This document shows, in pieces, positions 1 to 64,000 of a stretch of 64,000 nucleotides of DNA. Made by a program: the position numbers and the translations under genes. The notes under the pieces were generated by a model. It saw nothing but the letters and a program-made list of their open reading frames with translations, made no database searches and was not told the origin of the DNA. The DNA is from Allopseudospirillum japonicum (GTDB taxonomy: Bacteria; Pseudomonadota; Gammaproteobacteria; Pseudomonadales; Halomonadaceae): the NCBI RefSeq assembly GCF_900108915.1, contig NZ_FNYH01000002.1, forward strand, positions 62,001 to 126,000, written 5' to 3'. Position 1 is the stretch's first letter. Every line of letters begins with the position of its first letter.

Positions 1-393
1 CAACGTCATGCAACCACGTATGTCAAGCCAGGATTTGCATTAGTGGGAGATGCTGCTCATACGATTCATCCGCTGGCGGGGCAAGGTGTGAACTTAGGTT
101 TTAAAGATGTACACGCACTAGCAAAAATTTTGATAGAGGCTTATGAGCAGGAAATACCCTTGGGCGATATACGCATTTTGCGAAAATACTCACGCACCCG
201 TCAGCCAGATAATCTGAGCATGATGGCTTCTATGGAAGCCTTAAAACGCTTGTTTAGCGCGCGTCCTTTACCTATTTGTTGGCTACGTAATTGGGGGATG
301 CGGCGTTTGAATCAGCAAGCCTGGATTAAAAATGCCTTGATCACACATGCGCTTGGAGAAAGTTTACCTTTGGAGCATCCTTGGCGGGCTTAA
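1..393 (+). CDS. FAD-dependent ubiquinone-biosynthesis hydroxylase (UbiH/UbiF/UbiI family), C-terminal part
   Basis: The frame is open from base 1, so the gene begins outside the window; 130 codons of the C-terminal end are present. It contains GDAAHTIHPLAGQGVNLG, the ribityl/FAD-binding signature of the UbiH/COQ6 family of flavin monooxygenases, followed by the usual helical tail with a LRNWGMRRLNQ segment. Family members hydroxylate the ring of octaprenyl-phenol intermediates in ubiquinone synthesis at the inner membrane. The tail resembles UbiF/UbiI more than UbiH, but the FAD and substrate domains needed to choose are missing. It is followed by an 82-base gap and dapD on the same strand. 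Confidence 0.85.
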   Translation, partial: QRHATTYVKPGFALVGDAAHTIHPLAGQGVNLGFKDVHALAKILIEAYEQEIPLGDIRILRKYSRTRQPDNLSMMASMEALKRLFSARPLPICWLRNWGMRRLNQQAWIKNALITHALGESLPLEHPWRA

Positions 394-475
394 ACCGGTA
401 AACCATGCAAACTGGGGTAAGATTGCTTATCATAGCCACTTTCTTAATTAATGAATCGAATAGGATAATCGCGTT

Positions 476-1513
476 ATGAGTGAACGTCTGTTTGCCTGTG
501 GCTTGGGTGTGGGTACCCAAAATGCACAACCGCAATGGCTTGAAGTTTTTTATCCACAACCTTTGTTACAACCAAGTCCTGAGCTTGTGAAGGTGCTTAG
601 CGAGCATTTAGGCTATCAGGGTGGTAATCAAGCGATTAGCTTTACCCCTGCGCAAGCGCAAGCATTGGCACAAGCACTGCATGCGGCGGGTTTAACGACA
701 GATGCTACCTTAGTAGAAACACTCAGCCAAAGCCAACGCCCCTTAGTCGCGACTTTTATTGAAAGCGATCAAGCCCCTGCGAATGTGCCAGAAGTCTATC
801 TGAAGTTGCACTTAATCTCACATCGTATGGTAAAACCCCATACGCTGGACTTAAGCGGCATGTTTGGTGTCCTGCCCAATGTAGCTTGGACTAGTGAAGG
901 CGCCATTGATATTAATGAGCTTGGCGCACGTCAGCTAGCTGCACGTTTGCAAGGCCGCACTTTATCGGTCGATTGTGTGGACAAATTCCCCAAAATGACA
1001 GATTACGTGGTCCCTATGGGGGTACGTATTGCAGATACTGCGCGTGTGCGTTTAGGTGCTTATTTAGGCGAAGGCACCACGATTATGCATGAAGGTTTTG
1101 TCAACTTTAATGCAGGTACGGAAGGCCCGAATATGATTGAAGGCCGTATCTCTGCAGGTGTGACTGTGGGTGCAGGCTCTGACTTAGGTGGTGGCTGCTC
1201 CACTATGGGTACCTTGTCCGGCGGTGGCAATATCGTCATTAGCGTCGGTAAAGAGTGCTTGTTGGGTGCCAATGCAGGGATTGGTATTCCTCTTGGGGAT
1301 CGCTGTACCGTGGAAGCGGGTTTATATATTACTTCAGGTTCGAAAGTCACTGTATTAGATGATCAAGGCCAAGAAGTACAAGTGGTACGCGCACGCGAGC
1401 TTGCCGGCCAAAGTGATTTACTCTTCCGCCGAAATTCCACTAATGGGCGTTTAGAGTGTTTAACCAACCGCAGTGCAGTGGAATTAAATACGGCATTACA
1501 CGCAAATAACTAG
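476..1513 (+). CDS. dapD: 2,3,4,5-tetrahydropyridine-2,6-dicarboxylate N-succinyltransferase
   Basis: DapD transfers a succinyl group from succinyl-CoA to tetrahydrodipicolinate in the succinylase branch of lysine/meso-diaminopimelate synthesis in the cytoplasm. The 345-residue length matches the longer Pseudomonas-type DapD rather than the about 274-residue E. coli form. The C-terminal half shows the left-handed beta-helix hexapeptide repeat pattern (GAYLGEGTTIMHEGFVNFN, ISAGVTVGAGSDLGGGCS) and a conserved GANAGIGIPLGD segment. The ATG follows a weak purine-rich site. A rho-independent terminator sits directly downstream, so it probably ends its transcript. Recognition is by overall sequence pattern and is strong. 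Confidence 0.95.
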   Translation: MSERLFACGLGVGTQNAQPQWLEVFYPQPLLQPSPELVKVLSEHLGYQGGNQAISFTPAQAQALAQALHAAGLTTDATLVETLSQSQRPLVATFIESDQAPANVPEVYLKLHLISHRMVKPHTLDLSGMFGVLPNVAWTSEGAIDINELGARQLAARLQGRTLSVDCVDKFPKMTDYVVPMGVRIADTARVRLGAYLGEGTTIMHEGFVNFNAGTEGPNMIEGRISAGVTVGAGSDLGGGCSTMGTLSGGGNIVISVGKECLLGANAGIGIPLGDRCTVEAGLYITSGSKVTVLDDQGQEVQVVRARELAGQSDLLFRRNSTNGRLECLTNRSAVELNTALHANN

Positions 1514-1540
1514 CCTTTTGTCATTAACCTCAGGCTCAAT

Positions 1541-1580
1541 AAGCTACAGAGTCCATCGAGGCTTTGTAGCTTTTTTTGTT
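1541..1580 (+). terminator. Rho-independent terminator of dapD
   Basis: The arm AAGCTACA with three further bases pairs with CTTTGTAGCTT after a short loop, and the second arm runs into a T-rich tract. It lies between the dapD stop and mtnB, separating the two transcription units. Confidence 0.75.
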
Positions 1581-1612
1581 TTTTCTTTTCCGTGCTTGTG
1601 AGGTCAGAAATT

Positions 1613-2236
1613 GTGATTGATCTTCCCTTCTTTAGTCGTCAAGCGCAGGCGATTTGTGACGCAGGTCGCTTTTTATATCAACAAGGTTGGTCTCCTGCCA
1701 CGAGCAGTAATTATTCTGCACGTTTAGATAGCGAGCATTTTGCGGTGACTGTCTCTGGACGTCATAAAGGCCAACTCACACCGGCGGATGTCATGGCGGT
1801 GGATTTGCAAGGCCAGCCGGTGCAATCTGAAGCACGCCCTTCTGCAGAAACACGTTTGCATGCGGTACTTTATGAATGGCGTGATGATATTGGTGCGGTT
1901 TTGCATACGCACTCCATTGCCGGAACGGTCGTAAGCCGTTTGCAAGCGGGTGATGCACTGATTCTTGAGGATTATGAGCTGCAAAAAGCCTTTGCAGGCG
2001 TTGCCACCCACGAAGGTCAACTCTGCCTACCGATCTTTGATAATACGCAAGATATTGAGCAACTGGCTAAAGAAACTCTAAACTACCTCATGGCGCATCC
2101 AGAGACCCCAGCCTATTTAATTCGTGGGCATGGTATTTATACTTGGGGGCGCGATATGGCAGAAACCTTGCGTCATATTGAAGCATTAGAATTTTTACTT
2201 GCCTGTGAATTAGCAACCTTGAGGGCTATGTCATGA
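1613..2236 (+). CDS. mtnB: Methylthioribulose-1-phosphate dehydratase
   Basis: MtnB dehydrates 5-methylthioribulose-1-phosphate to a diketo phosphate in the methionine salvage pathway. It is a class II aldolase/adducin-fold zinc enzyme. The sequence has the MtnB hallmark GWSPATSSNYSAR near the N-terminus, the zinc pair HTHS (about residues 98 and 100) and a later RGHGIYTWG. The frame opens earlier with GTG codons at 1592 and 1598, but a TGAGG Shine-Dalgarno at 1599-1603 fits the GTG at 1613, giving 207 residues and the family's usual N-terminus. Its stop overlaps mtnD by four bases, so the two are translationally coupled. No mtnA or mtnC is next to it. Confidence 0.93.
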   Translation: MIDLPFFSRQAQAICDAGRFLYQQGWSPATSSNYSARLDSEHFAVTVSGRHKGQLTPADVMAVDLQGQPVQSEARPSAETRLHAVLYEWRDDIGAVLHTHSIAGTVVSRLQAGDALILEDYELQKAFAGVATHEGQLCLPIFDNTQDIEQLAKETLNYLMAHPETPAYLIRGHGIYTWGRDMAETLRHIEALEFLLACELATLRAMS

Positions 2237-2808
2237 GTTTTTTAACTGTGTATGCAGATCACGCCGATTATCAACAAGAGGCTCCCTTAGTGGATACTCA
2301 GGATGCAAGCGCCATTCAAGCTTATCTTGCAGAACACGGCATTGATTTTACCCGTTGGCAAGCCAGTCAGCCGGTACATGCCGATGCGACACAAGCTGAG
2401 ATTTTGGCCGCCTATGATCAAGAAGTGCAAGCGCTCAAGCAAGCTCAGGGGTTTACTACGGCGGATGTTATTCACCTTACCTCGGCGCACCCAGAAAAAC
2501 AGGCCTTACGGCAGAAATTTTTGGCAGAGCATATCCATAGTGAAGATGAAGTCCGCTTTTTTGTAAGCGGGCGTGGTCTTTTTTGTTTGCATTTGGAAGG
2601 CAAGGTAGCTTTGGTCGGTTGTGAACGCCATGACCTTATCTCAGTCCCTGCAAGCGCCAAACACTGGTTTGATATGGGTGCCGAGCCGGAATTTACCTGT
2701 GTGCGTTTATTTACCAATCCAGAAGGCTGGGTTGCACAATTTACTGGCGATAAGATCGCGGAAAAATTCCCACGCTTTGAGCAAGTTGCCGCTAAATTTG
2801 CCAGTTGA
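2233..2808 (+). CDS. mtnD: Acireductone dioxygenase (Fe or Ni dependent)
   Basis: MtnD cleaves the acireductone of the methionine salvage pathway to the ketoacid precursor of methionine plus formate (iron form), or by an off-pathway route (nickel form). It is a cupin of 191 residues. The metal ligands are visible as HIHSEDE (H100, H102, E106) and H144 in AKHWFDMG, matching the Klebsiella enzyme's ligand spacing. The ATG overlaps the end of mtnB by four bases. The usual third partner, the enolase-phosphatase mtnC, does not follow; instead a convergent class II aldolase-like gene begins four bases after the stop. Confidence 0.95.
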   Translation: MSFLTVYADHADYQQEAPLVDTQDASAIQAYLAEHGIDFTRWQASQPVHADATQAEILAAYDQEVQALKQAQGFTTADVIHLTSAHPEKQALRQKFLAEHIHSEDEVRFFVSGRGLFCLHLEGKVALVGCERHDLISVPASAKHWFDMGAEPEFTCVRLFTNPEGWVAQFTGDKIAEKFPRFEQVAAKFAS

Positions 2809-2812
2809 TTGA

Positions 2813-3427
2813 TTAAGTTAAAGAAGCTAGTCGCTGCTGCGCCCATTGGAGTTCTAGACTAGCTTCGATTAAATCCGCTCCCCAAGTCAGGATGCCATCT
2901 GTATGGCCATTCATTATAATGAGGCGTTCCCCTTGGGTTACATAGGCACCAATGGCTTGTGCCATAGCAGGTGTACCATAACCAATACTGGCGCAGGTTT
3001 GTGGATATAAAAGCTGATGGCGTGCTTGCCAAAGTTGCGGAGCATGGACATGGATCACAGCTTGTGCCAAGGGTTGCGCTTGGTACACGGCAGCATGGGT
3101 TAAGGCTTCGGAAGAAGGGGCTAATTGACCCCGTGCGCGCACAAAATTATGTGCTGGATCGGCTTCCACGACCTCACTCACTTCTGCAGCACTTAGGTAG
3201 GCCAAAGCACCTGTTTGGCTGGCACTAATTAAAAAACCCTCTGGGGTACGTACACTTAAATTGCCAAAACCTAGACCTTGATAGCGTTGCGCATCTTGCC
3301 CAAGCCAAGCACGCATTTTTAACCAAGCGCGCCATTGATTGAGGGATTTTAGAACACTAGCATCTAGCTGAAGTTTTCGTGTTTCTAGCTGAATTTGATA
3401 CTGAATCACGCCTTCACGTTCGTGCAT
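2813..3427 (-). CDS. Class II aldolase/adducin-family protein
   Basis: A 204-residue class II aldolase-fold protein. It has the features of a working zinc site: GFGNLSVR in the phosphate-binding region, PSSEALTH with E107, HVH at 126-128 and a third histidine H175 in NGHTDG. Relatives include fuculose-phosphate aldolase, ribulose-phosphate epimerase AraD and MtnB, so the substrate cannot be named. The start is supported by a GAGGGATGGAAG site directly ahead of the ATG. It lies 26 bases after hemE on the same strand, so both are probably co-transcribed, and converges on mtnD with only four bases between stops. It is not a close copy of the neighbouring mtnB. Confidence 0.8.
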   Translation of the reverse strand: MHEREGVIQYQIQLETRKLQLDASVLKSLNQWRAWLKMRAWLGQDAQRYQGLGFGNLSVRTPEGFLISASQTGALAYLSAAEVSEVVEADPAHNFVRARGQLAPSSEALTHAAVYQAQPLAQAVIHVHAPQLWQARHQLLYPQTCASIGYGTPAMAQAIGAYVTQGERLIIMNGHTDGILTWGADLIEASLELQWAQQRLASLT

Positions 3428-3453
3428 CTTCCATCCCTCACATCAATCAAGCG

Positions 3454-4536
3454 TTATTTATGGTAAGCAGGGCTAAGCTCATGCACCGCTTGGACAAAGG
3501 CTTTGGCATGTTCTGGATCGGCATATTGAGAGATTCCATGCCCTAAATTGAAGATATGGCCATCGCCTGTACCGAAAGAATCGAGAATTCGTGCCACTTC
3601 TGCACGTATGCTTGCTGGTGAGCCAAACAAGGCAGAAGGATCCATATTCCCTTGCAAAGCGACTCTGTGACCAACGCGCTGGCGTGCGGCACCGATTTCA
3701 TAGGTCCAATCAAGACCGAGCGCATCGGCACCCGTTGCTGCCATAGACTCGAGCCACTGGGCACCATTTTTCGTAAAGAGGATGACAGGAATTTTACGTC
3801 CTTGATGCTCACGAATAAGACCGTGGACAATTTGTTCCATATAGCGCAGGGAAAACTCTAAATAAGCCGGTGTGGATAAGACGCCACCCCAAGTATCAAA
3901 GATTTGCACCGCTTGCGCACCAGCGCGGATTTGTGCGTTTAAATACTCAGTGACTGTGTGTGCTAACTTATCTAACAAGAGGTGCAAGGCTTCTGCATTA
4001 GCGTACAGCATAGATTTAATATGCCGAAAATCCTTGCTAGAACCCCCCTCGACCATATAAGTCGCTAAAGTCCAAGGACTACCGGAAAAACCAATCAAGG
4101 GCACACGCCCATTCAGCGCATGACGAATCCGTGTGACCGCACGCATCACATAATCTAGATCACGTTCGACATCCGGCACCGGCAAGGCTTCTACATCTGC
4201 TAAGGTGCGTACCACTTTACGAAATTTAGGCCCTTCGCCGGTTTCAAAGTAGAGGCCCAAATCCATGGCATCGGGTACGGTCAGAATATCTGAAAATAAG
4301 ATGGCAGCGTCTAAAGGAAAGCGCTCTAAAGGTTGTAAAGTAACCTCACAAGCAAAATCTTGGTTACGGCATAAATCCATAAAAGAACCCGCATCTGCAC
4401 GGGTGGCTCGATATTCTGGTAAGTAGCGCCCTGCTTGGCGCATCATCCATACAGGGGTGATATCGACAGGTTGGCGCTGCAGTGCACGTAAGAAACGATC
4501 ATTGCGCAACTCAGGAAAAACAGGCGTCTCAGACAT
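3454..4536 (-). CDS. hemE: Uroporphyrinogen III decarboxylase
   Basis: HemE removes four carboxyl groups from uroporphyrinogen III to give coproporphyrinogen III in haem synthesis. The 360-residue protein begins with the family pattern [14 protein letters not shown] and [16 protein letters not shown], which holds the conserved arginines that bind the substrate carboxylates, and has [17 protein letters not shown] and the C-terminal FNLGHGI. Length matches the family. Transcription is divergent from ribA across about 240 bases; the class II aldolase-like gene follows in the same direction. Confidence 0.96.
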
Positions 4537-4773
4537 AAATAAGTACTCAATTCAGGCAAATAAACTAGCATCTAGTGTACCCTAGTTTGCATGGAAATTC
4601 TTAATTTGGGGCAGGCTCGATGAGATAATTCAGGTACAATTTGCTTCTAGTGATGGGCAAATATATATTTTACCATATTTGTTATATTATAACATTTACA
4701 TTAGAGTAAGCGCCCACAGTCTTTGGATGACTGATTTTCATTTTACCTTTTGCCGCAACGAGGCTCGAAATTC

Positions 4774-5424
4774 GTGACTGTACACTTTGTTGCTTCTGCT
4801 CAATTACCGACCCCTTGGGCCACTTTTCAAATGCACGGTTTTGAAGATCCGGCAACGGGCAAAGAACACCTTGCCTTAACACTGGGTGATCTTCAGCAAG
4901 CAGAACCTGTATTGATGCGTGTGCATTCTGAGTGTCTTACAGGAGACGCTTTATTTTCTATGCGCTGTGATTGCGGTTATCAACTGCAAGAAGCCTTACG
5001 TCAAATCGCGCAAGCTGGACGCGGGGTGCTGTTGTACTTACGCCAAGAAGGCCGCGGGATAGGGTTATTAAATAAAATCCGTGCTTATCATTTGCAAGAT
5101 GCAGGTGCAGATACAGTTGAAGCGAATGAGCATTTAGGTTTTGGTGCGGACATGCGTGAATACAGTATGTTGCAACCTATGCTGGCACATTTAGGTGTGA
5201 AGGAAGTGCGCTTGTTAACCAATAACCCTCGTAAACTGGATGCCTTAAGCCGTTATGGGGTACAAGTAGTGGAGCGTTTACCTTTAACTACAGGTCTGAA
5301 TCCACATAATCACAACTATTTAAGTACCAAAGCAAGTAAACTCGGGCATATGATGTCCACTGCAGATTTTACGCCAGTGCAGGGTTTCTCTTTGGCAACA
5401 CCAGCACCTAAAACAGCGGATTAA
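4774..5424 (+). CDS. ribA: GTP cyclohydrolase II
   Basis: RibA opens the imidazole ring of GTP and releases formate and pyrophosphate, the first committed step of riboflavin synthesis. Zinc ligands are visible in [17 protein letters not shown], followed by [16 protein letters not shown] and TNNPRK. The frame extends to a TTG at 4750, but the GTG at 4774 is preferred: it has a GAGG site ten bases ahead and gives [15 protein letters not shown], aligned without a gap to the E. coli start. This yields 216 residues. It is the stand-alone enzyme, not the RibBA fusion. I see no FMN riboswitch in the upstream gap. Confidence 0.94.
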
Positions 5425-5471
5425 TACTGGGGTGTTTATTGGATCCTTGGGGTTGTACATTGAAAACACCA

Positions 5472-5507
5472 AGAAAAAAGCGGCGCTGAGGCCGCTTTTT
5501 CTTTTTA
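5472..5507. terminator. Bidirectional rho-independent terminator between ribA and fba
   Basis: An AAAAAGCGGC/GCCGCTTTTT hairpin with a six-base loop has an A-run on the left and a T-run on the right, so it can end both ribA (plus) and the epd-pgk-fba transcript (minus). The two genes converge here. Confidence 0.85.
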
Positions 5508-5528
5508 TTGAGAGTTTCGCTAAGGAGT

Positions 5529-6575
5529 TTATAAACCTTGCGCGTAACGCTCGGCCATGTGCTCTAGACTGATCGTTTTGATTTTACTGGCTTGTCCTGC
5601 GGTGCCAAAAGCTTCATAACGTGCAATACAAATTTCTGTCATGGCTTGGCTGGCGACAGCTAAATATTTACGCGGATCAAATTCAGCAGGGTGTTGAGCC
5701 AAGAAACGACGGATAGCACCGGTTGAAGCTAAACGCAAATCTGTGTCGATATTCACTTTGCGCACACCATGCTTAATCCCTTCAACAATTTCCTCGACTG
5801 GGACACCGTAAGTTTCTGGGATTTGGCCGCCAAACTCGTTAATCACCGCAAGCCATTCTTGGGGCACGGAAGAAGAGCCGTGCATGACGAGGTGAGTTTG
5901 TGGAATACGTGCATGAATGGCTTTAATACGCTCAATAGCGAGAATATCGCCTGTTGGTGGACGAGTAAATTTATAGGCGCCATGGCTGGTTCCTATGGCG
6001 ATGGCAAGCGCATCCACGCCGGTTTCTTGGACAAACTGGGCGGCTTCTTCTGGATCTGTAAGCATTTGGCTATGCTCTAAGGTACCTTCGGCCCCTATGC
6101 CATCTTCTTCGCCGGCTTGTCCCGTTTCTAGGCTGCCTAAACAACCGAGTTCTCCTTCAACGGAGACGCCACAAGCATGAGCCATAGCGACCGTCTCTTG
6201 GGTGACTTTCACGTTATAGTCCCAAGAGGCAGGTGTTTTGCCGTCTTCCATCAAGGAACCGTCCATCATTACGGAAGAAAAACCAAGTTGAATAGAACGT
6301 TGGCAAACTGCAGGGGATGTTCCATGATCTTGGTGCATACACACAGGAATGTGCGGGAATTCTTCTATCGCGGCTAAAATCAAATGACGTAAGAAAGGCG
6401 CCCCTGCGTATTTGCGTGCCCCTGCAGACGCTTGCACGATGACAGGCGAATCTGTTTTATCCGCAGCCTGCATGATGGCACGCATTTGCTCAAGGTTATT
6501 CACGTTGAATGCGGGTACCCCATAGCCATATTCTGCAGCGTGGTCGAGCATTTGGCGTAAGCTAATCAAGGCCAT
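5529..6575 (-). CDS. fba: Class II fructose-1,6-bisphosphate aldolase
   Basis: Fba interconverts fructose-1,6-bisphosphate and the triose phosphates in glycolysis and gluconeogenesis. The 348-residue protein has the zinc-enzyme patterns [11 protein letters not shown] at the N-terminus, CMHQDHG with the catalytic aspartate and a zinc histidine, [20 protein letters not shown] and [10 protein letters not shown], then [11 protein letters not shown]. This is the Calvin-cycle-like (CbbA) subtype common in Pseudomonas. A GGATCC site six bases ahead supports the ATG. It is the last gene of the epd-pgk-fba run and is followed by a strong terminator. Confidence 0.95.
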
Positions 6576-6628
6576 AATGGATCCTTTTTGATCAATGAAG
6601 GTAAAAAATAGATGAAAGCATACTCATC

Positions 6629-7804
6629 CTAGCGGGCTTTGGCCGCTGCGGCTTTTTGTAACGCAACAACCGCAGGTAAAGCTTTGCCTTCGACATACTC
6701 AAGGAAAGCACCACCACCGGTAGAAATATAAGAAACTTGGTCGGCAATTTGGTACTTATCAATTGCTGCTAAGGTGTCGCCACCACCAGCAATAGAAAAG
6801 GCTTGGCTTTTTGCAATCGCTTGCGCAATCACTTGGGTGCCTTGGCCAAATTGATCAAACTCAAATACACCCACAGGGCCATTCCATAAAATTGTACCGG
6901 CAGCTTGCAGATGCTGCGCAAGCGCCTGTGCTGAATCTGGGCCAATATCCAAAATCATCTCGTCTTCGGCGACTTCACTGACAGGCTTTAAGATGGCTTG
7001 TGCATCGGCAGCAAAGCTTTTGGCAACCACGACATCTGTAGGTAAAGGAATATGCACTTTTTCCATCAAGGTTTTGGCTTGCTCAACCAAATCTGCCTCA
7101 TATAAGGATTGGCCCACCGCATAACCTGCCGCCGCAAGGAAGGTATTGGCAATGCCACCGCCAACAATCAGTTGATCACATTTTTCTGAAAGGGCGTTTA
7201 ACACCTCTAATTTGGTAGAGACTTTGGAGCCACCTACAATGGCGAGCATAGGTGCTTTCGGATGGGCAAGGGCCTGTTCTAGGGCTTCTAATTCCGCTGC
7301 AAGCAAGGGGCCAGCACAAGCACAAGGGGCATATTCAGCAACGCCGTGGGTTGAGGCTTGAGCTCTGTGTGCGGTGCCGAACGCATCCATGACAAACACA
7401 TCACACAAGGCGGCATATTGACGAGCAAGTTCAGGATGGTCTTTCTTTTCACCTGCATTAAAGCGTACATTTTCCAGTAATACGACTTGGCCTGGGGCAA
7501 CCTCTGGCGCTTGTTGTAGATAATCCTTAATTAAAGGCACGGGTTGGCCCAGTAATTCGCTAAGATGCGCCGCCACAGGTGCTAGTGAACTGGCTTCATC
7601 ATAGACCCCTTCTTCGGGGCGTCCTAAGTGAGACATTAATAAAACACGCGCACCCGCAGCGACAGCAGCTTGAATGGTGGGCAAGCTGGCGCGAATCCGT
7701 GCGTCTGAGCTGACACGGCCTTCTTTGATTGGCACGTTGAGATCTTCACGAATGAGTACACGTTGATTGTTGAGGTCTAACTCAGTCATTTTAATCACAG
7801 ACAT
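6629..7804 (-). CDS. pgk: Phosphoglycerate kinase
   Basis: Pgk makes ATP and 3-phosphoglycerate from 1,3-bisphosphoglycerate. The protein has REDLNVP and LMSHLGRP at the substrate site, [28 protein letters not shown] and the nucleotide-binding GGGDTLAAI near the end. The frame opens with a TTG at 7813, but the ATG at 7804 has an AGAGGA site nine bases ahead and gives the typical 391-residue length (MSVIKMTEL). It lies between epd and fba with gaps of about 50 bases and no terminator, so the three are one operon. Confidence 0.95.
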
Positions 7805-7857
7805 TGCAGGCAATCCTCTATTGAGTTGAATTTTTTAAATGAATCAGTGATTGATTT

Positions 7858-8901
7858 CTAATCCGTATTTTGATCTAGCTGTAACCAATGCAAAGCGACA
7901 TCAAGCATACGATTGGCAAAGCCCCATTCGTTATCAAACCAGCACCAAAGTTTCACTAAGTGTGATCCGGCCACTCGGGTTTGTGTCGCATCAATAATCA
8001 CCGAGCGTGGATCATGGTTAAAATCGACAGAGGCATGGACTTCCTCGCTATAGCCTGCAATGCCTGCAAGCTCGTTTTCACTGGCGGCTTTTAATAAGGC
8101 ATTGATTTCTTGCGCGCATGTTGCTTGTTGAACTTGGATGACTAAATCCAAAGCAGAGACATTAATCGTTGGTACGCGCACATGGAGAGATTGGATACGA
8201 TCTTTTAAATGGGGCAGTAAGCGCTCAATACCCCGAGGCAAGCCGGTGTCAACCGGAATAATCGAATGCATCGCCGAGCGTGTTAGCCGCAGATCCGTTT
8301 GATGATACGCATCAATCACCGGCTGATCATTCATGGCTGAATGAATCGTGGTCGTGGTGCCATAGGCAATACCAAGGTGTTCATCGAGGAGTTTTAAGAT
8401 AGGCACCACGCAATTTGTGGTGCAGGATGCAGCAGAAACAACCGTATGCTGGCTACGTAGTTCGCGGTGATTGACACCATACACAATGGTCGCATCCACA
8501 TTGGGTTCAGCAGGTTGTGAAAATAGCAAACGCCGCGCGCCAGCTTCTAAATGCACCTGTGCGGTGGCCTTGTCTTTAAAACTGCCGGAACATTCCAACA
8601 CTAAATCAATGCCTAAATCATCCCAAGGTAAATCCTTAGGTTGGGCATGATTGAGTAGCATAATGGGGTAATCATCAATTAAAAGGCGCTGGGCTTCATG
8701 GCGCACTTGACCGGGAAAACGTCCATGCGTGGTGTCATAACGCGTGAGATAAGCGATGGTTTCACTATCGGATAGCTCATTTAAGGCCACAATCTGCAAA
8801 GCTTGCGCATCACGGCGTTCATAACAAGCACGTAATACGCATTGGCCAATACGTCCATAGCCATTAATGGCAATACGATAAGTTTGCGGGCTTGATCCCA
8901 C
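7858..8901 (-). CDS. epd: Erythrose-4-phosphate dehydrogenase-type member of the GAPDH family
   Basis: A 347-residue GAPDH-family enzyme. NAD-binding INGYGRIG, catalytic SAASCTTNCVVP, and the C-terminal WFDNEWGFANRMLD are present. The stretches TTIHSAMNDQPVIDAYH, SIIPVDTGLPRGIERLLP and SVDFNHDPRS follow E. coli Epd rather than GapA, so I call Epd, which makes 4-phosphoerythronate for pyridoxal-phosphate synthesis. Context (tkt, pgk, fba) is that of the enteric and pseudomonad epd cluster. The start is a GTG with AAGGAG seven bases ahead. Glyceraldehyde-3-phosphate activity cannot be excluded from sequence alone. Confidence 0.85.
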   Translation of the reverse strand: MGSSPQTYRIAINGYGRIGQCVLRACYERRDAQALQIVALNELSDSETIAYLTRYDTTHGRFPGQVRHEAQRLLIDDYPIMLLNHAQPKDLPWDDLGIDLVLECSGSFKDKATAQVHLEAGARRLLFSQPAEPNVDATIVYGVNHRELRSQHTVVSAASCTTNCVVPILKLLDEHLGIAYGTTTTIHSAMNDQPVIDAYHQTDLRLTRSAMHSIIPVDTGLPRGIERLLPHLKDRIQSLHVRVPTINVSALDLVIQVQQATCAQEINALLKAASENELAGIAGYSEEVHASVDFNHDPRSVIIDATQTRVAGSHLVKLWCWFDNEWGFANRMLDVALHWLQLDQNTD

Positions 8902-8962
8902 TGGGGTTCTCCTTGGGTCGATAAAAGCTCAGGCTTGCCGAGTTTGTATCGTCAAGCAATAC

Positions 8963-8996
8963 AGAAAAAACAGGCCCCTATGATTAGGCGCCTGTG
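8963..8996 (-). terminator. Rho-independent terminator after tkt
   Basis: Read on the minus strand, an ACAGGCGCCTA arm pairs with TAGGGGCCTGT and is followed by a run of six T residues. It sits between the tkt stop and the epd start, so tkt is at least partly transcribed apart from epd-pgk-fba. Confidence 0.8.
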
Positions 8997-9018
8997 ACCT
9001 CAGTAAAGACGAAGGTGA

Positions 9019-11043
9019 TTAATCGTCTTGGGCATCATCCAGTAATTCGCTTACTTGGGCGACAACATTGTCGACGGTGAAGCCAAAATGCTCGAATAAA
9101 AGCTCTGCAGGTGCGGATTCACCAAAAGATTGCATACCAATAATGCGGCCTTCCAGACCGACATACTTATACCAATAATCTTGATGGGCCGCTTCAATCG
9201 CAACGCGCGCACCAATTTCTGCCGGTAACACTTGCTGGCGGTAGCTGGCATCTTGTTCATCAAAGGCTTGCGTACAAGGCATGGAGACCACACGTACTAA
9301 AATACCCGCTTGTGCGAGTTGTTCTGCGGCTTGTACTGCGAGGCCGACTTCAGAACCTGTCGCGATCAGGATAGCATCGGCCTCTTTGCCTTGGACTTGT
9401 GCTTCGTCTTTTAGGACATAAGCGCCACGAGCAATGTTATCGACTTGTTCTGGTGTGCGTGCCTGATGTGGCAGGTTTTGTCGCGATAAAATGAAGCTGG
9501 TGGGCCCTTGCGTACGTAATAAACCTTGCTTCCACGCGACGGCAGTTTCTACTGCATCACAAGGACGCCACACCGCCATATTCGGCGTCATACGTAAATT
9601 GGCAATTTGCTCAATCGGCTGGTGGGTAGGGCCATCTTCGCCTAAACCAATGGAATCATGCGTAAACACATACAAAGCACGTTGCTTCATTAACGCGGCC
9701 ATACGTACGGCATTGCGTGCGTATTCCATAAAGATTAAAAAGGTTGCCCCATAAGGTACAAAGCCACCATGTAAGACTAGGCCATTCATGATGGCGGCCA
9801 TACCAAATTCACGTACACCATAATGTAAGTAATTGCCGCTGGCATCTTCGGCGCTAATGGCTTTGGCACCAGACCAGAAAGTGAGGTTGGAAGGGGCTAA
9901 ATCTGCGGAACCACCGAGTAATTCCGGTAATTGAGGGGCCAGCGCATTTAAAGTGTTAAGGCTGGCTTTACGGGTCGCTAGGCTGGCACCTTCTTGTTGA
10001 CAGGCTTGAATATAAGCATCGGCTTGCGCTGCAAAATCCTCTGGTAACTGGCCTTGCATCCGGCGGACAAATTCAGCGGCTAATTCAGGATATTGGGCTT
10101 GGTAAGCAGCGAATTTGGTTTGCCATTCTGATTGGGCTTGTGCTCCTTTTTCTTTGGCGTCCCACGCTTGGTAAATCTCTTCTGGGACTTCGAAAGGCGC
10201 ATAAGGCCAGCCGAGTTCTAAGCGTGTCAGTTTAATTTCTTCTTCACCTAAAGGAGCACCGTGGCATTCTTCTTTGCCCTGCTTGTTCGGCGAACCAAAA
10301 CCAATAATGGTTTTACAGATAATTAAGCTGGGTTGGCGGGTATTGGCACGTGCTTCTGCAATAGCATCTTGGATTTGTTGCGGGTTGTGACCATCAATCC
10401 CGGCAATGACATGCCAGCCATAGGCACGAAAACGTGCTTGGGTATCATCGGTAAACCAGCCTTTTACTTCGCCATCAATCGAAATGCCATTGTCATCATA
10501 AAAAGCAATCAATTTACCTAGGCCTAGCGTACCAGCTAGAGAACAAGCCTCATGGCTGATGCCTTCCATCATGCAGCCATCGCCTAAGAAACAATAAGTG
10601 TAGTGATCGACAATATTAAGTTCAGGACGGTTAAATTGTGCGGCTAGGGTTTTTTCCGCAATGGCCATCCCCACTGCGTTCGTGATGCCTTGGCCTAATG
10701 GGCCTGTAGTGGTTTCTACCCCAGGAGCATAGCCATATTCTGGGTGACCTGCGGTTTTGGCATGTAACTGGCGGAAGTTTTGTAAATCTTCCAGAGAAAC
10801 ATGATAACCACTGAGATGCAGCAGTGAGTAAAGCAACATAGAACCATGACCATTTGAGAGCACAAAGCGGTCACGATCTGCCCATTTGGGATCTTGTGGG
10901 TTATGTTTAAGGTACTGATTCCAAAGGACTTCAGCAATATCAGCCATACCCATGGGGGCACCGGGATGGCCTGATTTTGCCTTTTGCACAGCATCCATAG
11001 AAAGGGCGCGAATGGCATTGGCAACTTGTGATCGTGAAGGCAT
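9019..11043 (-). CDS. tkt: Transketolase
   Basis: Transketolase moves two-carbon units between sugar phosphates in the pentose phosphate pathway, using thiamine diphosphate. The 674-residue protein has the N-terminal [13 protein letters not shown], the cofactor-binding [12 protein letters not shown] and [11 protein letters not shown], a pyrimidine domain with [11 protein letters not shown] and [16 protein letters not shown], and a C-terminal domain ending near [17 protein letters not shown]. Length fits the family. A GGAGTCC site precedes the ATG. It supplies erythrose-4-phosphate, the substrate of the downstream epd product. Confidence 0.96.
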
Positions 11044-11513
11044 GGTCGGCGGACTCCTGCAGGCATCAAATGAATAATAAGCAAAAAAGTTTAAGTATTT
11101 TCGCCCACTTAGGCACAGGCTTCAACATATCCTGGGCTTAAGTTTGCGGCTTTTCACTTTCTGTTGACCAAGCAACGTTAGTCAAGAGCTTAAAATCACA
11201 GATAACATCCTGATGATGCAAGAGAAAAAACCACAAAAAATATCAGTGTAAACAAAAATTTATTTAATGTTTGCTCAGAGCAAAACCTGAAGTCGTCAGA
11301 CAGGCAAGGATGCAACGACGGATCAAATTGATTACAACCTGAGTGGTGTAGCTCACTCACTGGAAGCTATTTTTGTTAATGCCCATCATATCCGCGTTGT
11401 AGACTAAGTTGTGTCGGTGCTTAAAAACCAAAAAGCCCTGATCCTTTTTATGAGTTTATAAGGAAGAGGGCCTCTCGGGTGCTAAGTGCTATTGAGGTTC
11501 TATCAGCCGACTA
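11044..11513. other. Non-coding gap between tkt and the PepSY gene
   Basis: About 470 bases hold no convincing gene. The tkt promoter must lie in the first part. A 39-codon open frame without a start (11291-11407) may be a gene remnant or chance. The last part holds the terminator of the PepSY gene. No tRNA or riboswitch pattern is visible. Confidence 0.5.
11430..11471 (-). terminator. Terminator-like hairpin downstream of the PepSY gene
   Basis: On the minus strand GCCCT...CCTT pairs with AAGG...AGGGC and is followed by TTTTT. It lies about 40 bases after the stop of the PepSY membrane protein. Confidence 0.55.
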
Positions 11514-12917
11514 TCAGGCGATTGCTTTAGACTTGCACATCACGGTTGTCAGCAGCCAGAAACCTATCAAGGTAACACCGAGCAGAGGTACAAAAAGTCC
11601 GCAAATAACAGGGATTAGTACCAAAGCACCGCGTTTCTTCGTGGATGAGGGTGCTCCCAGATGAATCCTGCGATTGGAAGGTTTTCGTTGCCACCACATC
11701 ACAACACCCGCAACACTGATAAAGATAATACCGAGACACAGCAAAATATTGATCACCAGATTGCTCTTACCCCACAGTCCCATATGCAAAGGAATACCAA
11801 TCGCCATCGCTTTGGAAAACAGGCTGTAATCCTTATAGCCCACATCAGCTAGCACCTTACCGGTATATTGATCGATATGCAGAGTTCTATCGGCGTATGG
11901 ATCAGTAATATCACCGCTCATGGTTGCAGCCATCGCGGTATAAACCCCCTCAGGGGACGTTGGTAGATTGAGACGAAAACGCGTCATGCCATTTTCTTGT
12001 GCATATTGGATCACACTATCAGCATTCACAGGCGTTCCTTGAGGAATCCCAGGTTTTCCAGCCATGGAACCTGATGCAGGCATCAGCGTCTGTTCCAGAT
12101 TCCAAGGAACTTGCTCTTCAACACCTGGATTCAGCGAAGCATGACTTTGATCCGACAACGGAATGCCTGAAAAAACACCATCAGGAAAACTATTCCAGGC
12201 CTGAACCATTTTGGCCCCCCAGATACCAGTCCAGGACAGACCTGACACCACAAATAGCCCCAGAACAATTGTTAGATAAAAACCTGATAACGTATGCCAT
12301 TCTCGCAGCGACATACGTCCTTTCAGCTTTGAATTTGGTTTCAGCAAATACTCTGGCTGACGTTTACGGCGCGCCCACCACATCATCAAGCCGGTTATCA
12401 ACAAAATCAAAGTCAGTGCCGCAGCGAGTTCAATCATCCCATCACCAAAAGCACCGAGCAGCAAAGTGCCATGAATATTATCTGCTAGCGCGTAAAGTGT
12501 TGCGTCTTTGTTAACGGCACCGAGAATTTTTCCCCGATACGGATCAACAAACACTTGCAAGTTTTCACCGGCCAGTTTAACCAAAACTCGAACAGAATCA
12601 TTCGCGTCATGCGGCAACAGAAGTTGTCTGACAATGCCATCTGGATAAGCCTGTTGCACGAGCTCTATCTGTTGCTGCCAACTCATTCTGGGCTGATTCT
12701 CTGCTGGGGCGACAGAAACCAGTTCAGAATAGAATATGGGTTCAATAACCGGCTTATAAATCATCATGATGATTCCGGTAAGGCTCAGCATCAGCATAAA
12801 GGGGACGACATACAAACCCGCCAACAGGTGCCAGCGCCAAAGACGGTTATAGGAGGATTTTGATTGAGCAATTCCGGTATGGGTTTCTGTTTCCGGTATT
12901 TTGGAGAGGGTATTCAT
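11514..12917 (-). CDS. PepSY-associated transmembrane protein
   Basis: A 467-residue inner-membrane protein of the PepSY_TM family. An N-terminal RLWRWHLLAGLYVVPFM leads into the first membrane segment (about 33-55); further segments lie near 163-183, 213-235, 370-395 and 430-455. The loop after the first segment holds a PepSY-like part (VFVDPYRGKILG) and a second copy lies at about 335-355 (LHIDQYTGKVLADVGY). HGTLLLG and HMGLWG carry the histidines typical of the family. Members are often beside TonB-dependent siderophore receptors and are thought to help reduce iron at the membrane, but here it stands alone and the role is inferred. The gene is in an accessory-looking segment. Confidence 0.8.
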   Translation of the reverse strand: MNTLSKIPETETHTGIAQSKSSYNRLWRWHLLAGLYVVPFMLMLSLTGIIMMIYKPVIEPIFYSELVSVAPAENQPRMSWQQQIELVQQAYPDGIVRQLLLPHDANDSVRVLVKLAGENLQVFVDPYRGKILGAVNKDATLYALADNIHGTLLLGAFGDGMIELAAALTLILLITGLMMWWARRKRQPEYLLKPNSKLKGRMSLREWHTLSGFYLTIVLGLFVVSGLSWTGIWGAKMVQAWNSFPDGVFSGIPLSDQSHASLNPGVEEQVPWNLEQTLMPASGSMAGKPGIPQGTPVNADSVIQYAQENGMTRFRLNLPTSPEGVYTAMAATMSGDITDPYADRTLHIDQYTGKVLADVGYKDYSLFSKAMAIGIPLHMGLWGKSNLVINILLCLGIIFISVAGVVMWWQRKPSNRRIHLGAPSSTKKRGALVLIPVICGLFVPLLGVTLIGFWLLTTVMCKSKAIA

Positions 12918-13316
12918 CTAATCTTCCACATCAAATTAAAGGATGTGGGGAATTTATCAGAGAGCTCTGCCAAAGATGCGCGGTCAAATGTCGCATTTGG
13001 GCCACTATCCGCGCGGCAAAAAGACGCAGGTAACTTACTAATTTAAAAGAATAAAATATTAATACGCTCGGATAAGTCTCAAAAAAATAGCGCAGTTTGA
13101 TTTATGCTGAAGTGATCGAAAATAGGGGGATTATATATGTTCTTGCAGATAGATGCTCGCCTTTTAAATCTATCCCACTCGAATATAAATAGGAACAATA
13201 TATTCATATAATTCAGTAAGTTATAAATAATCCATCTAGCAATACCATAAACTATACCACACGAAGAATTTTTGCTACTTTTTTGTAGCTCTGTGCTTCC
13301 GCAGCTCAGTCCGAGT
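12918..13316. other. Non-coding gap upstream of the PepSY gene
   Basis: About 400 bases, A+T-rich towards the right, with no supported gene. It holds the nested inverted repeat described separately and presumably the promoter of the PepSY gene. A hydrophobic 87-codon minus-strand frame here has no ribosome site or recognisable similarity and is not called. Confidence 0.4.
12978..13014. repeat. Nested inverted repeat upstream of the PepSY gene
   Basis: GCGCGG at 12978-12983 pairs with CCGCGC at 13009-13014, and inside it CAAATG-TCG-CATTTG (12985-12999) is a perfect three-base-spaced inverted repeat. There is no T-run, so it is not a clear terminator; it could be an operator or a folded leader of the PepSY transcript. 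Confidence 0.5.
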
Positions 13317-13550
13317 CTAGGCAAATGCCTCTGCCATGTCACTGGGCAGCTCTTGTAGCTTCTTAGAGGTCAACCAACGCACTGCGGACTCGCTCATCAC
13401 ATCAGAGCTGGGCCGATTGACAGCTTCTCCCTTCTCATGATCTAGCCTAGTCTTGGTGTAGCACTTCATACACATCACCCTAGCGCGCCGTACGATTTTT
13501 GCTACCATGGACTTACTAAAATTCATAAATATTATCCAAGGATGATTCAT
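13317..13550 (-). CDS. Hypothetical 77-residue protein divergent from the ATPase gene
   Basis: I do not recognise this product. It is basic in its first half (KIVRRARVMCMKCYTKTR) with a single CxxC pair, and ends with a leucine/alanine-rich helix (SAVRWLTSKKLQELPSD). Its first ATG and the ATG of the ATPase share the bases CATG, so the two frames are exactly head to head. Internal ATG codons at 13526 and 13508 are alternatives. No good ribosome site precedes any of them, so it may be a chance frame. If real, it could be a small DNA-binding partner or regulator of the ATPase gene. Confidence 0.3.
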   Translation of the reverse strand: MNHPWIIFMNFSKSMVAKIVRRARVMCMKCYTKTRLDHEKGEAVNRPSSDVMSESAVRWLTSKKLQELPSDMAEAFA

Positions 13551-15720
13551 GAAAGTAAACCTAGAGCTAACAAACTGCTATGGTATAAATCAATTAACAA
13601 AAGAAATCAATCTAATCAAATCAGACACCAATAATGGCGTCAACTCTCTTTATGCCCCTAACGGCACTCTGAAAACATCGCTAGCCAAAGTATTTAAAGA
13701 CATCGAAAGCGGCAATGAAAGCAAGGATTTAATATTTCCAGACCGGGAATGCATCAGAGATATAAAAGTTAATGACTCATATATTGAATCTGGCCAAGTC
13801 ATGGTCATTGACTCATACAATGAAAGCTACAGCTCTCAGCAAATTTCAACATTACTTGTCAATGATGAGCTCAAACAACAATACGACTCAGCTCTGAAAG
13901 AAGTTGATGATAAGCGATCAGCACTAATAAGATCCATCTCAAAGCTCTCTGGCAAGCAAGCTAAAAGCATACCCGAAATCATATGTGACGCATTCAACAG
14001 GCCAGAGAAAAGCCTTCTAGATCTACTCACTGAAATATCGCAGGAAGATCAACCGGATTATACTCAATTATCTGAATTAAAATATGGCGACCTCTTCAAC
14101 CAAAAGGTCATTGACTTAATTTCCACAGGCAGCTTCAACCAAGACTTAGAAGAATACGTTGACACCTACGAAAAACTTATCAGCGAATCTACAATCTTGT
14201 CAAAAACCTTTAACCATCAAAGGGCTGGCGACATATCTAAGAACTTAGGCGAATCAGGATTCTTTACAGCTTCACACAGTGTGAATCTAACTATTGAGGG
14301 CGAAAAACAAGAAGTAGATTCAAAGGAAAAGCTAAACGAGCTATTAAAAACTGAACAAGAAAAAATTATTCAAAATCCTGAGCTAAGAGAGAAATTTGGG
14401 AAAGTAGATGAAAAACTCAAGACAAAAGATACTCAAGCTTTTAGAGATTTTATAACAGAACATCAAGATCTGCTCCCAGAGTACAAAGACATCTCGTTAC
14501 TTAAGAGGAAGGTAATCATTGCCTATCTGCAATCCCAAAAAACATTGTGGGATGATTTGGTTGACACCTATAAGCAAAACAAAGCCGTTGTAGAAGAAAT
14601 TACTGCCCAAGCCCGGCAACAGAAGACCACATGGGAAACGGTTGTCGATACTTTCAACAAACGTTTCAGTGTTCCGTTCAAATTAAGCATCGAGAACCAA
14701 GATGAAGTTATCCTTAACAGTGCTGCTCCTGCGATAAAATTTGATTTTGACGATGGCAGAGGAGAGATAAAGCAGGTAAAACAGTCGAGTCTCATTGAGG
14801 CTCTAAGCCAAGGAGAAAAGAGAGCACTTTATATACTTAACATCCTATTTGAAATAGAGATACGTAAACAGGTCACTCATCCCATTTTGCTTATAATTGA
14901 TGATATAGCTGATTCTTTTGACTATAAAAACAAATACGCAATTGTCGAATATTTGAGAGACATTTCAAAGTTCGAAAACTTCCACCTACTACTACTTACT
15001 CACAATTTTGACTTCCATAGAATCATTAGCAGCAGACTGGGCGCCAAAAGAAACAATCGGCTAATGGCAATAAAGTCGCCGGGCAGCATAAAAATTGTAA
15101 AAGAAAAGTATCAGAATGATGTCTTCAAAGCATGGAAGCAAGAACTAAATACCAATGAAAGCTATCTGCTCGCCAGTATACCATTTGCCAGGAACATAGC
15201 TGAATATTGTGGCCATGAGGATCATTTCAACACCCTTACGTCATTGCTGCATTTAAAAGAAGACACCAGAGATATAAAAATAAGCCACCTACAAGAAGTG
15301 TACCGAAATATATTCACAGATCTATCAGAGATCGTAATCCTGAATGGTGATGAACGCATTTTGGATAAAATCTTGCAATATAGTGACAAATTCATCGCCG
15401 CCAACAATGAATCTCCTGAACTTGAATGCAAAGTAATTTTAGCCATGGCCATTAGAATTAAGGCTGAAGAATTCATGATCAGAGGAATCGCTGACGCTGA
15501 CTTTGTTAATTCCATAACATCTAATCAGACACGGGTACTCTTTGATCGATACGTGGAGGACCAACTAGGTGATGAAGAAACCATAAGCTTGTTGGACCAA
15601 GTAAACCTGATGACTCCAGAGAACATCCACCTCAATTCGTTCATGTACGAGCCCATCTTGGATATGTCAGCCCATCGCTTATATCAGCTGTACTCAGACA
15701 TTTCACAACTACCAAACTAG
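13549..15720 (+). CDS. ABC/AAA-type ATPase of the RloC/PrrC-like (AAA_13) group, possible defence protein
   Basis: A 723-residue ATPase. A P-loop-like APNGTLKTS (residues 36-44, with L at the usual last glycine), a conserved VIDSYNESY at 86-94, a long helical insert (about 105-370), an ABC signature-like LSQGEKRAL (419-427), Walker B LLIIDDIADSFD (447-458) and an H-loop THNFDF (484-489) give the order expected of SMC/ABC-type ATPases such as RloC and PrrC. The 200-residue C-terminal part includes RNIAEYCGH (548-556), loosely like a HEPN Arg-His motif, but I cannot assign a nuclease. Codon use (AGA, ATA, AAA) and base composition differ visibly from the neighbours, suggesting transfer. AAGGA lies about eight bases before the ATG. 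An anti-phage role is inferred from family and context only. Confidence 0.7.
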   Translation: MKVNLELTNCYGINQLTKEINLIKSDTNNGVNSLYAPNGTLKTSLAKVFKDIESGNESKDLIFPDRECIRDIKVNDSYIESGQVMVIDSYNESYSSQQISTLLVNDELKQQYDSALKEVDDKRSALIRSISKLSGKQAKSIPEIICDAFNRPEKSLLDLLTEISQEDQPDYTQLSELKYGDLFNQKVIDLISTGSFNQDLEEYVDTYEKLISESTILSKTFNHQRAGDISKNLGESGFFTASHSVNLTIEGEKQEVDSKEKLNELLKTEQEKIIQNPELREKFGKVDEKLKTKDTQAFRDFITEHQDLLPEYKDISLLKRKVIIAYLQSQKTLWDDLVDTYKQNKAVVEEITAQARQQKTTWETVVDTFNKRFSVPFKLSIENQDEVILNSAAPAIKFDFDDGRGEIKQVKQSSLIEALSQGEKRALYILNILFEIEIRKQVTHPILLIIDDIADSFDYKNKYAIVEYLRDISKFENFHLLLLTHNFDFHRIISSRLGAKRNNRLMAIKSPGSIKIVKEKYQNDVFKAWKQELNTNESYLLASIPFARNIAEYCGHEDHFNTLTSLLHLKEDTRDIKISHLQEVYRNIFTDLSEIVILNGDERILDKILQYSDKFIAANNESPELECKVILAMAIRIKAEEFMIRGIADADFVNSITSNQTRVLFDRYVEDQLGDEETISLLDQVNLMTPENIHLNSFMYEPILDMSAHRLYQLYSDISQLPN

Positions 15721-15802
15721 TCAATATATTAGTGGACACTAAAGCTTCAGGTTGTGCCTTAAATAGAAGGCCAGCATCACAATTTATATCACGGTGAAAA
15801 AC

Positions 15803-15842
15803 AAAAAATCCCAGTCAATTCACAATGAACTGACTGGGATTA
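15803..15842 (-). terminator. Rho-independent terminator of guaA
   Basis: A perfect AATCCCAGTCA/TGACTGGGATT hairpin; on the minus strand it is followed by TTTTTTG. It lies just after the guaA stop and before the end of the convergent ATPase gene. Confidence 0.85.
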
Positions 15843-15882
15843 TTATGTGCAGGGAAAGCCCAACTGCTAGTTACAGTAAATC

Positions 15883-17457
15883 CTACTCCCACTCAATCGT
15901 GGCTGGTGGTTTGCTGGAAACATCATAAGTCACTCGGGAAACACCGCTAATTTCGTTAATAATGCGGTTAGAGACTTTCTCTAATAACTCATAAGGTAAA
16001 TGGGCCCAGCGTGCAGTCATAAAATCAATGGTTTCTACCGCTCGTAAAGCAATCACCCATTCATAACGACGGCCATCGCCAACCACACCCACAGATTTTA
16101 CCGGCAAGAAGACTGCAAAGGCTTGGCTGGTTTTATGGTACCAGTCGGCCTTGTGTAGTTCCTCAATAAAGATAGCGTCGGCTTCTCGTAGAATATCTGC
16201 GTATTCTTTTTTCACCTCACCTAAAATGCGCACGCCCAAACCAGGCCCCGGGAAGGGATGGCGATACACCATATCGTAAGGTAAGCCGAGTTCTAAACCG
16301 ATGCGGCGCACTTCATCTTTAAATAACTCACGCAGTGGCTCGACTAACTCAAACTGCATATCTTCCGGCAAGCCACCCACATTATGGTGTGATTTAATCA
16401 CATGGGCTTTGCCGGTTTTAGCCGCAGCGGATTCAATCACATCAGGGTAAATGGTACCTTGCGCTAAGAAGTGCACATCTTGCAGTTTGGCAGCTTCTTG
16501 GTCGAAAATCTCAATAAAGGTATTGCCGATGAGCTTGCGCTTTTGTTCTGGATCTTGCACGCCAACAAGCTTACTCAGGAAGACTTGCTCAGCATCTGCA
16601 CGAATCACACGCACACCCATATTCGCCGCGAACATCTCCATGACCTGATCGCCTTCATTTTTGCGCAACAAGCCATTATCGACAAACACACAGGTGAGTT
16701 GCTCACCAATCGCCTTATGTAAAAGCGCCGCGACTACGGAAGAATCCACGCCCCCAGAAAGGCCCAAGAGCACTTTTTGCGGACCGACTTGGGCGCGTAC
16801 TCGTGTGATCAAATCTTCAATAATGTGCGCCGGCGTCCATAAAGCATCACAGGCGGCAATTTCTAGTACAAAACGTTCTAAAATACGCATGCCTTGTAAG
16901 GTGTGCGTGACTTCTGGATGAAACTGGACGCCGTATAAATGTTTTTGTTCACATGCCATGGCTGCATACGTACAAGACGGCGTTGAGGCAGTACATACGA
17001 AACCTTCTGGTAATTGGCTGACTTTGTCGCCGTGGCTCATCCAGACATCTAAAAGAGCCTGACCTTGTGCATTCACATGGTCTTTAATATCACGGAATAA
17101 AGCCCCTTCTTGCTCAATTTGGATTTGCGCATAACCAAATTCGCGTACATTAGAGCCGGCAACCTTGCCGCCCAATTGTTCTGCCATCGTTTGCATACCA
17201 TAGCAAATCCCGAGTACAGGCACGCCTAAGGTGAACACGCAATCAGGCGCACGCGGAGAGCCTAGCTCGGTAACAGATTCAGGACCACCGGCCAAAATAA
17301 TCGCTTTAGGATTGAAGGCTTGAATCTCGGACGCCGGCATATCAAAAGCATGAATTTCCGAGTAAACCCCGATTTCACGGATACGGCGTGCAATCAACTG
17401 AGTGTATTGAGAACCAAAATCAAGAATAAGGATTTTGTGTGAATGGATATCATGCAT
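15883..17457 (-). CDS. guaA: GMP synthase (glutamine-hydrolysing)
   Basis: GuaA aminates XMP to GMP with glutamine and ATP. The glutaminase domain comes first ([20 protein letters not shown], catalytic cysteine in GICYGMQ, then the histidine in QFHPEVTH), followed by the ATP-pyrophosphatase P-loop LSGGVDSSV and the C-terminal dimerisation domain ending in PPATIEWE. The frame extends to an ATG at 17472, but the ATG at 17457 has an ATGAGGCG site and gives 524 residues, close to E. coli GuaA. Unlike E. coli, guaB is not directly upstream: an opposite-strand thioesterase gene lies between them. Confidence 0.96.
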
Positions 17458-17664
17458 GCAGGTGCGCCTCATCGTTACATCTAGGCTTAGGCCATAAGAA
17501 AAATAAAGGCCCTAAGTATAGGGTATTTTGTGATCTCATGTGCACCGCAAAACGGGGAAAGTCGATTTATCCGAGTGTGACTGGGTAGACACCAGTTTAC
17601 CCCCCGCAAGTGACAAGCCATAATCAAAACTCTAAAAATAACAAGCACAGGAGAAAATCCCTTG

Positions 17665-18084
17665 ATGCAAGCGCTCGCTATGACTTTAGATGAAGTCCGT
17701 GTATTTTTGGACCAAGAATTTCCGCAACATATTGGGGTGGTGGAACAGATTTTTCCTATGGGTGCGACTCTGCGTCTACCTATTGCAGAGGAGCATTTGC
17801 GTCCTGGTGGGACTGTTTCTGGCCCGACGATGATGGCCTTAGCCGATGTGGCTATTTATGTTGCTTTGTTAGCACAAATTGGGCCAAAAGCTTTGGCAGT
17901 GACGACGAGTTTGCAAGCTAATTTTCTCAATAAACCCAGTGCGCAACAGGACTTAATCGCGCAAACGCGCTTGTTAAAATTAGGGAAACGTTTGGTAGTC
18001 GGTGAGGTGGAGATCTATTCGCAAGGTGCAGAAGATATGGTAGCGCATATCACTGCGACTTATTCGATTCCGCCGCGTGAGTAA
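17665..18084 (+). CDS. PaaI-family hotdog-fold thioesterase
   Basis: A 139-residue hotdog-fold protein. HLRPGGTVSGPTMMALADVAIYVALL matches the PaaI/YbgC-type acyl-CoA thioesterase core, where the helix carries the catalytic acidic residue, and TTSLQANFLNKP is the central strand. Such enzymes hydrolyse acyl- or aryl-CoA thioesters; the substrate cannot be told. AGGAG at 17649-17653 fits either a TTG at 17662 or the ATG at 17665. It lies between guaA and guaB on the opposite strand and appears unrelated to purine synthesis. Confidence 0.82.
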   Translation: MQALAMTLDEVRVFLDQEFPQHIGVVEQIFPMGATLRLPIAEEHLRPGGTVSGPTMMALADVAIYVALLAQIGPKALAVTTSLQANFLNKPSAQQDLIAQTRLLKLGKRLVVGEVEIYSQGAEDMVAHITATYSIPPRE

Positions 18085-18125
18085 TGAAGAGAGGCGTTTG
18101 TGTACGGTCCTGCGGATTAACCCAC

Positions 18126-18147
18126 TTGGGCTACCTAGGTAGCCCAA
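18126..18147. repeat. 22-base perfect palindrome between the thioesterase and guaB
   Basis: TTGGGCTACC joined to its exact inverse lies between two convergent stops. It can form a strong hairpin and may stop transcription from either side, but there is no T-run on either strand, so it is not a textbook terminator. Confidence 0.6.
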
Positions 18148-18158
18148 AGGATTTAAAG

Positions 18159-19646
<1,488 letters not shown>

Positions 19647-19787
19647 TTAAATGAATGAAATGAATAGCCTATACAAAAACTCTCTGAGATAGGCCAGCTA
19701 ACTCAGAGAGTATAAACTCGTTGGTTATCAACATAACAACAAGGTGGGATAAAGCGAAAAGGAATTAATCGCTCATTTTAACCCAAT

Positions 19788-22415
19788 TCAGCTTAAGGGT
19801 AAATTACTGCAATTTGACTCTGTGCACTCGCCTTGCAAAAGACGTTCTTGATAGGCATATAAATGGGCAAGTGCTTGTTTCGGTGTTAAAGCATCAATAT
19901 CAAGGGCTTGCAGCTCTTCAAGCAGACTTTGTGCTTGCGTATCGAAAACAGGTGTTGCCGTTTGGATCTGGGCCTGAAATAAATCTGCTTGTGGATGATG
20001 CTGGATTTCTAATTCCTGTAATTTGCGTGCCGCTTGCTGTAATACTGCACGTGGCATACCTGCTAAACGTGCGACTTGTAACCCATAGCTGCGGCTCGCT
20101 GCCCCCTTTTGTACCTGATGTAAAAAAATCAGCTCATCTTGATATTCAGTAGCGGTAAGATGCACATTTTCTAGACTGGGAGAAGTCGCCGCCAGCTCGG
20201 TCAGTTCAAAATAATGGGTCGCAAATAAGGTAAAAGCACCTCGTTGCACTAAAGCTTGTGCACTGGCCCAAGCTAAGGCTAAACCGTCAAAGGTGCTGGT
20301 GCCTCGGCCAATTTCATCCATCAGAACTAAACTGTGTGCACTGGCGTTATGCAAAATATTGGCTGTTTCCGTCATTTCTACCATAAAGGTTGAACGCCCA
20401 GAGGTTAAATCATCCGCTGCACCGATACGGGTAAAGATACGATCCAATAGGCCAATGCGCGCACCTTGTGCTGGGATATAGCTGCCAATATGGGCAAGCA
20501 CAGCCAATAAAGCAGTTTGCCGCATATAGGTGGATTTACCGCCCATATTCGGTCCAGTAATCATCAACATACGTGTATTTGCGTCTAGGTGCAGATCATT
20601 GGCAACAAAGGGTTGCTGGCTAACAGTTTCAATCACTGGGTGACGCCCTTGTTGAATGCTTAACACAGAATCTGTCACCAGTTCAGGGCAAATCCATTCC
20701 CCTTCTTGTGCCTTGTGTGCGAGTGTTGTTAACACATCTAACTCAGCTAATGCTTGCGCACAGGCTTGTAGCTCTGTCAGGTTTTGCTGAATCTTAAGTA
20801 AAATTTGCTCATACAAATATTTTTCTCGACTGAGTGCGCGTGATTGTGCAGAAAGCGCTTTATCTTCAAAGGCTTTAAGCTCTGGGGTGATATAGCGTTC
20901 GACATTTTTTAATGTTTGGCGGCGTACATAATGTGTCGGGGCTTGTGCCGCTTGCGTACGGCTTAATTCGATAAAATAGCCGTGGACTCGGTTATAGCTC
21001 ACTTTAAGACTGGATAAACCGGTACGCTGTTTTTCTTCTTTCTCCATTTGTAATAAGTAATCGCCAGCATGCTGGCTGATTTGGCGCAATTCGTCTAATT
21101 CCGCATCGAAGCCTGTTGCAATCACCCCGCCATCACGCAAGACCGCAGGCGGGTTTTCCACCAAAGCACTTTGTAAATATTGGCTAAGTTGGGGATGGGG
21201 TTGGATTTGGGTATGCAAATCTTGTAGTAGTGACACTGGATAAGCACGAGTTTGGCTATGTAAATCAGGGAGCTGTAATAAGCCAAGGGTTAAACGTGTT
21301 AAATCGCGTGGACGTGCACTGCCTAAGGCAACTCGGGTGAGAATCCTTTGCATATCGCCCACAGGTTTGAGTAATTCAGGCAATTGCTGCAATGCCTGTG
21401 GCTCAGCAAGTAAGGCACCAAGGCTCGCCTGGCGTGCTTGTAGCAGCGTAAGATTGCGCAAAGGTTGGCCTAGCCAGCGTCTTAATAAACGTGAGCCCAT
21501 AGGTGTGGCGCAATGATCAAGTAGAGCCACTAGAGTGTGGTTGCTGCCACCTTGTACATTGGTTTCGATTTCTAAGTGGCGACGACTGAGGGCATCAATT
21601 TGTAGAAAAGTCTCCGTTTGCTCTAGGCGCAGGCTTTGAATATGGCTTAAGTGGGTTTTTTGTGTTTCTCGTGCATACTGCAATAACGCGCCCGCAGCCC
21701 CTAAGGCAACTTGGGCATGTTGGCAGCCAAAACCGCTTAAATCTTGTACTTGGAATTGTTGGCATAAAAGATGGGTACTAGTTTCTAGATCAAAATGCCA
21801 ACTAGGATAACGACGACTCCCTTGGGTTTGGGTGATTTCTGCAGGCCACTCTAAGGCTTCGTTATATAAAAGTTCGGCAGCTTGTAAGCGAGCAAGTTCT
21901 GCTTCTAGTGCACGCCATGAATCAAGTTCACAAATGCTAAATTCACCACTACTTAAGGAAAGGCTGGCAAGCCCCCAAATTTGTTGACCGCGTTTTTTAT
22001 GGTAATGCACGGCAACTACGAGGTTATCTGTGCGTGCATCTAGCAAAGCCTCATCAGACAGTGTCCCTGGGGTGATAATCCGGACTACTTGGCGTTCGAC
22101 TGGCCCTTTGCTTTGTGCTGGGTCGCCGATCTGTTCGCAAATTGCAACCGATTCCCCAGCTTGTACTAGACGTACAAGATAATTTTCTACTGCGTGATAA
22201 GGGACACCAGCCATAGGGATCGGCTCCCCTGCAGATTGCCCGCGTTGGGTGAGGGTAATATCTAATAAAGCTGCCGCCTTGCGTGCATCGTCAAAAAACA
22301 GCTCATAGAAATCCCCCATGCGATAAAAGACCAAAATTTCAGGGTATTCCTGCTTAATCGCTAAATATTGCTGCATCATAGGGGTATGTTGTGGGGTTTT
22401 TTGCTGGCTTTTCAC
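19788..22415 (-). CDS. mutS: DNA mismatch repair protein MutS
   Basis: MutS recognises mismatches and loops and starts methyl-directed repair. The 875-residue protein has the mismatch-reading Phe-x-Glu motif in [15 protein letters not shown] (N-terminal), the core lever and clamp domains, and a C-terminal ATPase with [15 protein letters not shown], signature/Walker B region [16 protein letters not shown] and FATHYFELT. The extra C-terminal helices for tetramer formation are present. The start is a GTG with AGGTTA eight bases ahead. Length is close to the E. coli 853. Confidence 0.96.
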
Positions 22416-22459
22416 GAGAGTAACCTAGAGAGTCAGTATTTGGTCAATGTAGGAAAGCG

Positions 22460-22483
22460 AAAAACCCGCAAAGCGGGTTTTTT
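22460..22483 (-). terminator. Rho-independent terminator of ptsP
   Basis: AAAAACCCGC and GCGGGTTTTTT form a tight hairpin with a three-base loop between the ptsP stop and the mutS start; on the minus strand a T-rich tract follows, so it ends the rppH-ptsP transcript. Confidence 0.8.
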
Positions 22484-22508
22484 CAAGCAAGGGCCTAGTC
22501 GTTTTTTA

Positions 22509-24788
22509 CTAAGGTGGTGCGCTAGGGCGCAGTAATGGGTTTAAACCCACATCATGCATAAAACGCTCAACATGGGCATACACTTGCTGGGCTGTGTCTA
22601 GGGTTAACACATCTGCAAGCAGGGCCTGAACTTGGGCCAAATGTACCTGACGAAGGGCGCGTTTGACCTTGGCAAGATTGGGTGCATTCATCGACAAGGC
22701 ATCATACCCCATCGCAAGCAAAAGCAAAGCGCCGGCTGGATCGCCTGCGAGTTCACCACAGATACTGACAGATCGTTGGCGTGCATGTGCACCGCGTACA
22801 ATACGCTGTAAGGCTTGCAATACGGAAGGATGGAACGCGCTGTATAAATGGGCGACGCGTGAATTATTGCGATCGACTGCTAAAAGGTATTGGGTGAGGT
22901 CATTGCTGCCTACAGAAAGAAAGTGAACACGTTGGGCTAAAGCCTCCACTTGGAACACGGCTGCGGGTACTTCAATCATGACACCGACAGGCGGATCTTG
23001 AAAGCGTACACCTTCTTGGCGCAGTTCGCGTTTGGCTCTTTGCAAAAGGCTTAAGGCTTCGTCAACTTCATGGGTGCTGGCAATCATTGGCAGCATAATC
23101 CGTAAGTTTTCTAGGCCTTCACTCGCACGTAACATGGCGCGAATCTGGGCTAAAAATACTTCGGGATGATCGAGTGTCACGCGAATCCCGCGCCAACCAA
23201 GGAAGGGGTTGGCTTCCTCAATCGGGAAATATGGCAAGTCTTTATCACCCCCAATATCTAGGGTACGCATAGTCACTTGTTGTGGGGCAAAAGCTTCTAG
23301 CTGGGTGCGATAAATGCGTGCTTGTTCTTGTTCGCTGGGAAAGCGCTCTTGAATCATAAAGGGCACTTCCGTGCGATAAAGCCCTACCCCTTGTGCACCT
23401 TGGGCAAGCGATTGGCCATTATCACCACCAAGCCCTGTATTAACCCACAAAGGGACTTGAATGCCATCTAAGGTTTCACAAGGTAAATCACGTTCAGCTG
23501 CAAGGCCATCGGCTAGCATTTGTTCTTGTTTGAGCAGTTGGCGGTAATGGTGTTCGACTTCAGGGGTCGGATTAGTAATTAATTTGCCATGATACCCATC
23601 CAGCACTAAGGAACGGCCTTGTAGGCGTGTGTAAGGCAGGTTGGTCATGCCCATAATGGTCGGAATGCCCATCGCACGCGCTAAAATAGCAATATGGGAA
23701 TTACTGGAGCCTTGTACGGAAACTAGCCCCACAAGGCGTTCACGCGGGACTTCCCCGAGCATCGCAGGGGTCAGTTCTTCACTAATCAGCAAGATTGCAG
23801 GTGGGTATTCGCAGACTTCTGGGGGTTGTTGGGCTTGTAAATAAGACAAAATGCGCCGCCCTAGATCGCGAATATCAGCCGCACGCTCGCGCAAATAGGC
23901 ATCATCGACGCGTTCAAGTTGATATAAATAGGCATCAATCACGGAACGTAACGCCCCTTGGGCCCATTCACCTTGCGCAATATGGCTACAGATTTCCGCA
24001 CCTAAGATCTCATCATCGAGCATTTGCAAATAGCCATCAAATAGCAGGCGTTCTTGCTGGCCTAATCCTTGCTCAAGGGTTTGGCTAATTCGCTGAATAT
24101 CAGCGCGTACACTGGCTAAAGCTTGTAATAAAAGGGCTTGCTCGCTAGCAATATCAGTAATCTGCTTTGCACTGACGCTGTTTAAATCAGCAGGCGGCGT
24201 AATCACCCAGCCTTCCCCTAAAGCGATACCTGTTGCGCCTGCAATGCCTTGAAAACTTGCTTGTTTTAGTACTTGGCCTTGGTGGTCTTGCGGATCTTGC
24301 ACCGCACCTGTGGCTAAGGCATGTGCTAAGACACCAGCTAATTGCGCTGATACAGTCACTAAAAAGGCTTCTTCACCCTCATCAAAACGGCGTTTGGCTT
24401 GCTGTTGGACGACTAAAACGCCAAGTACACGGCGTTGATGAATAATAGGCACACCTAAGAAGGAGTGGTACTTTTCCTCGCCGGTTTCTGCCAAATATCG
24501 ATATCTTGGGTGTGCAGGAGCTTCTTCCAGATTGACGGGTTCTTCGCGCTGACCGACATAACCGACTAAACCTTCGCTAGGTGCTAGACTCACGCGGCCA
24601 ATCGCTTCTGGATTTAAACCGCGTGTGTCCATGAGCACATATTTATGGGTTTCTGCATTGAAAAGATAAACCGAGCATACGTCTGTTTGCATAGTGTCTT
24701 GCACCTGCATCACAATGGTGGCCAGCGCACTTGGCAGATCGCGCGCGCTGCTCACTTCTTGCACAATACGACGCAGCTTATCTAACAT
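22509..24788 (-). CDS. ptsP: Phosphoenolpyruvate-protein phosphotransferase of the nitrogen PTS (EI-Ntr)
   Basis: PtsP takes phosphate from phosphoenolpyruvate and passes it to NPr, a signalling relay rather than a sugar transporter. An N-terminal GAF domain (about residues 17-150, with [20 protein letters not shown]) precedes the EI domains; the active histidine is H365 in SSNSHIAIL, and the C-terminal barrel has [21 protein letters not shown] and [10 protein letters not shown]. The frame extends upstream, but the ATG at 24788 has AGAGG eight bases ahead and gives MLDKLRRIV, the E. coli-type start, and 759 residues. It overlaps the end of rppH by 11 bases, as in enteric bacteria where the pair is co-transcribed. 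Confidence 0.94.
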
Positions 24789-25377
24789 GCTTAGAGCCTC
24801 TCGGTTTAAAATGACGTCTGTGGGACGTGTGCCCGTCACGGCTTTTATAATGATAGCGCCGCCGCCCTGTGTCTTCATGGGAAGCTTTATGCTGAGCTGT
24901 GATTAAAGCATGCAAGCGTGGTGCAAGTTCTTTCAACGCACGTCGATAGACTTCCCGTTTAAAAGAAACCACCTGTCCCAAAGGATACCAATAGCTAACC
25001 CAACGCCAAGTATCAAATTCAGGATGTGCACACGCATCAAGATGAATATCTTTATCTTGACACAAGAGTTGCAATAAAAACCACTTTTGCTTTTGGCCAA
25101 CACACAAAGGACGGCAATTTTGGCGAATCATCCGCCGTGGCAAGCGATAACGTAGCCAGCCGCGTGTACAAGCAAGAATCCGGACTTGATGCGCTTGTAA
25201 GCCGATTTCTTCAGCGAGTTCACGTAGCAAAGCTTGTTCAGGGGTTTCGTGTTGCTTGATGCCACCTTGTGGAAATTGCCAAGCGTCTTGACCACAACGA
25301 CGTGCCCACAGTAGTTGCCCCTGTTGATTGGCAATAATAATGCCGACATTCGGCCTATAGCCGTCAATATCGATCAC
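24778..25377 (-). CDS. rppH: RNA pyrophosphohydrolase
   Basis: RppH is a Nudix enzyme that removes pyrophosphate from the 5' end of transcripts, triggering RNase E decay. The Nudix box [22 protein letters not shown] is complete, and the family-specific [14 protein letters not shown] start and [19 protein letters not shown] end are present. A GTG at 25386 is possible, but the GTG at 25377 has AAAGG eight bases ahead and matches the E. coli N-terminus, giving 199 residues. The C-terminus is about 40 residues longer than E. coli and very rich in Arg, His and Lys, which may add RNA binding. Confidence 0.93.
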
Positions 25378-25572
25378 GGACTGCACCTTTAAAAAGTAAT
25401 TCTAGGTATTTTTCCACAAGCAAGGTGCTAGCATCAATTTTGATTCTTTATCACACTGCTTTAGAAGTATCTTACTGGCATAGTAAATATTTGCCGCTGA
25501 TTAATGGCATATAATTTTGCATACTCCTAGTATTTTGCTAGGTTTTACCTACCTAAGAAAAGGAATACTCTG

Positions 25573-26235
25573 ATGAAACTAGCGATTTTCGACTTAGATA
25601 ATACCCTGATTGCTGGTGATAGCGACCATGCATGGGGAGAATTTCTGGTTGAACAAGGTTTAGTCGATGCGCAAGTCTATAAAGAAGCCAACGATAAGTA
25701 TTATCAAGCCTACCTTGATGGCAGTTTAGATATTGAAGAATATTTAGGTTTTTCACTCAAGCCACTCACCCAATTAGCACCGGCCACTTTAGAAAAATTA
25801 CATGCAGATTTTATGCGCAACAAAATACAACCTATGATGTTGCCAAAAGCCCAAGCTTTGCTAGCACAGCATCAACAAGCAGGGGATACCTTATTAATTA
25901 TTACCGCTACTAACCGCTTTATTACCCAGCCGATTGCCCAAGCCTTGGGGGTGGCTCATTTGATTGCACCTGAGCCAGAACAAGATAGCCAAGGGCGTTA
26001 TACTGGGCGTATTACAGGGATTCCTAGTTTCCGTGAAGGCAAGGTCGAACGCTTAAAGCTTTGGCTTGCTGAACAAAAAACGCCTTTTACCGCGCACTAT
26101 TTTTATAGTGACTCTCATAATGACTTGCCCTTGTTGCTGCAAGTTGATCATCCTGTTGCTGTCGATGCAGACGCCAAACTGAGTGCTTATGCACAAGCCC
26201 AAGGTTGGCCACATATTTCTTTGCGTGATGCTTAA
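25573..26235 (+). CDS. HAD-superfamily phosphatase, subfamily IB (SerB/HisB-like)
   Basis: A 220-residue HAD phosphatase. Motif I FDLDNTLIAGDS holds the nucleophile and acid/base aspartates, motif II is IITATNRF, and motif III/IV is the region GKVERL...YFYSDSHNDLPLL. This is the HAD-IB group that includes phosphoserine and histidinol-phosphate phosphatases; the substrate is not certain. A gene of this type lies beside rppH-ptsP in Pseudomonas. AGAAAAGGAA lies just ahead of the ATG. It is divergent from rppH. Confidence 0.85.
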   Translation: MKLAIFDLDNTLIAGDSDHAWGEFLVEQGLVDAQVYKEANDKYYQAYLDGSLDIEEYLGFSLKPLTQLAPATLEKLHADFMRNKIQPMMLPKAQALLAQHQQAGDTLLIITATNRFITQPIAQALGVAHLIAPEPEQDSQGRYTGRITGIPSFREGKVERLKLWLAEQKTPFTAHYFYSDSHNDLPLLLQVDHPVAVDADAKLSAYAQAQGWPHISLRDA

Positions 26236-26744
26236 TGCTGGAATTTATACTACTTTAGTTGTGCTTATTGGGGTTTGATATTGCAGCGCAGCTAAAATTA
26301 AAGTCAGCTAATAAACTGATTTTTATATGTATTTTATACAGGCTGCTATAAAGACAGGCTAGACATCCGTAGCCAACTTGGCGTACTTGATCCTAAGGAC
26401 ACACAGGATTTAGCGCCTAAGTTATTTTTTTGCCATAATAGGCGCACTTTTAAGGCACGACTTGGTAAAATACTGCCCACACCCAAAAACCTAAGGCTGC
26501 AGCCTGTGTGTATGCCGACCCAGTTCGGGGGATGTGATCTAAGGCTGGCGCCATCCTGTGGATAAGTATTGCCCTACGTTTAATGACAAACGTGGGGTTC
26601 ATGTCTTGGCTATCCGTATTACCCTATGGTAGCGCAAGGCTTGCGAAGCTTTACCTAGTCATAAGCTAGGGCAAGATTTTTCTCACCAGCCAGTCACTTA
26701 TGGGTTTATCGCTGATCGGCAGCAGCCGAAGGACACACTTAATA
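26236..26744. other. Long upstream region of pckA
   Basis: About 500 bases with no supported gene. A GCGCCT/AGGCGC inverted repeat (26413-26445) followed by TTTT may be a weak terminator for the HAD gene. A CCCTACGTTT/AAACGTGGGG hairpin (26572-26597) lies nearer pckA and would be in its 5' leader if the promoter is upstream. I cannot place a promoter with confidence. Confidence 0.4.
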
Positions 26745-28307
26745 ATGACGACGAATAACGAGAGCGCTGTGAATACGTACACTAACCTTAGCAATGCCCA
26801 GCTCATTGAACTGGCTATCCAACGGGGTGAAGGCACCCTCGCTGATAATGGTGCCCTAGTCGTGGCCACAGGTCAGCGTACCGGACGTTCCCCTATGGAT
26901 CGTTTTATTGTCAATGAGCCAAGCACGTCCGATGCTATCGACTGGGGTTCGATCAATCGCCCTTTCTCAGCAGAGAAGTTCGATGCTTTGTGGGAGCGTG
27001 TAGAAGAGTATCTTAGCAAACAAGATACCTTTATTTCTGAGCTCCATGTAGGCGCAGATCCTGAGCATTATTTGCCGATCCGAGTGACCACAGAAACCGC
27101 ATGGCATAACCTCTTTGGACGTAATTTATTCGTACGTCCAGAAGGCTATAATCCAAAAAGCAAAGGCGAGTGGCAAATTCTCAATGCGCCTAACTTTGTG
27201 TGTGAGCCAAGCCGTGATGGGACTAACTCCGATGGCTGTGTGATTTTGAATTTTGCCAAGCGCAAAGTGCTTCTTGCAGGCATGAAATATGCTGGCGAGA
27301 TGAAAAAAGCCATGTTCTCTGTACAAAACTTCTTGTTGCCAGAAAAAGACGTCCTACCGATGCACTGTTCTGCCAACGTAGGTGAAGATGGCGAAACCAC
27401 CTTATTCTTTGGGCTTTCCGGCACAGGGAAAACTACCTTATCCGCAGATCCGAGCCGTTACCTCATTGGTGATGACGAACACGGTTGGGGCAAGGGCACT
27501 GTCTTTAATATCGAAGGCGGTTGCTACGCAAAATGTATTGATCTATCAGCAGAAAACGAGCCTGTTATTTGGAACGCAATTCGTTTTGGTGCTGTGTTAG
27601 AGAATGTGATTCTTGATGAACGTCGTGTCCCTGATTATAACGATGACAGCTTGACGCAAAATTCCCGTGCTGCCTATCCACTAGAACACATTGAAAAACG
27701 TGTTTTAGAAAATCGCGCTGGTGAGCCTTCTGCCATTGTGTTTTTAACCTGTGATATGAGTGGTGTGTTACCGCCGGTCTCTATTTTGTCTAAAGAAGCG
27801 GCTGCCTATCACTTCCTTTCTGGTTATACGGCGAAAGTCGGTTCAACAGAAATGGGATCTTCCAGTGGTTTGGAAGCGACCTTCTCTACTTGTTTTGGTG
27901 CGCCTTTCTTCCCGCGTCCTGCGCACGTATACGCAGATTTATTGATTAAGCGTATTGAAGAGTTTGGCTCGCAGGTGTATTTGGTGAACACAGGTTGGAC
28001 AGGCGGTGCTTACGGCCAAGGTGGTAACCGTTTCAGTATCCCAACCACGCGCGCGATTATCAATGCGGTGCAAACTGGTGTCTTGAAAGATGCTGAAATT
28101 GAGCAGCTACCAGGTTTGAACTTAAGTGTGCCTAAGCATATTCCTGGGGTGGAAGATCGTTTATTAAATCCACGTAATACTTGGGAAGACACCGCAGCTT
28201 ATGATGCACAAGCAGCGCGCTTAGTGGCCCAGTTCGTGGAAAACTTCAAAAAATTCCAAGGGGTGGACGAAGCGATTATTGAAGCAGGCCCACAGATTAA
28301 TCCTTAA
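26745..28307 (+). CDS. pckA: Phosphoenolpyruvate carboxykinase (ATP)
   Basis: PckA converts oxaloacetate and ATP to phosphoenolpyruvate, the first step of gluconeogenesis from organic acids. Visible are [11 protein letters not shown], the P-loop [12 protein letters not shown] with the PEPCK-specific strand before it, IGDDEHGWG (metal site) and [12 protein letters not shown]. The frame opens at an ATG at 26700, but the ATG at 26745 has AAGGA upstream and gives 520 residues beginning [10 protein letters not shown], like Pseudomonas PckA. A strong terminator follows. The cell probably grows on organic or amino acids. Confidence 0.95.
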
Positions 28308-28329
28308 TTTTTTGTTGGATGCGAAAATG

Positions 28330-28364
28330 AAAAATCCGGGGTTTTAAAGCCCCGGATTTTTTTA
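28330..28364. terminator. Rho-independent terminator between pckA and mnhG
   Basis: AAAAATCCGGGG pairs with CCCCGGATTTTT over an eight-base loop, with a T-run to the right and an A-run to the left. It can serve both convergent units, pckA and the mnh operon. Confidence 0.88.
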
Positions 28365-28378
28365 TGTCACTCCGTGAC

Positions 28379-28795
28379 TTAGCCCGGAAGCTTAGGCTTA
28401 TCTGTTTTCGATTTGATGCGCTCTCTGTGCCATTCTTGCTGGAGTTGCTGCGGCAAATCTTGCCCCTGCGTATTTTGTACACTCGGGCTTTGATGATGTA
28501 AGGCCACTTTAGAAAGCATATAGGCAGTGATAGGAGCACTAATCAATAGAAAAATCGCTACAAGGATCTCATGCACGCTCAAGCTGCCTTGTGCATAACT
28601 AAAATGCAGCATAGAGGCAATAAGCATCCCACCAACACCTAAAGTAGTGGCTTTAGTCGGCGCATGTAGACGGCTATAGAAATCAGGTAAGCGTGCTAAG
28701 CCAATCGAGCCAATAAAAGCAAAAACGGCCCCTAATAACAAAAAGAAAGCAACTAAAGCTTCTAGCCAAAAGGGTAAATGAACCTCAAAATGCAT
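28379..28795 (-). CDS. mnhG: Mrp/Pha cation/proton antiporter subunit G
   Basis: Small membrane subunit of the multi-subunit Na+ or K+/H+ antiporter. It has the MnhG pattern GSIGLARLPDFYSRLHAPTKATTLG between two membrane segments, then a third segment and a long polar tail. The ATG at 28795 has AGGAG seven bases ahead and gives 138 residues; the open frame starts slightly earlier. It is the last gene of the operon, 18 bases after mnhF, and is followed by a terminator. Confidence 0.9.
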   Translation of the reverse strand: MHFEVHLPFWLEALVAFFLLLGAVFAFIGSIGLARLPDFYSRLHAPTKATTLGVGGMLIASMLHFSYAQGSLSVHEILVAIFLLISAPITAYMLSKVALHHQSPSVQNTQGQDLPQQLQQEWHRERIKSKTDKPKLPG

Positions 28796-28813
28796 TGCTT
28801 TACTCCTGCACAC

Positions 28814-29083
28814 TTATTCGATGATATCGCCACGCAATAGATACTTGCATACGGCAATCGTGCTTACAAAACCTAGCATGGCAATTAATAAAGCCGCCTC
28901 AAAATACAAGCCGCTGGCTGCAGATAAGCCGTATAAGATAATGAGGGCGATAGTATTAATGTACATGGTATCGAGCGCTAAAATGCGGTCGATGACCTCA
29001 GGGCCCACTAACAAGCGCCAAAAATTTAGCAGCAAAGATAAAGACAAGAGCACAAAGCCAACCCAAATCGCAAAAGTTAGCAT
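28814..29083 (-). CDS. mnhF: Mrp/Pha cation/proton antiporter subunit F
   Basis: An 89-residue protein with three membrane segments and the MnhF core VGPEVIDRILALDTMYINTIALI. Its start overlaps the end of mnhE by seven bases, showing translational coupling in the operon. Confidence 0.9.
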   Translation of the reverse strand: MLTFAIWVGFVLLSLSLLLNFWRLLVGPEVIDRILALDTMYINTIALIILYGLSAASGLYFEAALLIAMLGFVSTIAVCKYLLRGDIIE

Positions 29084-29571
29084 GGGAAAATCTCCTGTAA
29101 TGGGGCTTCGTAACGCGCTTTAATTTCTGCAATTAAGGCAGCTTCATCTGCGACATCTAAAGCATGGACCAAAATATAAGTTTTATCTGGTGCCACTTCA
29201 GTACTGACGGTGCCTGGCGTTAAAGAGATGGTACTGGCAAGAATGGTAATCGGATATTCTTGCGTTAAGCATAAGGGGATTTTGACAAAGGCTTGGCGCA
29301 AGGGACGTCTAGATAAAATCAAATAGGCGACATGAAAATTCGCCACCACGATATCCCAAAGCACCTTAAGAATGTAGCCTGCAAGTTTTAAGGGCTTGTG
29401 TAAATCAGGTTGCCGATCCCAAAAAGGATGAGTTAACAAGGGAATGACCACTGCCAAAATTCCCCCAAGCAAAATATGTCCCCAAGCAATACTTGAGTTG
29501 AGCAATAACCATAACACCCAGAGTAGCAAACTGAGCCAGGGTGTAGGCAACCAAGGCGTTTTTGGAATCAT
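29077..29571 (-). CDS. mnhE: Mrp/Pha cation/proton antiporter subunit E
   Basis: A 164-residue membrane subunit. LLLWVLWLLLNSS forms the first membrane segment; VLWDIVVANFHVAYLIL and the conserved ILASTISLTPGTVSTEV with the later ILVHALDV mark MnhE. The open frame extends upstream, but the ATG at 29571 overlaps the stop of mnhD by four bases (ATGA), the same coupling as between C and D, and gives the family length. Confidence 0.9.
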   Translation of the reverse strand: MIPKTPWLPTPWLSLLLWVLWLLLNSSIAWGHILLGGILAVVIPLLTHPFWDRQPDLHKPLKLAGYILKVLWDIVVANFHVAYLILSRRPLRQAFVKIPLCLTQEYPITILASTISLTPGTVSTEVAPDKTYILVHALDVADEAALIAEIKARYEAPLQEIFPC

Positions 29572-31091
29572 GGTGTGAGATCTCCAGGCACATGAAGTGG
29601 CAACAAGGTCTGAATCAGGGTATCGACTTGCATCAGGTGTTGTGCCGCAACTTGGGTATAGGCGGTGAGTTCTGCAGCCCACAAGGTTAATACCAAAGAG
29701 GCCGATAATAACAGCCCCATGCCAAACCAGTGTGCTTTAGGTGAACCTTGGGTTTCTGTGGCTTGTCCGTGGACACGCCAAAATAAGGTACTACCTGCGC
29801 GTGAGAAAATCACCAAGGTAGCCAAGCCAGAAAGGAGTGCGAGCGGCCAAAAGCCGAGCATCCAGCCGGCACTGGGCATGGTTTGCATTAACATGACCTT
29901 GCCCACAAAACCAGAAAATGGCGGCATCCCTGCGATACTTAAACCAGCGACCATAAAACAAGCACCTAAGGCTAAAGGCTGTGCGACTGGACGCGCAGCA
30001 ACCACGCGTGAACCTGCTTTACCCCTTTGGTTGGCGATCATATCGACTAATAAAAACAAAGCGGCACTAATGAGGGTGGAATGCAGGGTATAGTATAAAA
30101 CGGCTGCCAAGGCTTGGGCGTTGCCAATGGAGGTGACAGCCAGCAAAGAACCTACAGAAATGACCACAAGATGGGCCACTAGACGCCGCAGGTCCTGACT
30201 GGAAAGTACCCCTAAAATACCTGCCGCTATGGTGAGTAGGGCTAGTGGCCATAACCAGGCTTGCGCAAGTTGCGCGAGTTCTCCAGCATGTTCACCAAAA
30301 ACCAAGCTAAAAATACGAATGATGGCGTATAAACCCACCTTGGTCATAATGGCAAACAAAGCCGCCACAGGTGCAGCGGCAGCGCTATAAGATTGGGGTA
30401 ACCAAAAATGCAAAGGAAGCAAGGCCGCTTTCAGGCCAAAGACCACTAAAAGCAATAAGCCGCCAGCTGCAACTAAGGGCGCGGTGTCTTCTGGAAGATG
30501 CTGCACTTTAGCAGCCATATCCACCATGTTGAGCGTCCCTAAAGTGCCGTACAAAATGCCTAAAGCGAATAGAAAGAGTGCAGAGCCGACAAGGTTTAAA
30601 GTGACATAGTGTAAACCGGCGCGGGTTCTTTGTTTGGTGCCACCGTGCATTAAAAGTGCGTAGGAAGCAATCAATAAAACCTCAAAGAACACAAAGAGGT
30701 TGAAAACATCCCCTGTCAAAAAAGCACCTTGAATTCCCATCAATTGAAATTGGAACAAGGGCTGAAAATAAGCACCTTCGTTATCTTCTCCTGCACTGGC
30801 ATATAAAAAAGTAGCAAAGGCTAAAATACTGGTGAGCATTACCAAAAGGGCATTCATGCGATCAAGCATCAACATGATCCCAAAGGGGGCTTGCCAATCG
30901 CCCATGGCATAAAAGCTCCATGGGGTTTGGGTCGCTTGATTAATCAGTGCCATAGCGAGCACTAATTGCACAATCAAGGACGCACCAGCAAATAAACGTT
31001 GCCGTGTTCGTGAGGTATTAATTGGTGGCAGCAACATGACCAAGCCAGTCAGCATGGGCACAAGAATCGGCAAGGTAATCAAATGACTCAT
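29568..31091 (-). CDS. mnhD: Mrp/Pha cation/proton antiporter subunit D
   Basis: A 507-residue polytopic protein related to the proton-pumping subunits NuoL/M/N of complex I. The conserved NLFVFFEVLLIASYALLMHG, the lysine in FGLKAALLPLHFWLP and PPFSGFVGKVML are visible across about 14 membrane segments. It overlaps mnhC and mnhE by four bases each. Confidence 0.92.
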   Translation of the reverse strand: MSHLITLPILVPMLTGLVMLLPPINTSRTRQRLFAGASLIVQLVLAMALINQATQTPWSFYAMGDWQAPFGIMLMLDRMNALLVMLTSILAFATFLYASAGEDNEGAYFQPLFQFQLMGIQGAFLTGDVFNLFVFFEVLLIASYALLMHGGTKQRTRAGLHYVTLNLVGSALFLFALGILYGTLGTLNMVDMAAKVQHLPEDTAPLVAAGGLLLLVVFGLKAALLPLHFWLPQSYSAAAAPVAALFAIMTKVGLYAIIRIFSLVFGEHAGELAQLAQAWLWPLALLTIAAGILGVLSSQDLRRLVAHLVVISVGSLLAVTSIGNAQALAAVLYYTLHSTLISAALFLLVDMIANQRGKAGSRVVAARPVAQPLALGACFMVAGLSIAGMPPFSGFVGKVMLMQTMPSAGWMLGFWPLALLSGLATLVIFSRAGSTLFWRVHGQATETQGSPKAHWFGMGLLLSASLVLTLWAAELTAYTQVAAQHLMQVDTLIQTLLPLHVPGDLTP

Positions 31092-31513
31092 GGGGTGTTC
31101 TCCTTGGCCTTTTGTGCTTTGGTATGTTGAGTGGATTTCTTACTGGTTTTAAGGGCTTGAGGGCTACGGCGTTTGCGTATTTGGGCTTTCATCCGCGCCG
31201 AGCCGTTAATATGATCACTACCTAAATCTGCACGGGCACGCAGGGCCAAAATAACCACAAAAGCCGTCATCGCAAAACCGATAACAATCGCTGTTAAAAC
31301 CAGTGCTTGCGGTAAAGGATCGGCATAAGGGGCGCTGGCATCGACCACTGTGGTGTGATCTGGATATAAACCACCAGAGGCAAACAAGAATAAATTCACG
31401 GCATAGCTTAGCAAGGTTAAGCCCACAACGACGGGGAAAGTACGGCTACGCAGTAATAAGAAAATACCGCAGGTGGTCATCAGGCCAATAGAAAAAGCAA
31501 CTAGAACTTCCAT
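31088..31513 (-). CDS. mnhC: Mrp/Pha cation/proton antiporter subunit C
   Basis: A 141-residue NuoK-like membrane subunit. Three membrane segments are visible, with SRTFPVVVGLTLLSYAVNLFLF in the middle and LPQALVLTAIVIGFAMTAF at the end, the NuoK/MnhC signature. The last 45 residues form a lysine-rich cytoplasmic tail. It begins three bases after mnhAB and overlaps mnhD by four. Confidence 0.9.
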   Translation of the reverse strand: MEVLVAFSIGLMTTCGIFLLLRSRTFPVVVGLTLLSYAVNLFLFASGGLYPDHTTVVDASAPYADPLPQALVLTAIVIGFAMTAFVVILALRARADLGSDHINGSARMKAQIRKRRSPQALKTSKKSTQHTKAQKAKENTP

Positions 31514-31516
31514 TGA

Positions 31517-34321
31517 TTATTCCTCCGCTTGGCGTTGAGGACGCGCAACTGTGGTCATTTTGCCAAGATTGGCCAAGATCAATAAGGTGGCTCCAACGAC
31601 AGTCAGATAAACTCCCAAATCAAAGGCAATCGCACTAGCGATCTCAAATTTGCCGACTAAAGGCCAGTGTAAATAATCAAACCAAGAGGTGAGGAAAGGA
31701 CGATCAAATAACCAGCTGGCCATCCCTGTCATGGTAGAAATTAATACACCCCAAGCAATCATACGTTGGTATTTAAGATGCTGTAAGCGCGGTTGCAGCC
31801 AATCGACCCCGTGGGCGACATATTGCAAAATCATAGCCACTGCGGTGACTAAACCTGCAATAAAGCCACCGCCTGGCAAGTTGTGACCTCTTAGGAAAAT
31901 ATACACAGAGACCAAAAGGGCCAGTGGCAACAAGCTTTGTGACAGGGTTGCTAGCATCCGTGGATGACGTTCGACGGCCCAAGCACGGCCTTCGCCATCA
32001 CTGGCAGGCATATATAAACGCAACCTGAGCAGGAGCTTGTAAATACCTAAGGCGGCAATCCCTAGTACCGTAATCTCACCCAAGGTATCGAAACCGCGAA
32101 AGTCCACCAAAATCACGTTGACTGCATTGGTACCACCACCGCCACTTTTGCTATTTTCGAGGAAGAAGTGGGAAATACTGTCCAAAGGACGTGTCATTAA
32201 GGCATAGCTGATCGAGCCAATAATCCCGCCAAAAACAGCCGCTAAGCCAAGATCCCGAACTAAACGTGATGGGCTGGAATCTGGGTGGCTTTTTTGTGGC
32301 AAGAAAAACAAGGCGAGCATAAGCAGAATGACGGTGACCACTTCAACGGCTAATTGGGTTAAAGCGAGGTCGGGGGCAGAAAAACGTGCAAAGGCTACAG
32401 AAACGACCAAACCCACTACAGAAAGCATCAACAAAGAGACCAAACGTTGTTGGTGCCAAATCACCGTTGCCACTGAACCCACAGCAAGGAGCACAAAGCC
32501 CATTAAAGAAACACCATCGAGCGGGTGTAACTCGCGTCCACCTTCTAAATGGTACAAATCAAGTAAGGGTGTGGCCGCCATAAGTAAGGCGAGACTCAGC
32601 AAAGCAAAAAGGTAGCGTTGGAAACTTTGATTATCGACTTTGGCTTGTAAGCTGACAGCCCAAGCAAGAAATTTTTGCATTTGTCGTTCGAAGGTTTCGC
32701 TAGCATCAAAACGTTCAAAGCGACTATGGAATAAAAAGAGGCGTTTGCGTTGGCTGTACAGGGTGATGCCCCCAATCAAAGCAATGACACTCATCAACAG
32801 TGGAAAGTTAAAACCATGCCAAATCGAAAGATTGTAGGTGGGAAGTTCTGTTGCTAACACAGCACCAGAGGCCATGCGTAATAAGCCATCTACAGTAAAA
32901 CTTGGCAAAATTCCAACTAATAAGCACAGGGCAACCAAGATTTCGACAGGGATTTTCATGTAACGCGGTGGCTCATGCGGGGTGCGATCTAAACCAATGG
33001 GTTCCCCATTAAAAAAGACATCATGGATAAAGCGTGCTGAATAAGCGACCGAAAATACACCGGCTAACGTGGCTAATGCGGGAATCAACCAAGAAAGTCC
33101 GCCGAGGAGTTCTTGTTGTAAGGTTTCCGCAAAAAACATTTCTTTCGATAAGAAACCGTTCAGCAAAGGGACCCCTGCCATTGCTGCTGCAGCGACCATA
33201 GCCAAGGCTGCCGTATGGGGCATATAACGCCATAAGCCGTTGAGATAACGCATATCTCGGGTGCCACATTCGTGATCAATAATACCGGCGGCCATAAAAA
33301 GAGAGGCTTTAAAGGTCGCATGATTAATAATATGAAAAACGGCTGCAATCGCGGCTAACTGGGTATCTAAACCGAGTAGTAAGGTGATTAAACCTAGGTG
33401 GCTTACGGTGGAGTAAGCTAATAAACCTTTTAAATCATGCTTGTACAAGGCGAAGTAACCACCAACAAGTAAGGTGGCCATACCGACACTGCTGACAATC
33501 ACAAACCAAAGCTCTGTACCTGCTAATGCAGGATACATGCGTGCGAGTAGGAAAATCCCTGCTTTGACCATGGTTGCCGAATGCAAGTAAGCACTGACGG
33601 GTGTGGGTGCTGCCATGGCATGAGGTAACCAAAAATGAAATGGGAATTGCGCTGATTTGGTGAAGGCACCTAAAAGCACACAAATCAAGATGGCAGGATA
33701 CCAAGCATGTTCGCGGATCAGGTCGCCTTGTGCTAATACTTGGTCTAAATCATAACTGCCGACAACTTGGCCAAGCATTAAAAAGCCAGCGAGCAAAAAT
33801 AAACCGCCGGCACCTGTAATGGTTAAAGCCATGCGTGCGCCGCGGCGTGCTTCTGATTTATGCCACCAGAAACTAATCAGTAAAAAAGAGCTAATACTGG
33901 TGAGTTCCCAGAACATCCATAACTGAATTAAATTACCTGAGAGGACAACGCCTAACATGGCGAGCATAAAGAGCATAAGGTAGCTATAAAAACGCGCCAT
34001 AGAATCTTTTTCAGAAAGATAATAACGCGCATATAAGATAACAAGCAGGCCTATCCCTAAAATGAGTAAGGCAAATAACCAAGCAAGGCCATCAAGACGT
34101 ACATGCCATTCAAGCCCTAAAGCAGGTATCCAGGTGGCACGACTGGCAAGTACTTGACCATCCGCAATACCGGGCAAGTTAAGAAATAAAATCAGTAAAG
34201 CGAGTGCGGGTGCTGCGGCTGTTGCCCAAGCGCAACGGGTACGCCCGTATTGATGAGCCCATAAAGGCACCAACACCCCTAACAGGGGTAAAATAAGCAA
34301 GGCTGAGAGGAGCATATCCAC
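31517..34321 (-). CDS. mnhAB: Mrp/Pha cation/proton antiporter fused subunits A and B
   Basis: A 934-residue fusion of MnhA and MnhB, the form found in Pseudomonas, Rhizobium (PhaAB) and Vibrio six-gene Mrp systems. The NuoL-like part (about 1-640) has [59 protein letters not shown] and [10 protein letters not shown]; the C-terminal MnhB part includes [39 protein letters not shown] and GGGFIAGL. The complex exchanges Na+ (or K+) for protons and helps in alkaline or salty conditions. It is the first gene of the operon. Confidence 0.93.
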
Positions 34322-34381
34322 CTCGAAGGTTGGTTTAGTAGAACCTAAATTAATAACGCAAGTGCAGTTACTTTAACGCCT

Positions 34382-34531
34382 TCAATGCTTAGAACCTAGC
34401 GGTGGATCAGTAAAGAAAGGACGGCGTAACGCGCGCAAGGCAAGGACAGACCACAAACGCGGCCAGAGGCTTAAATAACCTAAGAGTACGCCTACACCAG
34501 CATAGACAGGCAAATAATTCCGAGAATGCAA
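34382..34531 (-). CDS. Possible 49-residue single-span membrane peptide upstream of mnhAB
   Basis: A short frame opens at a TTG with AGGA seven bases ahead. It reads as a protein: a hydrophobic segment (VYAGVGVLLGYLSLWPRLW) followed by a basic stretch (ALRALRRPFF) and a polar end, 60 bases before mnhAB on the same strand. The arrangement fits a one-span membrane protein with a cytoplasmic basic tail. I do not know a family for it. It could be an unannotated small partner of the antiporter or a leader peptide. The overlapping cysteine-rich frame (34407-34595) looks less protein-like and is treated as the shadow. Confidence 0.4.
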   Translation of the reverse strand: MHSRNYLPVYAGVGVLLGYLSLWPRLWSVLALRALRRPFFTDPPLGSKH

Positions 34532-34651
34532 GTGAGTATCCTATATGTGTGGTTTTGTAGCTGAAGTGCTTACAAATGCAAAAAAGATGCCTCAAAGGTA
34601 CGTGAGTTTAAATCTGGGTACAAGATGCACATTGGGATTTGCACTTTCTGG

Positions 34652-35026
34652 TCAAATTGAAGGATGTTTCTCTTGATGATTCGCAAAATACGCCTGCCAT
34701 TGTTGAGCTTGAAAACCCAGTAAGCCACCTTGTGTATCCTGATATAAGGGACGCTTAAGCAAGGTCGGATATTCTATTAATAAGGGAATCAGTGTTTGTT
34801 CGTTGAGGTCAGCTTTTTGTGCATCTGTTAATTGACGCCATGTGGTTGAGCGTTTATTAACTAAAGCTTGCCACCCAAATAAAGCAATCCAAGTCTGGAT
34901 TAAATCTGCAGATAGGCCTTGTGTACGTATATCGTAGAAGGTGTAGGGAATCTGGGCTTGCTCTAACCAAGTGCGTGCTTTGCGTACTGTGTCACAGTTT
35001 GGGATGCCGTAAAGAAAGCTTTGCAT
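34652..35026 (-). CDS. ArsC/Spx-family thioredoxin-fold protein (YffB type)
   Basis: A 124-residue protein starting with LYGIPNCDTVRKARTWLEQ, the YffB/ArsC-like signature with a single active-site cysteine (C11) and the family FYDIR. C-terminal LLKRPL holds the conserved arginine of the ArsC fold. YffB-like proteins bind glutathione and are probably glutathione-dependent thiol reductases rather than true arsenate reductases. In Pseudomonas a gene of this type lies near dapD. There is no arsenic-resistance gene nearby. Confidence 0.85.
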   Translation of the reverse strand: MQSFLYGIPNCDTVRKARTWLEQAQIPYTFYDIRTQGLSADLIQTWIALFGWQALVNKRSTTWRQLTDAQKADLNEQTLIPLLIEYPTLLKRPLYQDTQGGLLGFQAQQWQAYFANHQEKHPSI

Positions 35027-35057
35027 AAGTTTTTCCTAATGCGTTAGCGTTTGACAA

Positions 35058-35111
35058 ATAAAAAGCCCTTGGTTGTTGGTTTTGTGATCTAACAAAACCA
35101 TCACCAAAGGC
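35058..35111 (-). terminator. Long-stem rho-independent terminator of the cytochrome c4 gene
   Basis: On the minus strand, GGCCTTTGGTGATGGTTTTG pairs almost completely with CAAAACCAACAACCAAGGGC around a six-base loop and is followed by TTTTTATTT. It lies between the cytochrome c4 gene and the ArsC-like gene. Confidence 0.85.
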
Positions 35112-35149
35112 CTAGGAGGAGATAAGAAGCTAAAAAAATCAGCTAGATA

Positions 35150-35752
35150 TCAATGCAAACCATAGAGGTAGCTAGCCACCGCTTCCATTTCAGCATCGCT
35201 CATTTTCGCAGCAATGGTACGCATCATAGCGTTAGGATCATTGTTACGCTCGCCAGTGGCAAATTTTTTCAGCTGAGTTACCGCATAGGTCGGATGTTGA
35301 CCAGATACGGTCGGATAAGCCGCTAGTGCGTTACCCATACCTGTTGGGTTGTGACATGCAGTACAGGCAGGAATGCCTTTAGCCATATCACCTGCGCGAT
35401 AAAGCTCACGACCTTTTTCGACTAGGGCAGGGTCAGCTTGACCTAGGTTTTTAGGCTTAGAGGCATAAAAAGCAGCGATATCTGCAATATCTTGATCGCT
35501 GAGGTGATCCACAATGCCGGCCATTTCTGGTACAACACGTGCGCCGTCGCGAATTTCGCGGATTTGTTTTGCTAGGTAGCTTTCATGCTGACCTGCAAGG
35601 TTAGGGAAAGTTGGAACCATGCTGACGCCTTCAGCGCCGTGACAAGCCGCACAGACTGCAGATTTTGCTTGCCCAGCTTGAGGGACGCCTGCTGCATGAG
35701 TATAACCAACCATACTCATGGTGACTGCCAAGCCTAAGAATAGTTTTTTCAT
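35150..35752 (-). CDS. Cytochrome c4 (dihaem)
   Basis: A 200-residue periplasmic dihaem cytochrome. An N-terminal signal peptide (MKKLFLGLAVTMSMVGYTHA) is followed by two c-type haem sites, CAACH (34-38) and CTACH (130-134), in two homologous halves, each with a later methionine ligand. Cytochrome c4 carries electrons to terminal oxidases such as cbb3. It lies beside engB, as in Pseudomonas. The gene has its own terminator. Confidence 0.93.
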   Translation of the reverse strand: MKKLFLGLAVTMSMVGYTHAAGVPQAGQAKSAVCAACHGAEGVSMVPTFPNLAGQHESYLAKQIREIRDGARVVPEMAGIVDHLSDQDIADIAAFYASKPKNLGQADPALVEKGRELYRAGDMAKGIPACTACHNPTGMGNALAAYPTVSGQHPTYAVTQLKKFATGERNNDPNAMMRTIAAKMSDAEMEAVASYLYGLH

Positions 35753-36097
35753 CGCTAATCCAATCTTGCCGTTAATTATCGAAATTATTCACCCTTGACA
35801 CCTAGGATCTTGCCTTACTCAACACAGGACGCGACCAAGCACGTACAGGCAAGCTTAAAGGCGCAAAGGCAGGTTAAAAGGACATGCAGGTCACGTTACC
35901 ACAACCATGCGACATCGCAACATATTATTACTTAGCGGCCTCTGCCTGAGAATTAGAGGCAAGGGTAGCACTGGCATGAAGGTAGCAATTGCATGGAAAT
36001 CAGCGGCCTAGCTTTGTTAGCATTCAGATGGCATGGATCCAGCTACATATGAACCCTGTGCTACCATACAAAAAGTGATGGCATTATATACTAATCG
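35753..36097. other. Intergenic region upstream of cytochrome c4 and engB
   Basis: The gap between the two divergent genes is about 450 bases, of which this is the left part. A GCCTCT/AGAGGC inverted repeat (about 35941-35964) is present. No coding frame is convincing. The right part is described as a candidate small RNA. Confidence 0.4.
36087..36092 (+). promoter_or_regulatory. Candidate -10 element upstream of engB
   Basis: TATACT within ATTATATACTAATC is a near-consensus -10 box; there is no good -35 box 17 bases upstream, so it would need an activator or be weak. It would start transcription near 36098, about 100 bases before engB. Confidence 0.4.
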
Positions 36098-36180
36098 TTT
36101 TCCAAACTGGAATCCTGATTATCTCCCCTTTAGTTGTAGGGCGAGAAATAGGCCGTTTTTCTACTCGTTTCGGCTTTTTA
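36098..36180 (+). ncRNA. Candidate small RNA or attenuated leader before engB
   Basis: Between the TATACT box and engB lies a segment with an ATCTCCCCTTT motif (36121-36131), which could pair with ribosome-binding sites, and ending in an AGGCCG/CGGCTT hairpin followed by five T residues. The location next to engB is where E. coli has Spot 42 and Pseudomonas has ErsA. The terminator stem is short with a 15-base loop, so this is only a candidate; it may instead be the leader of engB. Confidence 0.3.
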
Positions 36181-36200
36181 AATAAGAGAATCTTCATCCC

Positions 36201-36884
36201 ATGACTAGCTCACTAAAATATGCCAGTGCACAGTTTGTCACCAGCGCACCTAAATTAGCTTTGTGCCCGACAACCCCCTTAGCGGAAGTTGCTTTTGCAG
36301 GGCGTTCCAATGCTGGTAAATCAAGTGCAATTAATACGTTAGCGCGTAATAAATCGTTAGCCCGTACGAGTAAAACGCCAGGGCGTACTCAGCTGATTAA
36401 TTTTTTCCAGTTAGGGACGCATCCTTATTATCTGGTAGATTTACCCGGTTATGGTTTTGCGAAAGTACCAGAAGCGGTCAAACAAAAGTGGCAGCGCCAT
36501 TTAAGTGAGTATTTGCATCAAAGACATCAACTAAAAGGCGTCGTTTTGGTGATGGATATTCGCCATCCACTCACTGAGTTTGATCAAATGATGCTGCAAT
36601 GGGCAGATGAACGCCATTTACCCTTGCATATTTTGCTCACCAAAGCAGATAAGTTGAAATCAGGTGCAGCTAAAAATGCACTCTTCCAAGTACAAAAAAG
36701 CCTTGCAGAAGCCGGTTGGGCGGATTTGGTGAGTGTGCAAAAATTTTCTTCTCTCAAGCGTGAAGGTATTCAAACCCTAGAACAGGTGCTAGATACTTGG
36801 TTGCTAGAAGCTGCAGTGCTTGAAAAAGAATGTGGCGTCGCTGGCGACACCACAGAAATTCCCAGTGGTTCTAATCAAGCCTAA
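36201..36884 (+). CDS. engB: Ribosome-biogenesis GTPase EngB (YihA/YsxC)
   Basis: EngB is an essential GTPase in late assembly of the large ribosomal subunit. The 227-residue protein has G1 [11 protein letters not shown] (34-44), G2 [11 protein letters not shown] (59-69), G3 VDLPGYGFA (79-87) and G4 TKADKLK. Length is slightly above the E. coli form owing to an acidic tail. Only a weak AAGAG lies ahead of the ATG. Its stop overlaps by four bases the stop of the convergent FliL-like gene. Confidence 0.95.
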
Positions 36885-37342
36885 CCTTGATAAATAAAGG
36901 TGGTGAATAAGAGGTCTTCAACGACAGGGTGTTGTACCTCTTTTTCTAACGTTTGACGCACTTCCTCAAGTGCCTCTTTACGTAGACGTTCTTTACCCTC
37001 ATTGGTGGTGACGCTTTCATCCGTTTGGCGGCTGAGTAACATCATTAACTGATTGCGCAATAAAGGTAGGTGCTGTTTGACCACATCTTCCGCTAAGCCG
37101 CCATTAGTGACCAGAGTAATATCGGTTTTTAGATATTTAAGACGCCCTTCGCCACCATAATTGACTACGAAAGAAGGTTCCAACTGGACATAAGTAATGG
37201 CACCTTCACCACCAGAGGCCGCTGCTTGCACACAAGGTGCACCAAAAAGCATAAGGATCAGTGCAAAAGGACTAAGGAACTTCTGCAATAAGTTGCGGTT
37301 GAAGGCAAGGGTATTTAAGGGGTGAGTTAATAAGCTTGGCAT
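36881..37342 (-). CDS. FliL-like periplasmic protein
   Basis: A 153-residue protein whose second half follows the flagellar FliL domain: [14 protein letters not shown], then [11 protein letters not shown], an arm with [14 protein letters not shown], and [21 protein letters not shown] with [13 protein letters not shown] at the end, closely paralleling the true FliL at 61658-62167. Here the N-terminus looks like a signal sequence ([18 protein letters not shown]) rather than the FliL membrane anchor. AGGAG nine bases ahead supports the ATG at 37342 over an upstream ATG. It is outside the flagellar cluster, between engB and dsbB. A stator- or motility-linked role is inferred from the domain only. 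Confidence 0.8.
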
Positions 37343-37494
37343 GTCAATACACTCCTGCAAGGCAGCATGATCAAAGTAAGATAAAATTTTGCCCATCATA
37401 AAGGAATTTATGCAAGCTTGCCCACGCTTATACAAGGTGATCGCCTGTGTTGAGAGCGAGTGTTTTTATTGAAATTTTTTAAGGAGACCTATTC

Positions 37495-38022
37495 GTGTCT
37501 ATCCAAACAAGCCTATCTTGTCTCGTGGCTGGACTCAATCAACACCCAAGGCGTTGGCATCTATTAGGTATTGTGGTGTGTGTTTTTATGTTTGCGGTGG
37601 CTTTCTGGCTGCAATTTGTACTACAACTAGAACCTTGTCCGTTATGTATCTTGCAGCGTATCGCCTTATTTACGGCTTTGGTGTTATTTACCTGTTTAGC
37701 AATTTGGCAACCTAAAAACTGGTATTGGCATTTATTGCCCTCACTAGGGGGGCTTGCAGGTATTGTATTAGCAGGACGCCATTTATGGTTGCAATCTTTG
37801 CCTGCAGATCAAGTACCTGCTTGTGGTCCTGGATTGGATTATTTATTGGATGTTTTTCCTTTGTGGGATGTGCTTACAAGTATTCTCAGTGGCAGTGGTG
37901 AATGTGCGAAAATAAGCGCGGCTTGGCTTGGTTTATCTATTCCTGCATGGACCTTATTCGGTTTTGTTGCTTTAGTCGGCTTTAATGGAATCTTAGCTTG
38001 GCAGATAAAACGTCACACTTAA
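37495..38022 (+). CDS. dsbB: Disulfide bond formation protein DsbB
   Basis: DsbB reoxidises periplasmic DsbA and passes the electrons to quinone. The 175-residue protein has four membrane segments and both cysteine pairs: CPLC (48-51) after the first span, with QRIALF, and C110 and C137 in the second periplasmic loop (PACGPGLDYLLD...GSGECAK). The GTG start has AAGGAG ten bases ahead. It may be of the DsbB2 type used for substrates besides DsbA; this cannot be settled here. Confidence 0.92.
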   Translation: MSIQTSLSCLVAGLNQHPRRWHLLGIVVCVFMFAVAFWLQFVLQLEPCPLCILQRIALFTALVLFTCLAIWQPKNWYWHLLPSLGGLAGIVLAGRHLWLQSLPADQVPACGPGLDYLLDVFPLWDVLTSILSGSGECAKISAAWLGLSIPAWTLFGFVALVGFNGILAWQIKRHT

Positions 38023-38223
38023 CTGTTTGTGATCAAAGAAATGTCCAATAAGATCCTTTACTAAAACAATGCAAGAAAAATGTAGGCTTTCATCCACATT
38101 TGATTTGGATAAAGCTTGCAGTACAAAAATAACCCGAGTAATTTAGTAAGCTGATTTTTCTTGCAAGTTCACCAAAATGACAAATTTTAATGTGGCTTTT
38201 AGATACAAAAAGCGACTAGAGAA

Positions 38224-38253
38224 TTGGTGCTGCGACCAATAAGTGTGTATATT
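38224..38253 (+). promoter_or_regulatory. Candidate sigma-70 promoter of the ABC transporter operon
   Basis: TTGGTG (38224-38229) and TATATT (38248-38253) are 18 bases apart, about 65 bases before the substrate-binding protein gene. Both boxes are near consensus. Confidence 0.4.
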
Positions 38254-38318
38254 CTGCAGTCTTCTCAAGCAGTTGAATCCTGCTTGGTCTTATACAATGA
38301 ACTCAAGGTGATTTTCGG

Positions 38319-39317
38319 ATGTTCAAGCCTTTTAAATCAGGGTTATTTGCCACCTTGTTGGCGACATTAGCACTTTATCAAACCCCTGCGAGCTTAGCGG
38401 CGGAAGCAGGTGCGCATTATCATCTAGGGATTACACAAATTGTTGAACATCCGTCCTTAGATGCGATCCGGCAAGGGATTTACGACGAATTAGCTGAGCG
38501 TGGTTACACACCAACGAATATCACATGGCACTATGAAAATGCGCAGGGCAATAGTGCAACCGCTGCGCAAATTGCACGTCAGTTCGCGGGTGCACAGCTT
38601 GATGCTGTGATAGGGATTAGCACACCTTCGGCGCAAACTTTGGCGGCTGCTGTGCGCAATACACCTATTATCTTTGCTGCAGTGACAGATCCTGTGGGTG
38701 CCAAGTTAGTTAGTGCCTTAGATCAGCCAGGGCTTTGGATTACAGGGACGACAGATCGCTTGGCTTTGGATCAGCATTTACAATTGGTGCTTGAACTGAT
38801 TCCAGAAGCAAATCCCAAGCGTGTTGGTGTAATTTATAATCCAGGTGAAGCTAACTCAGTGGCTTCAGTCAAGGAGCTACAAACTGCGGCGCAGGCCGTA
38901 CAAGTTGAGCTCGTGGAAGCTGCAGCAACCAAATCCTCAGAAGTCTTGATGGCGGCCCGTTCTTTGGTTGGGCGTGTTGATGCGATTTATTTACCGATTG
39001 ATAATACGGTGATTTCCGCTTTAGAAGCTGTGATTAAAGTAGCAGAGCAAGCGGATCTTCCTTTAGTTACAGGGGATACAGATTCAGTAAAGCGTGGTGC
39101 TTTGGCTGCGGTAGGTTTCAATTATTATCAAGTGGGACGCCAAACTGGAATTATGGTGAGTCGTATTTTAGCGGGGCGCTCCCCACAAGAGTTACCAGTG
39201 GAAACTGTAGATAAGTTAGAACTGCATTTAAATTTAGATGCAGCAGAGAAAATGCAAGTGAATTTGCCTGATGCTTTAATTCAGCAAGCACAGCAAATTT
39301 ACGCCCAACCTAAATAA
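38319..39317 (+). CDS. ABC transporter substrate-binding protein (TrpX-like)
   Basis: A 332-residue exported solute-binding protein. A signal peptide (LFATLLATLALYQTPASLAA) is followed by the ABC_sub_bind pattern: LGITQIVEHPSLDAIRQGI, AVIGISTPSAQTLAAA, IIFAAVTDPVGAKLV, RVGVIYNPGEANSV, DAIYLPIDNTVISAL and AVGFNYYQVGRQTG. This family includes TrpX, thought to bind aromatic amino acids in Gram-positive bacteria; the ligand in Gram-negative bacteria is largely unknown. It is the first of three linked genes with permease and ATPase. Confidence 0.88.
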   Translation: MFKPFKSGLFATLLATLALYQTPASLAAEAGAHYHLGITQIVEHPSLDAIRQGIYDELAERGYTPTNITWHYENAQGNSATAAQIARQFAGAQLDAVIGISTPSAQTLAAAVRNTPIIFAAVTDPVGAKLVSALDQPGLWITGTTDRLALDQHLQLVLELIPEANPKRVGVIYNPGEANSVASVKELQTAAQAVQVELVEAAATKSSEVLMAARSLVGRVDAIYLPIDNTVISALEAVIKVAEQADLPLVTGDTDSVKRGALAAVGFNYYQVGRQTGIMVSRILAGRSPQELPVETVDKLELHLNLDAAEKMQVNLPDALIQQAQQIYAQPK

Positions 39318-39412
39318 TCATCTGATTTATTGCCACGGCTGAGCGGACTTGGAAGACTTTCTAAGTCCGTTTAACGTTTTGGCGTTTGCTACTAAGGAGA
39401 TGCGTATTCGCC

Positions 39413-40294
39413 ATGAGCACTATTGCATTTTTTGGGGCGATTGAAACCGGGCTTATTTTTGCATTAGTTGCCTTTGGTGTTTTTATTGCGTTTCGTGTAT
39501 TGAATTTTCCTGATTTAACCGTGGATGGCAGTTTTCCATTGGGTGCAGCCGTGGCTGCAAGTCTTATTGTCGCAGGTTATCATCCTTGGTGGGCAACTTG
39601 TATTGCGATGGGAGCAGGCTTTGTTGCAGGCAGTGTTACTGCTTGGTTAAATGTGCGCTTACAAATTCTGCATTTATTAGCCTCAATTTTGACCATGATC
39701 GCTTTGTACTCAATCAACTTGCGTATTATGGGACGTCCTAATATTGCCTTATTAGGTGAAACCACTGTACTGACCCCTTGGGAAGCTTTGCCACTTCCTT
39801 ATTATTTAATTGCACCTTTATTTCTTGCTTTAGTTGTCGCGCTGATTTGCTGGGGTTTGATTGCTTTTATGCACTCAGAAACAGGCTTGGCAATGCGTGC
39901 AGCGGGTGCAAATCCGCGTATGGCACGCGCGCAAGGCGTGAATACTGGGTACTTAACTATCTTGGGGATAGGCTTGGCGAATGCTTTAGTCGCTTTAGCT
40001 GGTGCTTTTTTTGCGCAAACGCAAGGTAGTGCGGATGTGACTATGGGTGTTGGGGTGATTGTTGTTGGTTTAGCGGCTGTGATAGGTGGTGAAGCCTTAA
40101 TAGCGACAACCAGCTTAGCACGTTGGGTTGTGGCTGTTTTAATCGGTGCTCTGGTGTACCGTCTAGCAGTCGCTTTGGCATTGAATACAGATGCTTTAGG
40201 ACTACAGGCGCAAGATTTAAACCTAGTGACTTCTGTGTTAGTAACCTTAGCCATTGTTGCCCCTCGCTTTAAAAAGCCCCTAAGTAAAAGGTGA
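39413..40294 (+). CDS. ABC transporter permease (TrpY-like)
   Basis: A permease of the branched-chain/TrpY kind with about nine membrane segments. FRVLNFPDLTVDGSFPLGAAV near the N-terminus and MRAAGANPRMARAQGVNT are typical for this type; GSADVTMGVGVIVVGLAAVIGGEAL is the conserved C-terminal region. AAGGAG lies 13 bases before the ATG at 39413; a TTG at 39386 in the same frame is less likely. It is followed by the ATPase with a six-base gap. Confidence 0.88.
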   Translation: MSTIAFFGAIETGLIFALVAFGVFIAFRVLNFPDLTVDGSFPLGAAVAASLIVAGYHPWWATCIAMGAGFVAGSVTAWLNVRLQILHLLASILTMIALYSINLRIMGRPNIALLGETTVLTPWEALPLPYYLIAPLFLALVVALICWGLIAFMHSETGLAMRAAGANPRMARAQGVNTGYLTILGIGLANALVALAGAFFAQTQGSADVTMGVGVIVVGLAAVIGGEALIATTSLARWVVAVLIGALVYRLAVALALNTDALGLQAQDLNLVTSVLVTLAIVAPRFKKPLSKR

Positions 40295-40300
40295 GAGAAG

Positions 40301-41095
40301 ATGCTACGTATTGAAGGCTTGAGCCTAGTATTCCATCCTAATACTCCCTTACAAAAGCAAGTATTTAAGGATTTTAACTTAAGTATTCCTCATGGCCAGT
40401 TTGTCACTTTGATTGGCAGTAATGGTGCAGGTAAATCAAGTTTATTAAATGCGATTGCTGGTGAAGTCCATCCCCAAGCGGGGCGTTTATATGTTGGGGA
40501 ACGAGATATTAGTGCACTGGCAACACACCAAAGAGCACCTTGGATTGCACGTGTGTTTCAAGATCCCATGGCAGGAACTTGCGAACACTTAAGTATTGAA
40601 GAAAACCTTGCCCTCGCGATTAAGCGTGGTCAAAAACGACATTTAAACCGTGCATTAAAATATGAGTATAGGCAGATTTTTTGTGAGCGTTTGGCATCCT
40701 TAGGTTTAGGATTAGAAAATCGTTTGCAAGATTTAATGGGACAGCTGTCAGGTGGGCAGCGTCAAGCTGTAAGCTTATTAATGGCCACGTTACAGCCGCT
40801 AGATATTTTATTGTTGGATGAGCATACAGCAGCATTAGATCCTAAAACAGCAGCTTTTGTACTTAATTTAACGGCACAAATTGTTAAACAACAAAATTTA
40901 ACTGTCTTAATGGTCACTCACTCTATGCGCCAGGCTTTAGCTGTTGGTGATAGAACGCTTATGTTACATGAAGGTAAGCTAGTATTTGACGTTTCGGGTG
41001 AACAAAGAAAAGCGCTGGAAGTAAAAGATTTATTAGCTTTGTTTTCACATAATGTTGGTGAAGAACTCAGCGATGATGCTTTGCTTTTAGGATAA
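40301..41095 (+). CDS. ABC transporter ATP-binding protein (TrpZ-like)
   Basis: A 264-residue ABC ATPase. Walker A GSNGAGKSS, Q-loop RVFQDPMAGTCEHLSIEENLALA, signature LSGGQRQ, Walker B DILLLDEHTAALDPKTA and the switch histidine in VTHSMRQAL are all present. The sequence DPMAGT after the Q-loop and EHTAALD are typical of the TrpZ-like group. It completes the SBP-permease-ATPase set and is the last gene of the operon. Confidence 0.92.
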   Translation: MLRIEGLSLVFHPNTPLQKQVFKDFNLSIPHGQFVTLIGSNGAGKSSLLNAIAGEVHPQAGRLYVGERDISALATHQRAPWIARVFQDPMAGTCEHLSIEENLALAIKRGQKRHLNRALKYEYRQIFCERLASLGLGLENRLQDLMGQLSGGQRQAVSLLMATLQPLDILLLDEHTAALDPKTAAFVLNLTAQIVKQQNLTVLMVTHSMRQALAVGDRTLMLHEGKLVFDVSGEQRKALEVKDLLALFSHNVGEELSDDALLLG

Positions 41096-41150
41096 TCTTT
41101 ATTGATAAGATGAAGTTCATAGGCTACAAATATAAAAGTCACAAGATAAC

Positions 41151-41180
41151 TTGTCATTTATAGGTAAAAAAGTGTATTAT
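41151..41180 (+). promoter_or_regulatory. Candidate sigma-70 promoter of mvaT
   Basis: TTGTCA (41151-41156) and TATTAT (41175-41180) are 18 bases apart. If this is the mvaT promoter, the transcript has a leader of about 260 bases. Confidence 0.45.
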
Positions 41181-41272
41181 TTGCCGCTGAACGTGATTTG
41201 AGTTTAAACCCCTCTAGTGTTTCGCATTTTATATCTTTTTTTAGTGATATTTGTCACAGAATTAGTTGGTGT

Positions 41273-41392
41273 ATGACACTAGAAAACGAGATTCACTGTA
41301 TTGCAAATATCCAGAATGATCTGGTTAAAGTAAGATTTCCCCAATATTGGGGCGCTGTTGATACTGATGTTGAGTATGAACTGCGAGGATAG
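41273..41392 (+). CDS. Possible 39-residue leader ORF upstream of mvaT
   Basis: A short frame beginning MTLENEIHCIANIQNDLV and ending DTDVEYELRG reads like a soluble acidic peptide, but there is no good ribosome site. It lies wholly inside the proposed mvaT leader. It may be a regulatory leader peptide or a chance frame. Confidence 0.2.
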   Translation: MTLENEIHCIANIQNDLVKVRFPQYWGAVDTDVEYELRG

Positions 41393-41448
41393 GTACTCTG
41401 ATTGGATTCTTGAATACTAAACCCTTATGAATTGAAGGATAACATCCG

Positions 41449-41829
41449 ATGAATAAAAAGAAGTTGAAGGATTATTTAGAAACTGAGCGTCTATTAAAGC
41501 AACTTGGCGCCCAATTGCGTGAGCTAGAAAATAGCACAGAATTGCAGCAAGAGTTGGAATTTAAAAAGCAGTTAGAAGAGTTAATGGACACTTACGGTTT
41601 TGGTCCTCAAGATGTGATTGAAGTCTTGTGTCCAAACGAAGCGCCTAACGTAGCCGTTGCTGCAGCTCCTGTACGCAAGCGTCGTACTCGTAAAGAAAAA
41701 GTTTACCGTAATCCACACACCAATGAAGAAATTGCGATTCGTGGCGGTAACCACAACATCTTTAAAGCGTGGAAAAAAGAATACGGTGCAGACACTGTAG
41801 AAAGCTGGCTGGTAGAAGAGCGCGCTTAA
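41449..41829 (+). CDS. MvaT/MvaU-type H-NS-family nucleoid protein
   Basis: A 126-residue xenogeneic silencer of the MvaT type known from Pseudomonas. An N-terminal coiled coil (about 3-50, ELENSTELQQELEFKKQLEEL) mediates oligomers; a basic linker (VRKRRTRKEK) precedes the AT-hook-like DNA-binding domain YRNPHTNEEIAIRGGNHNIFKAWKKEYGADTVESW, closely matching P. aeruginosa MvaT. Such proteins bind A+T-rich, often foreign, DNA and silence it. The A+T-rich ATPase gene in this window is a plausible target by inference. AAGGA is about ten bases before the ATG. Confidence 0.93.
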   Translation: MNKKKLKDYLETERLLKQLGAQLRELENSTELQQELEFKKQLEELMDTYGFGPQDVIEVLCPNEAPNVAVAAAPVRKRRTRKEKVYRNPHTNEEIAIRGGNHNIFKAWKKEYGADTVESWLVEERA

Positions 41830-41859
41830 GCCTTATTTCCACACAATTGAGCAGTTTAT

Positions 41860-41895
41860 ATCCCCGTCGGGCAGGTGCCTTGCGGGGATTTTTTA
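41860..41895 (+). terminator. Rho-independent terminator of the mvaT-type gene
   Basis: ATCCCCG pairs with CGGGGAT, with a second GGCA/TGCC pair inside, followed by TTTTTT. Confidence 0.85.
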
Positions 41896-42065
41896 TGTGT
41901 TAATAAAAAGTGTAACTAAAAATTTTTGTTGTTCGCGGTTATTGGCACTTTTTGTTAAATTATATGTTTAAATAGCACAACAAAAATCTTTTGTACAAAA
42001 CACTTTGTTGTAAACTCCTGATAGCAGGGTTTTTATTTTGGACGCACTGCCAAGTGAGGTCGATC

Positions 42066-43163
42066 ATGGCGGATACGAGTAAACGCATCCTGGTTGTGGA
42101 TGATGAACCCATGAATATCAACTTGCTCGTCGAGTTGCTCAAGCCTGATTATCGTCTGCTAGTAGCGAAAAGTGGTCCACAGGCTTTGCAAAGAGTGCAA
42201 GGTGAAGTATTGCCTGACCTGATTTTACTTGATGTGATGATGCCGGAGATGGATGGCTATGAAGTTTGCCGTCAGCTTAAAAGTCATCCAAGGACACAGC
42301 ATATTCCGGTAATTTTTGTGACCGCAATGAGTGCTGATGAAGATGAAACCAAGGGGTTTCAGCTTGGTGCAGTAGATTATGTGACCAAACCCATTAGCCC
42401 AAGCGTGGTGCGTGCTCGTGTGCGCACACATCTGGAATTACGTGAAGCGCGTCAGATTTTAGAAAATCAGAATGTTGTACTAGAAGAGAAAGTCAAAGAA
42501 CGCACACAAGAGTTATTAAAAGTGCAAGCGGTAACAATACGTGCCATGGCTTCGCTTGCAGAAACACGCGATAACGAAACGGGTAACCATATTCGACGGA
42601 CTCAATATTACGTTAAGGCCTTAGCCGATTATTTAAGTCAGCAGCCTAAATTTGCTGGGGAGCTCACTCCAGAAACGATAGAGTTGCTATTTAAATCAGC
42701 GCCCTTACACGATATTGGCAAAGTGGGGATTCCGGATCATATTTTGTTAAAACCTGGACGCCTGACCGAAGACGAATTTGCGATCATGAAGCTGCATGCT
42801 GTTTATGGTCGTGATGCGATTTTAGCGGCAGAACAAGAACTTGGCGAAGATAAACCCAGTTCTTTTTTACGTTTTGCGCGTGAAATTGCTTATGGTCACC
42901 ATGAAAAATGGGATGGGAGTGGTTATCCACAGGGGTTAGCACGAGAAGCAATCCCTATCTCAGCGCGTTTAATGGCGGTAGCAGATGTATATGACGCTTT
43001 GATCTCGAAGCGGGTTTATAAAGCGCCTTTCTCTCATGAAGAAGCCTGCCGCTTGATTTGTGAAGGCCGAGGCAGTCACTTTGATCCAGATATGGTGGAT
43101 GCGTTTGTGACTTTACAAGAAACATTTCGTGAGATAGCTGCCAAGTATACAGATGGTGATTAA
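42066..43163 (+). CDS. Response regulator with HD-GYP cyclic-di-GMP phosphodiesterase domain
   Basis: A 365-residue RpfG-like regulator. The receiver domain (1-125) has the acidic VDDEP, phospho-acceptor D56 in LLDVMMP and K108 in TKPI. A helical linker leads to an HD-GYP domain with ETRDNETGNHIRRTQYYV, H215-D216 in PLHDIGK, GHHEKWDGSGYPQGL (GYP at 286-288) and MAVADVYDAL. HD-GYP enzymes degrade cyclic-di-GMP. The upstream open frame (41991) is rejected because GAGG lies six bases before the ATG at 42066. No histidine kinase is beside it; a lipoprotein gene follows. Confidence 0.92.
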   Translation: MADTSKRILVVDDEPMNINLLVELLKPDYRLLVAKSGPQALQRVQGEVLPDLILLDVMMPEMDGYEVCRQLKSHPRTQHIPVIFVTAMSADEDETKGFQLGAVDYVTKPISPSVVRARVRTHLELREARQILENQNVVLEEKVKERTQELLKVQAVTIRAMASLAETRDNETGNHIRRTQYYVKALADYLSQQPKFAGELTPETIELLFKSAPLHDIGKVGIPDHILLKPGRLTEDEFAIMKLHAVYGRDAILAAEQELGEDKPSSFLRFAREIAYGHHEKWDGSGYPQGLAREAIPISARLMAVADVYDALISKRVYKAPFSHEEACRLICEGRGSHFDPDMVDAFVTLQETFREIAAKYTDGD

Positions 43164-43255
43164 TCACCAAAAAACGTTAATATAAAAGAATATCTTTCTA
43201 GGTTCCTGTACTTTCAGGGCATAAAGATTTCATCCTAGTCAAAGGAGGCTCAAGG

Positions 43256-44236
43256 ATGCCTATTACTCAAGGTTTACGTACTTGGTTGTTGCTTTCCTTA
43301 TGTCTGCCTTGGTTAGTGGCTTGTCAAAGTGGCCAAGAGCCAACTCAGGTGTGGGAAAATGCTGTGCAAGGTAGTTATGATGCTGCCCTCTCAGCAGAAG
43401 GCACGCATCTTTTAATTGCTTCCATTTATCATGGTGGGAGTTTGTGGCGTATACAAGATCACGCACGTTTGTTTAATTGGAATCACAAAGACGAGTACTC
43501 TGTTTTGGATCAAGTGACGCTTAGCCCAGATATGCGGTTGGGTGCCACTGCACGTGAACGTGATATGGTGCTTTGGAATGCGCAAACAGGGCAATCGATG
43601 GCTTTTGTTAGCTTGCCAGATCAAATTACTGATCTGGCCTCAGGTGGTCAGTATATTGCTGCAGGTATGGCAGATGGCGGGGTGCTGGTCAGTAATCCAC
43701 AAGGTCAGGGTATTTGGCAAACGCGCTTACCTGAGCGGATTAGTAAAATCGCTATGAGCCAAGACGGTCGTTGGCTTGCTGCAGGTGCTCGTGATGGCAC
43801 AGTGAAGCTCTGGTACTTTAGCCAGCAGACTCCTATGCAGGCCCAAGAGATCGCAAGTTTAACGCTTGATAACCAGATCCGTACATTGGCGATTAGTGCA
43901 CAAGGGGAACGTTTATTTGCTGGTGCGCAAGGCGGACAAGCGCAGCTTATTGATTTACAGGCACAACAACAGTGGGATTTAAGTGCCAGCAAATGGGGCG
44001 CTAATGGTGGCGTGAGCTATACGAGTGCACGTTTTGCACAGGATCCCAGCCGTTTGGTGATAGGAACAACCACAGGTTTGATTAAAGAGTTTATCCATGA
44101 TCAAGTACAACAAACCTGGCAAGCAACGCGCAAAGATCCTTGGAAGCCTTCTGGGGTCGTGATTTTAGATGTCGCCTATGGCCGTGACGGACGCATTTAT
44201 GCAGCCGGTTCGAACGGTTGGAGTTATCAACTTTGA
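43256..44236 (+). CDS. Beta-propeller (WD40-like) lipoprotein
   Basis: A 326-residue exported lipoprotein: a signal peptide ends in WLVAC with the lipid-acceptor cysteine C23. The rest is made of repeating strands of WD40/beta-propeller kind, for example GGSLWRIQD, RERDMVLWNAQTG, AAGMADGGVLVSN, LAAGARDGTVKLWYF and FAGAQGGQAQLID. Function is unknown; such lipoproteins often act as scaffolds. It is 92 bases after the HD-GYP gene on the same strand with a good AGGAGG site, so the pair may share a transcript or a role. Confidence 0.8.
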   Translation: MPITQGLRTWLLLSLCLPWLVACQSGQEPTQVWENAVQGSYDAALSAEGTHLLIASIYHGGSLWRIQDHARLFNWNHKDEYSVLDQVTLSPDMRLGATARERDMVLWNAQTGQSMAFVSLPDQITDLASGGQYIAAGMADGGVLVSNPQGQGIWQTRLPERISKIAMSQDGRWLAAGARDGTVKLWYFSQQTPMQAQEIASLTLDNQIRTLAISAQGERLFAGAQGGQAQLIDLQAQQQWDLSASKWGANGGVSYTSARFAQDPSRLVIGTTTGLIKEFIHDQVQQTWQATRKDPWKPSGVVILDVAYGRDGRIYAAGSNGWSYQL

Positions 44237-44285
44237 CCTACCTACCGGCTGAAAGGGATCTTGAGCTACCAAAGCAGACGAGAAA

Positions 44286-44312
44286 AGTTATCCTCCAAAT
44301 AGGAGGATAGCT
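44286..44312 (-). terminator. Terminator-like hairpin of pit
   Basis: A perfect TATCCTCC/GGAGGATA hairpin with a five-base loop lies just after the pit stop; on the minus strand it is followed by AACTTTTC, a weak T-tract. Confidence 0.5.
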
Positions 44313-44322
44313 TGTTGAACAA

Positions 44323-45588
44323 TTAAGAAAAAATTGCTTGCAAGATAAAGAAGAAGATAATTGCGAGCGTTGCGCCTGCTGGTAGGGTAACAATCCAAGA
44401 AATAAAAATTGTATGGACCATACGCAAGTTTAAGGCACTTATACCACGTGCCAAGCCGACACCTAATACAGCGCCCACAAGTGTGTGTGTGGTTGAAATA
44501 GGTAGGCCAGTACCAGAGGCAATCACGACAGTAATGGCGGCAGCTAAGGTTGCTGCAAAACCACGGCTGGGTGTGAGTTCAGTAATATTGTTGCCTATGG
44601 TAGCAATGACTTTATGCCCATACATGACCAAACCGGCCACAATCCCTAAAGCGCCCAACAGCAAAATCCATGCAGGAATACCTGTTTTACCAACAACCAA
44701 CCCCCCAGAGTTCACCACTCCGACCACTGCTGCTAAAGGACCAACGGCATTGGCGACATCATTGGAGCCGTGTGCAAATGCCATGGCACATGCAGTGAAC
44801 ATCATTAAAACACCAAAAACGCGCTCAACATTGGATAAAGGGCAGTCGGGTGTTTGTGTGTCTTGGCGTTTTACTTTGCGCTCCAGCAGGACGCCAATAA
44901 AAGTGACAAAAGCACCCACTAACATGGCATAGAATAAGCTTTCGACAAAGCTTAAATGCAGGCCGACATGCTTAAGTCCCTTAGTAAAGGTGACCATAGC
45001 GACAATAAAGCCCACTAAATACATGTAGATAGGTACATAACGTTTGGCATTTGCAAAAGGATCGTGTGCGTTGAGAATTAAACGCTGTACGCTATAAAAA
45101 AGTGCAAACGCAATCGCGCCGGACATTAAAGGTGAGACAATCCAACTGGCAGCAATCGTACCCACTTTTTCCCAATGGACGGCATCGAAAGAAATCCCTA
45201 CAGCAGCAAAACCTACAATCGCCCCCACAATAGAATGTGTGGTAGAAACAGGCCAACCTCTGTGTGATGCGATTAATAACCAAATCCCTGCGGCAAGTAA
45301 AGAAGCCAACATACCATACACAAGCAGCTCGGGTTGAGGGGCTAAAATTTCCGCATCAATAATGCCCTTGCGTATGGTGGCTGTTACCTCTCCACCGGCT
45401 AACCAAGCGCCCGCAAACTCAAAAATAATCGCAATAATAATCGCTTGGCGTATAGTGACTGCTTTGGAACCAACAGAGGTACCCATCGCATTTGCCACAT
45501 CGTTGGCCCCAACCCCCCAAGCCATGAAAAAGCCGAAGATGCAGGCCAGTACAATAAAGGTATTGGCATGTTCAATAAGGATCGACAT
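44323..45588 (-). CDS. pit: PiT-family inorganic phosphate transporter
   Basis: Pit proteins import metal-phosphate driven by protons. The 421-residue protein has the duplicated PHO4 signature: GANDVANAMGTSVGSKAVT in the first half and GSNDVANAVGPLAAVVGVV in the second, each followed by WPVSTTHSIVGA and LPISTTHTLVGAV. About ten membrane segments are visible. The PhoU-like DUF47 chaperone often found next to pit genes is absent. It is divergent from the CYTH-CHAD gene. Confidence 0.93.
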   Translation of the reverse strand: MSILIEHANTFIVLACIFGFFMAWGVGANDVANAMGTSVGSKAVTIRQAIIIAIIFEFAGAWLAGGEVTATIRKGIIDAEILAPQPELLVYGMLASLLAAGIWLLIASHRGWPVSTTHSIVGAIVGFAAVGISFDAVHWEKVGTIAASWIVSPLMSGAIAFALFYSVQRLILNAHDPFANAKRYVPIYMYLVGFIVAMVTFTKGLKHVGLHLSFVESLFYAMLVGAFVTFIGVLLERKVKRQDTQTPDCPLSNVERVFGVLMMFTACAMAFAHGSNDVANAVGPLAAVVGVVNSGGLVVGKTGIPAWILLLGALGIVAGLVMYGHKVIATIGNNITELTPSRGFAATLAAAITVVIASGTGLPISTTHTLVGAVLGVGLARGISALNLRMVHTIFISWIVTLPAGATLAIIFFFILQAIFS

Positions 45589-45896
45589 AAAAAAACCGCT
45601 AATAAAATGAAAGAATCAGGCTGCGCTTGCTCTTTAAAGGGATTTACCCAGTAGGTAAAGAAGATTTTTTGTACCTAGTCAGGCATCCTTAGCAGAGCGA
45701 TAACCAGCGTGGAGCTGAACAAGACAAGGGTCTTCTTAAGCCTTCACAATGCACTTAAATAAAGCATGGCCCTCGGCTCTTGCCCTGCTAGCCGCAAGCC
45801 TACCGAAAAAGCCTTTAAAATTTAATCGAAATTTAATTTTTTCGACACCCTATTGAAAATAAAGCCTGATCTAAGGCGGGATAATGGAGATTTTTT
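45589..45896. other. Intergenic region between divergent pit and CYTH-CHAD genes
   Basis: About 300 bases with no supported gene; it should hold promoters for both genes. Short frames antisense to or extending from pit are shadows. I see no clear Pho box. Confidence 0.4.
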
Positions 45897-47510
45897 ATGG
45901 CGCATGAGATTGAACTCAAATTGATACTTGCCCCACAGCACACTGCAAGACTGCGCCAGCATCCTGTGTTACAAGGCCAACAGCCTGATACCCAAACTTT
46001 GCAAAACCTCTACTTTGATACCCCAGATGGTGTACTTAACCAACACAAAATGGCTTTGCGTATTCGTCGTTGTGGTATGCACAGTGTACAAACATTAAAA
46101 ACGAAAGGCAGCAGTCAAGGCGGCGTGCATCAACGTGGTGAATGGGAATGGCCTCTTGCACAAGATGCTGGCTTAAATGTGGCTGCCTTAATGCAGTTGC
46201 AACAAGAGGAGAGCAGCTTGCCTGTGCTGGATTGGCAAAAGTTGTCTTTACAAGAGACATTTCGTACTGATTTTCAACGGACGACTTGGGTCCTTTCTTG
46301 GGCGCGTCCTTATGCCAAAATTGAAGTCGTTTTAGATGAAGGCGAAGTGAAGGCGGGCGGGCGTAAAGAAAGACTCAGTGAGCTTGAGTTAGAAGTACTC
46401 GATGGCGATCCGCAAGCCTTGTTTGCATTAGCAAAAGTTTTGGCCAGTCACCTTGCGTTGCATTTAAGCCCTATTAGTAAAGCCCAGCGTGCTTTGCGTT
46501 TGTTGCAGCCTAAGCAACATGCTTATAGCCCAGATCGACCACAATGGCAGGCGCAAACGCCTGCCGTACAAGTGTTGGCAGATTTACTCAGTTATCACGC
46601 AAGCCGCTGGCAAAGTGCACACGAAGAAATTCAAGGGTATGATCGTTGGCAAGCGTTGGGTGTTGCGATAGATGCTGTACGCCAAGTGAGGGTTTTGTTA
46701 CATGCTTGGAGTCATTTGCATGGCCGTGCCAGTACTTATGATTTGCGTTCGCGCCTAAATCGTTTAGAAATCGCTTATGGGCCTTTATGGGACAGCCTAC
46801 AAAGCGAAAGCCTAGCTAGCCGGTGGCAGGTGCAATTACCGCAAGAAGGTTTAATTAGTACGCAAGTGGATGCGCAAACTTTGATTGCAGCCTTATTGCA
46901 GCGCCCTTATAGCCAACAACATTGGCCTTTGCCACAAAAAGTACTGACAGAATGGGATGTTATAGAAGACACTCAATCAACAAACAAGCAGCAAGAAAAG
47001 CAGCAAAAAAATTGGGTGAGACTAGTGTATTTACCTCCTATGGTGCGTCGGGCTTACTATCGCCAGGTGCAGGAAAATGCTGATTTTGCCAGAATTTGGA
47101 TCGAATTAATGGCACTTGTACACCAAGGCTTGCAACAAGTGCAAAGTACACCCAGTCTTAGATTAGATTGGCAAACTTATTGGCAACAACATCTACGCCC
47201 TTATGCACAAAGCGTGAAGACTATGCGTTGGCCTAAACAACCCTTGGTGGCGCAAGATTGGTTAGCTCGACAAACTTTTGTCGACAAATTAGTCATTTGT
47301 TGGCGTTATCCAACGCCTGCACACGTCAAAGACATTCAAGGATTATTACAACTGCAAGCAGGGATTGCGCAAATTCCTGCATGGCAGATTTTATTGAATT
47401 TAACGCCGCAGACGCAACAAAGTACCCAACATTTGACGCAGGGTTTTCGTGAGCACTTATTAAATTTGAGCCGTTTAGCTCATGGTTTAAATGTTTCGGC
47501 TACGACTTAG
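45897..47510 (+). CDS. CYTH-CHAD domain protein, probable inorganic triphosphatase
   Basis: A 537-residue two-domain protein. The N-terminal CYTH domain starts with EIELKL (residues 4-9), and has QNLYFDTPDGVL, ALRIRR, TLKTKG and the later KIEVVLDEGEV, the acidic and basic tunnel residues that bind metal and triphosphate. The C-terminal CHAD domain (from about residue 220) is a histidine-rich helical domain that binds polyphosphate. E. coli YgiF has the same build and hydrolyses triphosphate. GGAG is seven bases before the ATG. The phosphate transporter pit is divergent from it, a fitting neighbour. Confidence 0.88.
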   Translation: MAHEIELKLILAPQHTARLRQHPVLQGQQPDTQTLQNLYFDTPDGVLNQHKMALRIRRCGMHSVQTLKTKGSSQGGVHQRGEWEWPLAQDAGLNVAALMQLQQEESSLPVLDWQKLSLQETFRTDFQRTTWVLSWARPYAKIEVVLDEGEVKAGGRKERLSELELEVLDGDPQALFALAKVLASHLALHLSPISKAQRALRLLQPKQHAYSPDRPQWQAQTPAVQVLADLLSYHASRWQSAHEEIQGYDRWQALGVAIDAVRQVRVLLHAWSHLHGRASTYDLRSRLNRLEIAYGPLWDSLQSESLASRWQVQLPQEGLISTQVDAQTLIAALLQRPYSQQHWPLPQKVLTEWDVIEDTQSTNKQQEKQQKNWVRLVYLPPMVRRAYYRQVQENADFARIWIELMALVHQGLQQVQSTPSLRLDWQTYWQQHLRPYAQSVKTMRWPKQPLVAQDWLARQTFVDKLVICWRYPTPAHVKDIQGLLQLQAGIAQIPAWQILLNLTPQTQQSTQHLTQGFREHLLNLSRLAHGLNVSATT

Positions 47511-47880
47511 GTCGTATTTTCGTGTGGATTTTATGCATACAAGGTGACGCTTAAATAAGGCATTTTATGCGCAAAAGTCCTGCTAGAAGACCAAAAAGGC
47601 GCAAACCTGACCGCTTTTGCGGTAAATTTTTACTGAAAGGAGCACTTTGATAGTGCATTTTGAGGTAGGTAACGCGCCGTTAATGATCATTGACAGTCTT
47701 GTGACCTTTATGCGAATCTCAACACAAGCCGCGTGACAAGGTATTTAACATTTGTAAACACCTTGTTGCATTTAGCTTCGTATTTCAGTTAGGTGATGTC
47801 GGCACTATCAAGGTGTTGCTTGCGTGTTCGTCACCATCCACTAATAACAACAACAAACAAATAAAAAGGTAAGCAATTCT
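47511..47880. other. Long leader region of the porin gene
   Basis: 370 bases without a supported gene. A small ACCGC/GCGGT hairpin followed by AAATTTTT (47610-47630) may end the CYTH-CHAD transcript. Two tiny frames, one arginine-rich (27 codons) from an ATG at about 47567, lack support. The region ends in an AAAGGTAAG ribosome site for the porin. Confidence 0.4.
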
Positions 47881-48828
47881 ATGAAACTTGCACATAAGAT
47901 TGCCGGAACTGTGATTCTGCCTCTCGCTGCAGTGGCTATGGCTAGCTCAGCTCATGCTGCTTCTTGGAAAATTGATTCCCTCAATACGGAAGTGGGTATC
48001 GGTGGTTATGTCAAATTAGAAGCTCGCAGTATCGATAAAGAGTCTGGTGCAGACGATTTCTTGATGCATGCAAAGCAAACTCGCTTCAACCTGTCTACCA
48101 AAACAGCGACTTCTTACGGTGATATTAAGACCTTCATCGAGATGGATTTCTACGGTAACCAAGAAGGTACCGATAGTAACTCTAAGCTCAACCCACGGAT
48201 GCGTCATGCTGCAGTCATGTGGGATGGTTGGTTAGCGGGTCAATACTGGTCGACTTTCTCCACCTTTGAAGGGATGGCAGAAACGCTAGACTTCGTTGGT
48301 GTGACAGGTAAATCCGTGCATCTAGAGCGTAATGCCCAGTTAGCAAAAACCTTGAACTTCGGTCAAGCGGGTAAACTAACGCTGGGTATTGAAGATCGTA
48401 ACCAATCTGGCGATTCAACGAGTCCAGATCCTGCGATCAAGTACGCAAATGCTTTCGGTCCTCTGGCTTTCTCGCTAGCAGCGCAAAATTACGAAAAAGC
48501 AGACGACACCAAAACCCGTGTAGGGGCAGGCGCTAAATTGTCACTGGGTTCTGCAACCTTGCAAGCAGGTTATACCGATGATGAAGATAACTATGATGCG
48601 GTTTCCGGCGCTATCAAGGTTAAATTCAATGATAGTTTGCGCGCTAACCTAGTGTATGAGAACGTAGATTTTGAAACTGGCACAGACTATGACCAAGCTT
48701 GGGCAAACTTGATCTACAAAACAGGTTATGGTGTTGAAGTCGGTGGTGAATACAGCGTAAAAATGTATGACGACGCAATTGATTCTAAAGACCACATTGT
48801 CCAAGTGGACGTTAAGTACGCCTTCTAA
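47881..48828 (+). CDS. Outer-membrane porin (DcaP-like)
   Basis: A 315-residue outer-membrane beta-barrel. A signal peptide ending SSAHA is followed by a short helix and the DcaP-like start GGYVKLEARS; alternating strands run to a terminal VKYAF, with the C-terminal phenylalanine needed for BAM insertion. WDGWLAGQYWSTF and EGMAETLDFVG resemble the constriction loop of the family. DcaP porins pass small anionic or dicarboxylic solutes; the substrate is not certain. A strong terminator follows and the long upstream region suggests regulated expression. Confidence 0.88.
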   Translation: MKLAHKIAGTVILPLAAVAMASSAHAASWKIDSLNTEVGIGGYVKLEARSIDKESGADDFLMHAKQTRFNLSTKTATSYGDIKTFIEMDFYGNQEGTDSNSKLNPRMRHAAVMWDGWLAGQYWSTFSTFEGMAETLDFVGVTGKSVHLERNAQLAKTLNFGQAGKLTLGIEDRNQSGDSTSPDPAIKYANAFGPLAFSLAAQNYEKADDTKTRVGAGAKLSLGSATLQAGYTDDEDNYDAVSGAIKVKFNDSLRANLVYENVDFETGTDYDQAWANLIYKTGYGVEVGGEYSVKMYDDAIDSKDHIVQVDVKYAF

Positions 48829-48869
48829 GCAGTGGGGCGACTTTAGCTTCAAACAGTCATAACAGCGCT

Positions 48870-48909
48870 AAGGGCATCTGTCAGGCGGAGGCAGATGCCC
48901 TTTCTTTTG
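48870..48909 (+). terminator. Rho-independent terminator of the porin gene
   Basis: GGGCATCTG and CAGATGCCC form a perfect nine-pair stem followed by TTTCTTTTG. Confidence 0.88.
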
Positions 48910-48975
48910 TTTAATTTTCGAAAATCTCCTCTACTTTTTAAATCTAGCGTAGGCGGTTTCTAAAGAAAGTCTTTG

Positions 48976-49938
48976 TTAATCAGCCCAGGTAAAGCTCATC
49001 GCTTGTGCCAGCGAATCCACTTTGAAAGCCAACATACACAGGCGATCTAAGCCTAACGCCACCCCGCTGCATTCTGGTAAGCCAGCCTCTAAAGCGGCTA
49101 ATAAATCGTAATCCGGTAGCACATCTTCTTTTGCCAAGGCTTGACGTTGTTCACGATCGGCTTGAAAGCGCCGTGCTTGTTCGTTGGCATCTTGTAATTC
49201 ATGGTAAGCATTCGCTATTTCAATACCTTGAATATAAAGCTCGGCACGTGCAGCGACAAGATCGCCATCTGTATTAGTAAATGTGCGGGCGAGTGCAGCT
49301 TGGGCAGCAGGAAACTCTGTTAACCAAAGGCGTGGATATCGATGTAACTGGGGTTCGACAGCGTGGGTAAAAATAACATCGAGATATTCTGTCATTGGCC
49401 AGTCTGTCTGTGGTGTATAGCCTAACACTTGAATCGCTTGTTTCTGGATTGCTTGCGCGCTAGCACGTAAAGGGTGTAGACCTGCGTAAGTTTGCATGGC
49501 CTCGATATAAGTGAGTGTCTGGCTGCTTTGCGTGCCGAGTACTTGATTGACTAAGGCCTCGACTTCTTGCTGCAAATCAGCCAGTGACCAGTCAGGGCGA
49601 TACCACTCTAACATGCTAAATTCGGGATGATGGTAACGACCGACTTCAGCACGACGAAAGCAACGGCTGTGTGTCCAGATTGGTCCGCTGCCTGCACATA
49701 AGAGGCGTTTCATATAAAATTCAGGCGAGGTTTGCAAATAAAGAGGTGGCTGGCTAGTGTGCAGCACGTAGGAATCTAGCCAAGGGTCGCAGCTACCACC
49801 ACGGCCCACAAAAGGCACTTCGACTTCTAAGACTTGGGCTTGAGCAAAAAAATGGCGAATTTGATTTAAAATAGCGGCACGCTGATGTAAATGGGGTATT
49901 TGAGCTCGAGGTTGCCAATGGGGTGCTTGCGCGGGCAT
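48976..49938 (-). CDS. epmA: Elongation factor P--(R)-beta-lysine ligase
   Basis: EpmA (PoxA/GenX) attaches beta-lysine to elongation factor P, helping ribosomes pass polyproline. The 320-residue protein is a class II lysyl-tRNA-synthetase catalytic core without the anticodon-binding domain. Motif 2 is FRRAEVGRYHHPEFSMLEWY and motif 3 is GVALGLDRLCML; EVEVPFVGRGG near the start fits the family. The partner epmB is not adjacent. AGGAAATC lies just before the ATG. Confidence 0.92.
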   Translation of the reverse strand: MPAQAPHWQPRAQIPHLHQRAAILNQIRHFFAQAQVLEVEVPFVGRGGSCDPWLDSYVLHTSQPPLYLQTSPEFYMKRLLCAGSGPIWTHSRCFRRAEVGRYHHPEFSMLEWYRPDWSLADLQQEVEALVNQVLGTQSSQTLTYIEAMQTYAGLHPLRASAQAIQKQAIQVLGYTPQTDWPMTEYLDVIFTHAVEPQLHRYPRLWLTEFPAAQAALARTFTNTDGDLVAARAELYIQGIEIANAYHELQDANEQARRFQADREQRQALAKEDVLPDYDLLAALEAGLPECSGVALGLDRLCMLAFKVDSLAQAMSFTWAD

Positions 49939-50003
49939 AAAAAGATTTCCTTAGTTAATCGAAAGTCTACACCCTAGCATTAAGCAAGCAAAAAAGTCTG
50001 TAA

Positions 50004-50029
50004 TAAAAAAGGCTGCTCTGGCAGCCTTT
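50004..50029 (-). terminator. Rho-independent terminator of the DUF2892 gene
   Basis: AAAGGCTGC/GCAGCCTTT with a four-base loop; on the minus strand it runs into TTTTTT. Confidence 0.85.
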
Positions 50030-50052
50030 GACGGTTGATAGACGCCTTGTTC

Positions 50053-50256
50053 CTATTGGAAGGCGCATCCGCTTTTTAAGCCTAATTTCTTGAAGATCAT
50101 AGCGGCAGGGCAAAAACCAGTGAAACTTGCTTGCACTAGATTGGCACCAATAAAGATAGTTAACCACATCCAATTAGGATGAACCCATTGGGTTAGGGCA
50201 ACACTTACCAGTACCATCACGCCTGCAAATGCGAGTAGGGCCTTATCTAGATTCAT
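50053..50256 (-). CDS. DUF2892 (YgaP transmembrane-like) protein
   Basis: A 67-residue membrane protein with two hydrophobic segments around VHPNWMWLTIFIGANLVQASFTGFCPAAMIFKKLG, the DUF2892 signature seen in the membrane part of the rhodanese YgaP. Here there is no rhodanese domain. The conserved cysteine in GFCP is kept. A sulfur-linked role is inferred from relatives. It has its own terminator. Confidence 0.82.
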   Translation of the reverse strand: MNLDKALLAFAGVMVLVSVALTQWVHPNWMWLTIFIGANLVQASFTGFCPAAMIFKKLGLKSGCAFQ

Positions 50257-50321
50257 GCGTCACCTCTAATTTGATTAAAAAAGATTTATCTAAATAAGTT
50301 TCATCTTATTTTATGGGCTTG

Positions 50322-51473
50322 TCAAGCCTTGGCTTGTCTGTCTTGGTGTACTTGTGAAATGTGCGGTTTTGAAATCGCCACTTGCGTACTTAAGTGATGT
50401 AAACCGGAGGATTTGTTAACCAAGCGATGTTGCCAATGTAAGGAAGCACTGGCTACACGGTTGCGCCCGTCTGCCTTGGCTTGATATAAGGCCAAACGTG
50501 CTTGGCGTAATAGATCAGAAACCCCGTATTGAGTCTGTGCGCTTAAACAGGCAACGCCAAAACTTGCAGTTACCCAAGGCACATCAGGACGGTTCTCATG
50601 AGGTAATCCCAACTCCAGTAAGGCTTGCCTTAAAGTTTGTGCATATGCCAAAGCTTGTTCCAATGCATGTGCCGGCAGTAAAAAAGCAAACTCGGCGCCG
50701 CCTAAACGCGCTAATAACGCACTTTGGATTGGAAATGCACGCATTTGTTGTTCAAGTAAATAAGCAACTTCTTGCAAGCAACGATCCCCTGCAGGCATGC
50801 CATAAAAATCGTTGTAGCCTTTGAAAGCATCCAAATCCATAAGGATAAGACTGATAGGTTGGCCAAGAAAAGCATGATGTTGCCAATATTCATACAGGCT
50901 TTGTTCAAATTGGCGTTGATTGGCTAATAAGGTGACAGGGTCTCTTTCTTGCAGGAGTTGGAGTTGATCTTGTTGGTGTTTGTATTGGCTAATATCCTGT
51001 ATCAAGGCAATAAAACGGTGTGGTACAGCATCTTCATAAGTACAGGGCGTGATGACCATATCAACCCATAAATAACTACCATCTTTACGTAGAAAGCGTT
51101 TTTCCATACGGTAACGTTCACGCTGCCCACGTATCAATTCTTTTAGCAATTGACTTTCATGATAAATGTCATCTGCATGGGTAATTTCACGGAAGTTGCG
51201 TCCAATCAGGTCTTGCTCTCTATATTGTAGCCAGTGCGTGAATAAGGTATTTGCTTGGATAAGGGTGCCGTTGCGATCAGCAATAGCCAGAGCGCAAGGC
51301 GCGTGTTTCCAAACTTGCTGCCAAGTGTAAGCGGCTTGATCCAGTGTTTTGCGTCGATGCAAACGGCGCCCTCGATAACTCAACCCGCCTAATAATAAAA
51401 GCGCGAAAAAGCCTATGCCTAACAGCACATGTAATAAAGGTTGAAACAGAAAAGCCATCAGGTTATTGGCCAT
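50322..51473 (-). CDS. PAS-GGDEF protein with a degenerate GGAEF active site
   Basis: A 383-residue membrane-anchored signalling protein. One N-terminal membrane segment (about 10-32) is followed by a PAS domain (about 48-165, with the PAC tail HRFIALIQDISQYKHQ) and a GGDEF domain. The domain keeps LILMDLDAFKGYNDFYGMPAGD, but the signature is GGAEF (258-262): the third residue, which normally binds metal, is alanine. The N-terminal RDPVTLLANQRQF also differs from the usual RDxLTGLxNRR. No RxxD inhibitory site is seen. It may be an inactive GTP- or c-di-GMP-binding receptor rather than a diguanylate cyclase. Confidence 0.88.
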   Translation of the reverse strand: MANNLMAFLFQPLLHVLLGIGFFALLLLGGLSYRGRRLHRRKTLDQAAYTWQQVWKHAPCALAIADRNGTLIQANTLFTHWLQYREQDLIGRNFREITHADDIYHESQLLKELIRGQRERYRMEKRFLRKDGSYLWVDMVITPCTYEDAVPHRFIALIQDISQYKHQQDQLQLLQERDPVTLLANQRQFEQSLYEYWQHHAFLGQPISLILMDLDAFKGYNDFYGMPAGDRCLQEVAYLLEQQMRAFPIQSALLARLGGAEFAFLLPAHALEQALAYAQTLRQALLELGLPHENRPDVPWVTASFGVACLSAQTQYGVSDLLRQARLALYQAKADGRNRVASASLHWQHRLVNKSSGLHHLSTQVAISKPHISQVHQDRQAKA

Positions 51474-51780
51474 AAAGCAGGTACAAGCTCAATCGACTAG
51501 AAGATAATAGATGTCAGCACGGTCGCTTGAGCTTGTTTCATCGAAAAGCTGGCATCCTTAAACCTTCAAACAGCGTCCTTACTTTATGTCCCAAGCGACA
51601 GCAAAGGGTTTGAGTGAGTGTATTAAGCTGGCAAGAAAAAACAAGCTTTAGCGTGTATAGACCTGTATGGTTAGGTAGATTTTGCGGCAGAATTGATTGT
51701 CTTTCTGGTCACTGTACCTAAAAAAATGAGCGACTACAGGGGGCTGACGAATATGGTTTTGGTGAGTAAAGTGTACAAAA

Positions 51781-51797
51781 ATACCTAGCCTAGGTAT
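51781..51797. repeat. Perfect inverted repeat ATACCTAG-C-CTAGGTAT
   Basis: Two 8-base arms around one base, upstream of the flagellar promoter. The arm is shared in part with AACCTAGGTT at 51991-52000 just above the sigma-54 element. It could be a regulator-binding site. Confidence 0.5.
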
Positions 51798-52009
51798 CTA
51801 CTGCAGGTAAATGTAAACGAGTCAGGTATAAAGTCTAAGTAAAGTCACAGATTGGTATTAAGATTCACATCCTGATATAGAATCTTGCTAGGGACAAGTC
51901 TTGGTATCAGGTAGAGTAGGCCTAATTAAAACATCTAAGGGATTCTAGCCGGATTTTTGCTGAAATAACAAGCCTATATTTTGCATCAATAACCTAGGTT
52001 GGCAATAAG

Positions 52010-52025
52010 CGGTAAGAATTTTGCA
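52010..52025 (+). promoter_or_regulatory. Candidate sigma-54 promoter of the fliE operon
   Basis: GG at 52011 and GC at 52023 are ten bases apart as required, within CGGTAAGAATTTTGCA; the -12 half TTGCA is perfect and the -24 half is partial. It lies about 140 bases before fliE. Flagellar fliE operons of Pseudomonas and relatives use sigma-54, so the assignment fits. Confidence 0.5.
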
Positions 52026-52163
52026 TCTGCAGAATATTGGCTGTGGTGTTTTGTCATCCTAGCCCTGTACAATGCCTTGTATTTAACCCCATAAAAGGTA
52101 GCGTATTATCAATTTACTAGTATCAGCAAAGGTGAATGGATTCAAGCTGTGGAGAGATAAACC

Positions 52164-52568
52164 ATGATAGAACGAGCCGATATTCATGCGGTAGTTGCGC
52201 AAATCCGCGCCCAACAAACTCAATTGCGCCCCGAACCCCCACAAGCATTGCCAACACCCACAGGCCCAGGCTTGGTTGATGCGTTAAAATCAACGCAAGA
52301 AGGTGGGTTGCAAGCTGATCTGACCCAAGTGCAAGCAAGCCAAGCCCCTTCTTTTGCAAGCATGTTAAAGCAAGCAATTAATAATGTGAATGACTTGCAA
52401 AAAGAAGCCGGAGATTTGCGGACGCGTTATGAGTTAGGTGATCCAGATGTTGATATTGTCAATGTGATGATTGCTGCACAAAAATCTAGTGTTAGTTTTG
52501 AAGCCATGAGTCAAGTAAGAAACCGCCTCGTCAGTGCTTATCAAGAAGTCATGCGGATGCCAATTTAA
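52164..52568 (+). CDS. fliE: Flagellar hook-basal body protein FliE
   Basis: FliE joins the MS ring to the rod. The 134-residue protein ends with the FliE signature NVNDLQKEAGDLRTRYELGDPDVDIVNVMIAAQKSSVSFEAMSQVRNRLVSAYQEVMRM. GGAGAGA is ahead of the ATG. The first 60 residues are proline- and glutamine-rich and longer than in many FliE. It leads the flagellar cluster and is about 235 bases from fliF. Confidence 0.92.
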   Translation: MIERADIHAVVAQIRAQQTQLRPEPPQALPTPTGPGLVDALKSTQEGGLQADLTQVQASQAPSFASMLKQAINNVNDLQKEAGDLRTRYELGDPDVDIVNVMIAAQKSSVSFEAMSQVRNRLVSAYQEVMRMPI

Positions 52569-52803
52569 TATCAGATAGATATCAATTTGTAAGCAAATGA
52601 CTTACTGAAGACAAATAGGCGCCTGCTTAAGGGCAAGAACCTAAAATCATCCCAAGCAAGGCTTAAAAGGCGCGTGCTAAAGATGTTCACTCGAATATCA
52701 ATCGGTTAGTATAAGGCACATTTAAGCTAGAGCGAGGGGCTACTTACCTAAGCTAAGCATGCACTTAGGCTGCTGAATACCTATGACTGATTAGGGTAAT
52801 TGA
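52569..52803. other. Gap between fliE and fliF
   Basis: 235 bases without coding potential. A GGCACATTTAAGC string resembles a sigma-54 element but the GG-GC spacing is nine, one short, so I do not call it. A second promoter for fliF is possible. Confidence 0.3.
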
Positions 52804-54564
52804 ATGGAAAATCCGCCGGTAAAAGCTGAAAATGAAGCTCAAAACAGTGCCGCGCAGGACAAGACGACTGAGACTAATAACGCAGGTGCTTCTGGCTCAA
52901 ATAAGAAAGAACCCCCTGCGTTTAAAGTTTTGGATGGCTTCAATCGCTTAGACATTCTTCGTCAAGCTGGGTTGCTTTTTGGATTTGCTGCAAGTATCGC
53001 GATTGGTTTTGCAGTGGTCATGTGGTCGCAAGAAGAAAATTATCGCCCGCTACTGAGTAGCTTGAACAATGATTTAAATTCAGCGTCTATCATGGAAATT
53101 CTGGAAACTAACCAGATTGAATACAAGGTTGATCCCAACAGTGGCGCCTTGCTTGTACCTGCTGACCAGATTTACAACGCCCGCATGAAAGTGGCTGCGG
53201 CAGATCTGGGTAAAACCGATATGCTCGGTTATGAGCTTCTGGATCAAGAACAAGCGCTAGGCACCAGCCAGTTTATGGAAACTGCGCGCTATCGACGTAG
53301 TTTAGAAGGTGAACTAGCACGTACTATTTCTAGCTTGAAATCTGTACGCCATGCGCGGGTACATTTGGCCATTCCTAAACAGTCTGTGTTTTTGCGTGAT
53401 CAGCGTAAGCCTTCTGCTTCCGTGTTTTTGACTTTGAGTGGCAGTCAAGGCTTAGATAAAGCGCAAGCCAATTCTATTGTAAATTTGGTCGCCTCCAGCG
53501 TACCTGAGATGAATCCTACTGAGGTTACCTTGGTGGATCAAAATGGGAATTTGTTGTCTGGCTTGCTGGATAAAAAGGATTCGCTTGACCAAGAAATGCA
53601 ACGCCAGTTGGAATATGTGCGCAAAGTTGAGCAGACTTTAACTGAAAGAGTGCGCAATTTATTAGAGCCTATTGTAGGTGCAGGACGTTTCCAAGCGGCG
53701 GTTTCTGTTGATATTGACTTTACGCAAGTCGAGCAGAGCGAAGAGCAGTTTAATCCGGATTTGCCTGCAGTGCGTTCTGAACAACTGCTGACAGAAAGAC
53801 GTAATGGGGATTTTGGTCCGCAAGGGATTCCAGGAGCTTTATCTAATCAGCCACCTCGCACGGGAGAAGCGCCTGAGATCGCAGGTAATGGCGCAGGTGG
53901 TGGTGAGGGTGATCCGCTCAATACTAAATCGCAAACCACCAGAAACTATGAGTTAGATCGTACGCTCAGTTACACTCGTAATCAGGTGGGACGCACCCAG
54001 CGGCTGAGTGTTGCTGTGGTGGTCGATGATATGATAGTGCGCTTGCCAGTGACAGAAGAAGGCGGTGAGGCTGGTGCCGATCGTCGTCCGTGGGATGAAA
54101 ACGAGTTACAGCGTTTAACGCAGCTGGTGCAAGATGCGGTGGGTTATCGTGCCTCACGGGGTGATAGTGTAAGTGTGATTAACACGCCTTTTGTGGACTC
54201 ACAAGATAACTTATTGCCTGATATTCCCATTTGGGAACAACCTTGGTTCTGGGATCTAGCCAAGCAAGTGCTTGCTGGCCTTTTCATTTTGATTCTTATC
54301 TTTGGTGTCCTTCGGCCTATCTTGCGCAATCTCGCCAGTGCTGCCGATAACAAGGATTTGGAAGAGGCTGAACTGGAAGCGATTCCTGCAATCGACAGTG
54401 ATTTAAGTGATGATCAAGTCACCTTAAGTGCTTCAGATGATCCTTTATTGGCACCACCAAGCGATTCTTACGAACGTCAGTTAAATGCTATTCGTTCGCT
54501 AATAGCTGAAGATCCTGGCCGTGTGGCCCAAGTAGTCAGACAGTGGTTGAATTCCGATGAGTGA
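52804..54564 (+). CDS. fliF: Flagellar MS-ring protein FliF
   Basis: FliF forms the MS ring in the inner membrane. The 586-residue protein has two membrane segments (about 54-74 and 478-500), the secretin-like ring motifs YRPLLSSLNNDLNSASIMEILE, GYELLDQEQALGTSQFMETARYRRSLEGELARTI and the VASSVPEMNPTEVTLVDQNGNLLS strand, and a C-terminal FliG-binding helix DPGRVAQVVRQWLNSDE. Length is normal. Its end overlaps fliG by eight bases. Confidence 0.95.
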   Translation: MENPPVKAENEAQNSAAQDKTTETNNAGASGSNKKEPPAFKVLDGFNRLDILRQAGLLFGFAASIAIGFAVVMWSQEENYRPLLSSLNNDLNSASIMEILETNQIEYKVDPNSGALLVPADQIYNARMKVAAADLGKTDMLGYELLDQEQALGTSQFMETARYRRSLEGELARTISSLKSVRHARVHLAIPKQSVFLRDQRKPSASVFLTLSGSQGLDKAQANSIVNLVASSVPEMNPTEVTLVDQNGNLLSGLLDKKDSLDQEMQRQLEYVRKVEQTLTERVRNLLEPIVGAGRFQAAVSVDIDFTQVEQSEEQFNPDLPAVRSEQLLTERRNGDFGPQGIPGALSNQPPRTGEAPEIAGNGAGGGEGDPLNTKSQTTRNYELDRTLSYTRNQVGRTQRLSVAVVVDDMIVRLPVTEEGGEAGADRRPWDENELQRLTQLVQDAVGYRASRGDSVSVINTPFVDSQDNLLPDIPIWEQPWFWDLAKQVLAGLFILILIFGVLRPILRNLASAADNKDLEEAELEAIPAIDSDLSDDQVTLSASDDPLLAPPSDSYERQLNAIRSLIAEDPGRVAQVVRQWLNSDE

Positions 54565-55573
54565 TGATGATAGCTACTCCAGCCACCTAGCTCCGGTGGA
54601 GCGGGCGGCCATTCTCATGTTGACCTTGGGTGAATCTGATGCAGCCCAAGTGCTCAAGCATATGGGGCCTAAAGAAGTACAAAGTATCGGCACGGCCATG
54701 TCACAGCTGAAAAACGTCAGTCGTGTTCAAGTGGAAGAAGTGCTCAGCGACTTTTTAGAATCTGTGGGCGATCAAACTGGGTTAGGCGTAGGTGCGGATA
54801 ATTATATTCGTAAGATGCTGACCGAGGCACTAGGGGAAGATAAAGCCAATGGCTTAATTGACCGGATTTTGCTTGGCGGTAATACCACAGGCTTGGATAC
54901 GCTCAAATGGATGGAGTCGCGGGCAATCGCTGACATTATCCGCTATGAGCACCCGCAGATTCAGGCGATTGTGCTTTCTTATTTGGATGCGGATCAATCG
55001 GCGGAAGTGCTTAAATTCTTTGATCCTAAAGTGCGTTTAGATGTCATGCTCAGGGTGGCAGCACTTGAGTCTGTGCAGCCACAAGCATTGCAAGAACTTA
55101 ACGATATTTTAGAGAAGCAGTTCTCAGGTTCCAGTGGTACGCAAACCACCAGCATGGGTGGGGTGAAAGTGGTTGCCAATATCATGAACAATGTGGAAGG
55201 TTCAGTTGAAGGCGAATTGATGGATGCGATTAAAGAGGTGGATGAAGCCTTGGCTGAGGAAATCGCTGATCTGATGTTTGTCTTTGATAACCTGGTCGAT
55301 GTGGATGATCGCGACTTGCAAACCTTGCTGCGTGAGATCCAGCCAGAAACCTTGGTGTTGGCACTGAAAGGCGCAGATGTACGCGTACAAGAAAAAATCT
55401 TTAAGAATATGTCTAAGCGTGCCTCTGAACTCTTACGTGATGACCTAGAAGCACAAGGACCTGTCAAAGTCAGTGAGGTAGAAATCTCACAAAAAGAAAT
55501 TCTCGCTGTTGCACGTCGTTTGGCTGATGAAGGCACGATCAGCCTAGGATCAGGCAGCGATCAGATGATCTAG
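54557..55573 (+). CDS. fliG: Flagellar motor switch protein FliG
   Basis: FliG links the MS ring to the stator and sets torque. The 338-residue protein has the N-terminal FliF-binding domain (ERAAILMLTLGESDAAQVLKHM), the middle EHPQIQAIVLSYLDADQSAEVLKFF and the C-terminal torque domain with IADLMFVFDNLVDVDDRDLQTLLREI, LALKGADVRVQEKIFKNMSKRASELLRDDL. The conserved charged residues of the torque helix are present. It overlaps the end of fliF by eight bases. Confidence 0.96.
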   Translation: MSDDDSYSSHLAPVERAAILMLTLGESDAAQVLKHMGPKEVQSIGTAMSQLKNVSRVQVEEVLSDFLESVGDQTGLGVGADNYIRKMLTEALGEDKANGLIDRILLGGNTTGLDTLKWMESRAIADIIRYEHPQIQAIVLSYLDADQSAEVLKFFDPKVRLDVMLRVAALESVQPQALQELNDILEKQFSGSSGTQTTSMGGVKVVANIMNNVEGSVEGELMDAIKEVDEALAEEIADLMFVFDNLVDVDDRDLQTLLREIQPETLVLALKGADVRVQEKIFKNMSKRASELLRDDLEAQGPVKVSEVEISQKEILAVARRLADEGTISLGSGSDQMI

Positions 55574-55601
55574 TCCTTAGCGTTGCTTAGGTAACTTGCA
55601 A

Positions 55602-57602
55602 ATGAAAAATCGCATGTCAAGGATTCCCGCTGCTGATAAAGCGGATTACCAACGCTGGGAGATGCCTGATTTAACAGGGATCAACCGGCGTATTCGTGAG
55701 CGTTTGCAAGAAATTGAGCAAGCCGAACAACAAGAGGAAGCAGCGACACCCGAACCTACACCAGAAGAAATTGCCGCAGAAAAAGCGGCACAAGCCCGCC
55801 TTGCACGTGAGCAAGAATTGGCACAGATTCGTGAGCAAGCCTATCAAGAAGGCTTTACTCAAGGTCAACAAGCAGGTTTGGAGCAAGGCTACCAAGATGG
55901 ATTTGCTCAAGGCCAGCAAGCAGGCCATACGCAAGGGTTAGAACAAGGGATACAAGAAGGGATTCAAGAAGGGTTAAATCAGGGGCAAGAGCAGTTAGAT
56001 CAAATTAAAAGTCGTCTACAGCATTTGATTCAACATTTACGTGAGCCTTTGGCACGTCAAGATGATGAATTAGAAGAAGTCTTACTTAGTTTGGTGCAAA
56101 TGCTGTGTCAGGCGATCTTGCTGCGTGAGCTCAGTATTAACCGTCGCCACCTACTGATGATAGTGCGCGAAGCGATTCAGGCTTTGCCACCGATGTCAGA
56201 ACGCTTATTTGTGTATGTCCATCCGGAAGATATTGAGCTTGCTGGTGAAGCTTGTGCGGGAGTTCCTGAGGCGTGCCGCGTTTTTGCCGATGAGAATATG
56301 ACCCCAGGCGGTTGCCGAGTGGAAACGCAAAATAGCTTAGTTGACTATACTTTTGAGCGTCGCTTTCAAGATATTTTGCGCCTTGCGGTAGAAAAGCGTT
56401 ATAGCCAAGCCCTACCACAACCGCATCCACAAGAAGATTTGGATGCGTGGGAGGAAGCTTACTTGCCTGCAGAAGCACAGGCGCAGGTATCTAGTTCACC
56501 CGCACAAGCTTTGGAATGGCAAGATGTTGTGCCTGTGATTGATGATCTGCAAGACTTGTCGCAAGAGTTAAAAGCCTTGCGTGCTTTGCGGCAAGGGCCT
56601 TTTGTCGCGAAAGCGAATTGGCAAATTGAAGATGATGAGATGCTGGACGCTGAAACTTCAGTAGCTGTTGGCCCTGAAGTCGAGCAAGCCACTGAGACAC
56701 AAGAAAAAGATCAACAAGAAGACGTTGCAGAAACGACGGATGTTGCACCAAGTTCCGATATGAGTGCAGCAGATGAAGCGATATCCGATACATCAGAGAC
56801 ACCAGAGGCAGTCTCATCTGACATCTTGGAAACCGCTGAAGTCTCGTCGGAACCGCTTGATACCCAGCAGCCAGAAAATCAATGTCAAGATCAGCCTACT
56901 GCTGAGCTTGAACAAGCACTTGAAGAGGATAGGGCGACTCAAGTAGAAGAGATGCCTGAAGAAACGGCCTCTACATCCTCTGTGGAAGAGACGCCGTCGC
57001 TTGCGGACGAGGCTTCTGCACAAGCTGTAGAGGACGCTTTGCCATCTGATATGCCTGAAGAAGTACCAGAAAATCAGGCGATAGAGCCTTTGGAGAAGGA
57101 TGATCTCATGCCAGATACACGGACAGGCGCTTGGCCTGAAGATATTGAACCTTTAGATACTGCGGTTTTAGGCGAAGTACCGCCTTTACCGCCTGCAGAA
57201 AGCTTGGAACCGACACCTTCCATGCCGTTAGAGCCTGCGTCTTACGCGAGTTTAGAAGACTTAGAACCTTTGCAAACTTGGCCAGGCTTACAGGATGCAG
57301 AGCATTTGTGGGAACCACAGGCACCAAGTGCTGAGCAAAAACTAGCGACGAATGCAGCTGTGATTGAAGATCGTTATCTTCCGGATGAAGAAGAACAAGC
57401 AGTGCCTTTAGATGAAGCCTTGGATTTAAGTGCTTTCGAAGCCGAAGAAAATACCCCGCTGGAAAAAGCTAAAACCAGCGAAGATACGGATAAGGCCAAG
57501 CTAGAACAGGTACAAAGTCAACTCAACCCAGAAGCAGCCCAGTGGGATGATTTGGACTTAGAACAGTTATTTACTGATGATAAGCAAACGAAGGAGCCCT
57601 AA
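55602..57602 (+). CDS. fliH: Flagellar export regulator FliH with a very long acidic C-terminal extension
   Basis: FliH is the stator of the flagellar export ATPase FliI. Residues 1 to about 267 are a normal FliH: the RWEMPDL N-terminus, a glycine-repeat coil (EGFTQGQQAGLEQGYQDGFAQGQQAG and further QG steps) and the FliI-binding domain ending near FQDILRLAVEKRY. The frame then runs on for about 400 more residues, rich in Glu, Asp, Ser and Pro, with EPL(D/E/Q) motifs at 417, 495, 516 and 555 and a terminal WDDLDLEQLF (648-657). Typical FliH is 220-280 residues. AGG ten bases ahead fits the ATG at 55602. The stop lies two bases before fliI. Confidence 0.9.
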   Translation: MKNRMSRIPAADKADYQRWEMPDLTGINRRIRERLQEIEQAEQQEEAATPEPTPEEIAAEKAAQARLAREQELAQIREQAYQEGFTQGQQAGLEQGYQDGFAQGQQAGHTQGLEQGIQEGIQEGLNQGQEQLDQIKSRLQHLIQHLREPLARQDDELEEVLLSLVQMLCQAILLRELSINRRHLLMIVREAIQALPPMSERLFVYVHPEDIELAGEACAGVPEACRVFADENMTPGGCRVETQNSLVDYTFERRFQDILRLAVEKRYSQALPQPHPQEDLDAWEEAYLPAEAQAQVSSSPAQALEWQDVVPVIDDLQDLSQELKALRALRQGPFVAKANWQIEDDEMLDAETSVAVGPEVEQATETQEKDQQEDVAETTDVAPSSDMSAADEAISDTSETPEAVSSDILETAEVSSEPLDTQQPENQCQDQPTAELEQALEEDRATQVEEMPEETASTSSVEETPSLADEASAQAVEDALPSDMPEEVPENQAIEPLEKDDLMPDTRTGAWPEDIEPLDTAVLGEVPPLPPAESLEPTPSMPLEPASYASLEDLEPLQTWPGLQDAEHLWEPQAPSAEQKLATNAAVIEDRYLPDEEEQAVPLDEALDLSAFEAEENTPLEKAKTSEDTDKAKLEQVQSQLNPEAAQWDDLDLEQLFTDDKQTKEP

Positions 57603-57605
57603 TTT

Positions 57606-58937
57606 GTGGCGCACAATCCCCTACTGGACCGCTTAAAAGCCTATCAGCTGCAAGATGCAGTTAAACCCAAAGCCTTAATTGAAGGCCGTTTGGTACGCAT
57701 GGTAGGCCTTACCCTAGAAGCTGTAGGTTGCAACCTACCTGTAGGGAGTTATTGCAATATTGAAAGTGCTACAGGGCAGCCAATTGAAGCTGAAGTCGTA
57801 GGTTTTTCAGGCGATCGCTTATACCTAATGCCTGTTGGGTTGGCAGAAGGTTTGCGTCCGGGGGCGCGTGTGACCCCAAACCAAAGAGCTTTACAAGTCC
57901 CTGTGGGGTTTCACTTGTTGGGGCGAGTACTTAATGGTAGTGGCCAGCCTTTGGATTCTCTTGGGCCGCTTATTGCTGATGATTATGTGAGCTTAAACGG
58001 TCGAATCATTAACCCTTTGCAGCGTGATCCGATTAGCCAACCTATGGATGTGGGGATTTGTGCGATTAATGCCTTGTTTACTGTGGGCCGTGGTCAACGT
58101 TTGGGGTTAATGGCCGGTAGTGGTGTGGGTAAATCCATGTTGTTAGGGATGATGACTAAATTTACCTCCGCAGATATTACTGTTGTAGGGCTCATTGGTG
58201 AGCGGGGCCGCGAGGTTAAAGAATTTATCGAGCATATTTTAGGGCCGGAAGGGATGGCCCGCTCGGTCGTGGTTGCCTCCCCTGCGGATGATCCGCCACT
58301 AATGCGTTTGCGCGCGGCTATGCTGACAACCAGTATCGCTGAGTATTACCGAGATCAAGGCAAGGATGTGCTCTTATTGATGGACTCACTAACGCGTTTT
58401 GCACAAGCACAGCGTGAATTATCTTTGGCAGTTGGTGAGCCACCTGCAACTAAAGGCTACCCTCCTTCAGTATTTGCGAAAATTCCGCAGTTGGTGGAGC
58501 GTGCTGGTAATGGGCCTGCAGGGGGCGGATCCATTACGGCATTTTATACCGTCCTGACGGAAGGGGATGACCAACAAGATCCGATTGCCGATGCCACGCG
58601 TGCTATTTTGGATGGCCATGTGGTGCTATCACGGCGTTTGGCTGAGGAAGGCCATTATCCTGCTATTGATGTGGAAGCCTCAATTAGTCGTGCTATGCCA
58701 CAAATTGTCAGTGAAGCGCACCTGCGTCGTGCTTATCGTTTTAAGCAAATTTATGCCCGCTATCAACAAAACCGAGATCTAATTAATGTCGGGGCTTATA
58801 CACAAGGCTCAGATCCTGAAACGGATTTTGCAATTGCGAAAATGCCACAAATTCGTGATTTTCTGCGCCAAAGTTTGCATGCAAGTGTACCTTTGCGCCA
58901 AAGTTGGCATCAATTAGAGGCTTTATTGCAAGCTTAG
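57606..58937 (+). CDS. fliI: Flagellum-specific ATPase FliI
   Basis: FliI is the ATPase that powers flagellar protein export. The 443-residue protein has Walker [10 protein letters not shown] (170-178), [14 protein letters not shown], Walker [17 protein letters not shown] and the F1-beta-like [15 protein letters not shown] and [27 protein letters not shown]. The GTG start has AAGGAG ten bases ahead inside the end of fliH, giving coupled translation. Confidence 0.96.
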
Positions 58938-58968
58938 CGGGTATTCATGGGTGTAAAAGGGGGTAAAA

Positions 58969-59445
58969 ATGGCCAAGGCAGAATCTGAGCGTTTACGTCC
59001 TGTGTTAGATATGGCCTTGCGCAAAGAGCAAGAAGCAGCACAAGCTTTAGGGTATTTAAACCAAAAAATCACCCAAGAACAGCAAACCTTGCAGCAGTTA
59101 AAAGAATATGAGCAAGATTATCACCAGAATGTGATCGCCAAACGGATGCAAGGGGATCAAGTATTTAATCGTTATTCTTTATTAAGATATCAGAATTTTA
59201 TTAGCCGACTCAATGAAGCCGTTGGTCAGCAAGAAGCCCAAATCGACCAAGTGGAAGGCCAATTGCAACAAGTACGTGAATATTGGATGAAAAGTCGTGC
59301 TCGCGTGCAAGCGATTGAGAGTGTGATTCGTAAAGCACAAGAGCGTGAACAAGTAGCAGCAGCTAAACGTGAGCAGAAAATGGTCGATGAACTTGTATGT
59401 ATTGCAGCAGCACGCCGCATGTTAGCGCGTATTGACGCAAACTAG
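58969..59445 (+). CDS. fliJ: Flagellar export chaperone FliJ
   Basis: FliJ is the coiled-coil central stalk of the export ATPase. The 158-residue protein is almost entirely helical with long heptad runs (QEQQTLQQLKEYEQDY, NRYSLLRYQNFISRLNEAVGQQEAQIDQVEGQLQQVREYW, RVQAIESVIRKAQ). Length and place, directly after fliI, fit FliJ. The sequence is weakly conserved in general, so context carries weight. Confidence 0.88.
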   Translation: MAKAESERLRPVLDMALRKEQEAAQALGYLNQKITQEQQTLQQLKEYEQDYHQNVIAKRMQGDQVFNRYSLLRYQNFISRLNEAVGQQEAQIDQVEGQLQQVREYWMKSRARVQAIESVIRKAQEREQVAAAKREQKMVDELVCIAAARRMLARIDAN

Positions 59446-59490
59446 CTAGGTTGTAGCGGGAGCCTTGTAAACAGGTTTGGATATATTCAC

Positions 59491-59516
59491 AGCCTAAGTA
59501 CTAGGCTATTGATTTT
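59491..59516 (+). terminator. Weak terminator-like hairpin between fliJ and fliK
   Basis: AGCCTA/TAGGCT with a five-base loop, followed by ATTGATTTTT. It could reduce read-through into fliK. Confidence 0.35.
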
Positions 59517-59597
59517 TAGGGAAAAGGTCTTCCCTCGACACCTAATAAGCAAAGTACAGCATACACAAAGTACACTCATTTGCGGGGGAATGAAGCT

Positions 59598-61595
59598 ATG
59601 CAGGGGATTAGCCAAGTAGCACGTTTACTGAATTTATCACAGCAAGATTATACACAAGCTCAAGGTGCACAAAGCACTTCTATCTCTTTTCAGCGCCAGT
59701 TAACACAAGCGAATGCAGGTTATCAGGCACCAAGCAACACGCCTAAACCCAGCACACAGGCGCCTCAAAGCAAAACGACAGAACACACTGAGTCCAAAAA
59801 AGCACAGGTGCATACAGTAAAAACCCAAGTGCGTGAGCAGAAGACTAGTCACGCAACGGCTGGGGACCCACAAGAAAAGACGCAAAATAATACGGTATCT
59901 CTCGATAAGGAAAACAATCCGAAAATCACGATGGATGAAACAAAGTCGCAAACCTCGGGCGTTGCGCACTCTGAGACAAAGGAAGAGATAAAAGAAGAGA
60001 CAACACCAGCCTCATCAGTGCAACAAGAGGAAGGCCAAGGGGCAACACAGTCTGGCCTACAAGACGATGCTGCAACTGAAATCGACGAAAGTGCGGTAAA
60101 AGAGACTCCTGTGATAAAAGAGGGTGCCGTAACCGATGCGTCGACGATGACAACCACCACCACAGAAGAACAGACATTAGCCGAAGATGAGCTAGTTCTA
60201 GATATTCAGTTGCAACTGAGTACGCAGGCAGCATCACAGGATACGGATCAGTTAGCGCAAGAATTACAAAATACACAAACCCAAGTGAAAGCTTGGTTGT
60301 TAAAACTGATCCCTGAAGAAGTACAAATAAGTCCAGAACTGACTGAACAACTCAATGCCTTGCCAGAAGAAATAAGCACTCAAATACAAGAGTTGTTACT
60401 AGGTGAACCCTTAGCTGAAATCGAAAGCCAAGACTTACAGGCCTTATTGGCACAAATGCTGACAGGCTTACAGGTACAGGCACAGCCAGAGCAATTTGAT
60501 GCGGATTTTTTGGCGCAGCAAGAAGCCAAGTTGCAAAGTTTGTTAGCGGAGTTGGAAAGTAAATATCAGCTAGAAACAGGTACACTCGCACAAGCACTAT
60601 TGAGCTTTGAGCAAGAGTTACAAGCACTTGGATTAGAAGGACAAGATCTGTTGCAAATGCAGATACAGGTCTATCAGTTGGTGCGTCAAGACGCGACCAA
60701 TACGCCGCTAGATCCTGAAGGGGCACTTGATACTGAGGTGAGCACTTATGTACAGCAGTGGCGTGCTTTAAGCCGTGAAGCTCAAGTGCAGCTCGATGCA
60801 CAAAAACAGCAAATAAACAATGTATTACAAGAATACAGCCGAGGTTTGCAACAGAAAGAGCAAGCGCAAATGGATGCTTTGCTTGCGAGTGTTCGTGAGC
60901 CAGGTAGTGAGCGTTTACGTGAGGCTTTAGGCGATGTACTACACCAGTTAAAAACCTCAGCGCCTGCTGCCAATACAGAAAGTCTGCTGAAAAGTATGCA
61001 AAGTGCCTTAAATACAGGTACAAACTCAGGAGCAAATAGCCCTGCTGCAAGCTTAGGTGAGTTGGCTGCGATGACAGCTAGTTTAGGCAGCCAGGTGAAC
61101 ACATCTGCACGCCCATTGGCAGCAACGGCGATGTTGCCCAACCAAGGCCAAGCTTTACCAGGTCAACCTGGTGCGAATGAGGTGCTAGCGGAACGTGTTG
61201 CAGTCATGCAAGCGCGTGGGATGAAGTTTGCAGAAATTCACCTTGATCCACCAGAGCTAGGTAGTTTGCAAATTCGCATCCGTTTGAATCAAGATCAAGC
61301 ACATGTCAGCTTTCATGCAGCAAATCCACAGGTCCGCGAGGCATTAGAAGCTCAGGTCAATAAATTGAGAGATTTACTAGAAACGCAAGGCGTTCAGTTA
61401 GGCGATGTGGATGTGTCGGATCAAAGCCAGGGTGAAAGCCAGATGGCAGCTTTGGCACGCGCGGTACAAGAAGAACAAGCACGTGCTGCGCAAAATCAGC
61501 AAGATGGTGACGCCGACTTAACCACAGAAATGCAGCAAAATACTGCTAGCTCTACACCAAGGCGTACTTTAAGCTTAGTGGATTTTTATGCATAG
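59598..61595 (+). CDS. fliK: Flagellar hook-length control protein FliK
   Basis: FliK measures hook length and switches export specificity. The 665-residue protein is low-complexity and Gln/Thr/Glu-rich for most of its length, as expected of the ruler part, and ends with the FliK C-terminal domain (about 535-610): LAERVAVMQARGMKFAEIHLDPPELGSLQIRIRLNQDQAHVSFHAANPQVREALEAQVNKLRDLLETQG. An earlier TTG at 59580 is possible, but GGGGGAA lies just ahead of the ATG at 59598. It is longer than E. coli FliK, which could mean a longer hook. Confidence 0.92.
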   Translation: MQGISQVARLLNLSQQDYTQAQGAQSTSISFQRQLTQANAGYQAPSNTPKPSTQAPQSKTTEHTESKKAQVHTVKTQVREQKTSHATAGDPQEKTQNNTVSLDKENNPKITMDETKSQTSGVAHSETKEEIKEETTPASSVQQEEGQGATQSGLQDDAATEIDESAVKETPVIKEGAVTDASTMTTTTTEEQTLAEDELVLDIQLQLSTQAASQDTDQLAQELQNTQTQVKAWLLKLIPEEVQISPELTEQLNALPEEISTQIQELLLGEPLAEIESQDLQALLAQMLTGLQVQAQPEQFDADFLAQQEAKLQSLLAELESKYQLETGTLAQALLSFEQELQALGLEGQDLLQMQIQVYQLVRQDATNTPLDPEGALDTEVSTYVQQWRALSREAQVQLDAQKQQINNVLQEYSRGLQQKEQAQMDALLASVREPGSERLREALGDVLHQLKTSAPAANTESLLKSMQSALNTGTNSGANSPAASLGELAAMTASLGSQVNTSARPLAATAMLPNQGQALPGQPGANEVLAERVAVMQARGMKFAEIHLDPPELGSLQIRIRLNQDQAHVSFHAANPQVREALEAQVNKLRDLLETQGVQLGDVDVSDQSQGESQMAALARAVQEEQARAAQNQQDGDADLTTEMQQNTASSTPRRTLSLVDFYA

Positions 61596-61657
61596 TGAGC
61601 CTGTGTACTTGTGCAGGCGTTTTGACTTAGACCATGGGCGACAAAAGGCAACCGGTT

Positions 61658-62167
61658 ATGGCAGATGATGAATTAGGCGAAAAAAAGAGTAATAAGAAAA
61701 CCTTAATTATCGTGGTAGTGATTGTGCTTCTAGTCGCAGCAGCCTCCGCTGCAGCCACTTTGTTTTTCTTAGATAAAGTGCCTGTAGATGATTTATTACC
61801 ACAAGAATCCGCAGCAGCAGCCCAGGGACCACAAATTGTGCCCAGCGCCTCTGTATACTATAGCTTTGAAAAGCCCTTTGTGACCCCTTTTGCAGCGGCT
61901 TCAGGTAGTGCGCGCCAGCGTTTTATGCAAGTACGTTTGGCAGTAAAAGCTCAGTCTGATGATGCGTTAGAGGCCGTGAAACGCCATCTTCCGCGGGTGC
62001 TAAATGATTTGAATATGCTCTTTAGTAGTCAAGAGTTTAAAACATTGCAAACACCACAGGGAAAAGAAGAGTTACGTCAAGCTGCTACCCAAGTCGTGCA
62101 AAATGTTGTTCAGCAAGAGCAGGTGTCTATTGATGAAGTCTTGTTTACTGACTTTGTGATGCAATAA
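61658..62167 (+). CDS. fliL: Flagellar basal-body protein FliL
   Basis: FliL surrounds the stators and supports torque. The 169-residue protein has one membrane segment (TLIIVVVIVLLVAAASAAATLFF) after a short lysine-rich N-terminus, and the periplasmic domain with VYYSFEKPFVTPF, ALEAVKRHLPRVLNDLNMLFSSQEF and EELRQAATQVVQNVVQQ. The ATG at 61634 is possible, but AAAGG nine bases before 61658 favours the latter. It parallels the FliL-like gene at 36881-37342. Confidence 0.9.
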   Translation: MADDELGEKKSNKKTLIIVVVIVLLVAAASAAATLFFLDKVPVDDLLPQESAAAAQGPQIVPSASVYYSFEKPFVTPFAAASGSARQRFMQVRLAVKAQSDDALEAVKRHLPRVLNDLNMLFSSQEFKTLQTPQGKEELRQAATQVVQNVVQQEQVSIDEVLFTDFVMQ

Positions 62168-62267
62168 ATACAAGTGCTTCTGGAATTGAAGAGCTAGGTA
62201 AAGAGTCGATCTGGCATCTTCTAAGTGGCATAAACCTTAAGTTTTTGGCTTGATGGATTATTGATGT

Positions 62268-63242
62268 ATGGGTGCACAAGACCTTCTCTCGCAGGACGAA
62301 ATTGATGTGCTTCTTCACGGGGTGGATGATGATGATCTCCCCGCACCGGAAACCTCAAACGATACTGGGGATATTCAACCCTACGATATCACCAGCCAGG
62401 ATCGTATCGTGCGTGGGCGTATGCCTACGCTGGAAATGATTAATGAACGTTTTGCACGCTATACTCGCATCAGTCTGTTTAACTTGCTACGTCGTAGTGC
62501 ACACGTTGCTGCTGCAGGGGTACAAATTGTCAAGTTTGGCGAATATGTGCATACGCTATTTGTGCCTACCAGCTTAAATTTGGTCAAGATTCGTCCTTTG
62601 AGAGGGACCGCCCTTTTTGTCATGGATGCCAAGCTTGTATTTAAGCTGGTGGATAACTTTTTTGGTGGTGATGGGCGTCACGCTAAAATTGAAGGGCGTG
62701 AGTTTACCCCAACAGAAGTACGTATCGTACAAAAAGTCCTAGAGCAAGTCTTTGTTGATCTAAAGGAAGCTTGGAGCGCGGTATTGCCTTTAAACTTTGA
62801 ATATATAGGTTTTGAGGTGAATCCTGCGATGGCTAACATCGTCAGTCCGAGTGAAGTCGTTGTGGTGAGCTCTTTCCATATTGAGCTTGATGGAGGGGGG
62901 GGTGATATGCATATCACCATGCCCTATTCCATGATAGAGCCTGTGCGTGAAGAATTGGATTCTGGGGTGCAGTCTGACGTAGATGATATTGATGAACGTT
63001 GGGTGCGTGCCTTGCGTGCTGATGTCATGGAAGCGCGCATTCCTCTTAATGTCACTGTGGTTGAGCGTGAAGTGACTTTAAGGGATGTGATGAATTTTGA
63101 GCCTGGCGATATCATTCCCATCGATATGCCGCAACATGTCACCTTGTTGGCAAATGGCGTACCGACGTTTAAGTGTAAAATGGGACGCTCGGATGAGTAT
63201 CTAGCACTGAAGATCATGGAACAAATCAAGTTACAGCGTTAA
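62268..63242 (+). CDS. fliM: Flagellar motor switch protein FliM
   Basis: FliM binds phosphorylated CheY and reverses the motor. The 324-residue protein starts with LLSQDEIDVLLHGV, the CheY-P-binding helix, followed by an acidic linker and the middle domain (RMPTLEMINERFARYTRISLFNLLRR, GTALFVMDAKLVFKLVDNFFGGDGR) and a C-terminal SpoA domain (TVVEREVTLRDVMNFEPGDIIPIDMPQHVTLLANGVPTFKCKMGRS). Length is standard. Confidence 0.96.
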   Translation: MGAQDLLSQDEIDVLLHGVDDDDLPAPETSNDTGDIQPYDITSQDRIVRGRMPTLEMINERFARYTRISLFNLLRRSAHVAAAGVQIVKFGEYVHTLFVPTSLNLVKIRPLRGTALFVMDAKLVFKLVDNFFGGDGRHAKIEGREFTPTEVRIVQKVLEQVFVDLKEAWSAVLPLNFEYIGFEVNPAMANIVSPSEVVVVSSFHIELDGGGGDMHITMPYSMIEPVREELDSGVQSDVDDIDERWVRALRADVMEARIPLNVTVVEREVTLRDVMNFEPGDIIPIDMPQHVTLLANGVPTFKCKMGRSDEYLALKIMEQIKLQR

Positions 63243-63264
63243 TCAATGGTAAGGAAATGCGTGC

Positions 63265-63810
63265 ATGAGTGACGATCCAAACAAAGGCGAAAACGCCGCA
63301 ACAGATGCAGATGATTGGGCGGCTGCACTTGAGGAAGAAGATACGGGTGCAGATGATTGGGCAGCAGCAATGGAAGAACAAGCTGAAGCCGATGCAGGCG
63401 GTGCGGAGGATGATTGGGCCGCGGCGATGCAAGAGCAAGCCGAGATTGATGCCGGTATTGCAGATGATCCCAATGCGATTAGTGAAGATGACATCCAACC
63501 GGCCCCTTTAGAATATTTAGAAGATAGCTCGCCAGGATATGATCCAGATAATCCTAATTTAGAAGTGATTATGGATATTCCTGTGACAATTTCGATGGAA
63601 GTGGGGAGTACAGAGATTGCGATTCGTAATTTGCTGCAACTCAACCAGGGTTCTGTGATTGAACTAGATCGTCTTGCTGGTGAGCCTTTGGATGTGAAAG
63701 TCAATGGTACCTTGATTGCCCATGGTGAAGTGGTCATGGTCAATGAAAAATTTGGTATTCGCTTAACGGATGTTGTTAGTCCTTCTGAGCGCATCAAACG
63801 TCTGCGCTAG
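63265..63810 (+). CDS. fliN: Flagellar motor switch protein FliN with tandem N-terminal repeats
   Basis: FliN forms the lower C-ring with FliM. The C-terminal SpoA domain is clear: DIPVTISMEVGSTEIAIRNLLQLNQGSVIELDRLAGEPLDVKVNGTLIAHGEVVMVNEKFGIRLTDVVSPSERIKRL. The N-terminus has three tandem repeats of ADDWAAA(L/M)EE type, with tryptophans at 18, 32 and 51, making it 181 residues against about 137 in E. coli. It starts 22 bases after fliM. Confidence 0.94.
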   Translation: MSDDPNKGENAATDADDWAAALEEEDTGADDWAAAMEEQAEADAGGAEDDWAAAMQEQAEIDAGIADDPNAISEDDIQPAPLEYLEDSSPGYDPDNPNLEVIMDIPVTISMEVGSTEIAIRNLLQLNQGSVIELDRLAGEPLDVKVNGTLIAHGEVVMVNEKFGIRLTDVVSPSERIKRLR

Positions 63811-63844
63811 TGCACTTAACAAAGAAGGAGGCAAGCGACCACTT

Positions 63845-64000
63845 ATGAAACGAGTGTCTCACCTTAAAAAAAATCAGGTGTATTGGGCACTGCTTGCCTT
63901 TCTTATTCTGGTTCTTGTTTCTGCGGTTGATGTGCGTGCCTCTGCTAATATGCCAGCGGAAACAGACCAGCATGGACAAAATCAACCTGAGTCACCTGCT
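63845..64000 (+). CDS. fliO: Flagellar biosynthesis protein FliO, N-terminal part
   Basis: The last gene runs off the window after 52 codons. It starts MKRVSHLKKNQVYWALLAFLI with a hydrophobic stretch and a cleavage-like ADVRA-type end, then a polar region. Position directly after fliN and the N-terminal membrane signal fit FliO, a scaffold for FliP assembly. AGGAGG lies a few bases upstream. The call rests mainly on context. Confidence 0.75.
   Translation, partial: MKRVSHLKKNQVYWALLAFLILVLVSAVDVRASANMPAETDQHGQNQPESPA

Follow-up and report, generated by a model that had tools for sequence, protein, structure and literature searches.

FliH is a regulator of the flagellar export ATPase FliI. 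In Salmonella, its C-terminal domain binds FliI at the N-terminal helix and at an arginine cluster close by, and ring formation by FliI is suppressed when FliH is bound (PMC8041783). The published domain scheme places the FliI-binding domain at the C-terminus, and the same text describes a helix of GxxxG repeats as a FliH feature (PMC2674601). For Campylobacter jejuni, FliM and FliY are reported to form a platform for FliH, and FliH in turn to anchor the ATPase (PMC6946799).

The window (the whole 64,000-nucleotide stretch of DNA analysed here, to which all coordinates refer) contains the flagellar run fliF-fliG-fliH-fliI-fliJ-fliK-fliL-fliM, with fliH in its standard position:

54557..55573, + strand: fliG, the neighbour 5' of fliH (open frame, Pfam)
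55602..57602, + strand: fliH, 666 residues from ATG (open-frame list, Pfam)
56001..56372, + strand: FliH core domain, Pfam PF02108, residues 134-257 (fold match to 5b0o_E)
56388..57599, + strand: C-terminal tail, acidic and predicted disordered, residues 263-666 (composition, AlphaFold, direct measurement)
57606..58937, + strand: fliI, the neighbour 3' of fliH (open frame, Pfam)

The fliH reading frame is uninterrupted across 55602-57602, with fliG on one side and fliI on the other, and fliI starts four bases past the final base of fliH. A TTG six bases 5' of the ATG is an alternative start that would give 668 residues.

The core is that of a FliH protein. PF02108 scored 90.7 bits, above its curated cut-off of 24.1, and the core, which ends near residue 262, matched Salmonella FliH (5b0o chain E) both in sequence (E 2.3e-6) and, as an AlphaFold model, in fold (TM 0.76 by target length; Foldseek E 2.2e-5, probability 1.00). 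A predicted helix before the FliH domain carries the GxxxG repeat, with glycine at each fourth residue from 84 to 128. The whole protein did not reach an NCBIfam FliH equivalog cut-off (best NF004270.2, 153.1 vs 180 bits) in a scan of the window FliH. The FliI-binding domain is not at the very C-terminus, since about 404 residues follow it, and because of this departure from C-terminal placement we call the protein a variant, the core features being present. Judged by its sequence, it is FliH with an ordinary, intact core and an added, apparently flexible arm. The sequence-only reading had proposed a FliH frame with an acidic C-terminal extension of about 400 residues, and the 666-residue frame, with about 404 residues past the core, confirms it.

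Over 392 residues the tail is 27% D/E, 4% K/R and 23% S/P/T, with a net charge of -88. When stop-to-stop frames of at least 200 residues in the window plus the 39 kb that follow it were ranked (n=69), it held the most acidic 100-residue stretch (net 31; median 7), ahead of the frames of CheA (25) and FliK (20, level with another frame); its acidity is extreme but not alone among these frames. From residue 268 to the end, Pfam gave no match up to E 0.1 and NCBIfam none up to E 1. The AlphaFold model of the window FliH (40-row alignment) was confident in the core and mostly below pLDDT 50 in the tail, as was the tail in the model of a relative (L035, 21 rows). The longest predicted helix in the tail has a mean pLDDT of 70 over residues 321-330:

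56550..56591, + strand: longest predicted helix in the tail, residues 317-330 (AlphaFold)

We then asked how widely the tail occurs. FliH was matched in 223 of the 275 genomes of the family; the survey does not name 32 of the genomes without a match, which may include members of the tail-bearing genera. Tails were measured directly in 57 of the matched proteins, comprising ten tail-bearing FliH, that of genome G030 from another family (534 residues) and 46 others. All ten FliH found in three genera (one genome of the window's genus, eight of a second and one of a third) have tails of 238-404 residues with a net charge of -45 to -92. The 46 others, which include six genomes of a neighbouring genus with tails of 10-92 residues, have a median tail of 18.5 and a maximum of 97. 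Nine further family members with long-looking listed frames have real tails of 5-19 residues; the open-frame column of the listing can report another frame than FliH. With the window tail alone as query, six of the 275 family genomes matched up to E 0.1 and only the window fell below E 0.018; the tails of its relatives have diverged too far for such a search.

A FliG tree was built with 55 rows (without L023 and L034, where FliG is incomplete; 18 loci of other families added no rows). A single change accounts for its nine tail-bearing rows in all 200 bootstrap trees (100%), a count made only against seven other labelled rows, with 39 unlabelled rows uncounted. Support for the tail-bearing branch is 17/98. 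These results are consistent with a single gain of the tail. The FliG proteins of the tail-bearing genera and their neighbour also sit on long, fully supported branches apart from those of other family members, hinting at two flagellar lineages inside one family.

Alignment of the ten proteins with MAFFT revealed one element past the core that all of them keep, V-x-[ED]-x-[RH]-Y, which in the window reads:

57360..57377, + strand: conserved short motif VIEDRY, residues 587-592 (MAFFT alignment, profiles)

The form observed across the ten is V-[HYI]-[ED]-[DV]-[RH]-Y, always 29-75 residues from the C-terminus, and the stricter [ED]DRY is present in seven. The full pattern appeared in none of 5000 shuffles of each of the ten tails. 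As the pattern had been derived from the same tails, profiles were built on the second genus only, using its eight tails. At 8 columns, a width chosen, like the pattern itself, after the motif had been noticed, the best site was the motif in both remaining genera, and shuffles scored as high in 0/5000 (window) and 1/5000 (third genus) cases. A 12-column profile gave 1/5000 and 46/5000, and a 20-column profile gave 0/5000 for the window and failed for the third genus (1645/5000). For seven unrelated FliH tails the corresponding counts were 1251-4148 of 5000 at 8 columns and never fell below 431 of 5000, whatever the width. Other tests of the motif fared less well: a first profile of 20 columns had given 0/2000 for the window and 1203/2000 for the third genus; an HMM of the 20-column block gave 25/2000 and 16/2000, and an HMM of the whole tail 70/2000 and 658/2000. 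A three-way ungapped block scan returned the motif as best block, matched by 3/60 and 16/60 shuffles.

A genome-wide search with the 20-column alignment of the second genus recovered neither the window FliH nor that of the third genus. The motif alignment of all ten (38 positions) found no second protein in the window's own genome (G000) up to E 1, and across the 390 genomes of the order it gave matches up to E 0.3 in 25, none of them convincing; the best besides the window FliH (E 0.005, an 84-residue frame) is at chance level for such numbers of genomes. Neither AlphaFold model has a folded element around the motif, which is itself of low confidence; both are models of monomers, which do not exclude a partner. 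Altogether, the motif appears to be real but short. A 15-base direct repeat, 93% identical, lies at 56533-56547 and 57358-57372 of the window and codes for V-I-D-D after the core and for the V-I-E-D of the motif, possibly by chance.

Six pairs within the second genus were used to compare constraint on the core, the tail and a 20-residue block around the motif. Identities in the three closest pairs were 91, 94 and 78% for the core, 50, 51 and 47% for the tail and 85, 85 and 90% for the motif block; the three more distant pairs gave 75-76%, 34-39% and 76-90%, respectively. In the closest pairs dN/dS was 0.24, 0.25 and 0.18 for the tail, 0.04, 0.03 and 0.09 for the core and 0.24, 0.16 and 0.02 for the motif block, the first of which equals that pair's tail value. 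These ratios are rough, with dS near saturation (1.1-2.8 for core and tail), and tail dS in the distant pairs could not be estimated. The tail evolves fast yet retains its reading frame.

Tethers with a docking site are usually built in this way, as a disordered acidic linker that bears a single constrained motif close to its end. We tentatively favor such a reading here, while giving it somewhat less than even weight: the tail would be a flexible tether ending in a short putative docking motif, whose partner would lie close to the export ATPase or the C-ring. Since the FliH C-terminal domain holds FliI in Salmonella, the tail should begin beside the ATPase. An acidic, predicted disordered linker of 238-404 residues with drifting sequence extends from the core; V-x-[ED]-x-[RH]-Y, kept near its end in all ten proteins, would serve as the docking site, and FliH at the ATPase spokes and C-ring could thereby reach or hold a protein partner; alternatively, the partner might be met on the cytoplasmic FliH2-FliI carrier.

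Long or acidic FliH tails are also found elsewhere in the order, where FliH was matched in 285 of 390 genomes and, among the matches listed, the open frames longer than 400 residues measure 407, 460, 673 (the window) and 830. From this listing 18 FliH of other families were picked, mostly for longer frames; their tails measure 26-576 residues and are all net negative (-3 to -80). The FliH of G030 and G322, two genomes of a single other family, have very long tails (534 and 576 residues) that resemble the window tail in acidity, net in G322 and by eye in the first part in G030. They differ from it in a glutamine-rich second half and in the absence of the conserved motif: the G322 tail has no RY or HY, and that of G030 gave no match to the motif profile. 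These tails are probably an independent extension, and suggest that the FliH C-terminus is a site of repeated arm evolution. Both tails (L010, L101) have F-x-A-F/Y-like aromatic elements close to the end. Moderate acidic, S/P/T-rich tails, shorter than that of the window, occur in G510 (197 residues), G356 (148) and G382 (139). The G356 tail has the sole RY (ELDRY) among the 18, without the preceding V-x-[ED].

Such tails bear on a second reading, in which the extension is an entropic bristle that owes its whole effect to bulk, charge and disorder (through solubility, crowding or spacing of FliH2-FliI complexes), and the motif is there by chance or plays a small structural part. Composition kept in all ten tails (-45 to -92) while sequence drifts is what this would predict, and it gains from the net-negative tails of at least 50 residues in 17 of the 18 other-family FliH, bearing in mind their selection for length, and from the unrelated tails of G030 and G322. 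Against it stands the survival of a six-residue motif in all three genera, each time about equally far from the C-terminus. We consider this reading possible, although on the unlikely side.

The tail might instead have overgrown almost neutrally through repeat slippage, with the exposed C-terminus of FliH tolerating the added length. Two relatives' tails (n=2) do carry in-frame DNA arrays (an 18-base unit repeated 8.7 times at 92%, and a 15-base unit repeated 4.4 times at 100%), which are therefore one route of tail growth, and tail length in the second genus varies from 238 to 377 residues. However, no tandem array was found in the window tail DNA, dS is close to saturation and yet no stop codon shortens any of the ten tails to fewer than 238 residues, the rough tail dN/dS of 0.18-0.25 points to constraint, and the motif is retained. 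Overgrowth seems to us quite improbable.

Similarly low in our estimate is an electrostatic regulator of FliI, in which the polyanionic tail would fold back onto the arginines clustered in the FliI N-domain and delay hexamer formation. In its favor, that cluster binds the FliH C-terminal domain in Salmonella and FliH restrains ring formation (PMC8041783), and the window FliI, aligned with 5b0o chain A, keeps four of the six cluster arginines (30, 33, 76 and 93). At the equivalents of Arg-26/Arg-27, a basic residue is found in none of the ten tail-bearing genomes, compared with 5/6 in the neighbouring genus and 30/40 other loci (most, not all, from the same family), and FliI may thus have changed along with the tail. 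This change removes positive charge, however, so simple charge attraction is not favored. Outside the family the position does not track a long tail either (basic in 0/18, with FliH tails of 26-576 residues), and the net charges of the first 100 FliI residues overlap, at -2 to +1 for the tail-bearing genomes (n=10), -1 to +2 for the neighbouring genus and -3 to +5 for the rest. We keep the arginine cluster as a minor rival partner only.

The sequence-only reading had pointed to other elements of the tail, namely four EPL(D/E/Q) motifs and a final WDDLDLEQLF proposed as a docking helix:

56850..56861, + strand: EPLD, residues 417-420, not kept in relatives
57084..57095, + strand: EPLE, residues 495-498, not kept in relatives
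57147..57158, + strand: EPLD, residues 516-519, not kept in relatives
57264..57275, + strand: EPLQ, residues 555-558, not kept in relatives
57543..57572, + strand: WDDLDLEQLF, a loosely shared acidic Trp-Leu element, residues 648-657

The tail is repeat-bearing in the sense of its four EPL[DEQ] copies (0.19 on average in shuffles, for a pattern picked post hoc), but not in that of a DNA tandem array. As a functional element EPL[DEQ] can be set aside: it is nearly private to the window genome, with no copy in eight of nine relatives' tails and one in the remaining tail. WDDLDLEQLF is near the end, although not at the very end, as nine residues follow. Several relatives have counterparts after the motif (WLDDL, WMDDL, WEKDF) and others have none; a loose W/D/L pattern is present in 7/10 tails at shuffle P 0.046-0.216 each, the L033 copy lying upstream of the conserved motif. 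This makes a weak case for a docking helix. The broader idea of a short near-terminal element under constraint fares better, in that V-x-[ED]-x-[RH]-Y looks constrained, while EPL and WDDLDLEQLF do not. Neither of the latter is the best candidate for function; the conserved element is V-x-[ED]-x-[RH]-Y, which precedes WDDLDLEQLF by about 60 residues.

WDDLDLEQLF could also be a CheY- or FlhG-type docking mimic that imitates the EIDAL motif of the FliM N-terminus or the CheZ C-terminus, both of which are EIDAL-like CheY-binding peptides and can be seen in this genome's FliM and CheZ. By eye it loosely resembles DEIDVLL of FliM and DEVDELLSSLGF of CheZ. None of the ten tails matches [DE]-hydrophobic-D-x-hydrophobic-hydrophobic, a simple pattern of such peptides, and WDDLDLEQLF is poorly conserved; we regard a mimic as very improbable. 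Finally, a frameshift, an assembly error or a fusion with an adjacent gene, for which we found no supporting evidence, is next to impossible, since the long tail is common to relatives, with the same FliH build in ten genomes of three genera, the frame remains open and stops just short of fliI, and the libraries and genomes searched yielded no homologue of the tail other than in FliH; the extension is real, as first proposed.

Returning to the tether with a docking site, a more specific version of it, which we consider rather unlikely, is that the tail is a clade-specific ‘fishing line’ whose motif is a new putative linear motif that binds some part of the export apparatus or of the C-ring, or else a polar landmark. 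If so, it would make an extra contact with no known counterpart in enteric flagella. As no flhG lies beside flhF in the tail-bearing genera or their tail-less neighbour, the arm may provide another way to aid the delivery or counting of export complexes.

The region downstream of flhF was read at L078:8178-8290, L080-L094 and L097, covering the window's genus, the two other tail-bearing genera and the tail-less neighbouring genus. In 16 of the 21 genomes read, the gene immediately after flhF encodes a sigma factor, leaving no flhG in between; it is fliA by Pfam in G000 and by eye elsewhere. The tail-less neighbouring genus likewise has no flhG beside flhF, so the absence of flhG does not track the tail, and we rejected a link between the two. 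An FlhG query gave two weak matches on other contigs of G000 (33% identity, and 43% over 54 residues), perhaps MinD and a relative. At its N-terminus, FliN (L078:266-811) carries a DDWAAAxxEQ-like repeat in three copies, and the same triple build occurs in all four relatives read (G002, G022, G162 and the tail-less G004); being found with and without the FliH tail, it was rejected as a correlate. The FlhF frames of three family genomes (L098, L099 and L100) are 874, 766 and 727 residues from stop to stop, and the 17 other complete cases read have 424-477.

Among the matches listed for titles and abstract openings of the open literature, no FliH C-terminal extension is described, which is not proof of novelty. 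By the comparisons made here, the protein is a genuine FliH variant that three genera have in common; it is apparently under constraint and carries a short motif newly noticed here. FliH connects the export ATPase with the C-ring, and its FliI-binding domain is usually given as its last part; a disordered arm of 240-400 residues, kept in one lineage and bearing one constrained motif, would provide a natural example of an extra contact made at the ATPase spokes. The window protein is like Salmonella FliH, the export ATPase regulator in 5b0o chain E, in core sequence, core fold, adjacency to fliI and the GxxxG helix, and unlike it in running about 404 residues beyond the FliI-binding domain.
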